Below are positions 1 to 64,000 of a stretch of DNA of 64,000 nucleotides, piece after piece; the stretch's first letter is position 1, and each line of letters begins with the position of its first letter. The translations under genes and the position numbers were made by a program. This stretch comes from Chitinophagaceae bacterium IBVUCB2 (GTDB lineage: Bacteria > Bacteroidota > Bacteroidia > Chitinophagales > Chitinophagaceae), in NCBI GenBank assembly GCA_002127295.1, contig NFUV01000001.1:2180538-2244537 (forward strand). The letters are read 5' to 3'. A model generated the notes under the pieces. It did no database searches. It saw only the letters and a list, made by a program, of their open reading frames with translations, and was not told the DNA's origin.

Positions 1-1
1 A

Positions 2-208
2 GCAAAAGATCTTCAAAAAATTCCGGAGATAGTGCGATTGAATTATACAACCGGCAACTACAGCATGTTTGCTGAAATAGTTTGTAAGGATATTACGCAA
101 CTTCGGTTTGTGCTACATGATCAGTTACAAAAAATAAAAGGCATTGAACGAACAGAAACTTTTATATCACTCGACGAAAGTTTTAGCCGGAATGTAAAAG
201 TGATGTAG
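2..208 (+). CDS. Lrp/AsnC family regulator, C-terminal end only
   Basis: This is the last 68 codons of a gene cut by the window edge, ending in TAG. The peptide reads like the ligand-binding (RAM/AsnC) half of an Lrp-type regulator: a beta strand with 'VRLNYTTGNYSMFAEIV', a helix 'DITQLRFVLHDQLQKIKGI', then 'ERTETFISLDESF'. Full-length members have an N-terminal winged helix and regulate amino-acid metabolism or transport as octamers. The DNA-binding half lies outside the window, so targets cannot be inferred. The family call rests on pattern recognition of a short fragment. Confidence 0.6.
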   Translation, partial: AKDLQKIPEIVRLNYTTGNYSMFAEIVCKDITQLRFVLHDQLQKIKGIERTETFISLDESFSRNVKVM

Positions 209-228
209 CCAGCTTTGGTTTTTCATGG

Positions 229-267
229 CATCGTCCCTTGCGTCGCACACTTGTACTTTCTGTTCGC
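229..267 (-). repeat. Dispersed 39-bp repeat, copy 1 (inverted relative to copy 2)
   Basis: The reverse complement of this stretch matches 7625-7663 at 37 of 39 positions by eye. The shared core begins GCGAACAGAAAGTACAAG and ends GACGATG. Both copies are intergenic and lie just after a stop codon: here 20 bp after the Lrp gene, there 17 bp after the MarR gene. Outside the core the flanks diverge. It is not a known insertion-sequence end that I recognise. Confidence 0.8.
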
Positions 268-322
268 TCATGAACCGCAGATTCGTCGGCTCTAAATAAT
301 TTAAACACTTTCTTAGAATGTA

Positions 323-1771
323 ATGAAAGAGTTGTCTAAGTTTTACTCTTCACTCGGGCTGCTGATTATACTAAATATAATCATCAAGCCGCTATGGATC
401 TTTGGTATCGACAGGCAAGTCCAAAATGTTGTTGGTACAGAAACTTACGGTGTTTATTTTTCATTGCTCAATTTCACTATCGTATTTAGTTTTTTGCTCG
501 ATTGGGGTCTCACTGCTTTTTTTAATCGCCAGTTAGCAGCTAATCGAAATAGTTATATAGATAATGCCGGAACTTTTATTATCATCAAACTATTTTTTTC
601 TTTTTTGTATGCAGTTATTGTATTTGCTACCGCTTATTTTTTAGGGGTAAAACAATGGAGTATTCTTATTGCTGTTATTCTAATACAAATCCTTACCTCT
701 TTATTTATTTTCTTTAGAAGCATTGTTACAGCGCATCAATGGTTTAAAACGGATGCCTGGCTTTCCATAATTGATAAATTGCTCATGATCTTTATCTGCG
801 GAAGCTTTTTATTATTTCCTGCCGTTACGGGTATTATAACTATTCATAAATTTTTATGGATACAAATTACATGTACAGCATTGGCACTTTTAACTGTGCT
901 TACACTTATCAATAAAAAAGGTGTGCAGCTTTCTTTTAATTCAAAAGCGTTACCAAATAAAAACTTAATACGGGTAGCGCTGCCCTTTGGAATTATTATT
1001 TTATTGATGTCGGTTCATAACAGGCTCGATGCTTTTTTATTAGAACGACTACACCCCAACGGAGCTTATGAGGCAGGTATTTATGCAGGAGCTTATCGTT
1101 TATTGGATGCAGCTAATATGATCGGTTATTTACTCGCCTCTTTTTTATTGCCTTTTATTGCCCGCCAATCCGGTGAAGACAAAAAGATCGATGAAGTAGT
1201 ATTAAACAGTCGCCACCTGTTACTGATAATTGCGATTTTCGTTAGTACGACCACCATCTTCCTCGCTCCGTGGATACAACAATTATTATATCATAATTCC
1301 AATGCAGATGGCATAGCTGTTTTGAAATGGTGCTTACCGGCATTGATCGGCTATTCTTTACTGCAGGTTTATGGAACAGTACTCACAGCCAATGGACAAA
1401 TTGTACAGTTTTGTTACATTGTTTTGCTTTCTGTACTATTGAATATTGTATTGAACCTGTTGTTGATACCAGTTCATGGGGCTAAGGGATGTGCTATGAC
1501 CGCTATTATAAGCCAGGCATTTTGTGGTATTTCAACGATGCTATACGTACAAAAAAAGGCCGGAATAAAAATGCACTTATCTTCCCTGTTAATCTATACT
1601 TCTATTGCAGCATTGCTTTGCGGTTTTTATTACCTGGCAGGCCGGACAGGAGTTAATGAATGGATGGTTTTAGCTGGCGCAGTAATAGTAGTATTAATAA
1701 CAACCACTATTCTTTTCAAATTAATTAACCCGAATGAGTGGCGAAGCCTGATTCAACAAAAAAATAGTTAA
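323..1771 (+). CDS. Polysaccharide/lipid flippase (Wzx-like, MVF superfamily)
   Basis: A 482-residue integral membrane protein with about 14 hydrophobic segments spread over its whole length. It has the basic loops and overall pattern of Wzx/MurJ-type flippases that move undecaprenyl-linked oligosaccharide across the inner membrane. The start is ATG at 323; an ATG just before it is followed at once by TAA. The next gene is a Wzz-like chain-length protein 9 bp downstream and then an O-antigen ligase, which supports a role in O-antigen or capsule export. The substrate cannot be read from the sequence. Confidence 0.8.
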   Translation: MKELSKFYSSLGLLIILNIIIKPLWIFGIDRQVQNVVGTETYGVYFSLLNFTIVFSFLLDWGLTAFFNRQLAANRNSYIDNAGTFIIIKLFFSFLYAVIVFATAYFLGVKQWSILIAVILIQILTSLFIFFRSIVTAHQWFKTDAWLSIIDKLLMIFICGSFLLFPAVTGIITIHKFLWIQITCTALALLTVLTLINKKGVQLSFNSKALPNKNLIRVALPFGIIILLMSVHNRLDAFLLERLHPNGAYEAGIYAGAYRLLDAANMIGYLLASFLLPFIARQSGEDKKIDEVVLNSRHLLLIIAIFVSTTTIFLAPWIQQLLYHNSNADGIAVLKWCLPALIGYSLLQVYGTVLTANGQIVQFCYIVLLSVLLNIVLNLLLIPVHGAKGCAMTAIISQAFCGISTMLYVQKKAGIKMHLSSLLIYTSIAALLCGFYYLAGRTGVNEWMVLAGAVIVVLITTTILFKLINPNEWRSLIQQKNS

Positions 1772-1780
1772 CTTAATTCA

Positions 1781-2590
1781 ATGCCGGATATATTTAGCCT
1801 TATACAAAATTGGTGGAAACAGATTCTTGCTGTTGTAGTGTTTTCTTTGCTCACAGTGGGAGTTATTACTTTTTTGAAACCGCAGCAATATCTTTCTGTT
1901 GCCACAGCAGTGCCGGCCAGCTCTTTTGCAGCAGACAGATCGAAAATATTTAATGAGAATGTGCAGGCTTTGTATTCAGCACTTGGCACCCCTGATGATT
2001 TGGATATGATATTGGGTACTGCGAAACTCGATACGGTTTATTTGGCCGTTACAGATCAGTTTAATTTGTTTGATCACTATAAAACTTCTGAAAAAGGAGA
2101 GGCCGCAAGAAGAAAAGCGGCTTCCCGGCTAAAAAAGAATACTAAAGTAATGAAGAGTGAGTATGGCGAATTAAAAGTAAAAGTATGGGATACGGATAAT
2201 AATCTGGCCCCCCAATTAGCCAATACTATAATGAATGAACTGCAATCCATTCATCAAAATTTGCAAAGTGCAGGAAATGAATCTGCATTGAATGGGTTGA
2301 TGAAAGGGAAAGCAAAATTGCAAATGCAAATTGATAGCTCTTTGATGTCTCCTGAAAAAAGACCAGAGTTTTTAAAACGGATTGAAGAATATGAAAAGCT
2401 GATTGGTGAATACCAGCTGATGGTAGATAGTAAACCGCCATCAATAATAATAGTAGAACAGGCAAAATCCTCTAACTGGCCGGATAGGCCAAGAAGAATC
2501 CAGGTAATGATTGCAACCGGAATGCTGAGTTTTCTGTTTGCTTTGCTTGCCGCTTTAGTACTACAAAGAAGAAAAACCTCTAACCAGTGA
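1781..2590 (+). CDS. Wzz-like chain-length determinant protein
   Basis: A 269-residue protein with the Wzz topology: a short cytoplasmic start, a first membrane helix at about residues 14-33, a long charged periplasmic region with coiled-coil-like stretches (about 125-215), and a second helix at about 240-262. The second helix is preceded by the proline-containing stretch 'NWPDRPRR', as is usual for Wzz. It has no C-terminal kinase domain, so it is not a full Wzc. Such proteins set polymer length together with a Wzy polymerase or ligase. It lies between a flippase and an O-antigen ligase, and its TGA overlaps the GTG start of the next gene, so the two are probably translationally coupled. Confidence 0.75.
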   Translation: MPDIFSLIQNWWKQILAVVVFSLLTVGVITFLKPQQYLSVATAVPASSFAADRSKIFNENVQALYSALGTPDDLDMILGTAKLDTVYLAVTDQFNLFDHYKTSEKGEAARRKAASRLKKNTKVMKSEYGELKVKVWDTDNNLAPQLANTIMNELQSIHQNLQSAGNESALNGLMKGKAKLQMQIDSSLMSPEKRPEFLKRIEEYEKLIGEYQLMVDSKPPSIIIVEQAKSSNWPDRPRRIQVMIATGMLSFLFALLAALVLQRRKTSNQ

Positions 2591-4041
2591 CAGGCGCTGT
2601 AAACAAATCTGGTTACCTGTTTGCTGTATTGGCCGCATTGTTTATTTCCTTTCTTGCTGCAGCTGTCATTACGGAAGAATATTTCATTATCGCTGCGCCA
2701 TTTGCAGTATTGGTTTTTTATGCAGGATGGCAACATACGAAAATCGTTTTCTTTTTGTTATTGGCTACGCTGCCTTTTTCATTTGAGTATAATTTTTCTC
2801 CCGAATTGGGGACGGATATTCCGGATGAGTTTTTAATGTTGCTCACATCGCTGCTATTCTTTGCGTATTGGCTGTATTTCCCAAAAGCAATCAATAAAAA
2901 TGTTTTACAACACCCTGTTATTATTTTACTTCTTGTTGTTATCTCTTGGAGTTTTCTGTCTGTAGCATTTTCAAGCAATCCGGGCATTTCAATAAAATAC
3001 TTGCTGGCAAAAGGTTGGTATATCGGTGCATTTGTATTAGCACCATTAATCGTATTCAAAGAGAAAAGGAACATTATAACTGCATCGGTTGTTTTAGTTA
3101 CTTCCATGCTGGTTGTTACTTTAATTTCTTTAGCCCGTCATTACCGGGAGGGATTCAGTTTTGCAACCATAAACGAAGCCGTTAGTCCTTTTTTTAGAAA
3201 CCATGTTAATTATTCGGCAATGCTGGTTTGTATAGTGCCGGTATTGTTTGCTTTTTATCGTTTTGCTACTACCAAAAACCAGAAACTATTTCTTGCAGCG
3301 GCAATTGCACTTACATTGATTGCTTTATTTTATTCGTATGCAAGAGGGGCATGGCTGGCATTAGCGGTAGCAGCTATTTCGTTGGGGCTCATCAAAAAGA
3401 AACTACTCTTCTATTCATACATTGTGGCCATACTTATTGCTATTGGATTCTTTTTTTGGATAAAAAAAGAGGATCGCTACCTGCTGTATGCACATGATTA
3501 TAAAACAACCATCTTTCATAAGAACTTTGGTGAGCACCTGGTATCTACCTATAAATTAAACGATGTTTCTACTGCAGAACGTTTTTATCGATGGATTGCA
3601 GGAGTTAGAATGATAAAAGATAACTGGCTTACTGGTTATGGGCCTAATACGTTTTATGATAACTATAAAGGATATGCAGTGCCGGCATATAAAACATGGG
3701 TAAGTGATAATCCTGAACGATCAACGGTACATAATTATTTTTTACTCATCACAATTGAACAGGGAATTCCGGGATTGATTTTTTTCCTGCTGCTGCTTGG
3801 AGCCCTATTTTATTATTCACAATATTTATATGATCGGGTTAAAGATGAGTTTTATAGAACAGCAGCTCTTGTTACCGGTGTTGTGCTGGCAATGATCATG
3901 ACGGTTAATTTTCTCAGTGACTTAATTGAAACAGACAAAGTGGGTAGTCTTTTCTTTTTGTGTTTGTCTATGCTGGTAGTTATTGATATAAATACAACAA
4001 AGAAATTAAATTCTTCCTCTTACATTCAACGCATCTCTTAA
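2587..4041 (+). CDS. O-antigen ligase/polymerase family protein (Wzy_C)
   Basis: A 484-residue polytopic membrane protein. The family signature is a helix containing 'YSYARGAW' near residue 250, followed by a large periplasmic loop (about 290-380) with 'TGYGPNTF' and 'HNYFLLITIEQGIPG'. WaaL-type ligases join O-antigen to lipid A-core; polymerases and some glycosyl transferases share the fold, so ligase against polymerase is not settled. The start is GTG at 2587, overlapping the TGA of the Wzz-like gene by four bases. The last 36 bases overlap the end of the convergent permease gene, so the final residues of both proteins are encoded on opposite strands of the same DNA. Confidence 0.8.
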   Translation: MTGAVNKSGYLFAVLAALFISFLAAAVITEEYFIIAAPFAVLVFYAGWQHTKIVFFLLLATLPFSFEYNFSPELGTDIPDEFLMLLTSLLFFAYWLYFPKAINKNVLQHPVIILLLVVISWSFLSVAFSSNPGISIKYLLAKGWYIGAFVLAPLIVFKEKRNIITASVVLVTSMLVVTLISLARHYREGFSFATINEAVSPFFRNHVNYSAMLVCIVPVLFAFYRFATTKNQKLFLAAAIALTLIALFYSYARGAWLALAVAAISLGLIKKKLLFYSYIVAILIAIGFFFWIKKEDRYLLYAHDYKTTIFHKNFGEHLVSTYKLNDVSTAERFYRWIAGVRMIKDNWLTGYGPNTFYDNYKGYAVPAYKTWVSDNPERSTVHNYFLLITIEQGIPGLIFFLLLLGALFYYSQYLYDRVKDEFYRTAALVTGVVLAMIMTVNFLSDLIETDKVGSLFFLCLSMLVVIDINTTKKLNSSSYIQRIS

Positions 4042-5091
4042 ACCATTTCCCAATAAATTAAAAGCAAGTACGAGTAACATAATGGCGAAGCCGGGAGCTA
4101 ATGCCAGCATGGGATTTTGTGTGATGATGAAATTGTAATTCTCTTTTATCATTAAGCCCCAACTTGGTTGCGGAGGCTGTACACCAATGCCTAAAAAGCT
4201 TAAACCAGCTTCAATAACAATGGCGGAAGCGAAATTACTGGCTGCAATAACCATGACTGGTCCCATGATATTGGGCCAGATATGACGAACAATAATTCTG
4301 AAATTTGAATAGCCTAATGCTTTTGATGCTTCTACATATTCTAACTCCCGCACCCCTAATACCTGGCCTCTTACTAATCTTGCAACGTTAACCCACATGG
4401 TTAATCCTACGGCGATAAAGACTTGCCAAAAACCCTTCCCTAATGCTAATGTAATCGCAAAAACAAGCAGTAAAGTAGGAATGCTCCAGATAACATTGAT
4501 GAACCACATGATCACATCATCTATTCTTCCCCGAAAGTAACCCGCTAACGAACCGAGTATTAATCCGATGCTCAACGAAATGATAACAGTAATTAGTCCT
4601 ACACTTAAACTTACTCTTGTGCCAACAATGATGCGGCTTAAAATATCCCTGCCATATTTATCGGTGCCTATGGGAAATTTCAATTGAGCAATTACTTTCT
4701 CATGTAACTGTGATCGGTGATAGGCTTGTCGTTCTGTCACACCTTCATCAATATATTTTTGAACGATCATGCTATCTGCCTTTTGTTCATAAGTTGTAAC
4801 AGGAATATAATAATAAGCATCTTCTTTGCCATTCACCAGCTGCTGGAAAAAACCAGTCTCTGCAACATCTTTATCTTTTCGCACTTTAATAAAATCTTGT
4901 TTAAAGCCGGGTTTTTTACCATCGATTTCAACGATTATTCTATTGGAATAAGGAGAGGAGTCTGGTGCAATAAAATAAGCGAAGATGGCAATCAGTACTG
5001 CCACTATAATAATGATCAATCCAAAAACAGCGCCTTTGTTTTTTTTTAGGCGTCGCCATGCTGCCGCCTGGAATGATTGAGATTGAGACAT
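4006..5091 (-). CDS. ABC transporter permease, OppC/DppC type
   Basis: A 361-residue inner-membrane permease of the peptide/nickel importer family. TM1 is at about 18-42 with an OppC-type N-terminus. The binding-protein-dependent transport domain starts near 'GTDKYGRDILSR' (about 143-155). The cytoplasmic EAA loop that contacts the ATPase is at about 252-275 ('EASKALGYSNF'). Between TM1 and TM2 lies an unusually long, charged periplasmic insert (about 45-140). No OppA, B, D or F partner is nearby; the upstream genes on the same strand are a GT2 and a hydrolase. A TATCTTTC box ends 4 nt before the ATG. Confidence 0.85.
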   Translation of the reverse strand: MSQSQSFQAAAWRRLKKNKGAVFGLIIIIVAVLIAIFAYFIAPDSSPYSNRIIVEIDGKKPGFKQDFIKVRKDKDVAETGFFQQLVNGKEDAYYYIPVTTYEQKADSMIVQKYIDEGVTERQAYHRSQLHEKVIAQLKFPIGTDKYGRDILSRIIVGTRVSLSVGLITVIISLSIGLILGSLAGYFRGRIDDVIMWFINVIWSIPTLLLVFAITLALGKGFWQVFIAVGLTMWVNVARLVRGQVLGVRELEYVEASKALGYSNFRIIVRHIWPNIMGPVMVIAASNFASAIVIEAGLSFLGIGVQPPQPSWGLMIKENYNFIITQNPMLALAPGFAIMLLVLAFNLLGNGLRDALNVRGRI

Positions 5092-5095
5092 GCCG

Positions 5096-5103
5096 GAAAG
5101 ATA
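5096..5103 (-). promoter_or_regulatory. Possible -7 box for the OppC-type gene
   Basis: On the minus strand TATCTTTC lies 4 nt before the ATG at 5091. It matches the Bacteroidota -7 consensus TAnnTTTG except for the last base. If used, transcription would start at or within a base or two of the start codon. Confidence 0.35.
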
Positions 5104-5140
5104 AGCTAAGAGTGTAAAAGAGAAAAGAGTTGATATTCTT

Positions 5141-6256
5141 TTAACTCACCTTTCTTCCTTTCCATTCATATTTACCAAATTGGCCAAACAGGCCGGAAAT
5201 AATTGTATAAAAAATATGCAAAGGCTGGAAAAAGAAAAACAGTTTAACAGCCCACTGCTTTTCAAAGAAGTTGGATACGCTGATAAAAAAAGGTAATTCG
5301 ACCAATGTTTTTGCAACCCATAGAATGGCAGCGTATAACCAATATTGTGTGCTCCAAAAACCAGCAACTAGTAATACGGCGAAAGAAAGGTTTATAAGAT
5401 AAACGAGTAAGAGTACAGGTAAAATTCTTTTATCATTATACACACTGGCTTTGCTGGCCCAGCGTATGCGCTGAGTAAAAAATGATTTCCAGGTGTACAT
5501 GGGTTCCGTACTTACAATAGCTTCTTTTGATTTCAGGTAATGCACTTTGCCAGGGTATTCTTTTACTATTTTATGCATTAGCAGCATATCATCACCAGAG
5601 GCAATATGGTCAATACCTGAAAAGCCATTCACCTGATAAAAAGCATTTCGATCATACGCAAGATTAGCACCATTGCACATTGACATTTTTTGGTTGGCAA
5701 CAACAGCTCCGGTAATTCCTTGTAATACCATAAAATCCATCGCCTGGAAGATTTGTAGTACTGAAGAATTACAATTTATCACCACGGGGGCAGCGATAAA
5801 TCCAGCTTCTTTTTCTTCTTTGAAGGAGGCAATAGTTTGTAACCAGTTTGTTGATGGTAAGCAATCAGCATCTGTTGTAACAATCAATTCGCTGGTAGCA
5901 GCAGCAATGCCTGTTTCAATTGCTTTCTTTTTATAAGAATTGATAGCATCTTCTTTTAATTGAATCAGCTTTACAAATGAGAATTGCTGAACAATAGATG
6001 CGGTGCTGTCTGTTGAGTGATCATCAACTACAATTATTTCAGTGTGTTCTTTTGGATAAGATTGATTATCTAAAGCCTCTAATAATTTTCGGATGTTGTT
6101 TTCTTCGTTTCTTGCGGGAATGATAACGGAGATTTTTATTTGTGTTGTTTCATTTGTTGGTTTAAATATAGAGATGGAACTCCATGTCCGCCAATAATAA
6201 ATAATCAGCAGGCTATAAAGAATAAAGAATACTATAACGATGTAGAGAAGGGTCAT
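5141..6256 (-). CDS. Membrane-anchored family 2 glycosyltransferase
   Basis: A 371-residue protein with an N-terminal membrane helix (about 3-22) and a GT-A domain with 'SVIIPARNEENN', 'VVDDHS', 'TTDADC' (the DxD metal site), 'GDDMLLMHK' and 'QRIRWASK'. C-terminal membrane helices follow. The ED/QxxRW-like motif points to a processive or lipid-linked GT2 acting on undecaprenyl or lipid acceptors at the inner membrane. ATG at 6256 is preferred to the in-frame TTG four codons earlier. The gene follows the hydrolase gene by 18 bp and precedes the OppC gene by 49 bp on the same strand, so a shared transcript is likely. The acceptor is unknown. Confidence 0.85.
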   Translation of the reverse strand: MTLLYIVIVFFILYSLLIIYYWRTWSSISIFKPTNETTQIKISVIIPARNEENNIRKLLEALDNQSYPKEHTEIIVVDDHSTDSTASIVQQFSFVKLIQLKEDAINSYKKKAIETGIAAATSELIVTTDADCLPSTNWLQTIASFKEEKEAGFIAAPVVINCNSSVLQIFQAMDFMVLQGITGAVVANQKMSMCNGANLAYDRNAFYQVNGFSGIDHIASGDDMLLMHKIVKEYPGKVHYLKSKEAIVSTEPMYTWKSFFTQRIRWASKASVYNDKRILPVLLLVYLINLSFAVLLVAGFWSTQYWLYAAILWVAKTLVELPFFISVSNFFEKQWAVKLFFFFQPLHIFYTIISGLFGQFGKYEWKGRKVS

Positions 6257-6274
6257 GTAATTCGACAAAACTAA

Positions 6275-7081
6275 TCATTGCAGCAAAGCCGGCAGTATTT
6301 CATCTGCATGTTTTTCATGCAACACCTGGTGGCCGGCATGTATTACACTAATTGTGCAGCACTCTTCAATACCTTTTTTAAATTTTTCTCCTACAGAGGA
6401 AAGAATAATGCGGTCATGCTTTCCATAAATTAGGCGGGTTCGGGTTCTATTAATTATTATCTGCTGTTTAATTTTTTTGAGATGTGGTTTCAGGTTGCGA
6501 AAAGCCGTCCACCTGGCATATAAAAGTTGGCGCACCTCAGCATCACCGATATAGTAATTAACGAATTTAAAAATGCTGGCATTAATGAGCTTTATCCGGT
6601 TCAACAGTTTTAAAAAGCCCAAGAACCAATGGGGCTTTCTCATGGTGAAAGCAAAGAATTTATTTCCCAGCCATGTTTGTGTTGCCAGCCAATACCAGAA
6701 ATTTACTTTTAAACCATCTGCAGCCAGCAGAATAAGTCTTTCCACTTTTTGGGGAATAGCTTCGTAGAGACGAAGAGCCATGCGACCGCCAAGACTAAAT
6801 CCAATTAAGGAAAATAGTCCCTTTTGCTTACCTGTAATCTGCTCTGTAATTTCTTGGAGGTCTCCTATTGTAAAATTTAGTCCTTCTTTCCATTCAGTTT
6901 TGCCGTGAAAGGGAAGGTCAATGGCATAAAAGCTATATTGATTTCCAGCATATTTAGCCAGGAATTCAAAGTTAGCAGCTGTTTCACCGTAGCCATGAAA
7001 GCAGACTGCTAGCTTCGGCCCGTTTCCAAACCTGTAGTAGCTAATAACCGAGTTCTTATATGTAAGCCATAGCTGATCCAT
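6275..7081 (-). CDS. Alpha/beta-fold hydrolase
   Basis: A 268-residue cytoplasmic hydrolase without a signal peptide. It has the oxyanion 'HGYGE' at about 29-33, the nucleophile elbow 'GFSLGG' with Ser96, an acid in 'YGKHDRI' near 220, and the His in 'HAGHQVLHEKH' near 250. This is the standard Ser-Asp-His arrangement. The substrate is not evident. It is probably the first gene of a minus-strand unit with the GT2. It is divergent from the MarR gene, from which it is separated by 85 bp that carry the MarR promoter and operator, so MarR could affect both directions. Confidence 0.8.
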   Translation of the reverse strand: MDQLWLTYKNSVISYYRFGNGPKLAVCFHGYGETAANFEFLAKYAGNQYSFYAIDLPFHGKTEWKEGLNFTIGDLQEITEQITGKQKGLFSLIGFSLGGRMALRLYEAIPQKVERLILLAADGLKVNFWYWLATQTWLGNKFFAFTMRKPHWFLGFLKLLNRIKLINASIFKFVNYYIGDAEVRQLLYARWTAFRNLKPHLKKIKQQIIINRTRTRLIYGKHDRIILSSVGEKFKKGIEECCTISVIHAGHQVLHEKHADEILPALLQ

Positions 7082-7114
7082 AGTTGAACACCGTGAATTT
7101 TACGGAAAATTAAA

Positions 7115-7145
7115 CTTGCTTATTTCAAAAATACTATTAATTTTG
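7115..7145 (+). promoter_or_regulatory. Promoter of the MarR gene
   Basis: CTTG at 7115-7118 is followed after 19 bp by TAATTTTG at 7138-7145. This fits the Bacteroidota -33/-7 pattern (TTTG, 19-21 bp, TAnnTTTG) with one mismatch in the upstream box. Transcription should begin near 7149, within the palindrome at 7147-7166. This places the promoter downstream of the TTG at 7116 and therefore argues for the ATG at 7167 as the true start. Confidence 0.7.
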
Positions 7146-7146
7146 G

Positions 7147-7166
7147 ATAGTTGCACAAACAACTAT
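7147..7166. promoter_or_regulatory. Inverted-repeat operator, probably for MarR autoregulation
   Basis: ATAGTTG and CAACTAT form perfect 7-bp arms around a 6-bp spacer, directly before the MarR start codon and overlapping the predicted transcription start. MarR-family operators are typically palindromes of this length with TTG/CAA half-sites. Binding here would block RNA polymerase. No second copy was found in front of the acyl-CoA dehydrogenase gene. Confidence 0.7.
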
Positions 7167-7607
7167 ATGCCAAACAACCAATTCAAGAAAGGAGAACTCT
7201 ACAGCTTTATTACCGGTAAAGCATCCACTGCCATTGCCCGCCGGTTACAGAAGAAATTTAATGCAGCCGGATTGAATATTACCATCGAACAATGGAGTGT
7301 ACTGTATCATTTGTGGAAACAGGAAGGCATTAGTCAGCAGGAATTGTGCAACGCTACTTTTAGAGATAAGCCAAGTATAACCAGGTTGGTTGATAACCTT
7401 GAGAAAGCGAACCTTGTAAAAAGAGTGGCTTCGGAAAATGATCGTCGTATCAATCTTATTTTTTTAACCAAGCAGGCGTTGAAATTACAGGAAGAAACAA
7501 TGGCCATTGCTGATGAAACTTTGAATGAAGCATTAATAGCTGTACCGCCAGATAAAATTGATGTGTGTAAGGAGGTGTTGCAGGTAGTGTATGATAATTT
7601 GAAATAA
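7167..7607 (+). CDS. MarR family transcriptional regulator
   Basis: A 146-residue dimeric winged-helix repressor. The recognition region is at about 45-85: 'ISQQELCNATFRDKPSITRLVDNLEKANLV', quoted here only for its 'KPSITRLVDN' recognition helix. The wing has 'ASENDRRIN'. The flanking helices form the dimer interface, which usually binds a small phenolic or acyl ligand. The start is set by a consensus promoter and operator just upstream (7115-7166). Autorepression is very likely. An acyl-CoA dehydrogenase gene follows 124 bp downstream on the same strand and a hydrolase is divergent; both are possible targets, but this is inference. Confidence 0.88.
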   Translation: MPNNQFKKGELYSFITGKASTAIARRLQKKFNAAGLNITIEQWSVLYHLWKQEGISQQELCNATFRDKPSITRLVDNLEKANLVKRVASENDRRINLIFLTKQALKLQEETMAIADETLNEALIAVPPDKIDVCKEVLQVVYDNLK

Positions 7608-7624
7608 GAGGCCTATGTTCCCTG

Positions 7625-7663
7625 GCGAACAGAAAGTACAAGAGTGCGACGCAAGAGACGATG
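7625..7663 (+). repeat. Dispersed 39-bp repeat, copy 2
   Basis: This is the direct-orientation partner of 229-267, with two mismatches. It sits between the MarR stop and the acyl-CoA dehydrogenase start. No obvious internal palindrome or ORF explains it. Confidence 0.8.
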
Positions 7664-7731
7664 ATAGTAGTAGTGTAGCCTGGTTCAAAATGAATAAAAA
7701 TAATAACGTATAAATCTTTAAAACTTTTCTT

Positions 7732-9525
7732 ATGTCTACTGAAACAGCAACAAAAGCAGTATTGAAAGGTGGCGAATGGCTGGTGAAAGAATCATCAGCC
7801 GCTGAAACATTTACCGCCGACCAATTCGGAGAAGAGCAATTAATGATCCGTGATATGTGCAACCAGTTTTTGGATGCAGAAGTATATCCCAACCTGGATC
7901 GCATAGATGACCTGGAGCCGGGCTTAATGAAATCATTGGTATCAAAAGCCGGTGAGCAAGGTTTACTATCAACTTCTTTCCCGGAAGAATTTGGTGGATT
8001 AGGAAAAGATTTTGTGACGTCAACAATCGTAAACGAATACCTGGGTGCAGGACACTCATTTTCTGTTGCAGTAGCAGCGCATACCGGAATTGGTACATTG
8101 CCGATCTTATATTTTGGTACACCGCAACAAAAAGAAAAATATATTCCCAAGTTGATTACGGGTGAATGGGCTGGTGCATACGGATTAACAGAACCTAACA
8201 GCGGTAGCGATGCATTGGGTGCAAAGACAACTGCCAAGTTGAGTGATGATGGTAAGTTTTATATTTTGAACGGGCAAAAATGCTGGATCACTAATGGCGG
8301 GTTTGCACAAGTCTACACCGTGTTTGCAAAAGTAGATGGTGACAAATTCACTGGTTTTATTGTCGACAGGGGAACAGAAGGATTTACACAAGGTCCGGAA
8401 GAACATAAGATGGGAATTAAAGGTTCTTCTACCGTTCAATTATATTTTCAAGATTGCAAAGTACCCGCAGAAAATTTATTGGGTGAGGTTGGTAAGGGAC
8501 ATAAGATCGCCTTTAATATTTTGAATATTGGCCGTTTGAAATTATGTGCAGCAGCTTTGGGTGGTGCAAGAAGGTCAGTAACGGATACAGTTCAGTATGC
8601 AAAAACAAGAGAACAGTTCAAACAACCGATTTCCAACTTTGGTGCTATTAAGTACAAGTTGGCGGAAATGGCAATCAAAGTATTTGTTGCTGAATCGGCA
8701 TTGTATCGTACTGCTAATTGGGTAGATCAAAAAGAAGAAGAGCTGCTAGCTGCCGGTAAACCCTTTAATGAAGCATTATTGGGTGCGGCTGAAGAGTATG
8801 CAATAGAATGTGCGATGCTAAAAGTATATGGTAGCGAAGTGCTGGACTATGTGGTAGATGAAGGCGTGCAGGTACATGGCGGTAATGGTTTTAGTGCGGA
8901 GTATAATGCTTCCAGGGCTTACCGGGATAGTCGTATTAATCGTATTTACGAAGGAACGAATGAAATTAACCGGTTGCTTACATTGGATATGACTTTGAAA
9001 AGAGCAATGGGTGGAAGGTTGGACCTGATGGGACCGGCAATGGCAGTTCAAAAAGAACTAATGAGCATTCCAGATTTTGGTGCCGAAGATGAAGCACCTT
9101 TTGCCGCAGAAAGAAAATTAGTTACGAATTTGAAGAAAGCAATTTTAATGACATCTGGCGCAGCAGTACAAAAACTGATGATGAAATTGGACAGCGAACA
9201 GGAAGTGCTGATGAATATTGCTGATATGGCCATTGAAACCTTTAATGCGGAGAGTGTATTATTAAGAGTAATGAAAATGGTGGAAGAGAAAGGTGCAGCA
9301 GCTTCAGGATTACACCTTGATATAATGCGGACTTATCTTTTTGATGCAGCCGATAAAGTAAATAAAGCAGGGAAAGATGCAGTGAATTCATTTGCCGATG
9401 GCGATGAATTGAGAATGATCTTAATGGGCCTGAAACGTTTTACCAAAGCAGAACCTTTCAATGTGAAAGATGCGAGAAGAAGGATTGCAGATAAAATGGT
9501 AGCGGAAGGTAAATATTGTTTTTAA
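7732..9525 (+). CDS. Acyl-CoA dehydrogenase
   Basis: A 597-residue flavoenzyme catalysing the first, FAD-linked step of fatty-acid (or related acyl-CoA) beta-oxidation. The family motifs are 'AYGLTEPNSGSDA' (about 143-156), 'WITNGG', 'KMGIKGSST' (about 226-234), and 'IYEGTNEINR', with the probable catalytic base Glu407. A C-terminal extension of about 170 residues beyond the roughly 400-residue core is usual for the long form found in Bacteroidota and some other bacteria. The substrate chain length cannot be read. It is preceded by a MarR regulator. The stop overlaps the stop of the convergent 7TM gene by 4 bp, and the terminator hairpin lies inside that gene. Confidence 0.93.
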   Translation: MSTETATKAVLKGGEWLVKESSAAETFTADQFGEEQLMIRDMCNQFLDAEVYPNLDRIDDLEPGLMKSLVSKAGEQGLLSTSFPEEFGGLGKDFVTSTIVNEYLGAGHSFSVAVAAHTGIGTLPILYFGTPQQKEKYIPKLITGEWAGAYGLTEPNSGSDALGAKTTAKLSDDGKFYILNGQKCWITNGGFAQVYTVFAKVDGDKFTGFIVDRGTEGFTQGPEEHKMGIKGSSTVQLYFQDCKVPAENLLGEVGKGHKIAFNILNIGRLKLCAAALGGARRSVTDTVQYAKTREQFKQPISNFGAIKYKLAEMAIKVFVAESALYRTANWVDQKEEELLAAGKPFNEALLGAAEEYAIECAMLKVYGSEVLDYVVDEGVQVHGGNGFSAEYNASRAYRDSRINRIYEGTNEINRLLTLDMTLKRAMGGRLDLMGPAMAVQKELMSIPDFGAEDEAPFAAERKLVTNLKKAILMTSGAAVQKLMMKLDSEQEVLMNIADMAIETFNAESVLLRVMKMVEEKGAAASGLHLDIMRTYLFDAADKVNKAGKDAVNSFADGDELRMILMGLKRFTKAEPFNVKDARRRIADKMVAEGKYCF

Positions 9526-10301
9526 TTCCAAAGGTCTTTATCAAAATCTAACATGGCTGTCCTTAACGGGGCAGCCGTTTTTGTGTTGGTGTAGATACTG
9601 GAAAGCTCTTTACGGGTTAATTTCAACTCATTTAATTTTTGTATTCGCTTTCTTTCAACTACAATCCCAATGCACATTAATATAGAGGATAGTGAAGTAA
9701 CAAAAAAGTATACAAGAAAAGTGTCGGCTACATATTGTTCGCTGATCTTTCCATTCTCTATATGTGCCTTAAATACATAGTAAATAAGATAAACAATGCC
9801 GTAGCAACCATAAGCAAAAAGTAAAGCTGCACAGATCAAAGCCTTACCGGTTGCTTTACGATGTGTAATAGCAATTTTGGCCTGTTTAATAAAAAAGTAA
9901 AGACCCAGCGAAAGCACAATAAGAATACCGGGCCCAAGAATAATCGTTATAGCTTCTGTATTGATACCTTTTATAGCCAGCACAGTTATTTCGAACCCAA
10001 TAAATATGGCAATCAATAACCGCAACTTTTTTGTAAAGACAGGTGAAGTGCTGAAATAGCTAAGAAACCAAATCATTAATGGTGCATCCAGTAGATTATT
10101 ACCAAGCCCCCAAAAGAAAACAACATCTTCATTTGTTTTGAGATAGCCTTCCGTCATTAAGTTGTAAATAAACAGTAAAAAATAATAGGTAATTAAAACA
10201 GGAAATGTTTTGTACCTGCCCAGTCGTAAGCTCAGCACCAGTATCACTGGTAACAGCAAGGCCAGCGAGGATATAACACCCATTGTAGAATTCCACGTCA
10301 T
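9522..10301 (-). CDS. Uncharacterised seven-helix membrane protein
   Basis: A 259-residue protein with about seven hydrophobic helices and a short charged C-terminal tail after the last helix ('ERKRIQKLNELKLTRKEL'). I do not recognise a characterised family. Aromatic residues in the early helices ('YYFLLFIYN', 'FWGLGNN') resemble other Bacteroidota 7TM proteins, some of which are sensor-like, but there is no catalytic or histidine-kinase domain. It is transcribed away from a 291-bp intergenic region holding two GTAATATTAC palindromes, shared with the amidase gene. Confidence 0.6.
   Translation of the reverse strand: MTWNSTMGVISSLALLLPVILVLSLRLGRYKTFPVLITYYFLLFIYNLMTEGYLKTNEDVVFFWGLGNNLLDAPLMIWFLSYFSTSPVFTKKLRLLIAIFIGFEITVLAIKGINTEAITIILGPGILIVLSLGLYFFIKQAKIAITHRKATGKALICAALLFAYGCYGIVYLIYYVFKAHIENGKISEQYVADTFLVYFFVTSLSSILMCIGIVVERKRIQKLNELKLTRKELSSIYTNTKTAAPLRTAMLDFDKDLWN
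9555..9582 (+). terminator. Intrinsic terminator of the acyl-CoA dehydrogenase gene, inside the convergent CDS
   Basis: GGCTGTCC at 9555-9562 and GGGCAGCC at 9569-9576 pair over 8 bp (one G-U) around a 6-nt loop, followed by GTTTTTG. It lies 30 bp past the dehydrogenase stop, within the last codons of the convergent 7TM protein. Confidence 0.65.
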
Positions 10302-10440
10302 CTCGTTAGTTTTTCTCAGGATTTGGATTAAGGCCGGTTTTAAAACAAATAAAAACCGACTGCAATATTAACGGGATTCATATGTACATAGTGTTTAATG
10401 ATAGGTGTTTATACTAAAATTCAGTAAAACCGAAAAACTG

Positions 10441-10538
10441 TTCCGTAATATTACGGAAGGGGGTTAACGGGTTTTTATGCGACTGCTAAATAGTCTAAAC
10501 AAGTACACTATATTTTCCAGGCTAACTAGTAATATTAC
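10441..10538. promoter_or_regulatory. Two GTAATATTAC palindromes, candidate operator pair
   Basis: TTCCGTAATATTACGGAA (10441-10458) is a perfect 18-bp palindrome. Its central GTAATATTAC recurs exactly at 10529-10538. The centres are 84 bp apart, close to eight helical turns. The pair lies in the 291-bp gap between the divergent 7TM and amidase genes. No further gene is visible in this gap. The arrangement suggests a dimeric regulator binding two sites on one face of the DNA. Confidence 0.5.
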
Positions 10539-10592
10539 CTGCTGATTTTCTCATTCAAATTATACTATTCTACTTTGATTTATCTTTCTGGT

Positions 10593-11771
10593 ATGATACG
10601 ATTACTTTTTTTGATCATGTTTTTTTGTAGTTGTAATGCTATTGCTCAAACTGTTGTAGCAAAACCAATAATAGGAACCACCACCGGCTCCCAACCGTAT
10701 CTGGAATATGGTTTTGGCTTCGACCGGCTCGGGGGAGCTAAAATTTCTTATCTCGATACGGGTATAGTAGTAAAAGTAGTGGACAGCACAGCTGTAAACT
10801 ATAAAGTACAGCTATCAAAAAATCATGTTGCCTATTTACCCAAAAATAATTTTAAAAAGGATAGTGCTATTAAAGCGGCATCGTATTATTTAACAGCCAG
10901 CTTACTGGCCATTGGCGATGATAAATATGATTATCTCACTATTACACTGGATGAAAAACTTCCCTACAGAAGCATTCAACAGATCAACCCATCAAAACTG
11001 GTGATTGATATTTATGGAGCCAGTTCTAATACCAACTGGATCACACAACGAACTTCGGCAAGAGAAATCAAGAATGTGTATTATGAACAGACCGAGGATG
11101 ATGTGTACAGGGTGATAATAGAATTAAACCACGAACAACATTGGGGTTACAGCATTTATTATGTAGGAAAGAAACTAACCGTTAGAGTTAAAAGACAACC
11201 TGCAGAGCTTGAAATTTCAAAAGTAAAAATAGCCGTAGATGCAGGACATGGAGGAAGTAATAATGGAGCTGCAGGCATTGCGACTAATATTTCAGAAAAA
11301 AAATATACATTATTGATTGCAAAAGAATTGCAACAGGAATTACTGGAAGAGAACGCCACTGTGTTTATGACAAGAGAGACTGATATTTCCATTGGTATGC
11401 AAGAAAGAATGGAAATGCTGAAAGCGGAAGACCCGGATTTTCTTATAAGCATTCATTTAAACTCATCGGTAAAAGATAGTGTTAACGGAGTAAGCACTTA
11501 TTATAAGCATATTGGTTTTCGTCCTTTAACGCAATTTATTTTAGATCGTATGCTGGAACTAGAACTTGCAGAATTTGGTAATGTAGGTAACTTCAATTTT
11601 GCATTGAGTGCCCCCACTGAGTATCCCAATTGTTTAGTGGAAGTAGCTTTCTTAAGTAACAGGGAAGATGAGAAAAAGATTCTCGATCCTGAATTTCATA
11701 AACAGGTAGCCAAAAAAATTGTAGCTGGTGTTAAAGATTGGTTGAAAGCCTGCAAAAAAAAGGATGATTAA
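10593..11771 (+). CDS. N-acetylmuramoyl-L-alanine amidase (Amidase_3)
   Basis: A 392-residue exported cell-wall hydrolase that cleaves the amide bond between MurNAc and the stem peptide. The N-terminus is a signal peptide ending near 'CNAIAQ'. An AMIN-like beta-rich region follows (about 110-205). The C-terminal zinc amidase domain has 'DAGHGG' with His219, Glu235, 'SIHLNSS' with His288, and the catalytic 'VEVAFLSN' with Glu350. All ligands and the catalytic Glu are present. I use ATG at 10593; the in-frame TTG six codons earlier adds residues before the signal peptide. The stop interlocks by 4 bp with the convergent cytochrome gene. Likely role: daughter-cell separation or cell-wall turnover. 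Confidence 0.92.
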   Translation: MIRLLFLIMFFCSCNAIAQTVVAKPIIGTTTGSQPYLEYGFGFDRLGGAKISYLDTGIVVKVVDSTAVNYKVQLSKNHVAYLPKNNFKKDSAIKAASYYLTASLLAIGDDKYDYLTITLDEKLPYRSIQQINPSKLVIDIYGASSNTNWITQRTSAREIKNVYYEQTEDDVYRVIIELNHEQHWGYSIYYVGKKLTVRVKRQPAELEISKVKIAVDAGHGGSNNGAAGIATNISEKKYTLLIAKELQQELLEENATVFMTRETDISIGMQERMEMLKAEDPDFLISIHLNSSVKDSVNGVSTYYKHIGFRPLTQFILDRMLELELAEFGNVGNFNFALSAPTEYPNCLVEVAFLSNREDEKKILDPEFHKQVAKKIVAGVKDWLKACKKKDD

Positions 11772-12178
11772 TTTTCTGGTGGGAACGGCTGGCCCTGGTG
11801 GCAAGTTTTACATTGAACCACATGTAAATATTCAGGTCGAACATCTTTAGTAAAATAAAAATAATTCTTGTTTATATCGATCGTCATCCGCATCATCTTT
11901 CTTCCTTCTTCTTTCATAGGATTGGTATCTGATGCATAATCCAGGGAATCTTTCATTCCAAAATTCAATTTATTATAGGGTACATGGCAAAAATCACATT
12001 TCACACCCAGAGCAACATTGTATGTCTTCATAATACTATCCAGCTTTTCATCGCTGATGTCTTTTGGTAGTATTTTTAAATTTCGCTCTTTTACAACAGG
12101 AGCTTTTGTAGCAGCAATACTTATTACAACTGTAGCAGCAATACTTGCAACTACTATTAATTTTTTTTGATGAAGCAT
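11768..12178 (-). CDS. Small diheme cytochrome c (photosynthetic reaction-centre cytochrome-like)
   Basis: A 136-residue protein with an N-terminal export helix (about 6-24) and two CxxCH haem sites: CDFCH at 61-65 and CKTCH at 123-127. The text around the first site ('MKTYNVALGVKCDFCHVPY') resembles the CytC_RC family, which is common in non-phototrophic Bacteroidota as a small periplasmic electron carrier. The start is ATG at 12178; a TTG three codons upstream is less likely. It shares interlocked stop codons with the amidase gene. The electron partner is unknown. Confidence 0.8.
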   Translation of the reverse strand: MLHQKKLIVVASIAATVVISIAATKAPVVKERNLKILPKDISDEKLDSIMKTYNVALGVKCDFCHVPYNKLNFGMKDSLDYASDTNPMKEEGRKMMRMTIDINKNYFYFTKDVRPEYLHVVQCKTCHQGQPFPPEN

Positions 12179-12288
12179 ATATATCAATTACGTATAAAAA
12201 CTTTTAATTCATGCCAGACGGGCATCTTGTAACCGGGAACTCTCAAACAGACGAACTTCCATCCAATAAAGTAGCATCAACAATTAAA

Positions 12289-14439
12289 CTATTTGATCCA
12301 TCGCTGGAAAAACTCGTATGTCCTCAACATCTGGTCTATACGCTGGCGGTTATTTCCGGTTCTTGTCAGCTCATGTGTACCACCTGGATGACGAACATAC
12401 TCAACAGGGCGGCCAAGTACTTTTAAACTTTTGTATAACATTTCACTTTGTACAAAACCTGTTCTGCGGTCATTATCGCCATGAAAAATGATATACGGGG
12501 TTTTTATATTCTGTACATAATTAATCGGCGACTCTCTTTCCAACGTTGCTTTGGTTCCTGCTTCCCAGGGGTAGCCACCAAAATAATTGGGCACTAATCT
12601 CCATGCATTACCTTCTCCAAAAAAAGTAGCCAGGTCATACACGCCACGCTGTGAACAGGCAGCTGCAAAACGCTGATCATGTGCAATGATCCATGAAACC
12701 AAATAACCAGCATACGAACCACCTGTTATTAAAAGTTTGGAGGTATCAGCCCAACCTTCTGTAATAGTTTTATTTAAAGAGGTTAGTACGTCACTGCTTG
12801 GCCCTGTTCCCCAGTCATTCATATTGCCTCGCAAAAAATCATAACCATATCCACCGCTGCCTCTTGGATTGCAATACACTACTCCATACCCTTTGCTGCA
12901 GAAGTATTGAAACTCATGCCACATACTTGTTTCACCTGGACCCCACATAGCTGCGGGGCCGCCATGTATATTTAATAGTAGTGGATATTTTTTTCCGGCT
13001 TCATAGTTAGCAGGCTTCATCACCCAATATTCTATCTCCATTCCCTTTTCATTTTTGAATGTATGCTTTTCAGGAATGCTTAATTTTTTTGTGGCTATCC
13101 AATCTGTATTAAAACTGCTGACCCGCTTTGGATTTTTTGCAGATGCATCGGCAAGATATAATTCAAATGGGTTAACAACTTCCGTTTTTACATACACCAA
13201 TTTGTTGCCGTTCAAATCGAAATTTATAATACCACTGTTATAATCGGTAAGCTGCTCTGTTTTCTTTGTGCTGATCTCGGAACGATAAATAGGTTGCCCT
13301 CCATTACTTTGAGCAGAGAAGTAAATATATTTTTCATCATTACTCCAGGTAACATTTCCTTTATTCCTGTCGAAAACAATATTAATCATATCAGATGCTT
13401 TACCGTTCAGCGGCATTATGGCCATTGTAGGAACACTTACAAAGGATGTGTTGCCATATTGAAATGCAAGCCACTTTCCAGAGGGGGAAATACGGGGGTT
13501 ATTATAGTTCTTACCTTTTTCACCCAATATCTTTTTCAGGTTGCGACCATCTGTATCAACAATAAATATTTCTCCTTCCAATGAACGGTCAGGATGTTCG
13601 GTGGAATCTATTTCTCCGGCAAGTATTAATTGTTTACCATCTGGCGTAAAGTCAGCTGTGTTGTAGCGATAGAACCCCTTGGTAATAAGAACAGGCTTTG
13701 CATCAGGTTTCGCATCAACAATAAAAAAATGGTTAAAGCTCATTTCTGTATTAATTTCTGTTTCATCCAAAAAATTCAACTTCGTTGAAACTTTTGCTTT
13801 TCTATCTGCCGCATTATTTTCTAAATATGCCCTTATCTCTTCTATATTTCCATCAGGGTCTGCTTTCGCTGTAGATTTTAAGTATTGATTATTTTCCAGT
13901 CCCGGCTTTTCCATCGACCATTTTGGAACTTCTTTCCACGGATTCAGCAGCGAATCCTTCAGCAATTCTTTCAATGAAATGCCTGCTGAAAAAAGTAGTT
14001 GCTTTCCGTCAGGGCTCCATTTTGCATTACTTGCGCCATATTTATATTTTGTAAGCTGTGTTGCTTCGCCAGCATCCAACGGCAGTAAAAAAATTTGAGG
14101 TTTACCATCCACAGATCTTGAGAATGCAAGTTGTTTGCCATCTGGACTAAATGCAGGTTGCGAAGAATTTTCTTTACTGGTCAATTGTTTGGGAGCTGAG
14201 GCGCCATCTGTTGCCACCATCCATATCTGCGTTACATATTTATACTCTGTTTTACTTTCCCCATCGGGTTCAATAGTAGTAATCGTAAAAGCTGCTTTGC
14301 TTCCATCTTTACTGATAGTTACATTACCAGGAGTTTTAATTTTCACCATGTCAGTTACTTTCACCGGTTCTTTGCCATTTTGAGCGGCCAGGAAAGAAAC
14401 TATGAATAGAGTGAAGGTGAGTGAGAGAATTTTTTGCAT
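12289..14439 (-). CDS. S9 family prolyl oligopeptidase-type serine peptidase
   Basis: A 716-residue exported peptidase with a signal peptide at about 1-19 (ending 'FLAAQ'). The N-terminal half is a WD40/TolB-like propeller with repeats such as 'SPDGKQLAFS', 'SPDGKQLLFS', 'TPDGKQLI' and 'SPSGKWLAF'. The C-terminal alpha/beta hydrolase domain starts near 440, with 'GGSYAGY' (nucleophile Ser575), 'HGDNDRR' (Asp about 657) and 'PGGTHEL' (His about 689). It belongs to the acylaminoacyl-peptidase/DPP branch. It probably degrades peptides in the periplasm for nutrition. It is monocistronic by position. Confidence 0.92.
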   Translation of the reverse strand: MQKILSLTFTLFIVSFLAAQNGKEPVKVTDMVKIKTPGNVTISKDGSKAAFTITTIEPDGESKTEYKYVTQIWMVATDGASAPKQLTSKENSSQPAFSPDGKQLAFSRSVDGKPQIFLLPLDAGEATQLTKYKYGASNAKWSPDGKQLLFSAGISLKELLKDSLLNPWKEVPKWSMEKPGLENNQYLKSTAKADPDGNIEEIRAYLENNAADRKAKVSTKLNFLDETEINTEMSFNHFFIVDAKPDAKPVLITKGFYRYNTADFTPDGKQLILAGEIDSTEHPDRSLEGEIFIVDTDGRNLKKILGEKGKNYNNPRISPSGKWLAFQYGNTSFVSVPTMAIMPLNGKASDMINIVFDRNKGNVTWSNDEKYIYFSAQSNGGQPIYRSEISTKKTEQLTDYNSGIINFDLNGNKLVYVKTEVVNPFELYLADASAKNPKRVSSFNTDWIATKKLSIPEKHTFKNEKGMEIEYWVMKPANYEAGKKYPLLLNIHGGPAAMWGPGETSMWHEFQYFCSKGYGVVYCNPRGSGGYGYDFLRGNMNDWGTGPSSDVLTSLNKTITEGWADTSKLLITGGSYAGYLVSWIIAHDQRFAAACSQRGVYDLATFFGEGNAWRLVPNYFGGYPWEAGTKATLERESPINYVQNIKTPYIIFHGDNDRRTGFVQSEMLYKSLKVLGRPVEYVRHPGGTHELTRTGNNRQRIDQMLRTYEFFQRWIK

Positions 14440-14514
14440 AACAGTGGTTTGGATGCTGAATGTACGAATTCAAATGCTTTCCCGTATTGGTAAATGACAA
14501 ATGGTTATGTTTTC

Positions 14515-14522
14515 TACATTTG
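14515..14522 (+). promoter_or_regulatory. -7 promoter box of the AhpD-like gene
   Basis: TACATTTG matches TAnnTTTG and lies 19 nt before the ATG at 14542. No clear TTTG is seen at the -33 spacing. Confidence 0.45.
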
Positions 14523-14541
14523 AATATTAAAAAAATATACA

Positions 14542-14895
14542 ATGAGCAACCTGGTAAAAGAATTCAATGACTACCGTACTAAAATGAATGACGTAATTCT
14601 TAGTAAGGACAATCTTGTAATAAAACGCCTTTGGAATCTTGACACGAATACCTATGCAGAAGGGGCTTTGGATGTAAAAACAAAAGAAATGCTTGGCCTT
14701 GTTGCCAGTATGGTGCTTCGTTGTGATGATTGTATCAAGTACCATCTTGGAAAATCGCATGAAGTAGGTGTTACTACCGAGCAGCTATATGAAGTATTTG
14801 CAGTTGCCAATATTGTTGGCGGAACGATTGTAGTGCCGCATACAAGAAGGGCGGCTGAGTACTGGGAGGAATTACAGGGAATTAAAAATGAATAA
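14542..14895 (+). CDS. Carboxymuconolactone decarboxylase / AhpD-like protein
   Basis: A 117-residue all-helical protein. The AhpD redox signature 'CDDCIKYH' has Cys61, Cys64 and His68, and 'SHEVGVTTEQLYE' follows. Family members with this CxxC-H set act as thiol-based peroxide-defence proteins; those without it are decarboxylases, so a redox role is more likely here. It has no signal peptide and should be cytoplasmic. A long AT-rich hairpin begins at its stop codon and separates it from the 2-oxoacid oxidoreductase gene. Confidence 0.85.
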   Translation: MSNLVKEFNDYRTKMNDVILSKDNLVIKRLWNLDTNTYAEGALDVKTKEMLGLVASMVLRCDDCIKYHLGKSHEVGVTTEQLYEVFAVANIVGGTIVVPHTRRAAEYWEELQGIKNE

Positions 14896-14940
14896 TTAAG
14901 AATTAATAGTGAATTTTGCACTGGAATAATTCTTAATTTT
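14894..14940 (+). terminator. AT-rich hairpin between AhpD-like gene and korB-like gene
   Basis: AATTAAGAATTA (14894-14905) and TAATTCTTAATT (14927-14938) are perfect 12-bp arms. The loop holds a second small stem, AGTG/CACT. A short T run follows. It could terminate the upstream transcript. The loop also contains GAATTTTG, one base off a -7 box, so it could carry the downstream promoter. Confidence 0.5.
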
Positions 14941-14960
14941 TCATTACTAATTATTAATTG

Positions 14961-15989
14961 ATGTCTACAGAAACAATAGCTCCAACCCTTACCGCCAAAG
15001 ATTTTGCTACTGACCAAGAAGTTCGCTGGTGTCCGGGTTGTGGCGACTACTCCATTCTGGCACAAGTACAAAAAGTAATGCCAACGCTGGGTATTGCCAG
15101 GGAAAATATTGTAATTATATCCGGTATTGGTTGCAGCAGCCGGTTCCCTTATTATATGAACACTTATGGTATGCACTCTATCCATGGCCGTGCTACTGCA
15201 GTAGCTTCTGGTTTAAAAGCCAGCAGACCTGAGTTGAGTGTGTGGATCGTAACGGGTGATGGTGATGGATTGAGTATTGGAGGCAATCATACCATTCATT
15301 TGCTACGCAGAAATTTTGATGTGAATGTATTATTGTTCAACAACCAGATTTATGGATTAACGAAGGGACAATATTCTCCTACTTCAGAAGAAAAGAAAGT
15401 AACGAAGAGTACCCCGATGGGAAGTATTGACCATCCGTTCAATCCGCTGGCACTGGCATTAGGAGCTGACGCAACATTTGTGGCAAGAACAATGGATAGG
15501 GATCCGAAACATTTACAAGCAATGCTCATCAGAACAAATCAGCATAAAGGAGCATCGTTCTTAGAGATTTACCAGAATTGCAACATCTTTAATGACGGAG
15601 CATTTGAAATATTTACGGAGAAAGGAAGCAAGCCAACAGAAACATTATTCTTAGAACAAGGCAAGCCATTACTGTTTGGTGCTGCGAACGATAAAGGAAT
15701 AAAACTTGATGGCTTTAAACCAGTGGTGGTTGATTTAAACCTAGGGCACAGTGCCGATGATCTGTGGATACATGATGAACAGGATATTTACAAAGCACAG
15801 ATATTAACCCGCATATTTGATGACCCTAAAATTGAAGGTCACTTGCCAAGACCATTTGGTGTTTTCTATCAAACCAACCGGGCTTGCTATGAGGATGTAA
15901 TGGCAGCGCAATTAGAAGAAGCGAAAACAAGGAAGCCTGCCGATTTGGATAAGCTGCTGAAAGGGAATGAGGTTTGGACGATACAATAA
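14961..15989 (+). CDS. korB: 2-oxoacid:ferredoxin oxidoreductase, beta subunit
   Basis: A 342-residue thiamine-diphosphate subunit of a KorAB/PorAB-type enzyme that oxidises a 2-oxoacid (probably 2-oxoglutarate) to the acyl-CoA with reduction of ferredoxin. Visible motifs: 'WCPGCGDYS' (Cys24, Cys27), 'GIGCSSRFPYY', 'SIHGRATAVA', the ThDP/Mg site 'GDGDGLSIGG' (about 97-106), and 'NNQIYGLTKGQ' (about 126-136). I use ATG at 14961. The alpha/gamma subunit normally lies directly upstream in related genomes, but here the upstream gene is AhpD-like and no alpha subunit is in the window. The enzyme therefore needs a partner from elsewhere. Confidence 0.9.
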   Translation: MSTETIAPTLTAKDFATDQEVRWCPGCGDYSILAQVQKVMPTLGIARENIVIISGIGCSSRFPYYMNTYGMHSIHGRATAVASGLKASRPELSVWIVTGDGDGLSIGGNHTIHLLRRNFDVNVLLFNNQIYGLTKGQYSPTSEEKKVTKSTPMGSIDHPFNPLALALGADATFVARTMDRDPKHLQAMLIRTNQHKGASFLEIYQNCNIFNDGAFEIFTEKGSKPTETLFLEQGKPLLFGAANDKGIKLDGFKPVVVDLNLGHSADDLWIHDEQDIYKAQILTRIFDDPKIEGHLPRPFGVFYQTNRACYEDVMAAQLEEAKTRKPADLDKLLKGNEVWTIQ

Positions 15990-16033
15990 GAATAAAATTT
16001 TCGAAAAATATTTTATTTGTGGATAGAAGTCAA

Positions 16034-16540
16034 ATGACATTCAGGTCAAATCTTTTTAAGATTGCCCTAACACTTATTTATTTTTGTTTACCACTTATCT
16101 TTTTTATTACTTTATTCATAATCGATTTTAGAAAGACCGGATATTTTGACTTTAATTCTGCAATTCGTAGTTTTTGGATTTTCGTTTTATTTATAAGTTT
16201 GATCACAATTCCCGGGATAATTCTACATCTCCAATATTATCAACTTGATAAAAGGAAGTCTTTAGCCTTTAATAAAAGCTCTATTAAATTTTATAGCGAA
16301 GAGAAGTTTGATAAAATTATATTTAATAAAATTGACAGGGTAGAAATTCACACTTTGGCTTGGAGCTACAAATTACCATGGCAAGAATATGGCTTCACAA
16401 GAATTATTCTAAAAGATGGCACAAAATACTTGTATACAAGTTTGATACTTGAGTGCTCTTCCAGTGCTCTCATATTTAAACGGACAAATATTACCGTAGA
16501 TGAAATAGAGGAATTTTGGACGTGGCCTACAAAAAATTAA
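16034..16540 (+). CDS. Hypothetical two-helix membrane protein with PH-like tail
   Basis: A 168-residue protein with two membrane helices (about 9-30 and 44-68). A soluble tail of mainly beta strands follows ('KSSIKFYSEEKFDKIIF', 'RVEIHTLAW', 'TRIILKDGTKYLY') and resembles the PH-like domains of small bacterial membrane proteins. I do not recognise a named family. An upstream TTG at 15974 would overlap korB; ATG at 16034 lies 44 bp after the korB stop and fits the first helix better. The codon usage looks more AT-rich than its neighbours, so it may be a recent arrival. The stop interlocks with the convergent cupin gene. Confidence 0.55.
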   Translation: MTFRSNLFKIALTLIYFCLPLIFFITLFIIDFRKTGYFDFNSAIRSFWIFVLFISLITIPGIILHLQYYQLDKRKSLAFNKSSIKFYSEEKFDKIIFNKIDRVEIHTLAWSYKLPWQEYGFTRIILKDGTKYLYTSLILECSSSALIFKRTNITVDEIEEFWTWPTKN

Positions 16541-17418
16541 CCACCAGCTAGCACTCTCGCCGCATTCTCATACACTTGCCGTTCTTTTCTCTTATACCAC
16601 CATTGCGGAACGGTTTTTTTCATCAGCGTATCAATATTGCGCATACCGATCAAGCTCCACATACCTTTTAATTTTCCGCCAATAGATGGTTGCAGGGCTC
16701 TTAAGCTCATAGCAAAACCACTGTCTAAATATTCCATGTGATGCCAGTAACCGGCAGGCATAAATAAAGTGTCACCCGGTTCTAAAATAAAATCAAAACC
16801 TTCCGCCAGTTTCAGCGCCGGAAATTTTTCGTAATCAGGACTGCCGTTTTGCTCGTAGTATTTAGAAAAATCAGCCAGACTTAATACTTCAAATGGTTTG
16901 CGATACAATTTGTGTTGTTCCTTAAAAGGAAACATCAGCACTCTTTTTCTACCACTAAACTGTGTATGTAAAATATGTGACAGATCAATATCAAAGTGCA
17001 TGTGTGTAATGCTGCCTTGTCCGCCGGTAAACAGCATCGGGTATTTTTTAATAAAGCCTTTCATCATATGTTCAGGCCATTTAAAATCATTGATGAGCTG
17101 AGGCGCATGGTCAAAAATATTAAAGAGAAAAATTCGCCAGGCAGCAGGACCGGCTTTTATCATGTCAATATATTCGCCAAAAGTTTTGTAATCGTCAGCG
17201 GTATTAATGGGTGTGTAGGCGTCGCTTTTTACGTTATTATAAAGCGGTACTTTTTTATCGCCAACTAATTGTTTAAAATAGTCCCAATTCCATTTATTAT
17301 AAGCAGGCCATTCTTTAGCAAGATTTTTGATAACAACGGGTTGGCCAGGTTCATAATATTCCTTTTTGAAAACCTCAGGGCTTAACGAATCGAAAGTGGG
17401 AACCGGCTTTAACTGCAT
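16537..17418 (-). CDS. Cupin-like JmjC-domain protein (putative Fe(II)/2-oxoglutarate oxygenase)
   Basis: A 293-residue cytoplasmic protein of the Cupin_8/JmjC group. The start 'PVVIKNLAKEWPAYNKWNWDYF' region is typical, of which 'PVVIKNLAKEWPA' is characteristic. The metal ligands are H141-F-D143 in 'THMHFDID' and the distal His in 'MPAGYWHHMEY' (226/227). Lys/Arg in 'SGRKRVLMFP' probably contacts 2-oxoglutarate. Bacterial relatives hydroxylate protein side chains or small molecules; the target is unknown. Confidence 0.85.
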   Translation of the reverse strand: MQLKPVPTFDSLSPEVFKKEYYEPGQPVVIKNLAKEWPAYNKWNWDYFKQLVGDKKVPLYNNVKSDAYTPINTADDYKTFGEYIDMIKAGPAAWRIFLFNIFDHAPQLINDFKWPEHMMKGFIKKYPMLFTGGQGSITHMHFDIDLSHILHTQFSGRKRVLMFPFKEQHKLYRKPFEVLSLADFSKYYEQNGSPDYEKFPALKLAEGFDFILEPGDTLFMPAGYWHHMEYLDSGFAMSLRALQPSIGGKLKGMWSLIGMRNIDTLMKKTVPQWWYKRKERQVYENAARVLAGG

Positions 17419-17524
17419 ACTGGAGTATCTTAATTTGCCGCCAAATTACGATTTGTAAGTCAAAACTGAGTTTGTAAGAGCTTGTTTTAGCAAAACCCTG
17501 TATTTTTAAACCGAACCCCAATTT

Positions 17525-18133
17525 ATGTTATTACGCATACATCCAGATAATCCGCAACCACGGTTGATAAAACAGGTGGTAGAAAGCTTGCAGCAAGGCG
17601 GTATCATTATTTACCCTACTGATACGGTCTATGGCCTGGGCTGTGATATTCTTCAGCAAAAAGCAGTAGAAAGAATTTGCCGTATCAAAAATGTAGAACC
17701 TAAAAAGGCACAACTGTCTTTTGTATGCAGCGATCTTTCTCACTTAAGCGATTTTGCAAAACCTATTTCAAATCCCACTTACCGGATTTTAAAAGATTAC
17801 TTGCCCGGACCTTACACTTTTATTCTGCAAGCAAGTAAAATGGTACCCAAAATATTACAAAGTAAAAAAGATACTATAGGGCTGCGTATTCCCAACAATG
17901 CAATTGCAATGGCTATCATTAAAGAATTAGGCAGACCAATTTTAAGTGCCTCGCTACCCGGCGAAATGGTGGAAGATTACACTGATCCTGAAGTGATGTA
18001 TGAAAATTTTATGAATGATGTTGACTATGTAGTGGATGGCGGTATTGGCGGGGTTATACCTTCTACAGTTATTGATTGTACGGCAGAAGAACCTGTTTTA
18101 ATACGAGAGGGGCTGGGAAAATGGGGTGAATGA
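17525..18133 (+). CDS. Sua5/YciO/YrdC domain protein, YciO type
   Basis: A 202-residue cytoplasmic protein with the YrdC fold. The start 'IHPDNPQPRLIKQVVE', then 'GGIIIYPTDTVYGLGC' and 'ERICRIKN', resembles E. coli YciO more than YrdC. The fold binds ATP, bicarbonate and threonine to make threonylcarbamoyl-AMP for tRNA t6A. YciO itself is reported to be a weak or alternative enzyme, so whether this is the cell's t6A synthase depends on whether another YrdC/Sua5 is encoded outside the window. It is convergent with rnhB, with an 8-bp gap. Confidence 0.88.
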   Translation: MLLRIHPDNPQPRLIKQVVESLQQGGIIIYPTDTVYGLGCDILQQKAVERICRIKNVEPKKAQLSFVCSDLSHLSDFAKPISNPTYRILKDYLPGPYTFILQASKMVPKILQSKKDTIGLRIPNNAIAMAIIKELGRPILSASLPGEMVEDYTDPEVMYENFMNDVDYVVDGGIGGVIPSTVIDCTAEEPVLIREGLGKWGE

Positions 18134-18141
18134 TAATTCTT

Positions 18142-18738
18142 TCAAAAAAATGCTGGCTGCTCCGGAAGTAGTTTAAAACTTTTTCGATGATGATCGCAGA
18201 GACCAAATTCTTCAATTGCCTTTCGGTGAACTAAAGTGCCATAGCCTTTATTTTTATTCCAACCATATTGCGGAAATTGATGATGTAGTTGATACATGTA
18301 TTCATCCCGGTATGTTTTTGCTAAAATGCTGGCTGCTGCAATTGAAGCAAATCGTCCATCACCTTTTACAAAACAATGATGAGGGATTTTTTTATATGCG
18401 ATAAATCGATTGCCATCAATTAATAACAATTGTGGTTTCTCCTTTAATTCATCTAAAGCCAGGTGCATGGCTTTAAAAGATGCTTTCAGAATATTTATCC
18501 GGTCAATTTCTTCATTACACACCGATGCTACTGCAAATGAAATGGCTTCCTTTTCTATTATTGGTCTTAATTCATCCCGGTGTTTTTCTGAAAGCTGCTT
18601 AGAATCGTTCAACAAGGGATGATGAAAGTCTTTGGGTAAAATAACAGCCGCTGCAAACACTGGTCCGGCATAACAACCCCTTCCGGCTTCATCGCAACCG
18701 GCTTCTATTAACTCACTTTGATAAAAGGATACTAGCAT
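18142..18738 (-). CDS. rnhB: Ribonuclease HII
   Basis: A 198-residue enzyme that removes RNA from RNA-DNA hybrids and misincorporated ribonucleotides. Catalytic acids are visible: Asp16 and Glu17 in 'GCDEAGRG', Asp in 'LLIDGNRF', and Asp in '[14 protein letters not shown]'. '[13 protein letters not shown]' near the end is the usual substrate-binding segment. I use ATG at 18738; the TTG three codons earlier is an alternative. Length is normal for the family. Confidence 0.95.
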
Positions 18739-18787
18739 ACACTGCAATTTCAGTCAACAAAAATTATTTTTAGCAAACAAGTGCCTT

Positions 18788-18795
18788 TAATTTTG
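18788..18795 (+). promoter_or_regulatory. -7 promoter box of the heme A synthase gene
   Basis: TAATTTTG is an exact TAnnTTTG match ending 7 nt before the ATG at 18803. A transcript from it would have almost no 5' leader. Confidence 0.5.
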
Positions 18796-18802
18796 CACCG
18801 CA

Positions 18803-19717
18803 ATGGGATCAAATAGAAAATACCTTCAGTACACATGGTTTGTAACCATTATGGTCTTTTTGGTGATACTGGCAGGTGGTGTAGTTAGGATGACACAAAG
18901 CGGAATGGGCTGCCCCGATTGGCCTACCTGCTTTGGCCGCTGGATTCCACCCACCAGTGCCGAACAACTGCCTCCGGATTTTGAAAAATACCTGAAGACA
19001 CAAGATATTGACCATACTTTCAATGTATATCACACCTGGATTGAATACATAAATCGGTTGCTTGGGGCTTTACTCGGCGTTTTTATTTTCATTCATTTTA
19101 TCTGGAGTTTTAAAAAATTTCGCAAAAGCAATCAACAAATCGTCTTGCTTTCTTTATTCTTGTTACTTGCAGTAGGTTTCCAGGGTTGGTTGGGAAAAAA
19201 AGTAGTCGATCATAATCTTGCAGTAGTCAAAGTAACAATACACATGCTGGTGGCATTGCTCATTGCTGCGGTACCATTAATTATCATTTATAAGTTACAG
19301 GCCGCAAAAAAAATAGAGGCAAAATTTTTAAAATATTTGTCCTATTCGCTTATTGTAATACTACTGGTTCAAATTGTATTAGGCACACAAGTGCGGGAAC
19401 AAATTGATGAAATTTCAAAATCACTAAAATACCAGCAGCGGGAACTGTGGATTTCAAGATTGGATGATATGTTTATAATCCACAGAAGCTTTTCCTGGTT
19501 AGTAGTTATCGGTGCTATTGCCCTTTGGTTTAAATCCAGAACTATTAATTCTTTACAACCAGGCGTATTATTTATTCTTGCAGTTGTATTGGCAACAATT
19601 ATTGCAGGGCTAGTGATGGCTTTCTATAGCGTTCCTGCTATTGCACAGCCTCTTCACCTGTTATTAGCAAGCATATTAGTGCTTTCCGTTTTTTCGTTTA
19701 GTCTCCGATTAAAGTAA
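18803..19717 (+). CDS. ctaA: Heme A synthase (COX15/CtaA)
   Basis: A 304-residue protein with about eight membrane helices. It converts heme O to heme A for cytochrome c oxidase. Family features: 'GGVVRMTQSGMGCPDWPTCFG' in the first loop (quoted in part: 'TQSGMGCPDWPTC'), histidines at helix ends in 'NVYHTWIEYINR', 'TIHMLVA', 'IIHRSF' and 'QPLHLL', which match the heme-binding His set, and 'EYINRLLG'. It is somewhat short at the C-terminus but all four His-bearing helices are present. No other oxidase gene is adjacent. Confidence 0.92.
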   Translation: MGSNRKYLQYTWFVTIMVFLVILAGGVVRMTQSGMGCPDWPTCFGRWIPPTSAEQLPPDFEKYLKTQDIDHTFNVYHTWIEYINRLLGALLGVFIFIHFIWSFKKFRKSNQQIVLLSLFLLLAVGFQGWLGKKVVDHNLAVVKVTIHMLVALLIAAVPLIIIYKLQAAKKIEAKFLKYLSYSLIVILLVQIVLGTQVREQIDEISKSLKYQQRELWISRLDDMFIIHRSFSWLVVIGAIALWFKSRTINSLQPGVLFILAVVLATIIAGLVMAFYSVPAIAQPLHLLLASILVLSVFSFSLRLK

Positions 19718-19785
19718 GAGCTTATTTTACAGCTTGATTTCGCAAGTTTTTATCAGTATTTTTAAGCTGAAACTATTTTCTAACG

Positions 19786-22056
19786 ATGAAAACCTGGCTC
19801 AAGGGATTTTTTTATTCTTTTCCCGTTCAATTATTGTTTCTTCACTTCAGGAAGTACCAGGTCTTATTATTGTTCTGGTTCATCATGTTTAGTACCGTGA
19901 ATGGTAGTTTCATGAAAACTTTTGGTGCTGATTCATTATTTCTTGCACCAGAATATTTGGGCAATGTAAACCCTATCAGCTCCGCTATTGTAGGTGCTGC
20001 AATTGGTATGTTTATTATGAGCTGGAATATTTCCAGCTTTATTTTATTTACCCGGCATTTTCGATTTTTAGCGGCTACTACCAATCCATTTTTAAAATAT
20101 TGTATTAATAATTCAATTATACCCGGCATTTTCCTGTTGTTTTATTTTTTTAAAGCATACCAGTTCGCTCATTTCAAAGAATTAATAACTACTACAGAAG
20201 TTCTTTTTTTATTTGGCGGTTTTACCAGCGGGTTGATTTTTATTCTGGCCGCATCGTTAATTTATTTTTTCCGGGCCGACCGTTCTATCCTTCGCCGAAT
20301 GATGCCAATGATTTCTAATCCTAAGTCCTATATAACTCACCTGAACCCAATAAAAGAAGTTTATCATGGCGCTGCCATAATGAAAGTGGAAAATTATTTA
20401 GAATCCCCTTTTCGCATAAGGCCCGTGAGAGATGTTTCCCATTATACTGATGAGTTTGTTGAATCTCTTTTTAAACGTCATCACTTTGCCGCTATTCTGT
20501 CCGTTTTTTTTGCTTTTCTTTTCCTGGTTATGATTGGTTTTCTGCTCGACAGTGCATTTTTTCAACTACCTGCCGCAGCCAGTATTACTATTTTCTTTTC
20601 TATATTAATAGGTGTGGCAGGTGCTATTACTTATTTTTTACAAAGCTGGAGTATCCCTTATCTCGTGGGGCTTGTATTGCTGTTGAATATTTTTTATCAA
20701 AAAGATTGGATTGATCCCCGCAATAAAGCTTACGGTATTAATTACTGGAACAACGAGGATCGGCCTTCTTATACCCGTGAAGGATTACTGGCTTTGTGCA
20801 CTAAAGAAAATGTAGAAGCTGACAGGCAGAATATGATTAACATATTAAACACCTGGAAGAAAAAACAGGACAGTGAAAAGCCGTTGCTGGTATTAATAAA
20901 CACCAGTGGTGGTGGCCATCGCAGTGCTACGTTTACAATGAGTGTGTTGCAGCATCTTGATAGTATTACGAAAGGTACTATTATGAAGAAAACATTCCTG
21001 ATCAACGGGGCATCCGGCGGAATGATTGGCGCAGCCTATTTCAGGGAACTATATTTGAGAAAACAGCAAGGAAAAAGTATAAGCTTGCAAGACAAGCAGT
21101 ATGTTGATGACATTGCCGGCGACTTATTAAATCCTCTCTTTACCTCTTTTTTTGCCAGGGATTTAATTGCCCCCGCCCAAAAATTTTCCATTGGTCCTTA
21201 CAAATATGTTAAGGACAGGGGTTATGCTTTTGAAGAAAAACTGAATAGTAATACCAGGGGCTATTTAAATAAGCAATTACTGGACTATGCGGCAGATGAA
21301 AAAGCAACCAACATTCCATTGATGTTTTTTGGTTCTGTGGTAACAAGGGATAGTCGCAAGATGATTATCAGCACACAACCGGTTCGGTTTATGATGCTGG
21401 CCCCACAGGATACCACTTCTATTCCTTTTGTTGATCCTGATGTTATTGATTTTACAAGATTCTTTGCTAAACAAGACCCGTATAATATTCGTATGCTTAC
21501 TGCCTTGCGCATGAATGCTACTTTTCCTGTTGTATTACCCAATGTATGGTTGCCTTCTAATCCGGTAGTGGATGTAATGGATGCAGGGTTGAGAGATAAT
21601 TACGGCCAGGAAACTACACTCCGCTTTTTATCTTCATTTGATGATTGGATAAAAGAAAATACAAGAGGTGTACTAATAATACAAATAAGAGACAGAACTG
21701 CCGGAGGATGGGAAGTGCCATATGTGTCCGATGATATCAGTGATCATATCACCAAGCCATTTTTATTGTTGCAGCACAACTGGTTTAAAATGATGGAATA
21801 CTCACAAAATGATTTACTGAATTATTATACTACTAATAATGGCAACCCGGTCTATAAAATTGCTTTTCAATACGCAGCCGATAACCAGGAAGATAAAGCG
21901 GCACTGAGTTTTCATCTTACCAAGCGGGAAGAAAAAGATATTGTAAATTCTATTCACTCACCGTCTAATACAAAAGGGTTTCAGCAGATGCTGGATTTAT
22001 TCAATAAAAATATTACTGATCCTGTTCAAAAAAACAGCATGTTTCCACTAAGATGA
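19786..22056 (+). CDS. Patatin-like phospholipase with N-terminal membrane domain
   Basis: A 756-residue protein. The N-terminal third has about seven hydrophobic helices (roughly 15-310). The C-terminal part is a patatin domain: oxyanion motif 'SGGGHRSA' near 378, nucleophile 'GASGG' with Ser410, and the dyad acid in 'DAGLRDNYG' (Asp599). This is a Ser-Asp lipid acyl hydrolase anchored in the inner membrane with the catalytic part probably cytoplasmic. The substrate is likely a phospholipid, by family. It is convergent with a lipid kinase gene 7 bp away. Confidence 0.8.
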   Translation: MKTWLKGFFYSFPVQLLFLHFRKYQVLLLFWFIMFSTVNGSFMKTFGADSLFLAPEYLGNVNPISSAIVGAAIGMFIMSWNISSFILFTRHFRFLAATTNPFLKYCINNSIIPGIFLLFYFFKAYQFAHFKELITTTEVLFLFGGFTSGLIFILAASLIYFFRADRSILRRMMPMISNPKSYITHLNPIKEVYHGAAIMKVENYLESPFRIRPVRDVSHYTDEFVESLFKRHHFAAILSVFFAFLFLVMIGFLLDSAFFQLPAAASITIFFSILIGVAGAITYFLQSWSIPYLVGLVLLLNIFYQKDWIDPRNKAYGINYWNNEDRPSYTREGLLALCTKENVEADRQNMINILNTWKKKQDSEKPLLVLINTSGGGHRSATFTMSVLQHLDSITKGTIMKKTFLINGASGGMIGAAYFRELYLRKQQGKSISLQDKQYVDDIAGDLLNPLFTSFFARDLIAPAQKFSIGPYKYVKDRGYAFEEKLNSNTRGYLNKQLLDYAADEKATNIPLMFFGSVVTRDSRKMIISTQPVRFMMLAPQDTTSIPFVDPDVIDFTRFFAKQDPYNIRMLTALRMNATFPVVLPNVWLPSNPVVDVMDAGLRDNYGQETTLRFLSSFDDWIKENTRGVLIIQIRDRTAGGWEVPYVSDDISDHITKPFLLLQHNWFKMMEYSQNDLLNYYTTNNGNPVYKIAFQYAADNQEDKAALSFHLTKREEKDIVNSIHSPSNTKGFQQMLDLFNKNITDPVQKNSMFPLR

Positions 22057-22063
22057 TATGATT

Positions 22064-22966
22064 TTATTCAGGCTGAATTAGCCGGAAGATTTTCTTCTTC
22101 ACAACAATTTCAATTTTTTCCGATGTTTCAGCGGGGTCTCCATCAATATGTAACGGCGCAAGAGAGGGGTTCTTTATTTTTAATCTATCCGTTTGAAAAT
22201 AGATCACTCCTTTTTCTTTGCCGGTTACGGCCTCGGTTTGTAGTTTATTTTTCCCACTTACTTGTTTTAGTGTTTCAATCAACAGGCTCAGCTTGCTTTG
22301 ATTGGTTACAATAACAACATCAAGCAATCCATCACTCAGGCTTGCTTCGGGTGCAATGGTAAAATTATTTCCGAACTGGTTGCTATTAGCAATGCTGATG
22401 AAATACGCCTCCGTTTTTATAGTCTTGTCGTCAATTGTTAATTCAAAATTATAAGTGCTGGCGGAAAAGAAATTTTTAACCACCTGTTTTACATAAGTAG
22501 CCAAACCTCTTGAAGGCTGTCGTGCAAAATCATGCGCCACTTTTGCGTCAAAGCCTAAACCACAAAGCATACAGGCAAACTGCTTGTTGATCGTAAACCC
22601 ATCAATAGCGGATGCTTTACCTGTAAAAATTGTATTCAATGCCTGGGTTGGATGCTTAGGAATTTTTGCTGTTAGTGCCAGACCATTGCCCGATCCACAA
22701 GGAATAATACCAAAATTGACTGGGAGCTCCATTAAACTGCTTACTACCTGGCTCACCGTTCCATCACCACCGGCAATTACTATATCAGTTACTTTTTGTT
22801 CTTTGATAATAGAATGAAGAAAAGAATAATCCCCACTGGCTACAGAGGGAAACACCTGGAAGGGGATTTTTTTCTCTGTTGTTTTTTTCTCTATATATTC
22901 CTGGAGATCTTTCTTGGTACGGGTACCAGAGATGGGATTGATGATATAAATAATGTGACGGCTCAT
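22064..22966 (-). CDS. Diacylglycerol/lipid kinase family protein (DagK/YegS type)
   Basis: A 300-residue soluble lipid kinase with a DAGK catalytic domain: 'INPISGTRTK' at about 8-17, 'VIAGGDGTVSQVV' at about 62-74, 'IPCGSGNGLALT' at about 93-104, and 'HIDGDPAE' near the C-terminus. It probably phosphorylates diacylglycerol, recycling it to phosphatidate, or a similar lipid. The small exported-protein gene upstream ends 3 bp before it, so the two are likely cotranscribed. Confidence 0.9.
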   Translation of the reverse strand: MSRHIIYIINPISGTRTKKDLQEYIEKKTTEKKIPFQVFPSVASGDYSFLHSIIKEQKVTDIVIAGGDGTVSQVVSSLMELPVNFGIIPCGSGNGLALTAKIPKHPTQALNTIFTGKASAIDGFTINKQFACMLCGLGFDAKVAHDFARQPSRGLATYVKQVVKNFFSASTYNFELTIDDKTIKTEAYFISIANSNQFGNNFTIAPEASLSDGLLDVVIVTNQSKLSLLIETLKQVSGKNKLQTEAVTGKEKGVIYFQTDRLKIKNPSLAPLHIDGDPAETSEKIEIVVKKKIFRLIQPE

Positions 22967-22969
22967 TGA

Positions 22970-23389
22970 CTATTGAAGCCGCAATGTACATAAATGTACC
23001 CGACGAATTCTTACAGCAAGGTTTGGGTCTTTTGGACTTATCGTAGTGTAGATTCTTATCAGTTTTTTTCCTGAGAATGACTTGCGTAAAAGGCCCAACT
23101 TTATTTTATAGGAGGTGACGCTGTCTTTTCGTAATACCTCATTATCATCTTCATCATAAAAAAGAAAAGACCGCCACCAGGTATCTGGCTCAGCCTCTGT
23201 GAACTTTATTTCAAGATATCCTTCTTTCTTCCCTTCTTGCGTCTTAATTTTTACGATATTTTTTTCTTCATCTTCCTTTGTAGTTGATAATACGATTTTA
23301 TTATTCAGTTTTATATTCCAACTGTTCTTTTGTGCATCAGTAATCAACGTTGTTAAAATAAGGGTTAAAAGAAGAAATAATTTTTTCAT
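22970..23389 (-). CDS. Hypothetical exported protein
   Basis: A 139-residue protein with a clear signal peptide (about 1-19, 'LLTLILTTLITDAQ'). A beta-rich mature domain follows with an 'NSWNIKLNNKIVL' start, 'WWRSFLFYDEDDNEVLRKD' in the middle (a calcium-like acidic run 'YDEDDNE'), and a basic end. I do not recognise the family. It lies directly upstream of the lipid kinase gene. Confidence 0.6.
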   Translation of the reverse strand: MKKLFLLLTLILTTLITDAQKNSWNIKLNNKIVLSTTKEDEEKNIVKIKTQEGKKEGYLEIKFTEAEPDTWWRSFLFYDEDDNEVLRKDSVTSYKIKLGLLRKSFSGKKLIRIYTTISPKDPNLAVRIRRVHLCTLRLQ

Positions 23390-23399
23390 ACTGCAAACA

Positions 23400-23436
23400 G
23401 TTCAATAATCCTACCAAAAAGATTTTACTATTGAAC
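23400..23436. repeat. Inverted repeat upstream of the hypothetical exported protein
   Basis: GTTCAATA (23400-23407) and TATTGAAC (23429-23436) are perfect 8-bp arms with a 21-bp spacer, 11 bp upstream of the minus-strand start at 23389. It could be an operator or a leader hairpin. Confidence 0.35.
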
Positions 23437-23463
23437 GATGATTTTAATAGAGCAAATACACAC

Positions 23464-24516
23464 TTACCATCTTAATAAAGCACTGGCCCAGGTGAAACCA
23501 CTGCCAAATGCGGCCAGGCAAACTAAGTCACCCTCCTTTATTTTTCCGCTTTCCCAGGCTTCACAAAGGGCAATAGGAACAGAGGCTGCAGTGGTATTGC
23601 CATATTTTTGAATATTGTTGTATACCTGGTCATCGGTTAGCTTTAACTTTTGCTGGACAAATTGTGCGATGCGTAAATTAGCCTGGTGGGGAATAAGCAT
23701 TTTTAAATCCGATGTTTGAAGTCCATTTTGCTGAAGCGCTTCCATGATTACTTCCGGAAACTTTACCACCGCTTTTTTAAAAACAGACTGTCCATCCATG
23801 AAAGGAAAATTTTGTGCGTTATCAATCATTTCATGACTCATAAACATATCACCTATTTCATTGCTGTTAAAGTCCGCTACTTTTTCTTGCACCCAATGAT
23901 TGGCATGTGTACCCGGGTTATACATCGCTAAAATTTCAGCTGCATCACCATCACTATGTAAATGCGTAGAGAGAATGCCTGATGAAGAAGATGAGGAAGC
24001 GGGTTGTAATACTACAGCACCAGCTCCATCACCAAATATTACTGATATATTTCTTCCTCTTGTTGTAAAATCTAAACCAAACGAATGTTTTTCTGCCCCC
24101 ACTACCAATATGTTTTTATACATACCTGTTTTGATAAATTGATCGGCTACACTTAATGCATATACAAAACCACTGCATTGATTGCGGACATCTAATGCGC
24201 CAATTTCCTTCATCTTCATAGCCCTTTGCAATAAAACACCGCAGCCCGGAAAATAATAGTCTGGGCTCAGGGTAGCAAAAACGATAAAATCAATATCCTG
24301 TGGAGTAATGCCAGCTCTTTCAATGGCAATTTTAGCAGCCTCAACACCCATGGTAGTGGTTGTTTCATCAGTACGGTGGGCATATCGTCGTTCTTTTATA
24401 CCTGTTCGTTCTTGAATCCACTCATCACTGGTGTCCATATACTTCAACAAGTCGTTATTGGTAACAACATTGGCTGGAACATACATGCCAATGCCGGCAA
24501 TCTTAGTTTTTTGCAT
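23464..24516 (-). CDS. fabH: 3-oxoacyl-ACP synthase III family protein (FabH-like)
   Basis: A 350-residue thiolase-fold condensing enzyme. The Cys-His-Asn triad is present: Cys114 in 'RNQCSGF', His277 in 'IPHQAN' and Asn307 in 'YGNTTAAS'. The N-terminal 'DEWIQERTGIKERR' is typical. FabH starts fatty acid synthesis by condensing acetyl-CoA with malonyl-ACP. The gene is not with plsX or other fab genes here, and an insert around 200-225 ('NHWVQEKVADFNSNE') suggests a second paralogue with another acyl substrate. ATG at 24516 is used rather than TTG three codons upstream. Confidence 0.88.
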   Translation of the reverse strand: MQKTKIAGIGMYVPANVVTNNDLLKYMDTSDEWIQERTGIKERRYAHRTDETTTTMGVEAAKIAIERAGITPQDIDFIVFATLSPDYYFPGCGVLLQRAMKMKEIGALDVRNQCSGFVYALSVADQFIKTGMYKNILVVGAEKHSFGLDFTTRGRNISVIFGDGAGAVVLQPASSSSSSGILSTHLHSDGDAAEILAMYNPGTHANHWVQEKVADFNSNEIGDMFMSHEMIDNAQNFPFMDGQSVFKKAVVKFPEVIMEALQQNGLQTSDLKMLIPHQANLRIAQFVQQKLKLTDDQVYNNIQKYGNTTAASVPIALCEAWESGKIKEGDLVCLAAFGSGFTWASALLRW

Positions 24517-24692
24517 AGCAAGCAATTGAAAAAGGAAGATAGGAAAAGTGACGGAAATGCAACGGTTTCATTGTGCAACTGTTTGGCGTTGAGCAGTGGT
24601 TACGCAAACGATAGCGCAGATGTAGCTATTGCTACTACACAAGATTAAGGTATAACTCTATATTTCACTACACAAGCCAACCGTTTCTTTGC

Positions 24693-24867
24693 ACCCGAAA
24701 CACTGATTAAGGTTAAGGCTCTGATGAAATAATTGAAAGACCGTTCCAATTAATCTATTTCTATGAAAACTACCAAAATCCACCTGACCTGATGAAAGAC
24801 GAACTTCTTAAATTCTGAACTGGTTAAACCATTTTTAGCAGCCCCGGTAAAACGGGGCTGTTTAATT
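24693..24867 (+). ncRNA. Candidate small RNA or orphan leader ending at a strong terminator
   Basis: The 352-bp gap between the FabH and hydrolase genes (24517-24868) holds no ORF of normal size. Its right end is a strong plus-strand intrinsic terminator, but no plus-strand gene precedes it. From about 24690 there is a weak promoter-like TTTCTTTG. Inside are the tiny ORFs ATG-AAA-ACT-ACC (peptide MKTTKIHLT, then two stops) and MKDELLKF. The Thr-rich short peptide plus terminator looks like an attenuator, but the next gene is on the opposite strand. The RNA itself is inferred. Confidence 0.3.
24839..24867 (+). terminator. Intrinsic terminator
   Basis: CAGCCCCG (24839-24846) pairs perfectly with CGGGGCTG (24853-24860) around a GTAAAA loop, followed by TTTAATT. 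The T run favours the plus strand. It may also end the minus-strand hydrolase transcript, which stops at 24869. Confidence 0.8.
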
Positions 24868-24868
24868 A

Positions 24869-25870
24869 TCAATACATTACCACATCTTTCATCTTCAATA
24901 CTTCCACCGCAAACTTCTCACACTCTTCCTGAACTTTTTGTATGTCTTTAGATTTTACATACGAACCAATTACATGGTCGCCTGCATTGGGAATCGCTGC
25001 TTCCCTTTTCAAGTTTGATGCCGTACCTAATTGATTAAACATTCGCTTCATTGCCGACACCTTCACTACATTATCCTGGTTGTCTTCATCTTTATAATAA
25101 TAGAGCAAAAGCGTTGGTTGTGTAATTTTTTTGAAAGTAGATTCTTTCATCGTTGTTTCCAGCAGCTCTTCTAGTTGTACGGTTGCTTCAATCCTGTATT
25201 TATTATTCCAGTATTGCGCATATTTTGTTGTTGTATCCTTTGCCGTATTGTATTTGCCTTTTACCATTTTGGCAATTTGCAAACCCCAGTGATTATTTAG
25301 CAACCAGGCATTGGGGTCATTGATAGCAATATTGGGGGAAAGCAAAACCAGTCCGGCAATTTCGGGATATTCTGCAGCGAGTTTTAATGCCAGTGTGCCA
25401 CCAGTTGAGGTTGCCATCACAATAACTTTTTTGCCTAATTGTTTTGCAATCGCATAAGCCTCTTTGGCGGAGTTCCAAACTTTATCAGCTGTAAAATCCA
25501 ATAGCGGCTCTGTTGTATCAATTCCATGATCAGAAAGCCGGCTGAGAAATAAATTGCAACCAAACTTCTGTGCAAATTCATAATGTACCGGATCGCCTTC
25601 TTCCTGGCTGGCAGAAAATCCATGTAAATAGACAATTGAATAGTCTGTAACTTGTTTTAAAGAGTCATTGAACCAAATAATCCGGGCTTCATTATCGGGT
25701 TTCAATTTCTGCTTGGCTTCATTCTCGCTGATATATTTCTCCAGCAAACTGGCTTCAGCCGGAACTTTGGGGAGATCTTTTGTAAGCTTTGGATGAGAGG
25801 GTTTAGGGCCCACAAAGTAAACAGCAATCAACACTAAAAGGATGATGCCTAACCATTTGAGAAATTTCAT
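24869..25870 (-). CDS. Alpha/beta hydrolase, membrane-anchored or exported
   Basis: A 333-residue protein with an N-terminal hydrophobic helix (about 4-21) and an alpha/beta hydrolase domain. 'YLHGFSASQEE' forms the oxyanion region at about 82-92. The nucleophile elbow is 'ATSTGG' with Ser155, in place of GxSxG. The C-terminal 'NAGDHVIGSYV' carries the catalytic His. It resembles carboxylesterase/monoacylglycerol-lipase-type enzymes. The substrate is unknown. It faces divergently from typA with 130 bp between them. Confidence 0.78.
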   Translation of the reverse strand: MKFLKWLGIILLVLIAVYFVGPKPSHPKLTKDLPKVPAEASLLEKYISENEAKQKLKPDNEARIIWFNDSLKQVTDYSIVYLHGFSASQEEGDPVHYEFAQKFGCNLFLSRLSDHGIDTTEPLLDFTADKVWNSAKEAYAIAKQLGKKVIVMATSTGGTLALKLAAEYPEIAGLVLLSPNIAINDPNAWLLNNHWGLQIAKMVKGKYNTAKDTTTKYAQYWNNKYRIEATVQLEELLETTMKESTFKKITQPTLLLYYYKDEDNQDNVVKVSAMKRMFNQLGTASNLKREAAIPNAGDHVIGSYVKSKDIQKVQEECEKFAVEVLKMKDVVMY

Positions 25871-26000
25871 GGCGACTATTTTGCTAAAACTACATTAAAT
25901 CCTTGTTTCTAACTGCGTTAAGCCTTTATTAAATGGGTCTTTCGTTTGCTCCCCCCGCTTAATTAACGTACCTTCGCCGCTCGTTTGAAAAAAGAGAATT

Positions 26001-27812
26001 ATGGATATTAGAAACATCGCAATCATTGCCCACGTTGACCACGGTAAAACTACATTGGTTGACAAGATATTACACACCACAAAAGTCTTTCGGGAAAACC
26101 AGGAAACCGGAGATCTTATTATGGATAGTAACGACCTCGAAAGAGAAAGAGGTATCACTATTTTCAGTAAGAATGCTTCTGTAATGTACAAAGACGTTAA
26201 AATCAACGTAATCGATACTCCCGGTCACGCCGACTTTGGTGGTGAGGTAGAAAGGGTTTTGAAAATGGCTGACGGTGTATGTCTGCTCGTGGATGCTTTT
26301 GAAGGTCCGATGCCCCAAACAAGATTTGTATTACAAAAGGCTTTGCAGCTAAACCTGAAGCCAATTGTTATTATTAATAAAGTAGATAAGCCAAACTGTC
26401 GTCCCGATGAAGTACATGATGCTGTGTTTGAGTTATTCTTTAACCTTGATGCAACAGAAGAACAATTAAATTTTCCAACTTTTTATGGTTCCGGAAAAAA
26501 TGGCTGGTTCAATGATACATTAGACCAGATTGATAATATCAACCCATTGCTGGATGGTATTGTAAAGTATGTACCACCGCCAAAAGTAAATGAAGGGCCG
26601 GTGCAAATGCAGATCACTTCATTGGATTATTCTTCTTTCCTTGGTCGTATTGCTGTAGGTAAAGTAAGCCGCGGTGTATTGAATGAAGGACAGAATGTTG
26701 TTTTAATGCAAGCCGATGGCAGTGTTAAGAAAACAAAGGTGAGAGAACTGTATGTGTTTGAAGGAATGGGTAAAAAGAAAGTAACAGAAGTAATAGCCGG
26801 CGATCTATGTGCTGTAGTTGGTATCGAAGATTTTAATATTGGCGATACTATTTCAGATGCAGAAACACAAGAAGCATTACCGGTAATAAGTGTGGATGAG
26901 CCAACCATGAATATGTTGTTCTCCGTGAACAACTCACCATTCTTCGGTAAAGATGGAAAGTTTGTTACATCAAGACATCTTCGGGATCGCCTGATGAAAG
27001 AAACAGAAAAAAACCTGGCCTTAAAAGTAGAAGATAGCGAGGAAGGTGATAGCCTGATGGTGTACGGTCGAGGTATCCTTCACTTAGGAATATTAATTGA
27101 AACAATGCGCCGTGAAGGATATGAGTTAACGATTGGTCAGCCGCAGGTAATTGTGAAAGAAGTAGGGGGTAAAAAATGTGAGCCTTATGAAAACCTGGTG
27201 GTAGATGTACCGCAAGAGTTTGCTTCTAAAGTTATCGACCTGGTTAGCCGTCGTAAAGGTGAAATGCTGATCATGGAAACCAAAGGTGAAATGCAGCATT
27301 TGGAATTTGAAATTCCTTCAAGAGGGTTGATCGGGTTGCGTACACAAATGCTGACTGCTACAACAGGTGAAGCTGTAATGGCTCATCGTTTTACAGAATA
27401 CAAACCATGGAAAGGCCCAATTCCCGGAAGAAATAATGGTGTGTTGATCTCAAAAAGTACTGATAAGACCACGGGTTACTCAATTGATAAATTACAGGAT
27501 AGAGGAACATTCTTTGTAGATCCGGGAGAAGAAGTTTACACGGGTCAAATTATTGCAGAGAACATCAAACCAGGTGACCTGGTAGTAAATGCAACGGAAG
27601 GAAAGAAATTGACGAATCACCGTGCCAGCGGAAGTGATGATGCTACTAAAATTGCACCGAAGACGCTGATGACGTTGGAAGAGTGTATGGAATACATTCA
27701 GCAAGATGAATGTATTGAAGTGACTCCAAATTTCATCCGTATGAGAAAGGTGATATTGAATGAAGATGAAAGAAAGAAAGTGCAGAAGAAGATGGAAGCA
27801 CAAGCTGTATAA
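26001..27812 (+). CDS. typA: Translational GTPase TypA/BipA
   Basis: A 603-residue ribosome-associated GTPase of the EF-G family, involved in ribosome assembly and stress or cold adaptation. The G motifs are 'AHVDHGKTTL' (11-19), the switch I region with 'RERGITI', 'DTPGHADFGGEVER' (about 72-85) and 'NKVDKPNCRP' (about 126-135). EF-G-like domains III and V and the TypA-specific C-terminal domain ('RASGSDDATKIAP', 'ECIEVTPNFIRMRK') follow. Full family length. A bidirectional terminator follows the stop. Confidence 0.97.
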   Translation: MDIRNIAIIAHVDHGKTTLVDKILHTTKVFRENQETGDLIMDSNDLERERGITIFSKNASVMYKDVKINVIDTPGHADFGGEVERVLKMADGVCLLVDAFEGPMPQTRFVLQKALQLNLKPIVIINKVDKPNCRPDEVHDAVFELFFNLDATEEQLNFPTFYGSGKNGWFNDTLDQIDNINPLLDGIVKYVPPPKVNEGPVQMQITSLDYSSFLGRIAVGKVSRGVLNEGQNVVLMQADGSVKKTKVRELYVFEGMGKKKVTEVIAGDLCAVVGIEDFNIGDTISDAETQEALPVISVDEPTMNMLFSVNNSPFFGKDGKFVTSRHLRDRLMKETEKNLALKVEDSEEGDSLMVYGRGILHLGILIETMRREGYELTIGQPQVIVKEVGGKKCEPYENLVVDVPQEFASKVIDLVSRRKGEMLIMETKGEMQHLEFEIPSRGLIGLRTQMLTATTGEAVMAHRFTEYKPWKGPIPGRNNGVLISKSTDKTTGYSIDKLQDRGTFFVDPGEEVYTGQIIAENIKPGDLVVNATEGKKLTNHRASGSDDATKIAPKTLMTLEECMEYIQQDECIEVTPNFIRMRKVILNEDERKKVQKKMEAQAV

Positions 27813-27819
27813 AAAATCG

Positions 27820-27852
27820 AAAGCCCTTTAGCAATAAAGGGCTTTATTTTTT
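27820..27852. terminator. Bidirectional terminator between typA and a GT2 gene
   Basis: AAAGCCCTTTA (27820-27830) and TAAAGGGCTTT (27835-27845) form an 11-bp perfect stem with a GCAA loop, followed by ATTTTTTT on the plus strand and preceded by an A run that serves the minus strand. The stop codon of the convergent GT2 lies inside the stem. Confidence 0.85.
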
Positions 27853-28782
27853 TGAAAACTTTTTATAGCACTTATTCATAAAATATTCAGACCAGTTGGT
27901 TTGTTTTAAAATAATCCGGGGAATTTTCTTCTGATAATTAATGATATCCGCTACTCCTTGTACCATCTTACCATGATAGCCATGTTCCCGGATATAGGCT
28001 TCATCTTTTATGTTGAACTTGCGGATGAGATTCCACAAACAATGAAAAGCATATTTATTTGTGCGGGCAAGAGTTTCAGGAAACTTAGTAAATAGATTCA
28101 GGTACTCTGGTATTTCTACAAAAGGATTTTTATAACTACCTTCTGATACCTGCTCTGTATCCATGCCAATATTGATCATTGGTGCATGAATATAACTATA
28201 CCCCCCATGCTGTTGAAGATAACGGATGTAAAAATCAATATCTACCACCCATTTAAAATCCGAATCATATTGAATTGCGTTATCTTTTTTATGAATAACG
28301 GTACTGGGATGTCCAATTACATTATCAAAAAGAAGGTTGATCGGGCTGTCATCCAGCAATTGTCTTTTCTTTTCTGTTAGCTCCATAATTTTTATGCGGT
28401 TCGCAGCAAGATTTATTTCTTTGCTGGCACAAAAAATAAAATCAGAATTTCCTTCAGTAATAATAGTTACAAAATGTTGTAAGGATGTTGGAGATGAATA
28501 CCAATCATCTGCATGTAATAATTGAATCCAATCACCATTGGCTTTAGTCATGGTACTGTTCCAATTGCCCGGTGACCCCAATGCAGGGTCATTGCTATAA
28601 TATTGAATTGGCAAATGGGTGAATTGCTCCAATACCCGGCGAATCTCATCCCCCGGCGTATCGTCTGTTATTATGATTTCATACTGCTTATATGTTTGTT
28701 CATTGATGGAATTCAATAACCGGATAAGACAATCGGGTCTTTTATAGGCCGGTATACAAATAGATATAAGGGGAGTATTCAT
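27844..28782 (-). CDS. Family 2 glycosyltransferase
   Basis: A 312-residue cytoplasmic GT-A enzyme. The start is the ATG at 28782, giving 'MNTPLISICIPAYKRPD'; the longer reading frame would add an unlikely basic extension across the divergent promoter region. Motifs: 'ISICIPAYKRP', 'IIITDD', 'LHADDW' (DxD-like metal site near 95), and 'KWVVDIDFYIRYL' for the acceptor region. It is divergent from a GT4 gene across 57 bp, so the two are likely expressed together for surface-glycan assembly. Sugar and linkage cannot be predicted. Confidence 0.85.
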   Translation of the reverse strand: MNTPLISICIPAYKRPDCLIRLLNSINEQTYKQYEIIITDDTPGDEIRRVLEQFTHLPIQYYSNDPALGSPGNWNSTMTKANGDWIQLLHADDWYSSPTSLQHFVTIITEGNSDFIFCASKEINLAANRIKIMELTEKKRQLLDDSPINLLFDNVIGHPSTVIHKKDNAIQYDSDFKWVVDIDFYIRYLQQHGGYSYIHAPMINIGMDTEQVSEGSYKNPFVEIPEYLNLFTKFPETLARTNKYAFHCLWNLIRKFNIKDEAYIREHGYHGKMVQGVADIINYQKKIPRIILKQTNWSEYFMNKCYKKFSKK

Positions 28783-28839
28783 AATTTTCAGTAAAGTTGC
28801 AATAGCTTTATCATATTTCCTTTGAAATTTAAGTTTACA

Positions 28840-30105
28840 ATGAAACAGTTGAGCATATTGGTTATTCCTGGTTATAAACTTTTCCCGGTTGATGCGGGCG
28901 GTGCACATGCCCAGCTTGCTTTTTTAGCAAAACAACAGGATCAACATTCAATTGACTTGCTGGTTACTCCACAAAATATAGCGGCTGAAAGCCTCCAGGA
29001 TTTTAAAACAAAATTTCCATCAATTCAACTAATAACTATTGGTTATAAGAAACCATCGGCAGTAAAAAAAATTTCAGCATTCTTTACTAAGCAATACAGA
29101 AAAATTTCCCGGCGGGATTATGCTTACCAACTAAAAAAGCAAAAACATTTTAATGGGCTGGTTATTAATGATGCAACTTTTGTTGATTCAGTTAAAACAA
29201 TAGCCGCTCAAAAAAAGTATGATATAATACAGGTAGAACATTCAATTAATATGGGGCTTATTGAAGTGTTACCAGCACATATCCGTAAAATATTTGTTCA
29301 TCATGAAATAGCATATACCAGAATTGCCAGCGATTTAATTTCTGTGGGATATAGTAAAGAGTATGCCTCCTACATCTCGTCCGTAGCAGAAGCAATGGAA
29401 ATAAGCTGGCTTCGAAAGTATGATGGGGTAATTACATTATGCAGGGAAGACAAAGAATTATTAATTAATAAACGCATTGATGTTCCGGTAAAGGTGGCAA
29501 GGCCCTTTGCACTCTTTGATGATGAGTTGGTGAAAGAGTATGATGCTGCCATCCCGCCTCAATTAGTATTTGTAGGGGGAGAGTCGCATTTTCCTAATAA
29601 AGAAGGACTAAGTTGGTTTTTACGGGAAGTATATTCGTTAATAGACAAGGAAAAAAAAAATACAATTGTAAAAATTACCGGACACTGGACCGAAGCGTTT
29701 AGAAACGATTATGCTGAACAAAAAAATATACAGTTTACCGGCTTTATTGATGACATAAGCAGTGTTTTTAAGAATGGAATTTTAATAGTTCCCATACGTA
29801 TAGGTTCTGGCATCCGGATAAAAGTAATTACTGCTTTTGCAAAAGGTGTACCGGTGGTTTCTACAAAACTTGGAATATCCGGCATACCTGGTATTACAAA
29901 TAATGAGAATGCGATTATTGGCGATACGCCTGAATCTTTTGCAACCGCTGCTATTCAATTATTGGAAAACACACAGTTGCGAAAACATATATCTGACCAG
30001 GCATTTGAACTGGCACAGAAGGAATTTGGCGAGGCGTTATTTGCGGAAGAAAGAAACTCTTTTTATTATGAATTATTGGGTCCACAAAATCCTGAAGACA
30101 TGTAA
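28840..30105 (+). CDS. Family 4 (GT-B) glycosyltransferase
   Basis: A 421-residue enzyme. The N-terminal Rossmann domain starts 'LSILVIPGYKLFPVDAGGAH'. The C-terminal nucleotide-sugar domain has 'VFVGGESHFPNKEG' near 245, 'VPIRIGSGIRIKVITAFA' near 313, and the conserved 'GVPVVSTKLGISGI'. It uses a GT-B fold with a retaining mechanism by family. ATG at 28840 is preferred to the TTG six codons upstream. It is divergent from a GT2. Confidence 0.85.
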   Translation: MKQLSILVIPGYKLFPVDAGGAHAQLAFLAKQQDQHSIDLLVTPQNIAAESLQDFKTKFPSIQLITIGYKKPSAVKKISAFFTKQYRKISRRDYAYQLKKQKHFNGLVINDATFVDSVKTIAAQKKYDIIQVEHSINMGLIEVLPAHIRKIFVHHEIAYTRIASDLISVGYSKEYASYISSVAEAMEISWLRKYDGVITLCREDKELLINKRIDVPVKVARPFALFDDELVKEYDAAIPPQLVFVGGESHFPNKEGLSWFLREVYSLIDKEKKNTIVKITGHWTEAFRNDYAEQKNIQFTGFIDDISSVFKNGILIVPIRIGSGIRIKVITAFAKGVPVVSTKLGISGIPGITNNENAIIGDTPESFATAAIQLLENTQLRKHISDQAFELAQKEFGEALFAEERNSFYYELLGPQNPEDM

Positions 30106-30113
30106 AAAGCGTT

Positions 30114-30121
30114 TAATTTTG
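30114..30121 (+). promoter_or_regulatory. -7 promoter box of the small membrane protein gene
   Basis: TAATTTTG, an exact TAnnTTTG match, lies 16 nt before the ATG at 30138 and just after the GT4 stop codon. Confidence 0.5.
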
Positions 30122-30137
30122 CAATAAATATGAGGGT

Positions 30138-30359
30138 ATGAAAAAAGTGGTACCAGTTTTATTTTTTGGCTTGTTATTTTTATTCTTAAATAGCGCCGAC
30201 CTGTCGGCACAATGTTCTATATGTACCAAAACAGCCCAACAGCTTGGGGAAAAACCAGCCAAGGGTATGAACAGCGGTATTCTCTACCTTGCCTTTACCC
30301 CCTTTGCTATCGTAGGATATATTGGCTACCGTTGGTGGAAAAATAATAAGACCAGTTAA
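30138..30359 (+). CDS. Small conserved membrane protein with CxxC motif
   Basis: A 73-residue protein with an N-terminal signal or helix (about 4-23), a short periplasmic stretch starting 'QCSICTKTAQQLGEKPAKG' (a CxxC pair at about 26-29), a second helix 'GILYLAFTPFAIVGYIGY' (about 47-65), and a basic tail 'RWWKNNK'. I recall close homologues of this small protein in many Bacteroidota, but none with an assigned function. Its own promoter box at 30114 supports it as a real gene. The CxxC could hold a metal or a disulfide. Confidence 0.75.
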   Translation: MKKVVPVLFFGLLFLFLNSADLSAQCSICTKTAQQLGEKPAKGMNSGILYLAFTPFAIVGYIGYRWWKNNKTS

Positions 30360-30428
30360 TTCCCCTCATAAAAATCATTGCTGTACTTTTTTACATTGCT
30401 TAACTTGAGCAGATAAAAATATCTGCAC

Positions 30429-32864
30429 ATGCACAAGCTGATTGCTTTCTTATTACTGTTACCAATTTATGTAGCAGCACAAAACCAGCCTTCCGCAAAA
30501 CAAGGACTTCCCACCATTGAAGAAAAGATCAAAGACCTGAAAAAATATGAAGGATTCATAAATTTTTATTGGGATGAGAATACAGGAAAGATCTGGCTGG
30601 AGATAGATAAGCTGGATACAGAATTATTATATGTTACTTCCTTACCTGCCGGACTTGGTTCGAATGATGTAGGTCTTGACAGGGGTTTACTCGGCAGCGA
30701 ACGCATTGTGAAATTTTCAAAAATCGGCAGAAAGATATTATTAATACAGCCGAATCAAAATTACCGGGCTATTACTAATGATGTGGCGGAGAAGAGAGCC
30801 GTGGAGCAATCATTTGCACAATCTACATTGTGGGGGTTTACACTGGAAGCAGAATCTAATAATCATTATCTCGTAGATGCTACTGATTTTTTGATGAGGG
30901 ATGCGATGCAAGTCTCCAATCGTTTAAGGGGTAGTCAGCAAGGTAATTATTCATTCGATAAAAGTCGTTCTGCCATGTACCTGCAACGAACTAAAAATTT
31001 CCCTCAGAATACAGAATTTGAAATTACAGCCACTTTTACAAATAACGATGGCAATACCGGCAATTTTGTAAATGCGGTTACTCCATCACCAGAAGCAATT
31101 ACGGTTCGTCTGCATCATTCATTCGTGCAATTGCCCGACAATGATTATCAACCAAGAGTATTTGATCCCCGCAGCAGTTATATTCCTGTTTCCTATTATG
31201 ATTTTAGTACACCAGTGTCAGAGCCTATAGAAAAATATTACATCATGCGGCACCGGTTAAAGAAAAAGGATCCAACTGCGGCAATGAGTGAAGCAGTAAA
31301 GCCTATCATTTATTATTTAGATAATGGAACGCCGGAGCCTATCCGCAGCGCATTACTGGAAGGAGCAAGGTGGTGGAACCAGGCCTTTGAAGCAGCAGGA
31401 TATAAAAATGCTTTCCAGGTTAAACTATTACCGGAAGACGCAGATCCGATGGATGTTCGCTATAATGTGATCAACTGGGTGCACCGTTCTACAAGAGGGT
31501 GGAGCTATGGATCATCCGTAACTGATCCAAGAACAGGTGAGATCATTAAAGGTCATGTCACATTAGGATCATTAAGGGTGCGACAAGATTATTTGATCGC
31601 ATCTGGCCTATTAGCTCCTTATGAAAATGGGATACCTGCCGATAATAAAATGTTGAAGATGGCACTGGAACGTTTAAAACAACTGGCAGCACATGAAGTA
31701 GGTCATACCATTGGGTTAATGCACAACTATGCATCGAGTGTAAGCAACAGGGCCAGTGTGATGGACTATCCGCATCCCGTAGTAAAAATAAATGCGGCCG
31801 GAGAAATTGATCTTCGTGATGCTTATGATGACAAAATAGGAGAATGGGATAAAAGTGCCATCACCTGGGGCTACCAGGATTTTCCTGCCGGGACAAATGT
31901 ATCCGCAGCACTTAATAAAATAATGGTGGATGCTAATAAAAAAGGACTGCAGTTTATTGCTGACCAGGATGCCCGTGCTGCAGGCGGCCTTCATCCACAG
32001 GCTCACCTATGGGATAATGGCAGTGATGCAGTAACTGAATTACAAGAGATGATAAAAGTTCGCAGTAAAGCATTGTCACAGTTTGGTGAAAAAAATATAA
32101 GGCCGGGCATGCCAATGGCTATGCTGGAAGATGCACTGGTGCCGGTGTATTTTTATCATCGCTATCAAATAGAAGCAGTAACAAAACTGGTAGGAGGAAT
32201 GAATTATACGTATGCCACAAGAGGTGATGGGCAACTGGTAACAAAAGCATTGTCAAAAGAAGAACAGAAGAAAGCATTGAATGCAATTATTGATTGTTTG
32301 GATCCAAAATTTTTAGAATTACCCAACAGGATTGCACAATTAATACCACCACGACCAGCAGGCTATGATTTTTCAAGAGAACTTTTCAAGAAAAGAACAG
32401 GATTAGCATTTGATGAATTGTCGCCGGCAGAAACAGCAGCTGATCTCCCTTTATCTTTTTTATTTAATGCACAGCGACTAAGCAGGATGGTACAATATGA
32501 AGTACAAAACGGCGGATTGGGTGTAACAGAAATGATCAACACCCTGATAGCAAAAACGTGGAAAGCACCCAGACAAACCGGCATTCAGAAATTAATACAA
32601 TTACAAACCGAACAGGTATTATTGACCTATCTGTTATCGGCCAGCATTAATGATAATAATTCATTTGCAGTAAAAGCGGCTTTGCAAAAAGCAGTACAAG
32701 ACCTGAAAAATTTTGTACAGGCACAAAGCAAGACAACTTCAGATGAAACTTATAAAGGACATTTATTGCTGACCCTGGAAAGAATGACCAAGCCAGAAGT
32801 GGCTAAACCAACGATACATAAAGAAATTCCACCCGGCGCACCGATAGGCTGCGATTGGGATTAA
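30429..32864 (+). CDS. Exported zinc metalloprotease of the DUF5117/DUF4953 family
   Basis: An 811-residue protein with a signal peptide (about 1-18, ending 'IYVAAQN'). An N-terminal DUF5117 region follows ('KKYEGFINFYWDENTGKIW', then 'LGSNDVGLDRG'). The metzincin-type active site 'HEVGHTIGLMHN' has zinc ligands His422, His426 and His432 and catalytic Glu423, and 'SVMDYPHP' supplies the Met-turn. A long helical C-terminal part ends 'PPGAPIGCDWD'. The complete catalytic set suggests an active periplasmic or secreted protease. The stop interlocks by 4 bp with the convergent T9SS cargo gene. Confidence 0.9.
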   Translation: MHKLIAFLLLLPIYVAAQNQPSAKQGLPTIEEKIKDLKKYEGFINFYWDENTGKIWLEIDKLDTELLYVTSLPAGLGSNDVGLDRGLLGSERIVKFSKIGRKILLIQPNQNYRAITNDVAEKRAVEQSFAQSTLWGFTLEAESNNHYLVDATDFLMRDAMQVSNRLRGSQQGNYSFDKSRSAMYLQRTKNFPQNTEFEITATFTNNDGNTGNFVNAVTPSPEAITVRLHHSFVQLPDNDYQPRVFDPRSSYIPVSYYDFSTPVSEPIEKYYIMRHRLKKKDPTAAMSEAVKPIIYYLDNGTPEPIRSALLEGARWWNQAFEAAGYKNAFQVKLLPEDADPMDVRYNVINWVHRSTRGWSYGSSVTDPRTGEIIKGHVTLGSLRVRQDYLIASGLLAPYENGIPADNKMLKMALERLKQLAAHEVGHTIGLMHNYASSVSNRASVMDYPHPVVKINAAGEIDLRDAYDDKIGEWDKSAITWGYQDFPAGTNVSAALNKIMVDANKKGLQFIADQDARAAGGLHPQAHLWDNGSDAVTELQEMIKVRSKALSQFGEKNIRPGMPMAMLEDALVPVYFYHRYQIEAVTKLVGGMNYTYATRGDGQLVTKALSKEEQKKALNAIIDCLDPKFLELPNRIAQLIPPRPAGYDFSRELFKKRTGLAFDELSPAETAADLPLSFLFNAQRLSRMVQYEVQNGGLGVTEMINTLIAKTWKAPRQTGIQKLIQLQTEQVLLTYLLSASINDNNSFAVKAALQKAVQDLKNFVQAQSKTTSDETYKGHLLLTLERMTKPEVAKPTIHKEIPPGAPIGCDWD

Positions 32865-34771
32865 TGAATAATAAGTTTCTGTGTTTTCTCGCCAATGCGG
32901 ATTAAATAAATTCCCGGTGAAAGAACAGGCAGCGCAATCGGAATTGTATTGCCGGATAATTGTTGTTGCAGGATCAGCTTGCCACTAATATCTGATAATT
33001 TAAAAGTGGTTGGTATAACAAAATTTCCATTGATGGTTATTTTATTAGTAGCAGGATTAGGATAGACGGAATATTCGTTGGCAGGGTAGGGGAGTGAAAT
33101 GGATCTGTACTCAGAATAAGTGATCGAGTTATCTTTTTCAATGATCTTTAACCGGTATAAATTATTTCCCGGTGATGGGTTATTGTCAATCGTTGAATAG
33201 ATCCGTTGAACATCATTGGCTACTATAGTAACAAGTACAGTTCTTTCATTGTTACTGTTTATTTTTTCTATGGAATAATATTTAGCTAGTTCAGGATTTT
33301 CTACTATCCAGTCTATCTCTACTTTTTTATTAATTAATGATGCATTAAAATCTATTAGCTTAACCGGTAATAAAAATCGGCAATAAGCGGCGGGGTTGGT
33401 AGAACGGGTGAAAATGTAGCTCGAGAAGATGTTGCCATTACTCCCTGGTTGTGCAGCCTGAGGCGGGTTGCAATCAGGGTCTCTACCTGTTTCTGCACCT
33501 GCTAGCCCCCCATCAGTTGAAGTAGTGATAGCAGGAATTGGTCCTGTAAAGTAAATGGCGCCCCCACTTCCGCCTCCGCCGCCCCCAAAACATTGTCTAA
33601 TATTTCCTCCATCATTTGAATTTCCACCCCCACCTCCTTTTGCTTCTACTATCGGCGAACTTGTATAGTCTGTTATGTGCATAATTACTGTGCCACCCGC
33701 ACCACCTCCACCTGCACCATCTGCTAAAGAATTTCCTCCGTTTCCTCCATTGGCTCTAATGGATTGACTATTTCCAATAATGCTGTTTGCCCATATAAAA
33801 ATAATGCCACCGCCATTGGCACCACCGGTGGTTACTATTGCGTTGTTATTATTATGGCCCGCACCACCCCCACCTCCCATAAAAATTTTTTGTCCTCCAG
33901 AAGATAATAAAGCTCTACCACCTATTCCTTGAAAGGTTAAAAAGCAACCGGTAGAACTTGAATTACCCCCTCCCAATCCACCACTTACTAAATTACCGCC
34001 TCCACCACCGCTATTATTATGATTATTACCGCCACCGCCACCGTTTGCAGGTGCACCACGGCCTCCACTTTGAATAGAACTTACAAATGCAACACCCTCA
34101 CCCTTTCTTGCACCATTTTGTGTTGCAAATGGAGCTGGTGTTCCATTGTATACATATCCATTAGCTCCGGGAGAGTTGTTACAGAAATCCCCACTTTCAA
34201 ATAAAGGTCCGCCCATATATCCACTTGTGCTCGCATCTATTCCTGCATTCAATGTTATACTTAGATCTGCATGTATAGCAATCACACCGCCTAAACCTGT
34301 GGCGCTATCCCATGGCAAAGCAGTTACCGTGTTTACAACATTAAAGGAAATGTCATCAGCAAATTGAACAAGCTGTACTTTACCGTCAACCGGTGAATAT
34401 GAATTCTGTAATTGATGAAACAAAAAAACAGAATCGTCTTTTATAAAACAAATCGTACCAATTTCATAATTACCTGCATTGTTTAAGTTTGATACAGTGC
34501 CATATGTTGGATCATTGTCTGTGGTTATTGTAGCACCTTTCATTTGAACTATCATTACTAAATTGTTGAGGTTTAAACCTGTTGGATCCTCAACAATAAT
34601 GCATGCCTTCGATATGTCAATAGAATTTACTTTATGGTATGTATTTACAATCCCTTGTATCGGTGTCTGTGCAACCGAACAAATAGAAATAACTATATAA
34701 AAAATAAAAAAACCACTCTTTTTTGTAAGAGTAGATAAAAAAAGGTTGCTCAACGACTGAATAGTTTTCAT
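32861..34771 (-). CDS. Glycine-rich T9SS cargo protein with type A sorting domain
   Basis: A 636-residue secreted protein. A long signal peptide (about 1-35) ends 'ICSVAQ'. The next region (about 40-190) is beta-rich. A glycine/asparagine-rich block (about 225-425) has runs such as 'NGGGGGNNHNNSGGGGG' and 'GGGGGSGG'. The C-terminal 70 residues are a type IX sorting domain: 'YSVYPNPATNKITING', 'LSDISGKLI', 'LSPGIYLIRI'. The protein is therefore exported by T9SS to the surface or medium. The Gly-rich block resembles glycine-rich cell-surface or adhesin filler regions; its ligand is unknown. Confident on secretion, not on function. Confidence 0.85.
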   Translation of the reverse strand: MKTIQSLSNLFLSTLTKKSGFFIFYIVISICSVAQTPIQGIVNTYHKVNSIDISKACIIVEDPTGLNLNNLVMIVQMKGATITTDNDPTYGTVSNLNNAGNYEIGTICFIKDDSVFLFHQLQNSYSPVDGKVQLVQFADDISFNVVNTVTALPWDSATGLGGVIAIHADLSITLNAGIDASTSGYMGGPLFESGDFCNNSPGANGYVYNGTPAPFATQNGARKGEGVAFVSSIQSGGRGAPANGGGGGNNHNNSGGGGGNLVSGGLGGGNSSSTGCFLTFQGIGGRALLSSGGQKIFMGGGGGAGHNNNNAIVTTGGANGGGIIFIWANSIIGNSQSIRANGGNGGNSLADGAGGGGAGGTVIMHITDYTSSPIVEAKGGGGGNSNDGGNIRQCFGGGGGGSGGAIYFTGPIPAITTSTDGGLAGAETGRDPDCNPPQAAQPGSNGNIFSSYIFTRSTNPAAYCRFLLPVKLIDFNASLINKKVEIDWIVENPELAKYYSIEKINSNNERTVLVTIVANDVQRIYSTIDNNPSPGNNLYRLKIIEKDNSITYSEYRSISLPYPANEYSVYPNPATNKITINGNFVIPTTFKLSDISGKLILQQQLSGNTIPIALPVLSPGIYLIRIGEKTQKLIIH

Positions 34772-34916
34772 CTGCGTGTCAAGTTAAACAGATTTAATGC
34801 AAATAGAAACGTAATAAATCCACAGCCCTTGATAAGTTTTAATGGAATATCTACTATTGTGGAGTTTCGTATTTTCCTGTGTGATCTACTTTTTAAAAAT
34901 GCAGCGGTTAGCAGGG

Positions 34917-35813
34917 CTATTTATTTGCAATAAATTGGTAAAGATTAAAACTTCCTTTTGTATAGGCTGCTTCAATTTCTTTTTTTAGTACTGCTTTATC
35001 AACGCCTTTCATTCTTTTTTGCTCAATCAGGTAAAAAGCTCTTTCAGCCAACAGCCAAAACGTTTTATCCGTAAGGTGAGATTTCTGTAATTGGTTCTTT
35101 ATAATAGCCATTAATTCTTTCACTCCTTCATTTTGGGAGGCTACGGTTTTTACAACAGGTACTTCGTTATAATGCTTACTAAATGCAGGTGCCAGCATCT
35201 GTTGTAAATTTCTTACAAAGGTATCTGCATCCGGCCTGTCGCTTTTATTAACAACAAAAATGTCGGCTATCTCCATCAAACCAGCCTTCATTGTTTGCAC
35301 TTCATCGCCTGCTTCAGGTACCACCACCACAACGGTTACATCAGCCAATCCTGCAATTTCTATTTCACTTTGTCCCACACCAACGGTTTCTACTATAATA
35401 TGATCAAACTGAAATGCTTTTAGGAGGTCTGTTATTTCGATGATCTTGGGATGCAACCCGCCCATAGAACCTCTTGTAGCCAACGAACGGATAAATACAT
35501 TCGGATGAGTGTACCAATTGCTCATTCTAATTCTATCTCCTAACACAGCACCGAGATTAAATGGCGATGAAGGGTCCACACAAAGAACACCAACTTTTTT
35601 TCCAGCTTCTACCAATTGCCCTATTAATGCATCAACCAATGTGCTTTTACCGGCACCAGGTGGACCGGTGATGCCGATGATTTTTGAATGGACAGTGGGA
35701 AGTGTTTGTAATAAAGATTCATACCCCGGATATTCATTTTCCACCAGCGAAATACTCCGTGCAAGTGCTTTAATATCTCCCTGCTGCATTTGTTGTAATA
35801 GTTGCTGCCACAT
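34917..35813 (-). CDS. meaB: Methylmalonyl-CoA mutase-associated GTPase MeaB
   Basis: A 298-residue G3E-family GTPase that guards and reloads the B12 cofactor of methylmalonyl-CoA mutase. Walker A is 'GITGPPGAGKST' (about 47-58). 'VDPSSPFNLGAVLGDRIRM' is a MeaB signature, followed by the switch 'VETVGVGQSE', 'VVVPEAGDEVQ', and the base-recognition 'VNKSDRPDA'. Slightly shorter than many MeaB proteins but with all G motifs. The mutase itself is not in the window. It is divergent from an O-antigen ligase-like gene with only about 30 bp between the starts. Confidence 0.93.
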   Translation of the reverse strand: MWQQLLQQMQQGDIKALARSISLVENEYPGYESLLQTLPTVHSKIIGITGPPGAGKSTLVDALIGQLVEAGKKVGVLCVDPSSPFNLGAVLGDRIRMSNWYTHPNVFIRSLATRGSMGGLHPKIIEITDLLKAFQFDHIIVETVGVGQSEIEIAGLADVTVVVVVPEAGDEVQTMKAGLMEIADIFVVNKSDRPDADTFVRNLQQMLAPAFSKHYNEVPVVKTVASQNEGVKELMAIIKNQLQKSHLTDKTFWLLAERAFYLIEQKRMKGVDKAVLKKEIEAAYTKGSFNLYQFIANK

Positions 35814-35846
35814 AGAATGAACGGGATGTTGTACGTTTACAAAAGT

Positions 35847-37082
35847 ATGCCAAACAAGTTACAGCATTCATGGAGAACCAACATCATTTTTATGCTGATG
35901 TTGATTATGCTGGCTGCTTTATTTTTTTCCCGGGCCTTGTTATCAATAAGTATGATGGCATTTGTAGCTGTTTCTTTTTTACATGCGGACAGTAAAGGCC
36001 AGTTTCGGCAATTTTTTTCATCACCGCTTTTATGGGGAATGAGTTTGTTGTTTTTTATTCCACTGCTTACCGGCTTGTGGAGTAATGATAAAACACAATG
36101 GCTGGCGATACTTCAAATAAAACTTCCATTATTGTTTTTACCGCTGGCATTTGCAGGCCCAATGCCTTTTTCGAAGAAGCAATGGTATTGGGTAGCCTAT
36201 TTTTTTATTGCATTAATTACCGGAGCTACACTTTGCTGTGTGATCAACTATATTCCTGATGCAGCATCAGTGAATGTGGGTTATCTAAAAGCAAAAAGTA
36301 TGATTACTCCATTGGAGAATGATCATGTGCGGTTTAGCTGGATGGTAAGTGTAAGTATTTTATTAGCAGGTTGGATCTGGATCCGGGAAAGAGAGAAACA
36401 AAAAATTCGAACATGGATCTTATTGATTGTAACAATCTGGCTGATTATTTTTCTTCATATCCTTGCTGCCCGCACAGGTTTGTTTTCTTTTTACATAATT
36501 GTTTTGATGCTGGCTTTTTGGCTGGTCTTAAAAAAAATTAAATGGCAATATGGAATAGCGTTGCTGTTCCTATTAATATTACTTCCGGTTACTGCTTATT
36601 TTACTATTCCTACTTTTCACAACCGGGTAAAATATATTGTGTATGAGTTTGATTATTTTAAACAAGCTAATTACCAGCCGGGATCGAATGATGGAATGCG
36701 GATTATTTCATTGAAAGCCGGTTGGAATAGTATGCAACAGCAACCTGTAACCGGTGTTGGTTTTGGAGATATCGGAACCGGATCAAAACAATGGTATTCG
36801 GCTAATTATCCTCAAATGATCGAAGCAGATAAGATTTTGCCCAGCAGCGAATGGATGATGTATGGGGCCGGAGCCGGAATTCCCGGTATAATTTTATTTA
36901 CTGCAATTATGCTGATTCCTTTTTTCATAGCAATAAAGAACAAATTACTTTGGTGGATGTTGAACGAAACAGCTGCTTTTAGTTTTCTATTTGATATTGG
37001 GTTGGAAGTGCAGTTCGGGGTATTTATTTACGCTTTTATTGTTTTATGGTGGTGGAAATGGTTGAAAACAGAAAAGATCTAA
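35847..37082 (+). CDS. O-antigen ligase family protein (second copy in the window)
   Basis: A 411-residue polytopic membrane protein with about ten helices. The WaaL/Wzy_C features are the 'ILAARTGLFSFY' helix (Arg near 206) and a periplasmic loop with 'VTGVGFGDIG' and 'MMYGAGAGIPGIILF'. The true start is uncertain: in-frame ATG codons occur at 35817, 35826 and 35847. I chose 35847, which clears the divergent meaB start and leads directly into the first helix. A GT2 follows after 11 bp, making a two-gene glycan unit separate from the one at 0.3-4 kb. Confidence 0.75.
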   Translation: MPNKLQHSWRTNIIFMLMLIMLAALFFSRALLSISMMAFVAVSFLHADSKGQFRQFFSSPLLWGMSLLFFIPLLTGLWSNDKTQWLAILQIKLPLLFLPLAFAGPMPFSKKQWYWVAYFFIALITGATLCCVINYIPDAASVNVGYLKAKSMITPLENDHVRFSWMVSVSILLAGWIWIREREKQKIRTWILLIVTIWLIIFLHILAARTGLFSFYIIVLMLAFWLVLKKIKWQYGIALLFLLILLPVTAYFTIPTFHNRVKYIVYEFDYFKQANYQPGSNDGMRIISLKAGWNSMQQQPVTGVGFGDIGTGSKQWYSANYPQMIEADKILPSSEWMMYGAGAGIPGIILFTAIMLIPFFIAIKNKLLWWMLNETAAFSFLFDIGLEVQFGVFIYAFIVLWWWKWLKTEKI

Positions 37083-37093
37083 TCTTTGTAGCT

Positions 37094-37861
37094 ATGCAAT
37101 CCTTGTCAGTTGTTATTGTTTGTAGAAATGAAGCCGGCATTATCGGCGAAACTTTGCAAAGCCTGCAGGGACTTACAGATGATATAGTAGTATATGATAA
37201 TGGAAGTACTGATGATACAGTAGAAAAGGCAAAAGCATATACCGAACAAGTACACCAGGGAAGCTGGGAAGGATTTGGTAAGACAAAACGAAAAGCCAAT
37301 GCCCTCGCAAAATACGATTGGATATTATCGCTGGATGCTGATGAAGCTATTGATGCTGCATTGAAAGAATCGTTGCTAAGTTTTAAGCCGGCAAATGATT
37401 ATGAAGTTGGTGAAATAAAATTCAAAAACTTTTTTGTGGACAAATGGTTGCGGTTTGGCGAATGGGGGAATGATAAACATATCCGCTTGTTTAATCGCAA
37501 GCAGGTGAACTGGGATGATGCGGCTGTGCATGAAAAATTGTTAATACCAGCAGGGTCTTCCGTAAAAAAAATTAAGGGCCATATATTGCACAAAACAGTA
37601 AAAAGTATCGACGCCTACAAACAAAAAATGCAGCAATATGCCATGCTGAACGCAGGTAAGTATCACCAGGCAGGGAAAAAAGCCACCTGGGTCAAACGAT
37701 ATCTATCCCCGGCATTTACATTTATCAATTACTATATTTTTCGCCTTGGTTTTTTGGATGGCTATGCTGGTTATGTATGTGCAAGAATAACCGCCTGGTA
37801 CACTTCGTTGAAATATGAAAGATTGAGAGAGTTAAACAGGGGAGTAGGAAGGGGCAAGTAG
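37094..37861 (+). CDS. Family 2 glycosyltransferase, LPS core WaaE/KdtX type
   Basis: A 255-residue GT-A enzyme without membrane helices except a hydrophobic C-terminal patch. 'SVVIVCRNEAGIIGETLQSL' opens the fold ('VIVCRNEA' is typical of the WaaE group), then 'VVYDNGSTDDT', 'WILSLDADEAID' (DxD near 88), and 'HIRLFNRKQ'. 'HEKLLIP' and 'ILHKTVKS' are also typical. WaaE-type enzymes add a beta-1,4-glucose to inner-core heptose; the exact sugar here is inference. ATG at 37094 is preferred to GTG/ATG codons inside the upstream gene. Confidence 0.85.
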   Translation: MQSLSVVIVCRNEAGIIGETLQSLQGLTDDIVVYDNGSTDDTVEKAKAYTEQVHQGSWEGFGKTKRKANALAKYDWILSLDADEAIDAALKESLLSFKPANDYEVGEIKFKNFFVDKWLRFGEWGNDKHIRLFNRKQVNWDDAAVHEKLLIPAGSSVKKIKGHILHKTVKSIDAYKQKMQQYAMLNAGKYHQAGKKATWVKRYLSPAFTFINYYIFRLGFLDGYAGYVCARITAWYTSLKYERLRELNRGVGRGK

Positions 37862-37924
37862 CAATCGGAAAATACAACTCAGAATTTTAACTCGGCTACT
37901 CATTCACCACTACTCATTCTCTTT

Positions 37925-37932
37925 TACCTTTG
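37925..37932 (+). promoter_or_regulatory. -7 promoter box of the LON-domain gene
   Basis: TACCTTTG matches TAnnTTTG and ends only 4 nt before the ATG at 37937. Transcription from it would give a leaderless mRNA. Confidence 0.5.
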
Positions 37933-37936
37933 CTTG

Positions 37937-38572
37937 ATGACCAATTTTATTCCCATATTCCCTCTTGGCATAGTAGTTTATCCTGGCGAAAATCTAAACC
38001 TGCACATTTTCGAACCTCGGTATAAACAACTCATTGCGGAATGTCATGCAGCAAAGAAGCCTTTCGGCATACCAACAGTGATAGATAATAAAATGCAGGA
38101 TTATGGTTCTTTGGTAGAGATCGCTGAATTATCTAAACTACATGATAGTGGTGAGATGGATATAAAAACGAAAGGCGTAAAAGTTTTTCGCATATTAGAA
38201 ATAATAAAAGAAGTGCCGGATAAATTATATAGCGGTGCAATTGTAAACTATCCACATAATCATGAAAAAGGAAACCCCGATACCATGCGAAAAATTATGG
38301 CGGGCATCAGGGAGCTCCACAAACTATTAAACGTAAATAAAGATTTTAAGAAAGAAGATGAAGTGCTCAATACATATGAAGTAGCTCACCACATCGGGTT
38401 ATCTTTAGAAGAAGAATATGAATTGCTGCACCTGTTGGACGAAAGACAGCGGCAAAAATACCTGAACTTGCATCTTGCAAAAGTGCTCCCGATGGTGGCA
38501 AGTATGGAACAATTAAAAGAGAAGATAAAGCTGAACGGCCATTTCAAAAACCTGGGCGGCTTTAAACTATAA
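37937..38572 (+). CDS. LON peptidase substrate-binding domain protein
   Basis: A 211-residue cytoplasmic protein matching only the N-terminal substrate-recognition domain of Lon protease: 'IPIFPLGIVVYPGENLNLHIFEPRY' is diagnostic ('FPLGIVVYPGE', 'LHIFEPRY'). The ATPase and peptidase domains are absent; stand-alone versions are common and may act as adaptors. The C-terminal half is helical ('LLHLLDERQRQKYLNLHL'). A promoter box lies 4 nt before the start. CoaX follows 22 bp downstream in the same direction. Confidence 0.9.
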   Translation: MTNFIPIFPLGIVVYPGENLNLHIFEPRYKQLIAECHAAKKPFGIPTVIDNKMQDYGSLVEIAELSKLHDSGEMDIKTKGVKVFRILEIIKEVPDKLYSGAIVNYPHNHEKGNPDTMRKIMAGIRELHKLLNVNKDFKKEDEVLNTYEVAHHIGLSLEEEYELLHLLDERQRQKYLNLHLAKVLPMVASMEQLKEKIKLNGHFKNLGGFKL

Positions 38573-38594
38573 TAGAACAAGCGAAAAAATAAAT

Positions 38595-39323
38595 ATGTCA
38601 ATTACCCTTTGTTTCGATTTTGGCAACACCCGAAAAAAATGTGCCGTCTTTCATAAAGATGAGATGAAAGAGGTGGTAGTATTACCGGATGATTCCCTCG
38701 CAACGATGCAAGCTCTCATCAACAGGGCTAAACCCACAAAATCAATTTTATCTTCTGTAATAGAACATAACCCGGCTATTGAAGAATTGCTGGCTGCTAA
38801 TACAAAATTTCACAAACTCAGTCATCTTACCAAAGTAGCATTTACCACACCCGTTGGTAAACCAGAAACTATTGGTGCCGACCGGTTGGCACTCACAGCT
38901 GCAGCCGTTCATTTTTATCCTTCAAAGAATAATCTTGTTATCGGACTCGGAACTTGCATTACATACAACTTCATTAATAAATACCATGAGTTTGTAGGGG
39001 GTGCTATTTCTCCAGGAATGGAAATGAGGCTCAAAGCACTTAATTATTACACGGCCAAACTGCCAATTGTAAAGGCCGACAGCAATGTGCCGCTAATTGG
39101 ATATGACACCAACACTAATATTTTGACCGGAGTGGTGATGGGAATGGCTAAAGAGATCGATGGTTTTATTGATGCATACACGGAGAAGTTCAGGAACTTT
39201 AACGTGCTGTTAACCGGGGGTGATATAGTGTATTTGGGTTCGCACCTTAAAAACAAGATATTTGCAGACCCTGATTTAATATTTAAAGGTCTGTATGCAA
39301 TTAGTGAAGTTAATAACCCCTAA
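38595..39323 (+). CDS. coaX: Type III pantothenate kinase
   Basis: A 242-residue ASKHA-fold kinase for the first step of coenzyme A synthesis. Motifs: 'CFDFGNTRKK' (Asp8, phosphate loop), 'GADRLALTAAAV' (pantothenate contact, about 94-105), 'GLGTCITYNFI' (about 118-128), and 'GGAISPGMEMRLKAL' (about 137-151). Normal length. It overlaps the start of the next gene by 29 bp, which suggests translational coupling within the unit that leads to lptC. Confidence 0.95.
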   Translation: MSITLCFDFGNTRKKCAVFHKDEMKEVVVLPDDSLATMQALINRAKPTKSILSSVIEHNPAIEELLAANTKFHKLSHLTKVAFTTPVGKPETIGADRLALTAAAVHFYPSKNNLVIGLGTCITYNFINKYHEFVGGAISPGMEMRLKALNYYTAKLPIVKADSNVPLIGYDTNTNILTGVVMGMAKEIDGFIDAYTEKFRNFNVLLTGGDIVYLGSHLKNKIFADPDLIFKGLYAISEVNNP

Positions 39324-40743
39324 GAAAATCAATACGTTACGAGGTTTTTGCGCAACGATTTTGGTTTTACTATTTACTGCTGTTTCCCCTGCTTTTTCAC
39401 AGGATAATTCGCCTTACTCCCGGTATGGCATCGGCGATTTGGTGCCATCAACAAATATTATTACCCGGGGAATGGGTGGTGTTTCCGCCGGTTATGTGGA
39501 TTATATATCTATAAATTTCAATAACCCGGCGTCTTATGCTTATTTCCAGGGTACAAAAGAAGCAAAATCAAAAAAGCTTACTTCAGGTAGAGCTATACTC
39601 GATATTGGCATCAATGTAGAAAATCGAAAACTAAAAGAACCCGCTACTTCTAAAACTTTTAGTGCCAGCAATGCACTGTTTTCTTATGTGCAGGTAGGCT
39701 TACCGCTAAAACAAAACTGGGGTTTATCATTTGGACTACGTCCTATTTCAAGGATTAGTTATAAAATGTATAATACCGAACGATTAATTAATCCTAATCC
39801 TCCTTTTAACCCCATTGATAGTGCCCTCACAAGATTTGAAGGAGATGGCGGTTCTTATCTTGCATCTATCGGTACCGGCATTAGTATTTTGAAAAGAGAA
39901 AAAACAGTTGGTAAGGGAGAGAACAGGGGTCTTGCTGAGGAAAATCTAAGCATTGGTGTTAATGCAGGTTATTTATTTGGCGAAAAAAATTATAGTACTA
40001 AGAGAAGTCTTATTAACGATACAGTAGAGTATTACCAGGCTAATTATGAAACCCAGGCAAACTTTGGTAAACTTTATTTTAATGCCGGCATTCAATATAA
40101 ACTTCCCATAAACAAATTGCTGTCACTAACACTGGGTGCTTATGGTAATATCGGGCATCAATTAAATGCCACCCAGGATATACTACGGGAAACTTTTATT
40201 TTTGACCCCAGCCAGGGAGAAATAAGATTAGATAGTGTTTCTGATAAGAGAGACATAAAAGGAAAAATAGAATTACCTGCTTCGTATACGTTTGGTTTTG
40301 TTTTGCAGAAGCTTGCCATTTTTAACAAAGAAGGTGGTTGGATAATAGGTGTTGATTATATGCAACAGAACTGGAGTGACTATCGCTACTTTGGACAAAC
40401 AGATCAATTACAAAACAAATGGGAGCTGCGGGTAGGAGGTCAATTAAGCCCTACACCCAGGGTAAAAAATTACTTTAGCAACGTTGCTTACCGGTTTGGC
40501 TTTTTTACGGGTACCGATTATGTAAATGTGGGTACCAAATTAGGAATTGTTGGCGGATCATTTGGATTTGGATTGCCACTAGGGTTTAGCAGACAAGCTC
40601 CTAACCAAAACCAAACGTTGAACCTTGCATTTGAATATAGCAAAAGAGGAAATAATAATAACTTGCTTCGGGAAAATATGTTCAGAATTTCTATAGGCTT
40701 TTCTCTTAGTGATGCCTGGTTCATTAAACGTAAGTATGACTAA
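39295..40743 (+). CDS. Outer-membrane beta-barrel protein
   Basis: A 482-residue exported protein. The signal peptide is at about 16-35 ('ATILVLLFTAVSPAFSQ'). The mature start 'DNSPYSRYGIGDLVPSTN' is typical of a Bacteroidota barrel family found between coaX and lptC. The remaining sequence alternates beta strands with aromatic ends, such as 'GWIIGVDYMQQNWSDYRYFG', whose 'QNWSDYRYFG' recalls porin/FadL-like strands. It probably sits in the outer membrane and, by context, may support LPS or lipid transport. It overlaps coaX by 29 bp and lptC by 8 bp. Confidence 0.8.
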   Translation: MQLVKLITPKKINTLRGFCATILVLLFTAVSPAFSQDNSPYSRYGIGDLVPSTNIITRGMGGVSAGYVDYISINFNNPASYAYFQGTKEAKSKKLTSGRAILDIGINVENRKLKEPATSKTFSASNALFSYVQVGLPLKQNWGLSFGLRPISRISYKMYNTERLINPNPPFNPIDSALTRFEGDGGSYLASIGTGISILKREKTVGKGENRGLAEENLSIGVNAGYLFGEKNYSTKRSLINDTVEYYQANYETQANFGKLYFNAGIQYKLPINKLLSLTLGAYGNIGHQLNATQDILRETFIFDPSQGEIRLDSVSDKRDIKGKIELPASYTFGFVLQKLAIFNKEGGWIIGVDYMQQNWSDYRYFGQTDQLQNKWELRVGGQLSPTPRVKNYFSNVAYRFGFFTGTDYVNVGTKLGIVGGSFGFGLPLGFSRQAPNQNQTLNLAFEYSKRGNNNNLLRENMFRISIGFSLSDAWFIKRKYD

Positions 40744-41311
40744 TTTTTTTTCTTATAAAAAAATATTTTACGCAGCAGCTCTTATTACAGGCTGCTGTTT
40801 TGTTTACGGCTGCGAGAATGATGAGAAAGTGGTAAACGACTGGACAAAAAATGTGATAATGAAAGAAGAGGCGATAAATGTAGAAAGCTACTTAAGCCAG
40901 TCTGGTAAAATGAAAGCTAAATTGAAAGCTCCATTAATGTACCGTGTATCAACAGATACAATGTATGTGGAATTTCCTAATTCACTACATGTAGATTTTT
41001 ACGACAGTACCAATAAGGTTGAAACCTGGTTAGATAGTAAATATGCTAAATATTACGAAGGTTTGGGTAAAGTATATTTAAGGGATAGTGTGATAGTAAT
41101 TACATTAAAAGGCGATACCCTAAAAGCCCCTGATCTCTGGTGGGACCAGAACACCAAACTTTTTTACACGGATAAATATGCAACGTATACTGGCATCGGT
41201 AAAAACATATACGGAGGCAAAGGATTAACGGCCACACAAGATCTCAATAGTGTCATCTTCCACCAACCAACCGGCACGGTAAAAGTTTCCGATAACGGAT
41301 TTCCTCAATAA
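40736..41311 (+). CDS. lptC: LPS export protein LptC
   Basis: A 191-residue protein with an N-terminal helix (about 8-26) ending 'VYGC', which could be an acylated Cys (lipobox-like). A beta-jellyroll periplasmic domain follows: 'NVESYLSQSGKMKAKLKAP', 'VEFPNSLHVDFYD', 'GDTLKAPDLWWDQ', 'YGGKGLTATQDL'. In Bacteroidota this LptC form bridges the LptB2FG extractor to the periplasmic LPS bridge. ATG at 40736 overlaps the preceding stop by 8 bp, a typical coupled arrangement. Confidence 0.88.
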   Translation: MTNFFSYKKIFYAAALITGCCFVYGCENDEKVVNDWTKNVIMKEEAINVESYLSQSGKMKAKLKAPLMYRVSTDTMYVEFPNSLHVDFYDSTNKVETWLDSKYAKYYEGLGKVYLRDSVIVITLKGDTLKAPDLWWDQNTKLFYTDKYATYTGIGKNIYGGKGLTATQDLNSVIFHQPTGTVKVSDNGFPQ

Positions 41312-41419
41312 ATTTTTTAAGTACAAACCTTGCTGTTTTTGGGTAAACATCAATCAACTATCTTTAGGAAAGTTGGATCAAAATATACTCTTTCACAGCA
41401 AACTAAAAATAAACTAACA

Positions 41420-42409
41420 ATGGATTATCGGTACATGGGCAAGACCGGCTTACAGTTAAGTGTATTGTCATTTGGCAGCTGGGTAAGTTTTCATAAACAA
41501 ATTGATGATAGCGTAGCGGATGAGTTGATGGGAATTGCTTACGACAACGGGGTAAATTTTTTCGACAATGCAGAAGTATATGCGTTGGGCGAAAGTGAAA
41601 AAATGATGGGCCGTGTATTAAAGAATAAAAACTGGGACAGAACCTCCTACACCGTTTCATCTAAAGCTTTTTGGGGTTGGCGGGGAGAAGGAAATAAACC
41701 AAATCAGCATGGGTTGAGCCGCAAACATTTGGTAGAAGCTTGTAACGAAGCATTGCAAAGATTACAGATGGATTATCTTGATTTATATTTTTGTCACCGA
41801 CCCGATAAAGGAGTGCCCATTGATGAAGTAGTATGGACAATGCATAATCTTATTCTGCAGGGGAAAATTTTATACTGGGGTACCAGTGAGTGGAGTGGTG
41901 TAGAAATTATGGAAGCGCATCGGGTAGCACATCAATATGGATTGATAGGACCAACGGTGGAGCAACCGCAATACAATTTGCTGGAGCGAAATAAAATGGA
42001 GAACGAATTCCTGATGATCTTTAAAACGGTTGGGATGGGTACTACCATATGGAGTCCATTAGCTTCCGGTTTATTGAGTGGGAAATATAATAATGGTGTC
42101 CCCGCTGACAGCCGTTTTGCAATAACTGGTTTTGACTGGTTAAAAGACCGCTGGATGAAAGAGAGTTATTTAAACAAAATAAAAGAGTTGGCTGCGCTTG
42201 CTGCAGAGCTTGGTATTACTTTAGCGCAATTAAGTATTGCATGGACGATAAAGAACCCGAACGTAACAACAACTATTCTTGGAGCAAGCCGCAAAGAACA
42301 ATTATTAGAAAATCTTGGTGCATTAACTGCTGCAGAAAAATTAACAGCTGAAGTGCTGCAAAAAATAGATAACATCACAGAGACAAAACCTGTACTACCG
42401 GAATATTAA
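41420..42409 (+). CDS. Aldo/keto reductase, potassium-channel beta-subunit-like
   Basis: A 329-residue NADPH-dependent oxidoreductase with a TIM barrel. 'MDYRYMGKTGLQLSVLSFG' opens the fold. The catalytic tetrad is visible: Asp and Tyr in 'FFDNAEVYALGESE', Lys in 'SSKAFWG', His in 'YFCHRPD'. 'TEWSGVEIMEA' and 'EQPQYNLLER' match the Kv-beta/YghZ subfamily. The true start is ATG at 41420; the longer ORF begins at a TTG. An SDR gene follows 22 bp downstream, perhaps as a pair for aldehyde or ketone clearance. Confidence 0.92.
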   Translation: MDYRYMGKTGLQLSVLSFGSWVSFHKQIDDSVADELMGIAYDNGVNFFDNAEVYALGESEKMMGRVLKNKNWDRTSYTVSSKAFWGWRGEGNKPNQHGLSRKHLVEACNEALQRLQMDYLDLYFCHRPDKGVPIDEVVWTMHNLILQGKILYWGTSEWSGVEIMEAHRVAHQYGLIGPTVEQPQYNLLERNKMENEFLMIFKTVGMGTTIWSPLASGLLSGKYNNGVPADSRFAITGFDWLKDRWMKESYLNKIKELAALAAELGITLAQLSIAWTIKNPNVTTTILGASRKEQLLENLGALTAAEKLTAEVLQKIDNITETKPVLPEY

Positions 42410-42431
42410 TATTTAATTTTAAAATTGTCAT

Positions 42432-43250
42432 ATGTCATTCAAAAATAAAACTGCTATTATTACGGGAGCTACCCGGGGAATAGGTAAAGCAATGGCCTTA
42501 CGTTTAGCAAAGGAAGGAGCGAACATTGTTATTGCTGCAAAAAGTGTAGAAGAAAATGCAAAACTCGGAGGCACTATTTTTTCTGCAGCTGCAGAAATAG
42601 AAGCAGCCGGTGGTAAAGCATTACCAGTTCAATGTGATATTCGCTTTGAAGACCAGATTCAGCATGTAATTGATAAAGCTGTTGAAACATTTGGCGGTAT
42701 TGATATTTTGATAAATAATGCATCTGCAATTTCGCTTACTTCAACAGAGCAAACAGAAGCCAAGCGTTTTGACCTGATGCAAAGTATAAATGTGCGGGGA
42801 ACTTTTTTAGTTACAAAAGCATGCATACCGCATCTTAGAAAATCAGAGAATCCCCATGTTCTTACTTTGTCACCACCTATTAATCTGGACCCTAAATGGT
42901 TTGATAAGCATGTTGCCTATACTATTACTAAATACAACATGAGTATGATGACCATTGGTTGGGCCAAAGAATTCAAGAAGGACAAAATTGCAGTAAATGC
43001 TTTATGGCCAAGAACAACAATAGATACTGCGGCTGTAAGGAATTTATTAGGTGGGGAAGTGCTGGCGAAAATGAGTCGTACTGTTGATATACTGGCTGAT
43101 GCCGCATATTATATTTTACGCCAGCCTTCCGGGGAATGTACGGGCAATTTATTTGTGGATGAACAGGTATTGGCTAAAGAAGGTATTACCGATCTGGAGA
43201 AATATTCAGTAGTGCCGGGGGCTCAGTTGTATAATGATTTGTTTGTTTAA
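42432..43250 (+). CDS. Short-chain dehydrogenase/reductase, HSDL2-like
   Basis: A 272-residue NAD(P)-dependent reductase. The cofactor loop is 'TGATRGIGKAMA' (about 11-22). 'NNASAI' and the catalytic 'YTITKYNMSM' (YxxxK) are present. The insert 'AAKSVEENAKLGGTIFSAA' is typical of the HSDL2 group, although the SCP2 lipid-binding domain of eukaryotic members is absent. It probably acts on fatty or steroid-like carbonyls. It is cotranscribed with the aldo/keto reductase. Its stop directly abuts the convergent barrel gene. Confidence 0.9.
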   Translation: MSFKNKTAIITGATRGIGKAMALRLAKEGANIVIAAKSVEENAKLGGTIFSAAAEIEAAGGKALPVQCDIRFEDQIQHVIDKAVETFGGIDILINNASAISLTSTEQTEAKRFDLMQSINVRGTFLVTKACIPHLRKSENPHVLTLSPPINLDPKWFDKHVAYTITKYNMSMMTIGWAKEFKKDKIAVNALWPRTTIDTAAVRNLLGGEVLAKMSRTVDILADAAYYILRQPSGECTGNLFVDEQVLAKEGITDLEKYSVVPGAQLYNDLFV

Positions 43251-43799
43251 TTAGTGTTTTTTCATCTTTTTAAAGAATAATCTAATACCAAAAGAAAGAT
43301 TTAAATCATCTTGACTATAAGCGGCTTCGGTAAATAAGGAAAATTTGGATTTGATATTCCAGTTTAATCCTACTCCTGGGTCAGCATAGAAGTAGCTTCT
43401 ATTTATATTCTTGTGTCCTACCCAACCTGAATAAGAAGAGCCCTTTTCATCCCGCCATCCTGTTTGAAAAGTAACATATGGTTTTAATTTTCCCTTACCA
43501 AAATAGTAATTAGAATAAATGCCGATTCCAAGGGTATTAGTTTTTTTAGCATAATCGGCAAAAATAAAATTGATGTGGGTGTAATTAAAATTGATGCCAA
43601 CTTCCCAGTTGTCTTTAATAAAATATCCAACGCCGGATTGGAAAATATTTTTTTGATCTTTTTCCTGATTCTTATTTATTCTAATGGCACTTATATCCCC
43701 AACACTAAATTGAGCGACCACGGTACTTTTTTTTATTTGCGCTTCACTAAGTAAAGCACAAAAGCAACTGCACATTATCAAAACAATCGTTTTCCTCAT
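43251..43799 (-). CDS. Outer-membrane beta-barrel protein, small
   Basis: A 182-residue exported protein: signal peptide (about 1-20, ending 'LLSEAQ'), then eight or so amphipathic strands with 'GYFIKDNWEVGINFNYTH' ('DNWEVGINF' strand) and 'GLNWNIKSKFSLFTEAAYS' near the end, closing with an aromatic-ending strand 'LNLSFGIRLFF'. This is the usual OmpX/OprF-like 8-strand form. ATG at 43799 gives the signal peptide; the longer ORF adds a hydrophobic basic stretch without support. Confidence 0.75.
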   Translation of the reverse strand: MRKTIVLIMCSCFCALLSEAQIKKSTVVAQFSVGDISAIRINKNQEKDQKNIFQSGVGYFIKDNWEVGINFNYTHINFIFADYAKKTNTLGIGIYSNYYFGKGKLKPYVTFQTGWRDEKGSSYSGWVGHKNINRSYFYADPGVGLNWNIKSKFSLFTEAAYSQDDLNLSFGIRLFFKKMKKH

Positions 43800-43906
43800 A
43801 CATCTAAATTTATATAAAGAAAATCTTTTAAGTGCTAAAAAAATCAAAGCTAAAAAAATCATTCTGGTTGATGCAGAATGGTTTGTAAAATTTGAATCAG
43901 TTTAAT

Positions 43907-45448
43907 TTATTCTTGAATTTCCTCTTGCTCCTGATGTTTTTCCGGTCTCATTTGCGGGAACAACAACACATCTTGTATAGAAGCCTGGTTGGTAAGTAAC
44001 ATACAAAGCCTGTCCACTCCAAAGCCAATACCGGAAGTTGGAGGCATACCATATTCTAAGGCTCTCAGAAAATCATAATCAATAAACATCGCTTCATCAT
44101 CTCCCCGCTCAGAAAGTTTTACCTGCTCTTCAAAACGTTCCCGCTGGTCAATCGGATCATTCAATTCACTATATGCATTTGCAATTTCTTTCCCATTTAT
44201 CATTAACTCAAATCTTTCAACCAATCCCTGCTTATCACGGTGTTTTTTTGTAAGGGGACTCATCTCCACCGGGTAATCAATAATAAAAGTGGGTTGTATG
44301 TAATTCTTCTCGCATTTTTCACCAAAGATGGCATCTATCAATTTGCCTTTACCCATAGTATTGTCGGCTTGTATATGTAATTGCTTGCAAACCGAACGAA
44401 GTTGTTCTTCATTCATCCTGCTTACATCAAAACCCGTATGTTCATGTATGGCATCAAAAATACTGATGCGTTTAAATGGAGCTTTAAACGAAATAGTGTT
44501 TGCTCCTACAGTTACATCGGTACTGTTGCAAACATCCAATGCTGCTTTTTCCAGCAATTGTTCCGTTGTTTCCATCATCCAGAAATAATCTTTGTATGCT
44601 GTGTAAAACTCAAGGATAGTAAATTCAGGATTATGTGTTCTGTCCATTCCTTCATTGCGGAAGTTGCGGCTGAATTCGTACACCCAATCAAATCCGCCAA
44701 CGATCAATCTTTTTAAATAAAGCTCATTGGCAATACGTAAGTACAAGGGAATATCCAATGCATTGTGATGGGTAGCGAATGGTCTTGCAGCAGCACCTCC
44801 CGGAATACTTTGTAAAACAGGGGTGTCTACTTCAACTGCTCCATGTGCATTCAAAAATTCACGGATGGAATTAATAAGTTTTGTTCTTTTTAAGAATGTT
44901 TCTTTTACCGTTGGATTGATAATCAGATCAGCATATCGCTGACGATATTTAAATTCCGGATCCGTAACGGCATCAAAAGTATGCCCTTCTGCTTCTTTTA
45001 CAATTGGTAGTGGTCGAAGCGACTTGCTGAGAATAGTTAATTCCGTTACATGCACTGATGTTTCACCTGTCTTTGTAATAAAGCCGTATCCACGGATGCC
45101 GATAATATCACCTATATCAATTAATTTTTTCCAAACAATATCATATAGTGTTTTGTCTTCACCCGGGCATATATCATCTCTCCGGATATACAATTGTATT
45201 CTGCCGGTTGAATCCTGTAATACACAAAAATTTGCTTTTCCCATATCCCGCACACTCATGATACGGCCAGCCAGGCATATATCTGAAAACTGTTCTTTTG
45301 TTTCTGATGTAAAATTTTCTTTTATAAAAACGGCGTTGCTATTAACAGGAAACAAGGGTGCTGGGTAAGGTTCAATGCCCATCATTATCAGCTCGGCTAA
45401 TTTTTCCCTGCGTAGTTGCTCCTGCTCCGATAAGTGTGTTGTACTCAT
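43907..45448 (-). CDS. lysS: Lysyl-tRNA synthetase, class II
   Basis: A 513-residue homodimeric enzyme charging tRNA-Lys. The N-terminal OB-fold anticodon domain is at about 55-145 ('LAGRIMSVRDMGKANFCVLQD', in part 'AGRIMSVRDMGKANF'). The class II catalytic core has motif 2 'NFRNEGMDRTHNPEFT' (about 257-272) and motif 3 'GIGFGVDRLCML' (about 480-491). Full length. A near-perfect Bacteroidota promoter lies just upstream. Confidence 0.97.
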   Translation of the reverse strand: MSTTHLSEQEQLRREKLAELIMMGIEPYPAPLFPVNSNAVFIKENFTSETKEQFSDICLAGRIMSVRDMGKANFCVLQDSTGRIQLYIRRDDICPGEDKTLYDIVWKKLIDIGDIIGIRGYGFITKTGETSVHVTELTILSKSLRPLPIVKEAEGHTFDAVTDPEFKYRQRYADLIINPTVKETFLKRTKLINSIREFLNAHGAVEVDTPVLQSIPGGAAARPFATHHNALDIPLYLRIANELYLKRLIVGGFDWVYEFSRNFRNEGMDRTHNPEFTILEFYTAYKDYFWMMETTEQLLEKAALDVCNSTDVTVGANTISFKAPFKRISIFDAIHEHTGFDVSRMNEEQLRSVCKQLHIQADNTMGKGKLIDAIFGEKCEKNYIQPTFIIDYPVEMSPLTKKHRDKQGLVERFELMINGKEIANAYSELNDPIDQRERFEEQVKLSERGDDEAMFIDYDFLRALEYGMPPTSGIGFGVDRLCMLLTNQASIQDVLLFPQMRPEKHQEQEEIQE

Positions 45449-45475
45449 GATTTCATTTACTTTTCAAAATTGTTG

Positions 45476-45506
45476 CAAAGGTACTGGTTTGAGAGAGGCA
45501 GTCAAA
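45476..45506 (-). promoter_or_regulatory. lysS promoter
   Basis: On the minus strand TTTG (45506-45503), 19 bp, TACCTTTG (45483-45476) matches the Bacteroidota -33/-7 consensus exactly. The distance to the ATG at 45448 is 27 nt. It is the best promoter in the window and serves as the reference for the others. Confidence 0.85.
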
Positions 45507-45510
45507 GACG

Positions 45511-45541
45511 AAAAAAGCCCCCATACTAATGGAGGCTTTTT
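45511..45541 (-). terminator. Terminator of the barrel gene at 45559-46215
   Basis: On the minus strand AAAAAGCCTCCAT pairs with ATGGGGGCTTTTTT around a TAGT loop (one mismatch). The T run is on both sides, so it works in either direction. It ends directly before the lysS -33 box. Confidence 0.85.
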
Positions 45542-45558
45542 ATAAATAGATCAGTAAA

Positions 45559-46215
45559 TTATTTGTTGTTAATCAGCCAACCAAGGTTAAGTCCAAAATT
45601 GGTGTTTTTAAGATCACCTGTTGCTAAAGAGTTAGCAGGAATTAAATTTCTTAAACCCAACGTACCATTCGCAGATACGAAAAAACCACCTTTTAAACGA
45701 TAGCCCATCACTAAGTTAGCACCGTAGTCAATTCCTCTGTAAGCATTAGCAACTTCGTTACCAAAGCTTAGATCAGTTTCCGTTTTTGTGCCATCACTTG
45801 TTTCGGTAACTTGTTTGCTTGGTAAATTAAAACTAAGCGTAGGGCCTACGCCAATAAAAAAACCACCAGCACTACCGCCGGTATTGTATACAAAATTAAA
45901 TAGCATTTCTGCATAGCGAAGCTCAGCGCTAATTTTTGGCTGTAATACGCCTAATAACTCTTGTTCAACTTTTCCTTTTTGTATGTATTGAATAGCTGGC
46001 TGAAAACTGAATTTGCTATTTTTAATTGGGGCATCCACAAAAAAACCAACGCCAAAACCCGGAGTATATAGTCCTTTTTCTTTTACCCCATTTACAGTTC
46101 CCCGCATAGTTGCGAGGCCGCCAGTTAAGCTAAAACCCACTCTTGATTTTTGAGTAAGACCACTCATCTGGAAGCAGCAAACAGAAAGTAAGAAAATAAA
46201 AATCGTTTTTTTCAT
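45559..46215 (-). CDS. Outer-membrane beta-barrel protein (PorT-like), paralogue A
   Basis: A 218-residue exported protein: signal peptide (about 1-22), then an 8-strand-type barrel starting 'RVGFSLTGGLATMRGTVNG'. The conserved 'FFVDAPIKNSKFSFQPAIQYIQKG' region ('FSFQPAIQYIQKG') and 'GGFFIGVGPTLSFNL' are shared with the protein at 47852-48508, and the end 'NFGLNLGWLINNK' is also alike. The two are paralogues. The ATG at 46215 starts the signal peptide; its mRNA seems to begin about 240 nt upstream. Confidence 0.78.
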   Translation of the reverse strand: MKKTIFIFLLSVCCFQMSGLTQKSRVGFSLTGGLATMRGTVNGVKEKGLYTPGFGVGFFVDAPIKNSKFSFQPAIQYIQKGKVEQELLGVLQPKISAELRYAEMLFNFVYNTGGSAGGFFIGVGPTLSFNLPSKQVTETSDGTKTETDLSFGNEVANAYRGIDYGANLVMGYRLKGGFFVSANGTLGLRNLIPANSLATGDLKNTNFGLNLGWLINNK

Positions 46216-46461
46216 AAACAGTATTTTTTTGGTTTGCCTACTCATATCGCTTTTCGGTTGGTGCGCCGTACTCTTTATCTGGATTTTCCGGAATCTCCTT
46301 TCATCAGCCTCCAATGGGCTAAAATAATATTTTTCAGCATACCCCGAAATTAACCGGGATGATAAATATATTATTCTTTGCTTTTACCAGCTTTCAATTT
46401 TCGATAAAAATTATGGTTCATTTTTTTCGTAGAAGGCTGATTTTTAGCACGGGCAAAGGTA
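46216..46461 (-). other. Long 5' leader of the barrel gene with a possible 16-residue ORF
   Basis: TACCTTTG at 46461-46454 (minus strand) is a consensus -7 box and shares CCAGTACCTTTGC with the lysS promoter. The nearest annotated start is 240 nt further on, an unusually long leader for this dense region. Inside it, ATG near 46420 opens a 16-codon ORF (MNHNFYRKLKAGKSKE). Downstream are a CCCGG..CCGGG-like hairpin and an 'ATGAAAGGAGATTCC' mini-ORF. I do not recognise a known riboswitch. This covers most of the 325-bp gap to the next gene. Confidence 0.35.
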
Positions 46462-46486
46462 CTGGTTGCTGGCGGAAGAAAAAATA

Positions 46487-46523
46487 AAAAGCCCCCTCTT
46501 TAGAACTAAAGCAGGGGGCTTTT
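46487..46523 (-). terminator. Terminator after the membrane protein gene at 46541
   Basis: AAAAGCCCCCT (46487-46497) and AGGGGGCTTTT (46513-46523) pair, with an inner CTTTAG/CTAAAG stem and a single bulged C. The run of T on the minus strand matches the direction of the gene that stops at 46541. Confidence 0.85.
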
Positions 46524-46540
46524 ATAGTAAATTAAGCGAT

Positions 46541-47299
46541 TTATTGGCTGGTTTTTGGAGGTTCTTCCTCCGCTAAAGCCTTTTTTCGTTTCTTTCCATT
46601 GATAGCACGGATGGTAATAACGAGGAGGTATACAACCAGGGCAGTTCCTCCAATGGCCACCAATATGGCACCCGCAGCAGAACCATTACACGAGAGCCCA
46701 CATGCAAGACTTGCTACAAGAGAAAGCAATCCAAGAGCTACAATCACAGAAAGGATTATCAGTGCAATTTTTCCTCCTTTTGACATATCCGTCGAATTCT
46801 TTATGGCTTTTACTTGTTCTTTCAAAAGCTTTTTTCTTTCCTTCAACCTAAGTTTTTTCCCTTCTTCATTTTTTAATGAGGCGGAAAATGCACTAATGGA
46901 TTTATAAGTCTTCTGGCTACTATCGCCAGGTAAAGAAGTACTACTGGCTGCAGCGGCATTTTGTACCGGAATATTTCTCAGGGCTCTGAAATCACCGTTA
47001 CTTACATACACTATTATCAAAAATCCTGAAAGAGCTAATGTAAAATCACAGATCTTTTGCCATTGATAAAACCTGTCAGCTGCAATCTTTGTTTTTTGGC
47101 GTAGTGAGGGATAGGCAAGAAAGCTGATGAAATAAATACAAAGAATTACTATAAGAGCCGAGGCCGGGATAATAATACCAAGTTCATTTAATAAGGTGCC
47201 GGTTATAATACCGGTAGTAATAATTAACAGAAACGAAATGACAATAGCAATACGGGCAGATTGTTTATGGTTTTTGGCCCAGACAGAGAGCTTTTTCAT
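46541..47299 (-). CDS. Hypothetical membrane protein with charged central segment
   Basis: A 252-residue protein with two N-terminal helices (about 15-62), a third near 85-98, a charged central stretch (about 130-172) with a strongly basic coiled-coil-like run 'LRLKERKKLLKEQVKAIK', then two helices at about 177-230 ('LGLLSLVASLACGLSCNG') and a basic tail. I do not recognise the family. It lies in a minus-strand group with two barrels and another small membrane protein. Confidence 0.6.
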   Translation of the reverse strand: MKKLSVWAKNHKQSARIAIVISFLLIITTGIITGTLLNELGIIIPASALIVILCIYFISFLAYPSLRQKTKIAADRFYQWQKICDFTLALSGFLIIVYVSNGDFRALRNIPVQNAAAASSTSLPGDSSQKTYKSISAFSASLKNEEGKKLRLKERKKLLKEQVKAIKNSTDMSKGGKIALIILSVIVALGLLSLVASLACGLSCNGSAAGAILVAIGGTALVVYLLVITIRAINGKKRKKALAEEEPPKTSQ

Positions 47300-47319
47300 A
47301 TAATGTTGTTTTTAAGTTA

Positions 47320-47775
47320 TTAGTTCAGGTTTAATCTTAAAGATAATGCGGGATACCGGGCAGTAACAAAGGATTGCTGACGAACCAGTATACTTTTTTC
47401 CATTTTAATAGAAGCATTAACCGCACTAGCTTTTTTTCTGTTTTTACCTGAGGCAATAAAAAGCGGAATACTAGCTGCAGTAGTTGCAAGTCCTGTAAAA
47501 AACAGAATGGTTCCGGTATTGGAAGATTTTTCCTCTTCGGCTGTAAATAAGTTTGCAAATTGATCTGAAACCTCGTTAAAACCAACGCCGATTCCAGTTC
47601 CCACTAAAACGGTTCCAGTAGCAATCATTACCCATGCTGCCGTTTTATTGCTCTTACTTTTTTTCAGGTAATAATCTTTTGAAAAAGGGTGAGATGGATT
47701 TTGTGGCTCTGTTTGCTGAGCCATGGAACTGGCCGCAACAAGTAATAAAACGGGGAGGAGGATGTGTGATTTCAT
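47320..47775 (-). CDS. Hypothetical exported membrane protein
   Basis: A 151-residue protein. Signal peptide about 1-20 ('LLLVAASSMAQ'), then 'HPFSKDYYLKKSKSNKTAAW', where 'KDYYLKKSK' is a short motif I have seen in front of two-helix Bacteroidota proteins, followed by helices at about 45-62 and 85-103 and a beta-like basic end. ATG at 47775 gives the signal peptide; the longer frame adds nine residues. Function unknown. Confidence 0.65.
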   Translation of the reverse strand: MKSHILLPVLLLVAASSMAQQTEPQNPSHPFSKDYYLKKSKSNKTAAWVMIATGTVLVGTGIGVGFNEVSDQFANLFTAEEEKSSNTGTILFFTGLATTAASIPLFIASGKNRKKASAVNASIKMEKSILVRQQSFVTARYPALSLRLNLN

Positions 47776-47851
47776 TGTAGCAGTTTTAAGATTAAGAATC
47801 ATTATACATTAGTGATATAGTTAAATAGGGTACAGATTGAAACCGGGCAGA

Positions 47852-48508
47852 TTATTTTCTGTTTTTCATGCGGTTAAGCAGAAAACCGAGTTTTATTGCG
47901 ATGTAATTGCTCTTCAATATGCTATTTTCATTTTTATCTGTAAAAAGATTGCTTAAGCCAAGGTTGTAATTAACAGCCAACATTAAACCATTAGGGAAGC
48001 TATACCCAGTTAAAAAATTAGCTCCGAAATCCATTCTTCTTAAAGTATCTTCTTTGCTATTTCCAAACTTTAGATCTGTGAAGTAAGGTTGAGTACCCTC
48101 ATTATTTTTCCGTTTTCCGGAGAGATGAAAAGCTAAAGAAGGACCGCCACCTATGAAAAAGTTTCCGGTGTTGCCCGATACATTGTACAGAAAATTAACT
48201 GTTACCTCCATAGAATTGATGCGCAACGATGTTCTTTCTCTTATGCCCAGGTAGATTTCTCTTTCAGCAGTTCCTTTCTGCACAAAATTCAGGGCAGGCT
48301 GAAAGCTAAAGTGAGTGTTTAATGGAAAATCCACAAAAAGGCCTGCATTAATGCCGGTTTTAGAGTTTCCCTTTACACTTTCCCCATACAGTTTTGCCTT
48401 ATAATTGGCAAATACTACGCCTCCCGAAAAGCCAACTACCGGCTTCTGCGCCTGGCTTGTAATAAGAGAGCCAGTGAGAAAAATCAAGATGAACCAGGGT
48501 TGTTTCAA
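47852..48508 (-). CDS. Outer-membrane beta-barrel protein (PorT-like), paralogue B
   Basis: A 218-residue exported barrel. It begins at a TTG (48508), because the signal peptide 'KQPWFILIFLTGSLITSQAQ' starts right there and no ATG precedes it in frame. 'FSFQPALNFVQKG' and 'GNFFIGGGPSLAFHL' match the paralogue at 45559-46215, and the end 'YIAIKLGFLLNRM' is also alike. The TTG start is unusual for the neighbourhood. Confidence 0.72.
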   Translation of the reverse strand: MKQPWFILIFLTGSLITSQAQKPVVGFSGGVVFANYKAKLYGESVKGNSKTGINAGLFVDFPLNTHFSFQPALNFVQKGTAEREIYLGIRERTSLRINSMEVTVNFLYNVSGNTGNFFIGGGPSLAFHLSGKRKNNEGTQPYFTDLKFGNSKEDTLRRMDFGANFLTGYSFPNGLMLAVNYNLGLSNLFTDKNENSILKSNYIAIKLGFLLNRMKNRK

Positions 48509-48586
48509 GTTTAAAAATTTAGTACTGCCAAACTATAACCCCGACGAGCAAAATGAAAATTGAATTTTGCAATTGGCGGATTATAA

Positions 48587-48603
48587 TTAGTAATTTTTAC
48601 TAA
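48587..48603. promoter_or_regulatory. Inverted repeat between divergent barrel and HTH genes
   Basis: TTAGTAA and TTACTAA are perfect 7-bp arms separated by TTT, in the 203-bp gap between the minus-strand barrel and the plus-strand regulator pair. It is a plausible operator for one of the two HTH proteins; no second copy was noticed. Confidence 0.35.
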
Positions 48604-48711
48604 ATACCCCCGGAAGGATGTTGCCTTTTTGTTTAAAATCGAGTAACTTTTACAAATAGAACGGGAGTGCTCTGATTGAGATGGACTGCCGCCTGGCCTA
48701 AAGAACCTGTC

Positions 48712-49707
48712 ATGACCACCGCCAATTCACAGGATTTTTTGTTTCAGCGCATCAAAGAAATGCTGCCGCAAGACCTGTCTATGGTGGATGTAGTTTCAGA
48801 AATACTCCATGTAAGCAGCGACAGTGCCTATCGGCGTATCCGGGGCGAAACCCTTTTGGTATTGGAAGAGGCAAGATTGCTTTGCGATCATTTTCACCTT
48901 TCCGTTGATCAGTTATTAAATAGTACAAGCGGAACTATTCTTTTTCAAAATATAAGAATACATAACAAGGAGTACTCTTATCAAAAATATTTGTCTGGTC
49001 TTACAGGCTTAGCGCAACACATTAATAGTTTTTTTCAAAAAGAGGTAGTTTATCTTACCAAAGACATACCGTTATTTCACAACTTCTACTATTCTCCTTT
49101 AATTGCATTCCGTTATTTTTTTTGGATGAAAAGTATTTTACAACATCCTGACTTTACGAATAAAGCATTTGATTTTAATTGTGTTTCTCCAGAGATTGAG
49201 CAACAGAGCCGGGAGTTAACAAAGGCCTATACTTTAATACCCTCTACAGAAATATGGAATACGGAATGTATCAATAGTAATATTTCTCAAATTGAGTTTT
49301 ATAAAGAGTCGGGTCTTTTTTCTTCTGCAGCCGATGTCAGGCAGGTGTATGATGCTTTAGAAGAGACAGTACTGCATTTAAAAGCTCAAGCTGAATTAGG
49401 TTACAAATTCATGCCCGGTGATAAATTGGAAGGAAAAAAAATTCCGTTCAGATTTTTTTATAACAGGGTGGTATTAGGTGACAATACAATACTGGTAATA
49501 ACTGATCATATACGATCCGTATACCTTAATTACGATGTACTTAATTACATCTATACACGGGATGAAAAATTTTGTGGACAGGTAAATGAAGATCTGCAAA
49601 ACCTTATGCGAAAAGCAACGCTTATAAGTGAGAGCAGTGAAAAGCAACGCAATATTTTCTTCAATATTTTATTATCTAAAATACAGGACAGAAAACGTAA
49701 CTTATAG
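48712..49707 (+). CDS. HTH regulator of an uncharacterised Bacteroidota family, paralogue A
   Basis: A 331-residue protein. An N-terminal helix-turn-helix (about 15-65) is centred on 'SSDSAYRRIRGETLLVLEEA', a conserved 'DSAYRRIRGE' recognition motif. A long mixed domain follows (about 75-331) with 'VYLTKDIPLFHNFYYSPLIAFRYFFWMKSIL' ('TKDIPLFHNF' and 'FRYFFWMKS' recur in the next gene) and 'ATLISESSEKQRN' near the end. No known effector domain is recognisable. The true start is ATG at 48712. It is followed after 2 bp by a paralogue. Confidence 0.7.
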   Translation: MTTANSQDFLFQRIKEMLPQDLSMVDVVSEILHVSSDSAYRRIRGETLLVLEEARLLCDHFHLSVDQLLNSTSGTILFQNIRIHNKEYSYQKYLSGLTGLAQHINSFFQKEVVYLTKDIPLFHNFYYSPLIAFRYFFWMKSILQHPDFTNKAFDFNCVSPEIEQQSRELTKAYTLIPSTEIWNTECINSNISQIEFYKESGLFSSAADVRQVYDALEETVLHLKAQAELGYKFMPGDKLEGKKIPFRFFYNRVVLGDNTILVITDHIRSVYLNYDVLNYIYTRDEKFCGQVNEDLQNLMRKATLISESSEKQRNIFFNILLSKIQDRKRNL

Positions 49708-49709
49708 CA

Positions 49710-50711
49710 ATGACAACCGGGCACATACAAGAACAGCTTTTTAAATCTATCAAAGATAAGATTGGAGAAAACCAGTCTGCCGTGGAAGAAATTGCCAAGC
49801 TTTTGGAAATTAGTACCGATAGCGCCTACCGAAGAATAAGGGGAGAAAAATCAGTTACGCTGGATGAGTTAGAAGTGCTTTGCACACACTATCGGGTATC
49901 TCTGGATAGATTAATGAATATACAGCCTAAGGGAGTTTTATTTCAAGGTGAATATCTGGATAGAAATAATTTTCAATTTGAAGAATATGTAACCAGTATG
50001 ATGCATAACCTGGCATATATGAACAGCTTCAAAGAAAAATGCTTTTACTATCTATGTAAAGACCTTCCAATTTTTCACCAGTACCATATAAGAGAAATTG
50101 CCGCTTTTAAATGGTTCTTTTATCTAAAAACCTATTTTCAATTTCCCGGGTTTGAAAAGAAAAAATTTAGGTTCGCAGATCACCCTGATGAACTTTTTAT
50201 ACTTGAGCGGAAAGTTCTTGATCTCTATAATAAAATACCAAGCGTTGAAATGTGGAACCTTGAAAACATGAATATGTTTTTCCGGCAAATCGATTTTTAT
50301 CGGGATGCTCAATTATTTGAATCAGATAAGGATATATATATATTGTATCAGGCTATGGAAAAATTATGGGATCATCTGGAACAACAAGCCGCTCTTGGAT
50401 ATAAGTTTAACTACGGTGATCCTGACCGCAAGCCAATAGGCGAAATTAAAATGTACTTTAACGAAGTATTGCTAGGAAATAATGATATGTTGGTAGAAAT
50501 GGATGGGGTTAGGATGAGTTATGTTACACACACCACTATTAATTTTATGCTTACTAAAGATGTTGCATTTAATGATAACATGTATCATCATATTCAAAAC
50601 CAAATGAAGCGATCTACATTAATTAGTGAAGTAAGCGAAAAAGAAAGAGCCCGGTTTTTCCGTATTATCAGGGATAAAATACTTAATCGGAAAAATGCCT
50701 TAAAGGTGTAG
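49710..50711 (+). CDS. HTH regulator of an uncharacterised Bacteroidota family, paralogue B
   Basis: A 333-residue tandem paralogue of the preceding gene, starting 2 bp after its stop. The HTH carries 'STDSAYRRIRGEKSVTLDEL' and the effector half has 'CKDLPIFHQYHIREIAAFKWFF', 'PSVEMWNLENMN', 'LGYKFNYGD' and 'STLISEVSEKERARFF', each with a counterpart in paralogue A. The conserved KD-x-P-x-FH and K-(F/Y)-FF elements may form a ligand pocket or a protein-binding face. The two may act as a heteromer. Confidence 0.7.
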   Translation: MTTGHIQEQLFKSIKDKIGENQSAVEEIAKLLEISTDSAYRRIRGEKSVTLDELEVLCTHYRVSLDRLMNIQPKGVLFQGEYLDRNNFQFEEYVTSMMHNLAYMNSFKEKCFYYLCKDLPIFHQYHIREIAAFKWFFYLKTYFQFPGFEKKKFRFADHPDELFILERKVLDLYNKIPSVEMWNLENMNMFFRQIDFYRDAQLFESDKDIYILYQAMEKLWDHLEQQAALGYKFNYGDPDRKPIGEIKMYFNEVLLGNNDMLVEMDGVRMSYVTHTTINFMLTKDVAFNDNMYHHIQNQMKRSTLISEVSEKERARFFRIIRDKILNRKNALKV

Positions 50712-50755
50712 CGTGGCTTGGTTTTCGCTACTATACATTACCAAAAATTTAAGGA

Positions 50756-51454
50756 ATGAAAAAGTTACTGGCTATTGCCCTTCTGTCAATGTCTCTAAGT
50801 AGTTGTGATGTGCTGTCTAATTTGCCTACTGTTGGCGGTGTAACAGAAGCGGAGGCCGGGCAGGGCATTAAAGAGGCATTAAGCCAGGGATTGGTGAAAG
50901 CCGTGTTGAAATTGAATAAAGAAGATGGTTTTTTTGGTGATGCGTTCTACAAAATTCTGATGCCACCTGACGCACAAAAAGTAGTGAATACCCTGCGGGA
51001 TCTGGGAATGGGCAAAATGGTTGATAAAGCTATACTGTCTATCAACCGCGGCGCAGAAGATGCGGCTGGTTATGCGAAACCAATTTTTGTTGATGCCATT
51101 AAAAGCATGACACTAAGCGATGCAATTGGACTGGTAAAAAATGGTGATACCAGTGCTACTCATTTTTTTAGAGTAAAAACTACGGATAAACTGATTGCTG
51201 CATTCACCCCCGTTATTAGAACATCATTGGACAAAGTAGATGCTACAAAATACTATGGGGATGTGATTAATACTTACAATAATTTCCCTACTACATTCAA
51301 AAAAATTAATCCAGATCTTACCTCATTCGTCACTAATAAGGCCACTAATGCTCTTTTTGACCTGGTGGCTAAGGAGGAATTAAACATCCGCCAGAATATT
51401 GCGGCCCGTACTACCGAATTATTACGAAGGGTTTTTGGTGGTGGCGTAAAATAA
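50756..51454 (+). CDS. DUF4197 lipoprotein, paralogue A
   Basis: A 232-residue lipoprotein: signal peptide with lipobox 'LSSC' (Cys17) and an alpha-helical DUF4197 domain: 'EAGQGIKEALSQG' (about 34-46), 'INRGAEDAAGYAKPIFVDAI', 'TFKKINPDLTSFVTNKA', and 'NIAARTTELLRRVFGG' at the end. The family is widespread in proteobacteria and Bacteroidota but has no established function. It is followed 107 bp later by a close paralogue without a lipobox. Confidence 0.85.
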   Translation: MKKLLAIALLSMSLSSCDVLSNLPTVGGVTEAEAGQGIKEALSQGLVKAVLKLNKEDGFFGDAFYKILMPPDAQKVVNTLRDLGMGKMVDKAILSINRGAEDAAGYAKPIFVDAIKSMTLSDAIGLVKNGDTSATHFFRVKTTDKLIAAFTPVIRTSLDKVDATKYYGDVINTYNNFPTTFKKINPDLTSFVTNKATNALFDLVAKEELNIRQNIAARTTELLRRVFGGGVK

Positions 51455-51561
51455 ACAACGTTTAAGCGCAACTAATAGCATAAAATAACGTCAAAATCTG
51501 GTCCTGTATTTTCAATAAGCAGTAGGTAGCACTATCTTGTGTCAGATTTTAAATTTCGTTT

Positions 51562-52281
51562 ATGAAAACTTTTTCTATTGCTTTAGTTGCGGGCTTTCTG
51601 TTATCTGTAACTTCTTCTTATTCACAAATTTCATTGCCTAAAATATTGGGTGGTAATAAATCTGGTACTGGTATTACAGAGGGAGAAGCCGGACAGGGTA
51701 TCAAAGAAGCCTTATCCCAAGGTGTAACGAATGCAGTGTTGAATCTGAATAAACAAGATGGTTTTTTTGGCAGCGAAATATATAAAATGCTTTTACCGCC
51801 TGATGCTCTAAAGGCTGAAAAAACATTGCGAAATCTTGGAATGGGAGCACAGGTTGACAAAGCAATATTGGCAATTAACCGTGGCGCCGAAGATGCGGTT
51901 GGATTTGCCAAGCCAATTTTTGTAGATGCTATTAAAGAAATGACACTAACTGACGCATTGAATATAATTAAAGGCGATAAAGACGAAGCCACTAAATATT
52001 TTAAGGATAAAACAAAGCAAAAACTTATTACGGCGTTTACTCCTTCTGTCAAAACATCTTTAGATAAAGTTGACGCAACAAAACATTATTCGGATATAAT
52101 TAATACCTATAATAAATTACCCACTACATTTAAAAAAGCAGATCCAAATCTTACTTCTTATGTAGTTGGTAAAGCTGTGGATGCTTTGTTTGACCAGGTG
52201 GCAAAAGAAGAAGCGAATATAAGAGCCAATCCTCTGGCAAGAACCACAGATATTTTGAAAAAAGTATTTGGCGGCAAATAG
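51562..52281 (+). CDS. DUF4197 protein, paralogue B (no lipobox)
   Basis: A 239-residue exported protein. The signal peptide ends 'SVTSSYSQ' with no cysteine, so this copy should be soluble in the periplasm, unlike paralogue A. The DUF4197 domain matches closely: 'EAGQGIKEALSQGVTNAVLN' against the first copy, 'INRGAEDAVGFAKPIFVDAI', 'FKKADPNLTSYVVGKAVDA', and 'NPLARTTDILKKVFGG'. Probable tandem duplication with split localisation. Its stop abuts the stop of the convergent OmpA-like gene. Confidence 0.85.
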   Translation: MKTFSIALVAGFLLSVTSSYSQISLPKILGGNKSGTGITEGEAGQGIKEALSQGVTNAVLNLNKQDGFFGSEIYKMLLPPDALKAEKTLRNLGMGAQVDKAILAINRGAEDAVGFAKPIFVDAIKEMTLTDALNIIKGDKDEATKYFKDKTKQKLITAFTPSVKTSLDKVDATKHYSDIINTYNKLPTTFKKADPNLTSYVVGKAVDALFDQVAKEEANIRANPLARTTDILKKVFGGK

Positions 52282-53172
52282 TTAATCAGGAAATATACTC
52301 CAGAATAAAAGTACAATTCTTCGTCGCGGATCATTTATTGTATAATCTGTTATTTTAGGATTGGGAAATTTCTCTCCTTTCCCTTCATGCAGAAATAAAA
52401 GATTCCTGACATTATTACCGTCGGCAGATTTACCTACCGTAAATGTTTTTAGCAAGTCAATAACTGATTGAGCTCTTGCATTTGAAAGCTCTTTATTTAT
52501 CTGCTCATTAGTCGGAGTAGCAGTAGTGTTAATACGGGGTACTAATTTTTTATATAAAAATGAACCTTCTTCAATAGCTGTTGCATCTGCATAACCTTTT
52601 GCAGTTATAACAAGTGACAAAGGAAAGTCTGGGTATTTTTTTACAAAATAATCGATCTCCTTTGCAACAGGGTCAAATATTTTTCCAATATTGTAAGCCA
52701 CAGCGGGAGATAGATTGTATTGTCCCGGACCAAATAGAACATCCTGGTCTAACTTTATTACAGTATTGCGGTTTATCAATTCATTTATCAATGAAACTTT
52801 ATCACCAATTAATTTTGAAGTGCTGTTAGAAAAAGTGAGAGCTTGTTTTAACCTGTTCCAGTCATCTTTATTTACTGAAGTATTTCCGATAAGAATAGCA
52901 TTTTGGGTAACCAGTTTATCAATTTCTGTATTGGTCATGCCAATAAATTTTTGCAAACGCAAACTTGCCGTATCATCAATTTCATTTTGATCTTGTTTAT
53001 TTTGACGTTGCTGATCAAGGGCTTTTAATTTTTCACTATGCCGCACTAACTGGCTGTCAATAATGGCTAATTGTTGTTGGTGAGTGGTAACTTGTTTTTG
53101 AGGAACACAGGATGCGAAATGAAATACTGTGGTGAAGATGGCAAGCTGGTATAAGGTTTTTAGTGGTCGCAT
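52282..53172 (-). CDS. OmpA-like lipoprotein
   Basis: A 296-residue lipoprotein. Signal peptide with 'FHFASC' (Cys22). A coiled-coil-like segment is at about 35-60 ('HSEKLKALDQQRQNKQDQNE'). The C-terminal part resembles an OmpA-type domain: 'GPGQYNLSPAVAYNIGKIFD' and 'AKGYADATAIEEGSF', with the usual 'LSNARAQSVIDLLK' and 'NDPRRRIVLL' ends. Such domains bind peptidoglycan. The 'GYADATAI' core differs from the canonical 'GHTDxxG', so binding may be altered. ATG at 53172 is used. Confidence 0.72.
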   Translation of the reverse strand: MRPLKTLYQLAIFTTVFHFASCVPQKQVTTHQQQLAIIDSQLVRHSEKLKALDQQRQNKQDQNEIDDTASLRLQKFIGMTNTEIDKLVTQNAILIGNTSVNKDDWNRLKQALTFSNSTSKLIGDKVSLINELINRNTVIKLDQDVLFGPGQYNLSPAVAYNIGKIFDPVAKEIDYFVKKYPDFPLSLVITAKGYADATAIEEGSFLYKKLVPRINTTATPTNEQINKELSNARAQSVIDLLKTFTVGKSADGNNVRNLLFLHEGKGEKFPNPKITDYTINDPRRRIVLLFWSIFPD

Positions 53173-53262
53173 GGTAACATGCTTTAGGTGCTTTCTAAAG
53201 ATAAAACAGTATTGGGAGGAAAACAATTAATACCGGCGTGATATTTACCTATTTCATTGAAT

Positions 53263-54144
53263 TTATGAACCGGCCAAAAGCACCTGCCAGGCACCACCCA
53301 GGTCACCGGACTCTAATAATTTCTTTGCATAGCTGTGTAACTCCCTTTCCATATCCTCGGGATTAATGCTATAGTATTGAATGATTTGTTTCAGATGGTT
53401 GTCATCAAAAGAAGGATCGATGGCAGGCATATCATGCACATTGGCCAGCATGCCCAGGTTGTTTCCCGATAATATTTTACTGTTACGAAGGGAAAGGGGA
53501 AGACTATCAACGCCAATACCTAACTGTGTATTAGGTTTTGGCACCTGGAAGAGATTGTTTTCGTTGACGACACAATACCAATCGCCACCCAACCTGGCTA
53601 CATGATCAATTTTTCGCTGATCAATTTTTCTATTGCTATCCAGTAAAGAGTCGTCAATATGCATTACCAATACTTCACAAATAACTAAGTTGCCTGCACC
53701 CCCTTCATTACCTAATGGTTTTACTTCAACAACTTTGCACTCCATCTGCACTTTACTTTCTTTTACCATTGGGGGTTTTACTATGGAGGCAGCAATTTCT
53801 GTAAAACCGGCTTTTACAAATTCATTTATTTCTTTTGGGAACTCGCAACTGGCTAATGATGTTTGTTGCACCATATTATAGGTGACGATATTGATTACAA
53901 CTTCCGGCACTTCCAAAACATTTTGTAAAGTATGCTTGGTAGTATTGTCTCTTACTCTTCTGGCAGGAGAAAAAACAACAATAGGCGGATTAGAAGAAAA
54001 GAGATTGAAAAAACTAAATGGACTAAGATTTACATTGCCTGCTTTGTCAATTGTAGAGGCAAAGCAAATGGGTCGTGGTGCCACAACATGCTGTAAGTAG
54101 TATTGCTTTTCGGCAGGGTTTAAATCTTTTAGCTCCAAAATCAT
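53263..54144 (-). CDS. Flavin reductase family protein
   Basis: A 293-residue flavin-binding protein of the split-barrel fold: 'APRPICFASTIDKAGNVNLSP' gives the flavin-binding 'RPICFASTID' and 'NLSPFSFFNLFSSNPPIVVFSP' the adjacent loop, followed by 'VVINIVTYNMVQQ'. These motifs match the FMN/FAD oxidoreductases that supply reduced flavin to a monooxygenase or act on their own. The fumarylacetoacetase-like gene upstream is 14 bp away on the same strand, pointing to aromatic amino-acid breakdown, but its own substrate is not shown. Confidence 0.85.
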   Translation of the reverse strand: MILELKDLNPAEKQYYLQHVVAPRPICFASTIDKAGNVNLSPFSFFNLFSSNPPIVVFSPARRVRDNTTKHTLQNVLEVPEVVINIVTYNMVQQTSLASCEFPKEINEFVKAGFTEIAASIVKPPMVKESKVQMECKVVEVKPLGNEGGAGNLVICEVLVMHIDDSLLDSNRKIDQRKIDHVARLGGDWYCVVNENNLFQVPKPNTQLGIGVDSLPLSLRNSKILSGNNLGMLANVHDMPAIDPSFDDNHLKQIIQYYSINPEDMERELHSYAKKLLESGDLGGAWQVLLAGS

Positions 54145-54158
54145 AAAAAATCAGTGTG

Positions 54159-55163
54159 CTATTTCTTCAACTTTAAAATACTCCAGTCTGTTTCTTCTGC
54201 TATAATTGTATTCGAAAGTTTACCAAGTCCGTCAATCTCCATCTCTATCACATCATTTGCCTGCAGCCATTGCTCAGGATAATTCGGGTCGTTTAGTTTT
54301 CCCGTGCCATTCAATTCTAAAAAGCAACCTGTGCCAACGGTACCACTACCAATAACATCCCCGGGATATAGATCAACGCCATACGATGCCCGTTCAATTA
54401 TTTCTGCAAAGGTCCAATCCATATCGCCTACATTGCCATCACTTACCTGTTTTCCATTTACCCAACATTGCATGCGAAGATTCCATGCTTTGCCGGTATG
54501 ATTTTCTTTCGACGGAATTTCAAAAGATTGAAGTTCATCTTTTGTTACCAGCCATGGGCCGATAGCCGTAGAAAAATCTTTTCCTTTGGCCGGACCAAGA
54601 TTTAATAACATTTCCTCCATTTGCAAACGTCTTGCACTTATATCATTCATGATCATCAGGCCGGCAATATATTCATCTGCTTCAGCAGCTTTAATATTCC
54701 TGCCATGTTTGCCAATTACAATGGCAACTTCCAATTCAAAATCTAATTTTTCAAAATGATCAGGCATGCAGCTTACGGGACCTGGGCCAGTAATGCTGTG
54801 ATGATTAGTAAAATAAAAGATCGGGTATTGATCAAACTCTGCGATCATATCTACTTTCCGATTTCTTCTGGCTGCTGCCACATGTTGCCGGAATGCATAG
54901 CCATCACGACAAGAAGTAGGAAAGGGAACAGGTGCAAGCAATTGCACATCTTTTAGTAAAACACCTCTGTTGCTTGTTCTTGTTCCTTCTTTCAGCAATA
55001 GTTCACCGGCTTGTGCAACTGGAAAATATTCTTCCCAATAATTTAAAAACAGGTTCATGCTGTTAGGAAGGTCGGGGTGCAACACTTCCATATCATATAT
55101 AGTATCATTTATTAATACACCGAGTTGCTCTCTTTCTTCTTTGAGGTAGGAAACTAACTTCAT
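54159..55163 (-). CDS. Fumarylacetoacetate hydrolase family protein
   Basis: A 334-residue enzyme with the FAH fold. Metal ligands are in 'DFELEVAIVIGKHGRN' and 'IAGLMIMNDISARRLQ', and the conserved 'KDFSTAIGPWLVTKDEL', 'GDMDWTFAEIIERAS' and 'DVIGSGTVGTGC' follow. Members cleave C-C bonds in fumarylacetoacetate or related acylpyruvates. The length and the N-terminal 'MKLVSYLKEEREQLGVL' fit the bacterial FahA group. With the adjacent flavin reductase this suggests the tyrosine/homogentisate pathway, although hppD and hmgA are not in the window. Confidence 0.88.
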   Translation of the reverse strand: MKLVSYLKEEREQLGVLINDTIYDMEVLHPDLPNSMNLFLNYWEEYFPVAQAGELLLKEGTRTSNRGVLLKDVQLLAPVPFPTSCRDGYAFRQHVAAARRNRKVDMIAEFDQYPIFYFTNHHSITGPGPVSCMPDHFEKLDFELEVAIVIGKHGRNIKAAEADEYIAGLMIMNDISARRLQMEEMLLNLGPAKGKDFSTAIGPWLVTKDELQSFEIPSKENHTGKAWNLRMQCWVNGKQVSDGNVGDMDWTFAEIIERASYGVDLYPGDVIGSGTVGTGCFLELNGTGKLNDPNYPEQWLQANDVIEMEIDGLGKLSNTIIAEETDWSILKLKK

Positions 55164-55216
55164 ATTGAAATTTTATAGAGATGCGAAGTTAACAAGGTTG
55201 TTTGTAAATTGCCGGA

Positions 55217-57079
55217 ATGAAAAAATGGTTATTTATTTTCTTATTGCCGATACTGGCTTTTACTTATAACGAAGAGCCGCAAAGCTGGATTCGTATTAAT
55301 CAGCTTGGCTATACTCCGGATGGAGTGAAAGTAGCGATTTGGTGTAGCAAGCAGCAGTTAGCCCTTAGCAGTTGGCAGTTGGTAGATGCGGTTTCAAAAA
55401 AAGTTGTTTCTTCCGGCAGTTCAGGAAAAGCATTTGGTACTTACGGACCTTTTAAAGAAACATATCGCTTAAACTTTTCTTCTTTTAAAAAACCCGGACG
55501 ATATTATTTACAAGCTGGCGGTGCTACATCACCAGAATTTACCATTGGCGATGATGTATATAAAGGAGCCGCCGATTTTTGTTTGCGTTATATGCGGCAG
55601 CAACGAACCGGTTTCAATCCTTATTTAAAAGATAGTTGCCATACACATGATGGCTATGTATTGTACGGAGAAAAAGCAGGAATAAAAGACAGTACCAGAA
55701 TTGATGTGGTAGGTGGCTGGCATGATGCGTCTGATTATTTGCAATACTCAACAACATCTGCGAATGCTACTTATCATTTGCTGATGGCCTACCGTGATTT
55801 TCCCAAAGTATTTACAGATGAAAAACAAGCCAATGGTTTGGATGGAAAAAATGGAATGGCAGATGTACTCGACGAAGCAAAATGGGGATTGGATTGGTTA
55901 TTAAAAATGCACCCGAGAGAAGATTGGATGTTTAACCAGATTGCCGACGACCGTGACCACATGGGTATGCGCATACCCAAGCAAGATACTTTTTATGGAA
56001 GAGGATTTGAACGGCCTGTATATTTTGTAAGTGGCGAACCACAGCAGCGGGGAAAGTTTATGAATAATACAACGGGAACAAGTTCTACGGCGGGGAAGTT
56101 TGCAAGTGCTTTTGCATTGGGAGCCGAAGTGTATAATGGTGTAGATACTATATATAGTGACTTATTACTTAATAAAAGCTCGTCAGCATTTTCGTTTGCA
56201 GTTAAAAAAAATGGTGTAACACAAACAGCTTCTGTAAAATCACCTTACATCTATGCAGAGGATAATTGGGTTGATGATTTAGAATTAGCAACTGCCACGG
56301 AAGCCTCTGCACACAAAGTGACTTGGAAAAGAAGAATGAGCAGATTGATACAGTATACAAAGACACATAAAGATGGATATCATTTGCCAAACCCTGGTTT
56401 GTTTATTGGAGGCTCTTACACCTATGCTAAGCAAGAACCCATCACTCCCTGGCTTGGTTCAGATACGGCGAAACATTATCAATGGTATCCATTCATCAAT
56501 ATCGGCCATTATGAATTAGCCAAACAATTAAAAGATAAAAGACGAGATACAATCATCAGTTACTATAAAGAAGGTATTGAGAGAGTTTGGAACAAAGCCC
56601 AGCAAAATGCTTTCTACCGTGGCGTTCCATTTATCTGGTGCAGTAATAATCTCACTACATCATTTGCTATTCAATGTTATTGGTATAGAGAATTAACTGG
56701 CGATAAACAATTCTCAGAATTAGAACAAGCAAATTTCGATTGGTTATTCGGGTGCAATCCTTGGGGCACAAGTATGGTCTATGGCCTGCCCTCATGGGGA
56801 GACACACCTGTTGACCCACACTCTGCATTCACTCACATAAAAAAATACCCGATTGATGGCGGATTAGTGGATGGTCCGGTTTATGGAAGTATTTATAATA
56901 ATCTCATCGGTATTAAATTATACGAACCGGATGAGTATGCAACTTTTCAAAGTGGCTTAGCGGTTTATCATGATGATTATGGTGATTACAGTACCAACGA
57001 ACCAACAATGGATGGAACTGCTTCATTAATTTATCTATTGGCTGCGAAGGAGGCAGAAGCTAAGCCAAAAAAGAAATAG
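55217..57079 (+). CDS. GH9 endoglucanase, frame open to a -1 fusion with a deacetylase
   Basis: A 620-residue exported enzyme of glycoside hydrolase family 9. Signal peptide about 1-17; an Ig-like CelD_N domain 'IRINQLGYTPDGVKVAIW' (about 24-105); then the (alpha/alpha)6 catalytic domain. Catalytic residues: Asp170 and Asp173 in 'GGWHDASDYLQYS' and Glu595 in 'STNEPTMDGTA'. 'WLFGCNPWGTSMVYGL' is also typical. The C-terminal 'AKEAEAKPKKK' ends on a slippery A AAA AAG with a hairpin after it, and the -1 frame continues into the deacetylase (see the site entry). GH9 enzymes cut beta-1,4-glucans. Here the target may be cellulose-like plant or algal matrix. Confidence 0.93.
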   Translation: MKKWLFIFLLPILAFTYNEEPQSWIRINQLGYTPDGVKVAIWCSKQQLALSSWQLVDAVSKKVVSSGSSGKAFGTYGPFKETYRLNFSSFKKPGRYYLQAGGATSPEFTIGDDVYKGAADFCLRYMRQQRTGFNPYLKDSCHTHDGYVLYGEKAGIKDSTRIDVVGGWHDASDYLQYSTTSANATYHLLMAYRDFPKVFTDEKQANGLDGKNGMADVLDEAKWGLDWLLKMHPREDWMFNQIADDRDHMGMRIPKQDTFYGRGFERPVYFVSGEPQQRGKFMNNTTGTSSTAGKFASAFALGAEVYNGVDTIYSDLLLNKSSSAFSFAVKKNGVTQTASVKSPYIYAEDNWVDDLELATATEASAHKVTWKRRMSRLIQYTKTHKDGYHLPNPGLFIGGSYTYAKQEPITPWLGSDTAKHYQWYPFINIGHYELAKQLKDKRRDTIISYYKEGIERVWNKAQQNAFYRGVPFIWCSNNLTTSFAIQCYWYRELTGDKQFSELEQANFDWLFGCNPWGTSMVYGLPSWGDTPVDPHSAFTHIKKYPIDGGLVDGPVYGSIYNNLIGIKLYEPDEYATFQSGLAVYHDDYGDYSTNEPTMDGTASLIYLLAAKEAEAKPKKK

Positions 57080-57096
57080 CCTCCGGTTCAGGAGGC
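57047..57096 (+). promoter_or_regulatory. Candidate programmed -1 frameshift site
   Basis: In the GH9 frame the sequence reads CCA AAA AAG AAA TAG. The heptamer A AAA AAG (57067-57073) is the canonical bacterial -1 slippery site. After a 5-nt spacer, GCCTCC (57079-57084) and GGAGGC (57091-57096) form a 6-bp GC stem with loop GGTTCA. An SD-like AAGGAGG lies at 57047-57053, 13 nt upstream of the heptamer, as in dnaX. A -1 slip leads, with no stop, into the deacetylase frame, giving a fusion of about 860 residues. The alternative is a missing A in a homopolymer. Confidence 0.55.
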
Positions 57097-57156
57097 CTTA
57101 CTTACAGTCGTGGTGCTATTATTCGGGGCGACAGTACACAAAAAAATATTGCATTA

Positions 57157-57798
57157 GTGTTTACGGGAGATGAATTTGGAGAAGGCAGTGGTTTTATAGC
57201 TGAAACATTGGACGAAGAGAAAGTAAAAGCTTCTTTTTTTCTTACGGGTAGATTTTATCGGAACAAGGATTTCAAAAAACCTATTCAGCAACTAAAAAAG
57301 AATGGAAATTATTTAGCTGCCCATTCCGATCAGCATCTATTGTATTGCGATTGGATTAAACGGGACAGCCTGTTGGTAACAAAAAAGCAATTCAGTTTTG
57401 ACCTGGCGGATAATTATACCAACATGGCCCGTCATGGGATCAATATTAAAAAAGCAACTTATTTTTTGCCTCCTTATGAATGGTATAATGATACCATTGC
57501 TGCATGGACAAAAGACCTGAAACTGCAATTAATCAACTTTACACCCGGCACACTCAGCCATACCGACTATACCACCAGCAAGGATAAGAATTACCGCAGT
57601 AGTGAAACTATTTTCAATTCAATCATGAATTATGAAAAGCAAAAGCCAACCGGATTAAATGGTTTTCTCCTGTTGATGCATATTGGAGCCGGGCCCGATA
57701 GAGCGGATAAATTTTATAAATACCTGCCCCGTTTAATCAAAGAGTTGAAAGCCAAAGGCTATCATTTTCAAAGAGTTGATGAGCTTTTAAATCTTTAA
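57157..57798 (+). CDS. Polysaccharide deacetylase (NodB/CE4-like), probably the C-terminal part of a GH9 fusion
   Basis: A NodB-fold domain. The metal-binding 'TGDEFGEG' occupies the place of the TFDDG motif, 'AAHSDQHLLYCDW' supplies the HxxxH, and 'YFLPPYEWYND' and 'LLMHIG' are the later motifs. The nominal start is a GTG inside the first conserved strand ('NIALVFTGDE'). The frame is open from 57064, and the upstream in-frame residues 'GAIIRGDSTQKNIAL' belong to the domain, so GTG 57157 cannot be the biological start. There is no ATG, GTG or TTG before it and no signal peptide. I infer it is made by frameshifting from the GH9 gene. The substrate is probably an acetylated glycan. Confidence 0.75.
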   Translation: MFTGDEFGEGSGFIAETLDEEKVKASFFLTGRFYRNKDFKKPIQQLKKNGNYLAAHSDQHLLYCDWIKRDSLLVTKKQFSFDLADNYTNMARHGINIKKATYFLPPYEWYNDTIAAWTKDLKLQLINFTPGTLSHTDYTTSKDKNYRSSETIFNSIMNYEKQKPTGLNGFLLLMHIGAGPDRADKFYKYLPRLIKELKAKGYHFQRVDELLNL

Positions 57799-57842
57799 CT
57801 TACTCTGAACTCTAAACCTCAAACTCAAAACCGGCCTTTCCT

Positions 57843-57850
57843 TATCTTTG
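57843..57850 (+). promoter_or_regulatory. -7 promoter box of the fatty acid hydroxylase gene
   Basis: TATCTTTG is an exact TAnnTTTG match ending 4 nt before the ATG at 57855, as in the LON-domain gene. A leaderless transcript is expected. Confidence 0.5.
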
Positions 57851-57854
57851 CCGC

Positions 57855-58526
57855 ATGGAATTCGAGAAAATTCATAACAAAGGGCAGGCGCAGCTTTTCA
57901 AGAACCCCTACCTTGAAATGCTAACCAAAACACATCCATTAGTAATTTGGGGAATGTACACACCAGTAATGATTTATATGGTGTACTACAGCGGCACTAT
58001 CGGCTTCACTACCGGGCGAATTGCCCTTACTTTTTTAGGCGGTATGTTCTTCTGGACTTTCTTCGAATATTTAGCACACCGCTTTTTATTTCATATGATT
58101 GCGAATAGCGGCCGGGCAAAAAAATTCATTTACACATTACACGGTAATCATCACCATTACCCAAGAGATAAGCAGCGGTTATTTATGCCGCCGGTACCAA
58201 GTCTTATTCTTTCATCTGCTATTTTTGGTTTGATGTATTTGTTGATAGGGGCAAAGACGTTTATGTTTTTCCCTGGTTTCTTATTGGGCTATTTAATGTA
58301 TGGAACAATGCACTATGCTATCCATGCATGGAATCCTCCTTTCAAATGGATGAAGGGACTTTGGAGAAATCACCACCTCCATCATTATAAGAATGAACAT
58401 AATGGTTATGGCGTTAGTTCTACTATTTGGGATCATGTATTTGGAACCATGTTCGATTTAAAGAAAGAAAAAGAAGATAAAGACAAGGTGAAGGAATTAA
58501 TGTTTGAGAAGAAGGAAAAGAAATAA
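57855..58526 (+). CDS. Fatty acid hydroxylase / sterol desaturase family protein
   Basis: A 223-residue integral membrane di-iron enzyme. The histidine boxes are all present: 'EYLAHRFLFH', 'LHGNHHHYP', 'MHYAIH' and 'NHHLHHYKNE' in loops between four helices. The order matches fatty acid 2-hydroxylase-type members, which in Bacteroidota may hydroxylate sphingolipid or other membrane fatty acids; the exact substrate is inference. A terminator follows at 58555. Confidence 0.9.
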   Translation: MEFEKIHNKGQAQLFKNPYLEMLTKTHPLVIWGMYTPVMIYMVYYSGTIGFTTGRIALTFLGGMFFWTFFEYLAHRFLFHMIANSGRAKKFIYTLHGNHHHYPRDKQRLFMPPVPSLILSSAIFGLMYLLIGAKTFMFFPGFLLGYLMYGTMHYAIHAWNPPFKWMKGLWRNHHLHHYKNEHNGYGVSSTIWDHVFGTMFDLKKEKEDKDKVKELMFEKKEKK

Positions 58527-58554
58527 TTCAAAGTATTTTATATAAAGTAAGAGG

Positions 58555-58579
58555 GCTCTGTTTTTGACAGAGCTTTTTT
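58555..58579 (+). terminator. Terminator of the fatty acid hydroxylase gene
   Basis: GCTCTGT (58555-58561) and ACAGAGC (58567-58573) pair around a 5-nt T-rich loop and are followed by TTTTTT. This isolates the hydroxylase from the lipase gene. Confidence 0.85.
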
Positions 58580-58626
58580 ATTTAATTATGTTTTGGCTTA
58601 ACAGAATTGCTTAGGTTTGATATTGG

Positions 58627-59676
58627 ATGATATATATGAGAAAACATATTCTTCTTTTTATGGTTGTTGTTACAGTTGTTCTTGCAGCTTGTAAGTCTGG
58701 CAAAAAAGATGAGCAGCAATTGGCTCCATTCCTTTCGGCAAAAGACGCTATACAACTGAATCAACTTATTTATAAAGATAGTAGCCGGAATGCTTTTGCT
58801 AAATATGCGCCGGCTTACGAAGTGATCTTTGTGCCCCAGCCAGTAAATGGCAATTATGCCATTATTGCAAAAAGCAAAGCTGCCAATCAATACGCATTAA
58901 TAATAAGAGGCTCAGTGATAGAATTCAGTAATGAAGGCTTTCAAAATTTTATTCTGCAGGATTTTAATATTTTTAAAATTAAATCCTGGAATTATACGGA
59001 TAGTGTAAAAGATGCTTATATAAGTAACGGGGCATGGATCGGCTTTCAAAATTTGTTACTGCTGAGAGATATACAAACAGGATTAACCATCAAAGAATTT
59101 ATAGAACAGAAAGTACCGGCTAATGCAAGTATAGTTATAACCGGTCATAGCCTTGGCGGCAATCTTGCCTACCCTTTAGCAGGATATTTAAAGAAGGAAT
59201 TACCTGTCGGCAAAAAGGAAAATCTTCAACTTATAACTTTTGGTGCACCGGCTGCGGGGAATGCCGCTTTTGTAAAAGATATGGAAGACAAATTTCCCAA
59301 TGCGGAACGTTATACTACTGATATGGATATAGCATCAATTTTTCCGGATATTGAAGGAATACAACAAATGTCAAAATTGATAGGACTAGATACAATACTC
59401 CATCTTGGCGCATTAACGAATAGTGTAATCGGGAAAGAGCTAAATGCTGGACGATTATTGGATTTAGCCGGCGAAATATTAGAAAGAACCAATGTAATAA
59501 ATGAGACCAATAAATATGTACAGAGTCAAAAGCATCTCCGGCAATTAATGAATACATATATAGACTCTGCTACCTCTGGTTTATCTGTAGAGGCAATTTT
59601 CGATAAAGCTTATCGCTTTCACAAAGTGGATAGATATGCAGAATTGTTGGGTGGAGGAGCTTTAAAAGAAGATTAA
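58627..59676 (+). CDS. Class 3 lipase-family lipoprotein
   Basis: A 349-residue lipoprotein. The signal peptide ends in the lipobox 'LAAC'. The alpha/beta hydrolase core of the lipase class 3 family has 'YALIIRGSVIEFSNEGF' (about 88-104) and the nucleophile 'GHSLGGNLAY' with Ser175. 'TFGAPAAGNAAF' follows, with an acid in 'TTDMDIASIFPD'. ATG at 58636 is an equally good start. It is probably an outer-membrane or periplasmic esterase. A small gene of unknown function runs convergently, with a 1-bp gap. Confidence 0.82.
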   Translation: MIYMRKHILLFMVVVTVVLAACKSGKKDEQQLAPFLSAKDAIQLNQLIYKDSSRNAFAKYAPAYEVIFVPQPVNGNYAIIAKSKAANQYALIIRGSVIEFSNEGFQNFILQDFNIFKIKSWNYTDSVKDAYISNGAWIGFQNLLLLRDIQTGLTIKEFIEQKVPANASIVITGHSLGGNLAYPLAGYLKKELPVGKKENLQLITFGAPAAGNAAFVKDMEDKFPNAERYTTDMDIASIFPDIEGIQQMSKLIGLDTILHLGALTNSVIGKELNAGRLLDLAGEILERTNVINETNKYVQSQKHLRQLMNTYIDSATSGLSVEAIFDKAYRFHKVDRYAELLGGGALKED

Positions 59677-59677
59677 A

Positions 59678-59998
59678 CTACCATTTATTCTCATCATCAA
59701 TATCATTATCCCGCTGGCTGAATTGTTGGCGGGATTTTATTTTTTGTGCTTGCCGTTCTATCATCAGGTTGGCGATGAGCAAACCCGCATCTGTACCAGG
59801 ATTGTCCTTTAATAATAATTTCAATTTTGTTTCATTTACATCCATCCGATAAAGTATGGAAATCAGTTTATCAAAATTGTTTGCGACCAACTCATTTACT
59901 GCACTAATTAATAACTGCTTATTGAAAGAATAGTCATCGTCTCGAAGAACTATACCCATTTCTTTTGCTACTGCATTGATGATTTGTTCTTGTTCCAT
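59678..59998 (-). CDS. Small hypothetical protein
   Basis: A 106-residue soluble protein, helical and charged: 'EQEQIINAVAKEMGIVLRDDDYSF', an 'LISAVNELVANNFDKLISILYRMDVNETKL' helix pair ('NELVANNFDKLISILYRMDV'), and a basic/Gln-rich C-terminus 'RQAQKIKSRQQFSQRDNDIDD'. I do not recognise it, though the pattern recalls a short Bacteroidota family. I chose ATG at 59998; a second ATG at 60037 extends it by 13 residues. Confidence 0.55.
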   Translation of the reverse strand: MEQEQIINAVAKEMGIVLRDDDYSFNKQLLISAVNELVANNFDKLISILYRMDVNETKLKLLLKDNPGTDAGLLIANLMIERQAQKIKSRQQFSQRDNDIDDENKW

Positions 59999-60359
59999 TT
60001 GTATATTTCTGCGGTTGCATAAAATTACATAGTTCATTTTTGTATAGAATATTTTATTTACCGGCGCAGTGGTGCAACAAAAACAATTTGATTGCGTATT
60101 TACTTTTAAAGTATGCAGGACTTCACATATGCCAGGTTGCGAACCAAACCATGAACTTGGTGAGGAAACTCGACTGCGGGCTATAAATAGTTTTTATAAT
60201 ACTCTATTTCATTCTCAAATAATATAATACCCCAAGCTCCCGATCTTAATCTATACTAGGAATTTACCGCTCATACAATAAAATGTTAAAACAATTTTCT
60301 ACGAATCATTCGTACGACAACAATCGTATATATTTGTTCCTTTAACCATTACCTACGCC
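59999..60359 (+). promoter_or_regulatory. Promoter region of the large barrel gene
   Basis: This 361-bp gap has no gene. A -7 box TATATTTG at 60329-60336 lies 23 nt before the ATG at 60360. Just upstream, ACGAAT-C-ATTCGT (60301-60313) is a 13-bp palindrome, and TACGA/TCGTA (60313-60328) is a second inverted repeat that overlaps it by one base. These two adjacent repeats in the promoter look like operator sites. No consensus -33 TTTG is visible, so activation by a regulator is plausible. Confidence 0.5.
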
Positions 60360-63173
60360 ATGAAGAAAATATTACTGCTTACCGCTTTACTATGGTTTAT
60401 TTCAAATTTGTCCTGGTCGCAAGGAACATTAAAAGGAAAGGTGGTGGACTCCACAGGCAAATCTTTAGGCTATGCGACAATTACAGTTTTCAAAGCTTTA
60501 GATACAGCTATAATTACTTACCGTCTTAGCACTCCCGATGGTGATTTTAAAGTACCTGGTCTTCCATTTGATGTTAATTGCCGTGCAGTTATTTCGTACT
60601 CTGGTTATGCAGTTCACAGAAAAGAGTTTACTATTACTTCAGCACAATCAATAATTGATATTGGAACTATAACATTAGCAAACGATGCAAAATCGCTGGA
60701 TGAGGTATTGTTAATTGCAGAACGACCACCAGTTATTTTTAAAAAAGATACCATTGAGTTTAATGCTTCTTCTTTTAAAACATTGCCGAATGCATTGGTG
60801 GAAGATTTATTAAAAAAACTTCCGGGTGTGATGGTTGACAAGGAAGGAAATATTATGGTAAATGGACGACCCGTGAACAGAATTTTGGTAGATGGTAAAA
60901 CTTTCTTTGGCGATGACCCGAAGATGGCAACAAGAAACTTACCTGCCAACGTAATTGACAAAGTGCAGGTAACAGATGATAAAGAAGAAATGATGCGTAG
61001 TGGTGACGACAACCCCAACAACGTTGGCAAGGTTGTAAATATTACACTAAAGAAAGGAGTGAAGAAAGGCTGGTTTGGAAAAGTATATGCAGGCGCAGGC
61101 AATAGTGACCTTTATGAGGCGGGTGGTATTGCAAATATTTATCGGGATACGTTACAACTAAGTGTACTCGGCTATGCAAATAATTTAAACCGTCCCGGCT
61201 TTAGTTATTCTGAATTAATGTCGTCGGGAGGTTTTGACAGAGTGAGAAGCAACAGTGCCAGTAATAGCATTAATAATTGGAATAATAATGGAGGAAGTGG
61301 TATTTCGATAAACGGGATAAACTTTGGGGGATCGCAAAATTTTGGCGGTATCTCTACCAGCATTGGTGCAGGCTTTAACCTAAACCTTGCACCGAACAAA
61401 AAGAAATCGATGTACCTCCAATACTTTAATGGAAATGTAAAAGCCCCAAGAGTAAACACCACAGATATTGATCAGTTTATTAGCGATACGATAATAAATA
61501 ACAATACAAGACTGACAGGTGATATGATTACCCATGGACATAGTATTGGGGCAGGTATAAGATTAAAACCCGATTCTGTAACCAATATTCTCTTTAACGC
61601 AAGCTACCTGATAGGGATACAATACGAAGACAGGTTTAGCACCATTACGGGAAACAATAATAAAATCGGCCCATTAAGTAATGGTGAAGTGATACAAAAC
61701 AATGATGCCAATACTTATTGGTACAAGCATGGTCTTTCCATTACCCGCTTGTCAAAAACAAAGAAAGGAAGACGGTTTAATTTCAATCATAACCTGGATA
61801 TTAATAATCGCTACAACGACTATATGTCGGAGTCGGACATTAATTATTTTTATCCTGTCGTATTTGACAGTGCATATGCACAATTACGTAAGGAAAGAAT
61901 ACCAAGAACAGATGCGAACATAAGCTTTAACTACAGCGAACCGATTAATAAACACTTTACTATTAGAGTGGGCGGCCGTTATGAGTATAGCAAATTGAAT
62001 AATGCAGTAAGTACTTTTAACAGGAGTAGTAGTGGTAATGGAAAATTTGATGTGCTTAATACCTTGCTCAGCAGTGATTTCAGAAGAATAAGCAACCGGT
62101 TTATTTTTAACCCGGGCTTGGAATATAAATGGAAAGACCTTGCTATTACTCCGGGTATTCGCCTGCTTCAGCAAAATGTAAATAATCGCCTGGTTAACTC
62201 GGGTGTCATTATAAAACAAGGCCAGTTTGATGTATTGCCTACATTTTCTATTGTGTACAAACAATTAAGTTTTAATTATAGCAAAGATGTGAGCTTGCCG
62301 GGCTTTAATTCATTGAACCCGGTAATAGACATCAGCAATCCATATTTTGTTTCTAAGGGAAACCCCAACCTGCTTTCTGCTAAACGAAATAATTTTTCTG
62401 TTAACTATAATTTCAATGATGCGAAGCGGTTTATTTATGCAGGTGGGTATGCCAGTGCTACATTCACCGATAATGAAATTGTACAGAGTATTGTGGTTGA
62501 TGACAGAGGAGTACAAACATCTACGCCAGTTAATGCGAATGGAAGCAAGAACTATAGCATGAACTGGAATGTTAATAAGCAGTACAAGAACAAACAGAAC
62601 GTAATTTTTATGTGGAACACCGGCAACTGGATGGGTGTAAACAAGAGCCGTTTATTCTATAATGCAACCAATAGCTGGCAAACTACTTTTAATTATAATC
62701 ACTGGTTTGGTGTTGGTTTAAATCTTGATGATAAATTTGAATGGAATGTGAACTATTCTTACGGCAAAAATTTTACACGATATACAAGTACCCAGTTCAA
62801 AAGACAAAATATCACCTATCATTACATGAGCAATGAATTTGTGTTGCGTATGCCCAAGCATTTAATATGGGAAACACAAATTTCTTACAATAGCAATAGC
62901 AGTATTCCTGCTGGATTGCCAAAAGAATCAATAAAATGGAATGCAGCACTGAATATCACTATGCTAAAAAATGAAGCCGGTGTATTTAAACTTGCCGCAA
63001 ATGACATTTTGAACCGTAACAATAATGTATCAATCGGAGCCAATAGAAATACAGTAACAACATCACAAGGGAATATCCTTGGTCGATATTTCCTGGCTAC
63101 GTTTACATATAATGTAAGACCAGCAGGTGTCAAGAAAAAAGTGGGTGGAAGAGAGAGATTATTTATGTTCTAA
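60360..63173 (+). CDS. Large outer-membrane beta-barrel with carboxypeptidase-regulatory-like domain
   Basis: A 937-residue TonB-receptor-like protein. Signal peptide about 1-20 ('ISNLSWSQ'). A CarboxypepD_reg-like domain ('LKGKVVDSTGKSLGYATITV') occupies about 24-105. A plug-like region (about 125-215) has 'LPNALVEDLLKKLPGVMVDKEGNI' and 'NGRPVNRILVDGKTFFGDDP'. A long barrel (about 225-937) with aromatic strands follows. No TonB box is clear and there is no SusD partner next to it, so it is the stand-alone type rather than a SusC. It may import a nutrient or act in surface assembly. Its promoter has two palindromes. The stop interlocks with the TIGR02757 gene. Confidence 0.82.
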   Translation: MKKILLLTALLWFISNLSWSQGTLKGKVVDSTGKSLGYATITVFKALDTAIITYRLSTPDGDFKVPGLPFDVNCRAVISYSGYAVHRKEFTITSAQSIIDIGTITLANDAKSLDEVLLIAERPPVIFKKDTIEFNASSFKTLPNALVEDLLKKLPGVMVDKEGNIMVNGRPVNRILVDGKTFFGDDPKMATRNLPANVIDKVQVTDDKEEMMRSGDDNPNNVGKVVNITLKKGVKKGWFGKVYAGAGNSDLYEAGGIANIYRDTLQLSVLGYANNLNRPGFSYSELMSSGGFDRVRSNSASNSINNWNNNGGSGISINGINFGGSQNFGGISTSIGAGFNLNLAPNKKKSMYLQYFNGNVKAPRVNTTDIDQFISDTIINNNTRLTGDMITHGHSIGAGIRLKPDSVTNILFNASYLIGIQYEDRFSTITGNNNKIGPLSNGEVIQNNDANTYWYKHGLSITRLSKTKKGRRFNFNHNLDINNRYNDYMSESDINYFYPVVFDSAYAQLRKERIPRTDANISFNYSEPINKHFTIRVGGRYEYSKLNNAVSTFNRSSSGNGKFDVLNTLLSSDFRRISNRFIFNPGLEYKWKDLAITPGIRLLQQNVNNRLVNSGVIIKQGQFDVLPTFSIVYKQLSFNYSKDVSLPGFNSLNPVIDISNPYFVSKGNPNLLSAKRNNFSVNYNFNDAKRFIYAGGYASATFTDNEIVQSIVVDDRGVQTSTPVNANGSKNYSMNWNVNKQYKNKQNVIFMWNTGNWMGVNKSRLFYNATNSWQTTFNYNHWFGVGLNLDDKFEWNVNYSYGKNFTRYTSTQFKRQNITYHYMSNEFVLRMPKHLIWETQISYNSNSSIPAGLPKESIKWNAALNITMLKNEAGVFKLAANDILNRNNNVSIGANRNTVTTSQGNILGRYFLATFTYNVRPAGVKKKVGGRERLFMF

Positions 63174-63934
63174 TATTTCTCCATCACTCCAAGACTGAAT
63201 AAGGCGAAATCATATTTCACCGGGTCGTCCTTATCAAATTTTCGAAGTTGTTCGGTTAGTTCCAGCGCCGCTTGCCAATCTGTTTGCTTCCGGGTTAGTA
63301 GATTAAAATGACGGGCAACTCTGGCTACATGCAGATCGATCGGGCAGATCAATTGAGAAGGGGAGATGTTTTTCCAGATTCCGAAGTCAACACCTGTAGT
63401 ATCTTGTCGCACCATCCAGCGTAGATACATATTTAATCTTTTGCAAGCAGATTGCCTGTCTGGGGTTGCAACATGTTTTCTGGTTCTTTCAGCTACATGT
63501 TCAAGGGAGAAAAAATAATTATGGAACCCACTCAGCATTTCTTCCATGGAATTACCATGCATGGCAAAAGCTGTTTCCAGAGTTTTGTGTTTGCTATAAT
63601 GTGATTGTAAAAAGCTGACAAAGTACAACAGGTCGGTTGAATTAAATGTGCGATGCTTAAATTCCAGTAATCGTTTTAATGCAGCTGTATTATGGTTTAT
63701 ACAAAAATCATATGGTGCATTATCCATTAACTGCATTAATTCATTCGACTTATTGATGATAGTGGTGCGATTGCCCCAGGCAAAAATGGCAGCAAACAAA
63801 CCGGCGATTTCAATATCTTGTTTTTTAGAAAACCGGTGTGGCACGGAGATGGGGTCATCTTTTATAAAAGAGGACTGGTTATACTCATAAACTTTACTGT
63901 TTAAAAAATCTAAAAGTGAATTTGCAACCGGCAT
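63170..63934 (-). CDS. TIGR02757 family protein
   Basis: A 254-residue cytoplasmic protein of the conserved TIGR02757 (DUF2400) family. Characteristic stretches: 'DPISVPHRFSKKQDIEIAG', 'FAAIFAWGNRTTIINKS', 'HRTFNSTDLLYF', 'KRLNMYLRWMVRQD', 'CPIDLHVARVAR'. Its biochemical role is not established. ATG at 63934 is preferred to TTG six codons earlier. The stop overlaps the barrel gene's stop by 4 bp. Confidence 0.85.
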   Translation of the reverse strand: MPVANSLLDFLNSKVYEYNQSSFIKDDPISVPHRFSKKQDIEIAGLFAAIFAWGNRTTIINKSNELMQLMDNAPYDFCINHNTAALKRLLEFKHRTFNSTDLLYFVSFLQSHYSKHKTLETAFAMHGNSMEEMLSGFHNYFFSLEHVAERTRKHVATPDRQSACKRLNMYLRWMVRQDTTGVDFGIWKNISPSQLICPIDLHVARVARHFNLLTRKQTDWQAALELTEQLRKFDKDDPVKYDFALFSLGVMEKY

Positions 63935-64000
63935 ATTACTATTATCATTCAAAAACTTGTTGTGAATGAGAAAGCAAAGTTGCAGGAAATTAATTGTGGC

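Follow-up and report, generated by a model that had tools for sequence, protein, structure and literature searches.

In the window (the whole 64,000-nt stretch of DNA analyzed here), a GH9 gene is followed by an open reading frame for a NodB-like deacetylase domain that lies in the −1 frame relative to it (Table 1). The domain assignments come from Pfam: the first frame matches Glyco_hydro_9 (PF00759) at 226.7 bits, against a curated cut-off of 27.7, as well as CelD_N, and the second frame matches Polysacc_deac_1 (PF01522; CE4/NodB) at 39.9 bits, against a curated cut-off of 23.1. The hydrophobic N-terminus of the GH9 protein looks by eye like a putative signal peptide. The GH9 gene ends CCA AAA AAG AAA TAG, with the heptamer A_AAA_AAG in phase; an AAGGAGG precedes the heptamer by 13 nt, and a 6-bp GC stem starts 5 nt past it, with its arms, GCCTCC (57079-57084) and GGAGGC (57091-57096), enclosing the loop GGTTCA. 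From 57064 the −1 frame stays open through the whole deacetylase, up to a stop codon at 57796-57798, and the post-shift reading would comprise 241 codons (57073-57795). The earliest ATG, GTG or TTG in this frame is GTG 57157. These features had been listed in the initial annotation, where GTG 57157 was described as the only possible start for the deacetylase, and direct reading of the DNA bears all of them out.

Table 1. Features of the GH9–NodB locus in window coordinates (class I, the sequences that share the stem cassette)
Feature	Position	Strand	Basis
GH9 gene (CelD_N + Glyco_hydro_9), 620 aa	55217..57079	+	ORF reading and Pfam; product of normal termination
SD-like AAGGAGG, 13 nt 5' of heptamer	57047..57053	+	GGAGG core in 10/10 class I
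−1 frame: linker + NodB-like (Polysacc_deac_1) domain	57064..57798	+	ORF reading and Pfam
Slippery heptamer A_AAA_AAG, in the GH9 frame	57067..57073	+	Direct reading; A-run 57067-57072, then G57073
Zero-frame stop TAG, one codon past heptamer	57077..57079	+	Direct reading
Stem-loop GCCTCC-GGTTCA-GGAGGC, 5 nt 3' of heptamer	57079..57096	+	Third positions of 4 conserved codons invariant in ten sequences
Predicted GH9–NodB fusion, 860 residues (619 frame 0 + 241 frame −1)	55217..57798	+	Inferred

Relatives of the gene pair

How is the junction arranged in other genomes? A search with the NodB stretch across 394 family genomes gave matches in 152; the matches listed, which leave aside the weakest, were all examined with their upstream DNA, except for contig-end fragments in two genomes (G297 and G328). 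The best 80 of 98 relatives in a further contig collection were also taken. Together these gave 237 loci with NodB, 203 of them distinct after removal of duplicates. GH9 and NodB share one open frame in 134 of the 203 and lie in different frames in 20; among the remaining 49, no GH9 was found in the available DNA for 47, GH9 is a separate gene in one (L103), and one has a same-frame break (L144). “One open frame” was decided at the junction, such that the 134 include six rows with fewer than 250 GH9 residues, mostly at contig ends, and two loci (L062 and L084) that each have an additional break inside GH9. Two of the in-frame fusions, without the stem cassette, come from the same genus as the window (L004 and L007). 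A search of 298 genomes of the order, outside these counts, found matches in 43, with 8 outside the family; five loci beyond the family were examined, and GH9 is in the same frame in three of them and was not found in the other two. As a separate observation, NodB relatives in five genomes (L066-L070, in G305, G229, G008, G231 and G303) have frames of 625-675 aa with no upstream GH9 match, possibly representing NodB joined to another partner.

All 20 out-of-frame junctions are shifted by −1, and none by +1. Nineteen of the 20 have a slippery run. The remaining one, L051 (G255), is also shifted by −1, has no A-run, and was rejected as a case of recoding: the indel lies upstream, in an LIYLL stretch, and its siblings are intact, so it is likely a mutation or an assembly error.

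Ten of the shifted junctions, including the window, share the stem cassette and make up class I. Seven of these (L001, the window itself, L002, L003, L253, L015, L018 and L024) fall in genera g1, g28, g60, g84, g87 and g94, and three (L075, L076 and L077) are the records JALHNJ010000004.1, LNFJ01000076.1 and JAHEMM010000078.1. L075, the nearest relative of the window, comes from a separate assembly and has a NodB 91% identical; some other class I loci lie on large contigs (5.1 Mb in G321, 4.5 Mb in G160 and 2.7 Mb in G027). The layout is nearly constant. The heptamer is A_AAA_AAG in eight sequences and A_AAA_AAA in two, the zero-frame stop follows it after 0 or 1 codon in 10/10, and GCCTCC/GGAGGC begins exactly 5 nt past it in 10/10, with a loop of 6 nt (eight sequences) or 3 nt (two). 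The distance from GGAGG to the heptamer is 13 nt in eight and 16 nt in two. By comparison, the stem is absent from 117/117 fused rows that could be parsed (17 of the 134 could not). The initial annotation had asked whether relatives keep six A with a stem or are in-frame fusions, and the answer is both: the cassette is shared by ten, but most relatives are plain fusions (134/203). Evidence of one kind that the annotation had named against a programmed frameshift thus applies in part.

Within the 4.0-Mb genome, GCCTCCN3-9GGAGGC is found at 4 places; of the three besides this gene, two are perfect palindromes. With four sites, the idea that the stem is a dispersed repeat was rejected. The longer pattern AAAAAARN5GCCTCCN3-8GGAGGC occurs at 21 sites in 20 of the 394 family genomes, and 7 of the 21 are the GH9–NodB gene, while its reversed control gave 0 among the matches listed for these genomes. 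Thus, the cassette pattern exceeds chance expectation. Frames of the matched strand were examined around 11 of the 14 sites outside the GH9–NodB gene, and none of these 11 has an open stretch longer than 50 codons leading up to the match.

The second class of shifted junctions (class II) comprises nine sequences (L013, L032, L033, L041, L042, L043, L044, L090 and L102). The run is A9 in eight and A10 in one, with a zero-frame stop 0-1 codon later, and both the GCCTCC stem and GGAGG are absent from all nine junctions. The class II frames are probably joined by slippage of RNA polymerase, ribosomal slippage being the alternative. Long runs also occur among the 134 fused linkers, where the longest A-run is 6 A in seven, 7 A in one, 8 A in three and 9 A in eight. 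In six of the eight in-frame A9 fusions, a stop comes no more than two residues into the frame that loss of one A would open, and in 8/8 both other frames have stops within 10 codons; in other fused linkers, a stop within three codons in the one-A-loss frame is found at a rate of 186/1643. This excess is suggestive only, because the eight fall in few lineages.

A FastTree tree of 154 sequences requires at least 14 changes between shifted and fused states. In a smaller tree, of 39 rows surrounding class I and without four short rows, the class I label requires 7 changes, at least 4 of them forced by well supported branches; shuffled labels give a mean of 9.0 changes and as few as 7 in 39/500 shuffles. 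The scatter of class I on the tree, together with its constant layout, suggests an old cassette. An old cassette that was converted several times to an in-frame fusion would be a simpler account than a cassette invented several times, although the tree is blind to gain versus loss. A separate feature of the in-frame fusions is that GC-rich palindromes (e.g. CCCTCCGCAGGAGGG) are found in the coding linker of L004, L006, L017, L030 and L035. These resemble dispersed Bacteroidota repeats, and the GH9–NodB junction may be a site tolerant of repeat insertion.

Selection on RNA and protein

Where all ten class I sequences conserve the amino acid of a four-fold codon, the third base is invariant at 4/4 positions in the stem (GCC, TCC, GGA and GGC) and at 0/69 outside it (0/23 in NodB and 0/46 in GH9). 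Since the silent sites of the stem are frozen, this pattern indicates that selection acts on the RNA; a protein linker by itself would hardly keep those positions fixed at such divergence. The stem pairs never vary, and therefore there are no compensatory changes to count. By folding energy alone the stem does not stand out: a 68-nt segment of the window has a z-score of −1.09, with 26/200 shuffles folding equally well, and across the ten sequences, z-scores over 45 nt lie between −0.01 and −2.25. The support for the stem is its conservation.

The evidence for the upstream SD-like element is weaker. The Glu codon within GGAGG is GAG in 10/10 class I sequences, where GAG makes up 25% of the Glu codons in those genes. 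This is weak support for an SD element, because invariant two-fold codons are not rare: 16/80 in GH9 and 5/45 in NodB, two of the latter five being the slip-site AAA AAA. GGAGG is associated with the shifted state in the clade (10/10 versus 4/26; Fisher 4e-6 with kinship ignored), but after correction for kinship the association loses significance (p 0.125; 4 independent pairs, of which a mean of 3.8 go in the expected direction). The upstream GGAGGC might pair with the stem's 5' arm instead of serving as an SD, although the downstream hairpin is kept in the minimum-energy folds of three sequences.

Both encoded domains also appear to be maintained. For five pairs of class I sequences, three of which share members and all of which have high silent distances (0.73-1.54), dN/dS is 0.10-0.14 in GH9 and 0.06-0.19 in NodB; a sixth pair, L002-L018, has saturated silent sites and gives no value. 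One class II pair has values of 0.05 and 0.10. These ratios indicate purifying selection on both GH9 and NodB in the pairs tested.

Proposed mechanism and rival explanations

What joins the two frames in class I? Very probably, a conserved dnaX-type programmed −1 ribosomal frameshift links GH9 to the NodB-like domain. This had been proposed for the window in the initial annotation, and the heptamer, stop, 5-nt spacer, stem and frozen silent sites conserved in ten sequences argue for it. A ribosome translating the GH9 mRNA would reach A_AAA_AAG, where tRNA-Lys (UUU) could slip back by one base and pair again. The ribosome would be held at the heptamer by the GC-rich hairpin that starts 5 nt downstream, possibly helped by pairing of the upstream AAGGAGG with 16S rRNA. 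A fraction of ribosomes would shift to −1 and read on into the linker and NodB-like domain to produce an 860-aa fusion, while unshifted ribosomes would stop one codon on and release the 620-aa GH9 protein. The same annotation had predicted two products from one gene, a GH9 of 620 residues and a fusion of about 860, and the frame relation (−1 in 20/20) and dN/dS are consistent with that. Slippage itself, its rate, the element that stimulates it, the export of both forms and the importance of both products are inferred. Frameshifting is not needed for a useful protein, because 134/203 relatives have the two domains in one frame.

The possibility that the true gene is an in-frame fusion, altered in the window by an error of sequencing or assembly or by a recent disabling mutation, has points in its favor: the one-frame state is the commonest (134/203) and is found within the genus (L004 and L007), and the unrelated L051 does resemble such a mutation. 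Nonetheless, it has virtually no chance of being correct, given an identical junction and layout in ten distinct sequences, shifts that are all −1, frozen silent sites in the stem, and low dN/dS on both sides of the junction. For class I, the cassette common to ten sequences and the frozen silent sites of its stem lead us to reject a frameshift that arose by sequencing error or mutation. The caveat in the initial annotation, that a one-base homopolymer deletion in a true fusion would look the same, thus falls for the class. It is also highly improbable that NodB is a separate protein produced by translational coupling or by reinitiation past the GH9 stop, even though the slight overlap of the frames is compatible with coupling, GGAGG lies upstream, and L018 has a GTG three codons past the slip. 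An independent deacetylase start, which the initial annotation had named as evidence against a frameshift, is not conserved among the relatives: the NodB frame has no conserved ATG, GTG or TTG, none follows the slip in the stretch examined in L077 (58 codons), L013 (54) or L042 (52), and the counterpart of GTG 57157 in L075 is not a start codon. Moreover, initiation at GTG 57157 in the window would drop conserved residues (GAIIRGDSTQKNIAL), and the product would have no signal peptide.

A further explanation takes the hairpin for a transcription attenuator or REP-like repeat and has RNA polymerase slip at A6 to join the frames. Other GC-rich palindromes are found in the same linker of the in-frame L004, L006, L017 and L035, and polymerase slippage is plausible for nine other relatives with A9-A10 junction runs. 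For the window, however, this is a quite improbable account. Six A is a short run for slippage by polymerase, for which PMC3711429 cites An with n > 7, and shorter than the run of at least about 8-9 A taken for poly-A slippage; the nine class II runs have that length. In addition, the motif is not dispersed in the genome (4 places), and the constant 5-nt spacing fits an element positioned by the ribosome.

Is the host equipped for dnaX-type frameshifting? A tRNA search, in which 150 of 239 first-look candidates were scored, gave at least 37 tRNA matches, and ARAGORN finds among all 37 one tRNA-Lys, with anticodon TTT, and none with CTT. A single lysine tRNA reads both AAA and AAG in about half of known bacteria, including E. 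coli (PMC5009743). As for the SD part, the anti-SD is described as sequestered via bS21 in Bacteroidia ribosomes, with an exceptionally strong SD at rpsU (PMC9976891). In agreement with that description, the S21 gene of the host (rpsU, PF01165; L292, G000:C2:665623) has GAAGGAGGTATAAA upstream, a strong GAAGGAGGTAT. A putative prfB (L320 around 1501; G000:C1:11582), its identity taken from its sequence, has AGGAGGTTTCTTTGAC at an in-frame TGA with an internal AGGAGG, which is the layout of an RF2 +1 frameshift; frameshifting at the prfB motif is described as inefficient in Flavobacterium johnsoniae (PMC12421855). The 16S gene ends in ATACCTCCTTTTTA, with CCTCC kept. With the rpsU SD, the prfB layout and the retained CCTCC, GGAGG could act during elongation in this host. 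Even so, the SD part is the weakest element of the model.

A broader reading can be put forward, although it is unlikely. The GH9–NodB gene of Chitinophagaceae would be a two-product gene in which recoding has persisted and been re-established through interchangeable routes: slippage of the ribosome with the stem and the GGAGG, slippage of RNA polymerase at A9 with a frame-0 stop, or A9 with a frame-0 fusion and stops in the other frames. The class I GGAGG would act in elongation though ignored at initiation, perhaps chiefly on bS21-free ribosomes. If the bS21-free-ribosome part is true, enzyme architecture would follow ribosome state.

Comparison with known systems

Programmed frameshifting in prokaryotes is known mostly from mobile elements and from few cellular genes (PMC3711429), so that a conserved instance in a chromosomal gene for an enzyme is worth having. 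The closest parallel is E. coli dnaX, which likewise combines A_AAA_AAG, a downstream stem-loop, an upstream SD, one tRNA-Lys, and a short and a long product; the difference is that the shift yields the short product in E. coli dnaX, whereas in GH9–NodB the short product comes from frame 0 and the long one from the shift (PMC5009743; further dnaX comparison facts are from PMC4066793). Also unlike E. coli dnaX, the gene here encodes a GH9–NodB enzyme and belongs to a Bacteroidota host with poor SD use. In “reversed” dnaX genes, e.g. in Chlorobium, as described in PMC3711429 and PMC5009743, the stop for the short product adjoins the slip site and −1 gives the long product, as here, and relatives again have other arrangements of the same gene; however, this is a different gene, mostly with longer poly-A runs, whereas class I has an A6-A7 heptamer with a stem. 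The poly-A slippage described for Thermus thermophilus dnaX (PMC5009743) is resembled by the class II A9-A10 junctions and the in-frame A9 relatives, but it is not the mechanism proposed for the window, with its six A. The magnesium chelatase cluster in PMC3711429 is similar in having two ORFs, −1 recoding at an A-run, and natural fusions in relatives; the protein is different, and the runs tested there were A7, A9 and A11. Finally, fucA of Saccharolobus solfataricus, which encodes an alpha-L-fucosidase, is a glycosidase gene expressed via programmed −1 frameshifting (PMC8037382), and hence a claim to the first glycoside hydrolase would be wrong. fucA is archaeal, and the shift interrupts a single enzyme, whereas GH9–NodB has two domains as alternative products.

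The mechanism proposed here is thus dnaX-like and already known in kind, with no earlier report found for the GH9–NodB family. The main text of PMC3711429 does not mention glycosyl hydrolase, cellulase, deacetylase, Chitinophaga or Niastella, and, outside the supplementary cluster tables of PMC3711429 and PMC4066793, none of the papers listed by full-text searches, judged on the title and the opening of the abstract, is about recoding in this gene.

What are the implications of recoding at this junction? In annotation, the gene would probably appear as a GH9 and an orphan fragment of a deacetylase. Both forms of GH9, the one linked to a NodB domain and the one that lacks it, may be useful. The family provides a natural series, from ribosomal cassette through poly-A to plain fusion, for the gain and loss of recoding, and the cassette offers a direct test of an internal SD-like element in elongating Bacteroidota ribosomes with a sequestered anti-SD.

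Classical CE4 members have a TFDD motif (motif 1) and HxxxH metal ligands. HSDQH is present in the window NodB; the TFDD position reads FTG(D/H)E, i.e. FTGDE or FTGHE, across the ten class I sequences (57157-57177 in the window) and aligns with TFDNG of 2j13. The catalytic base of class I NodB may be missing or moved.
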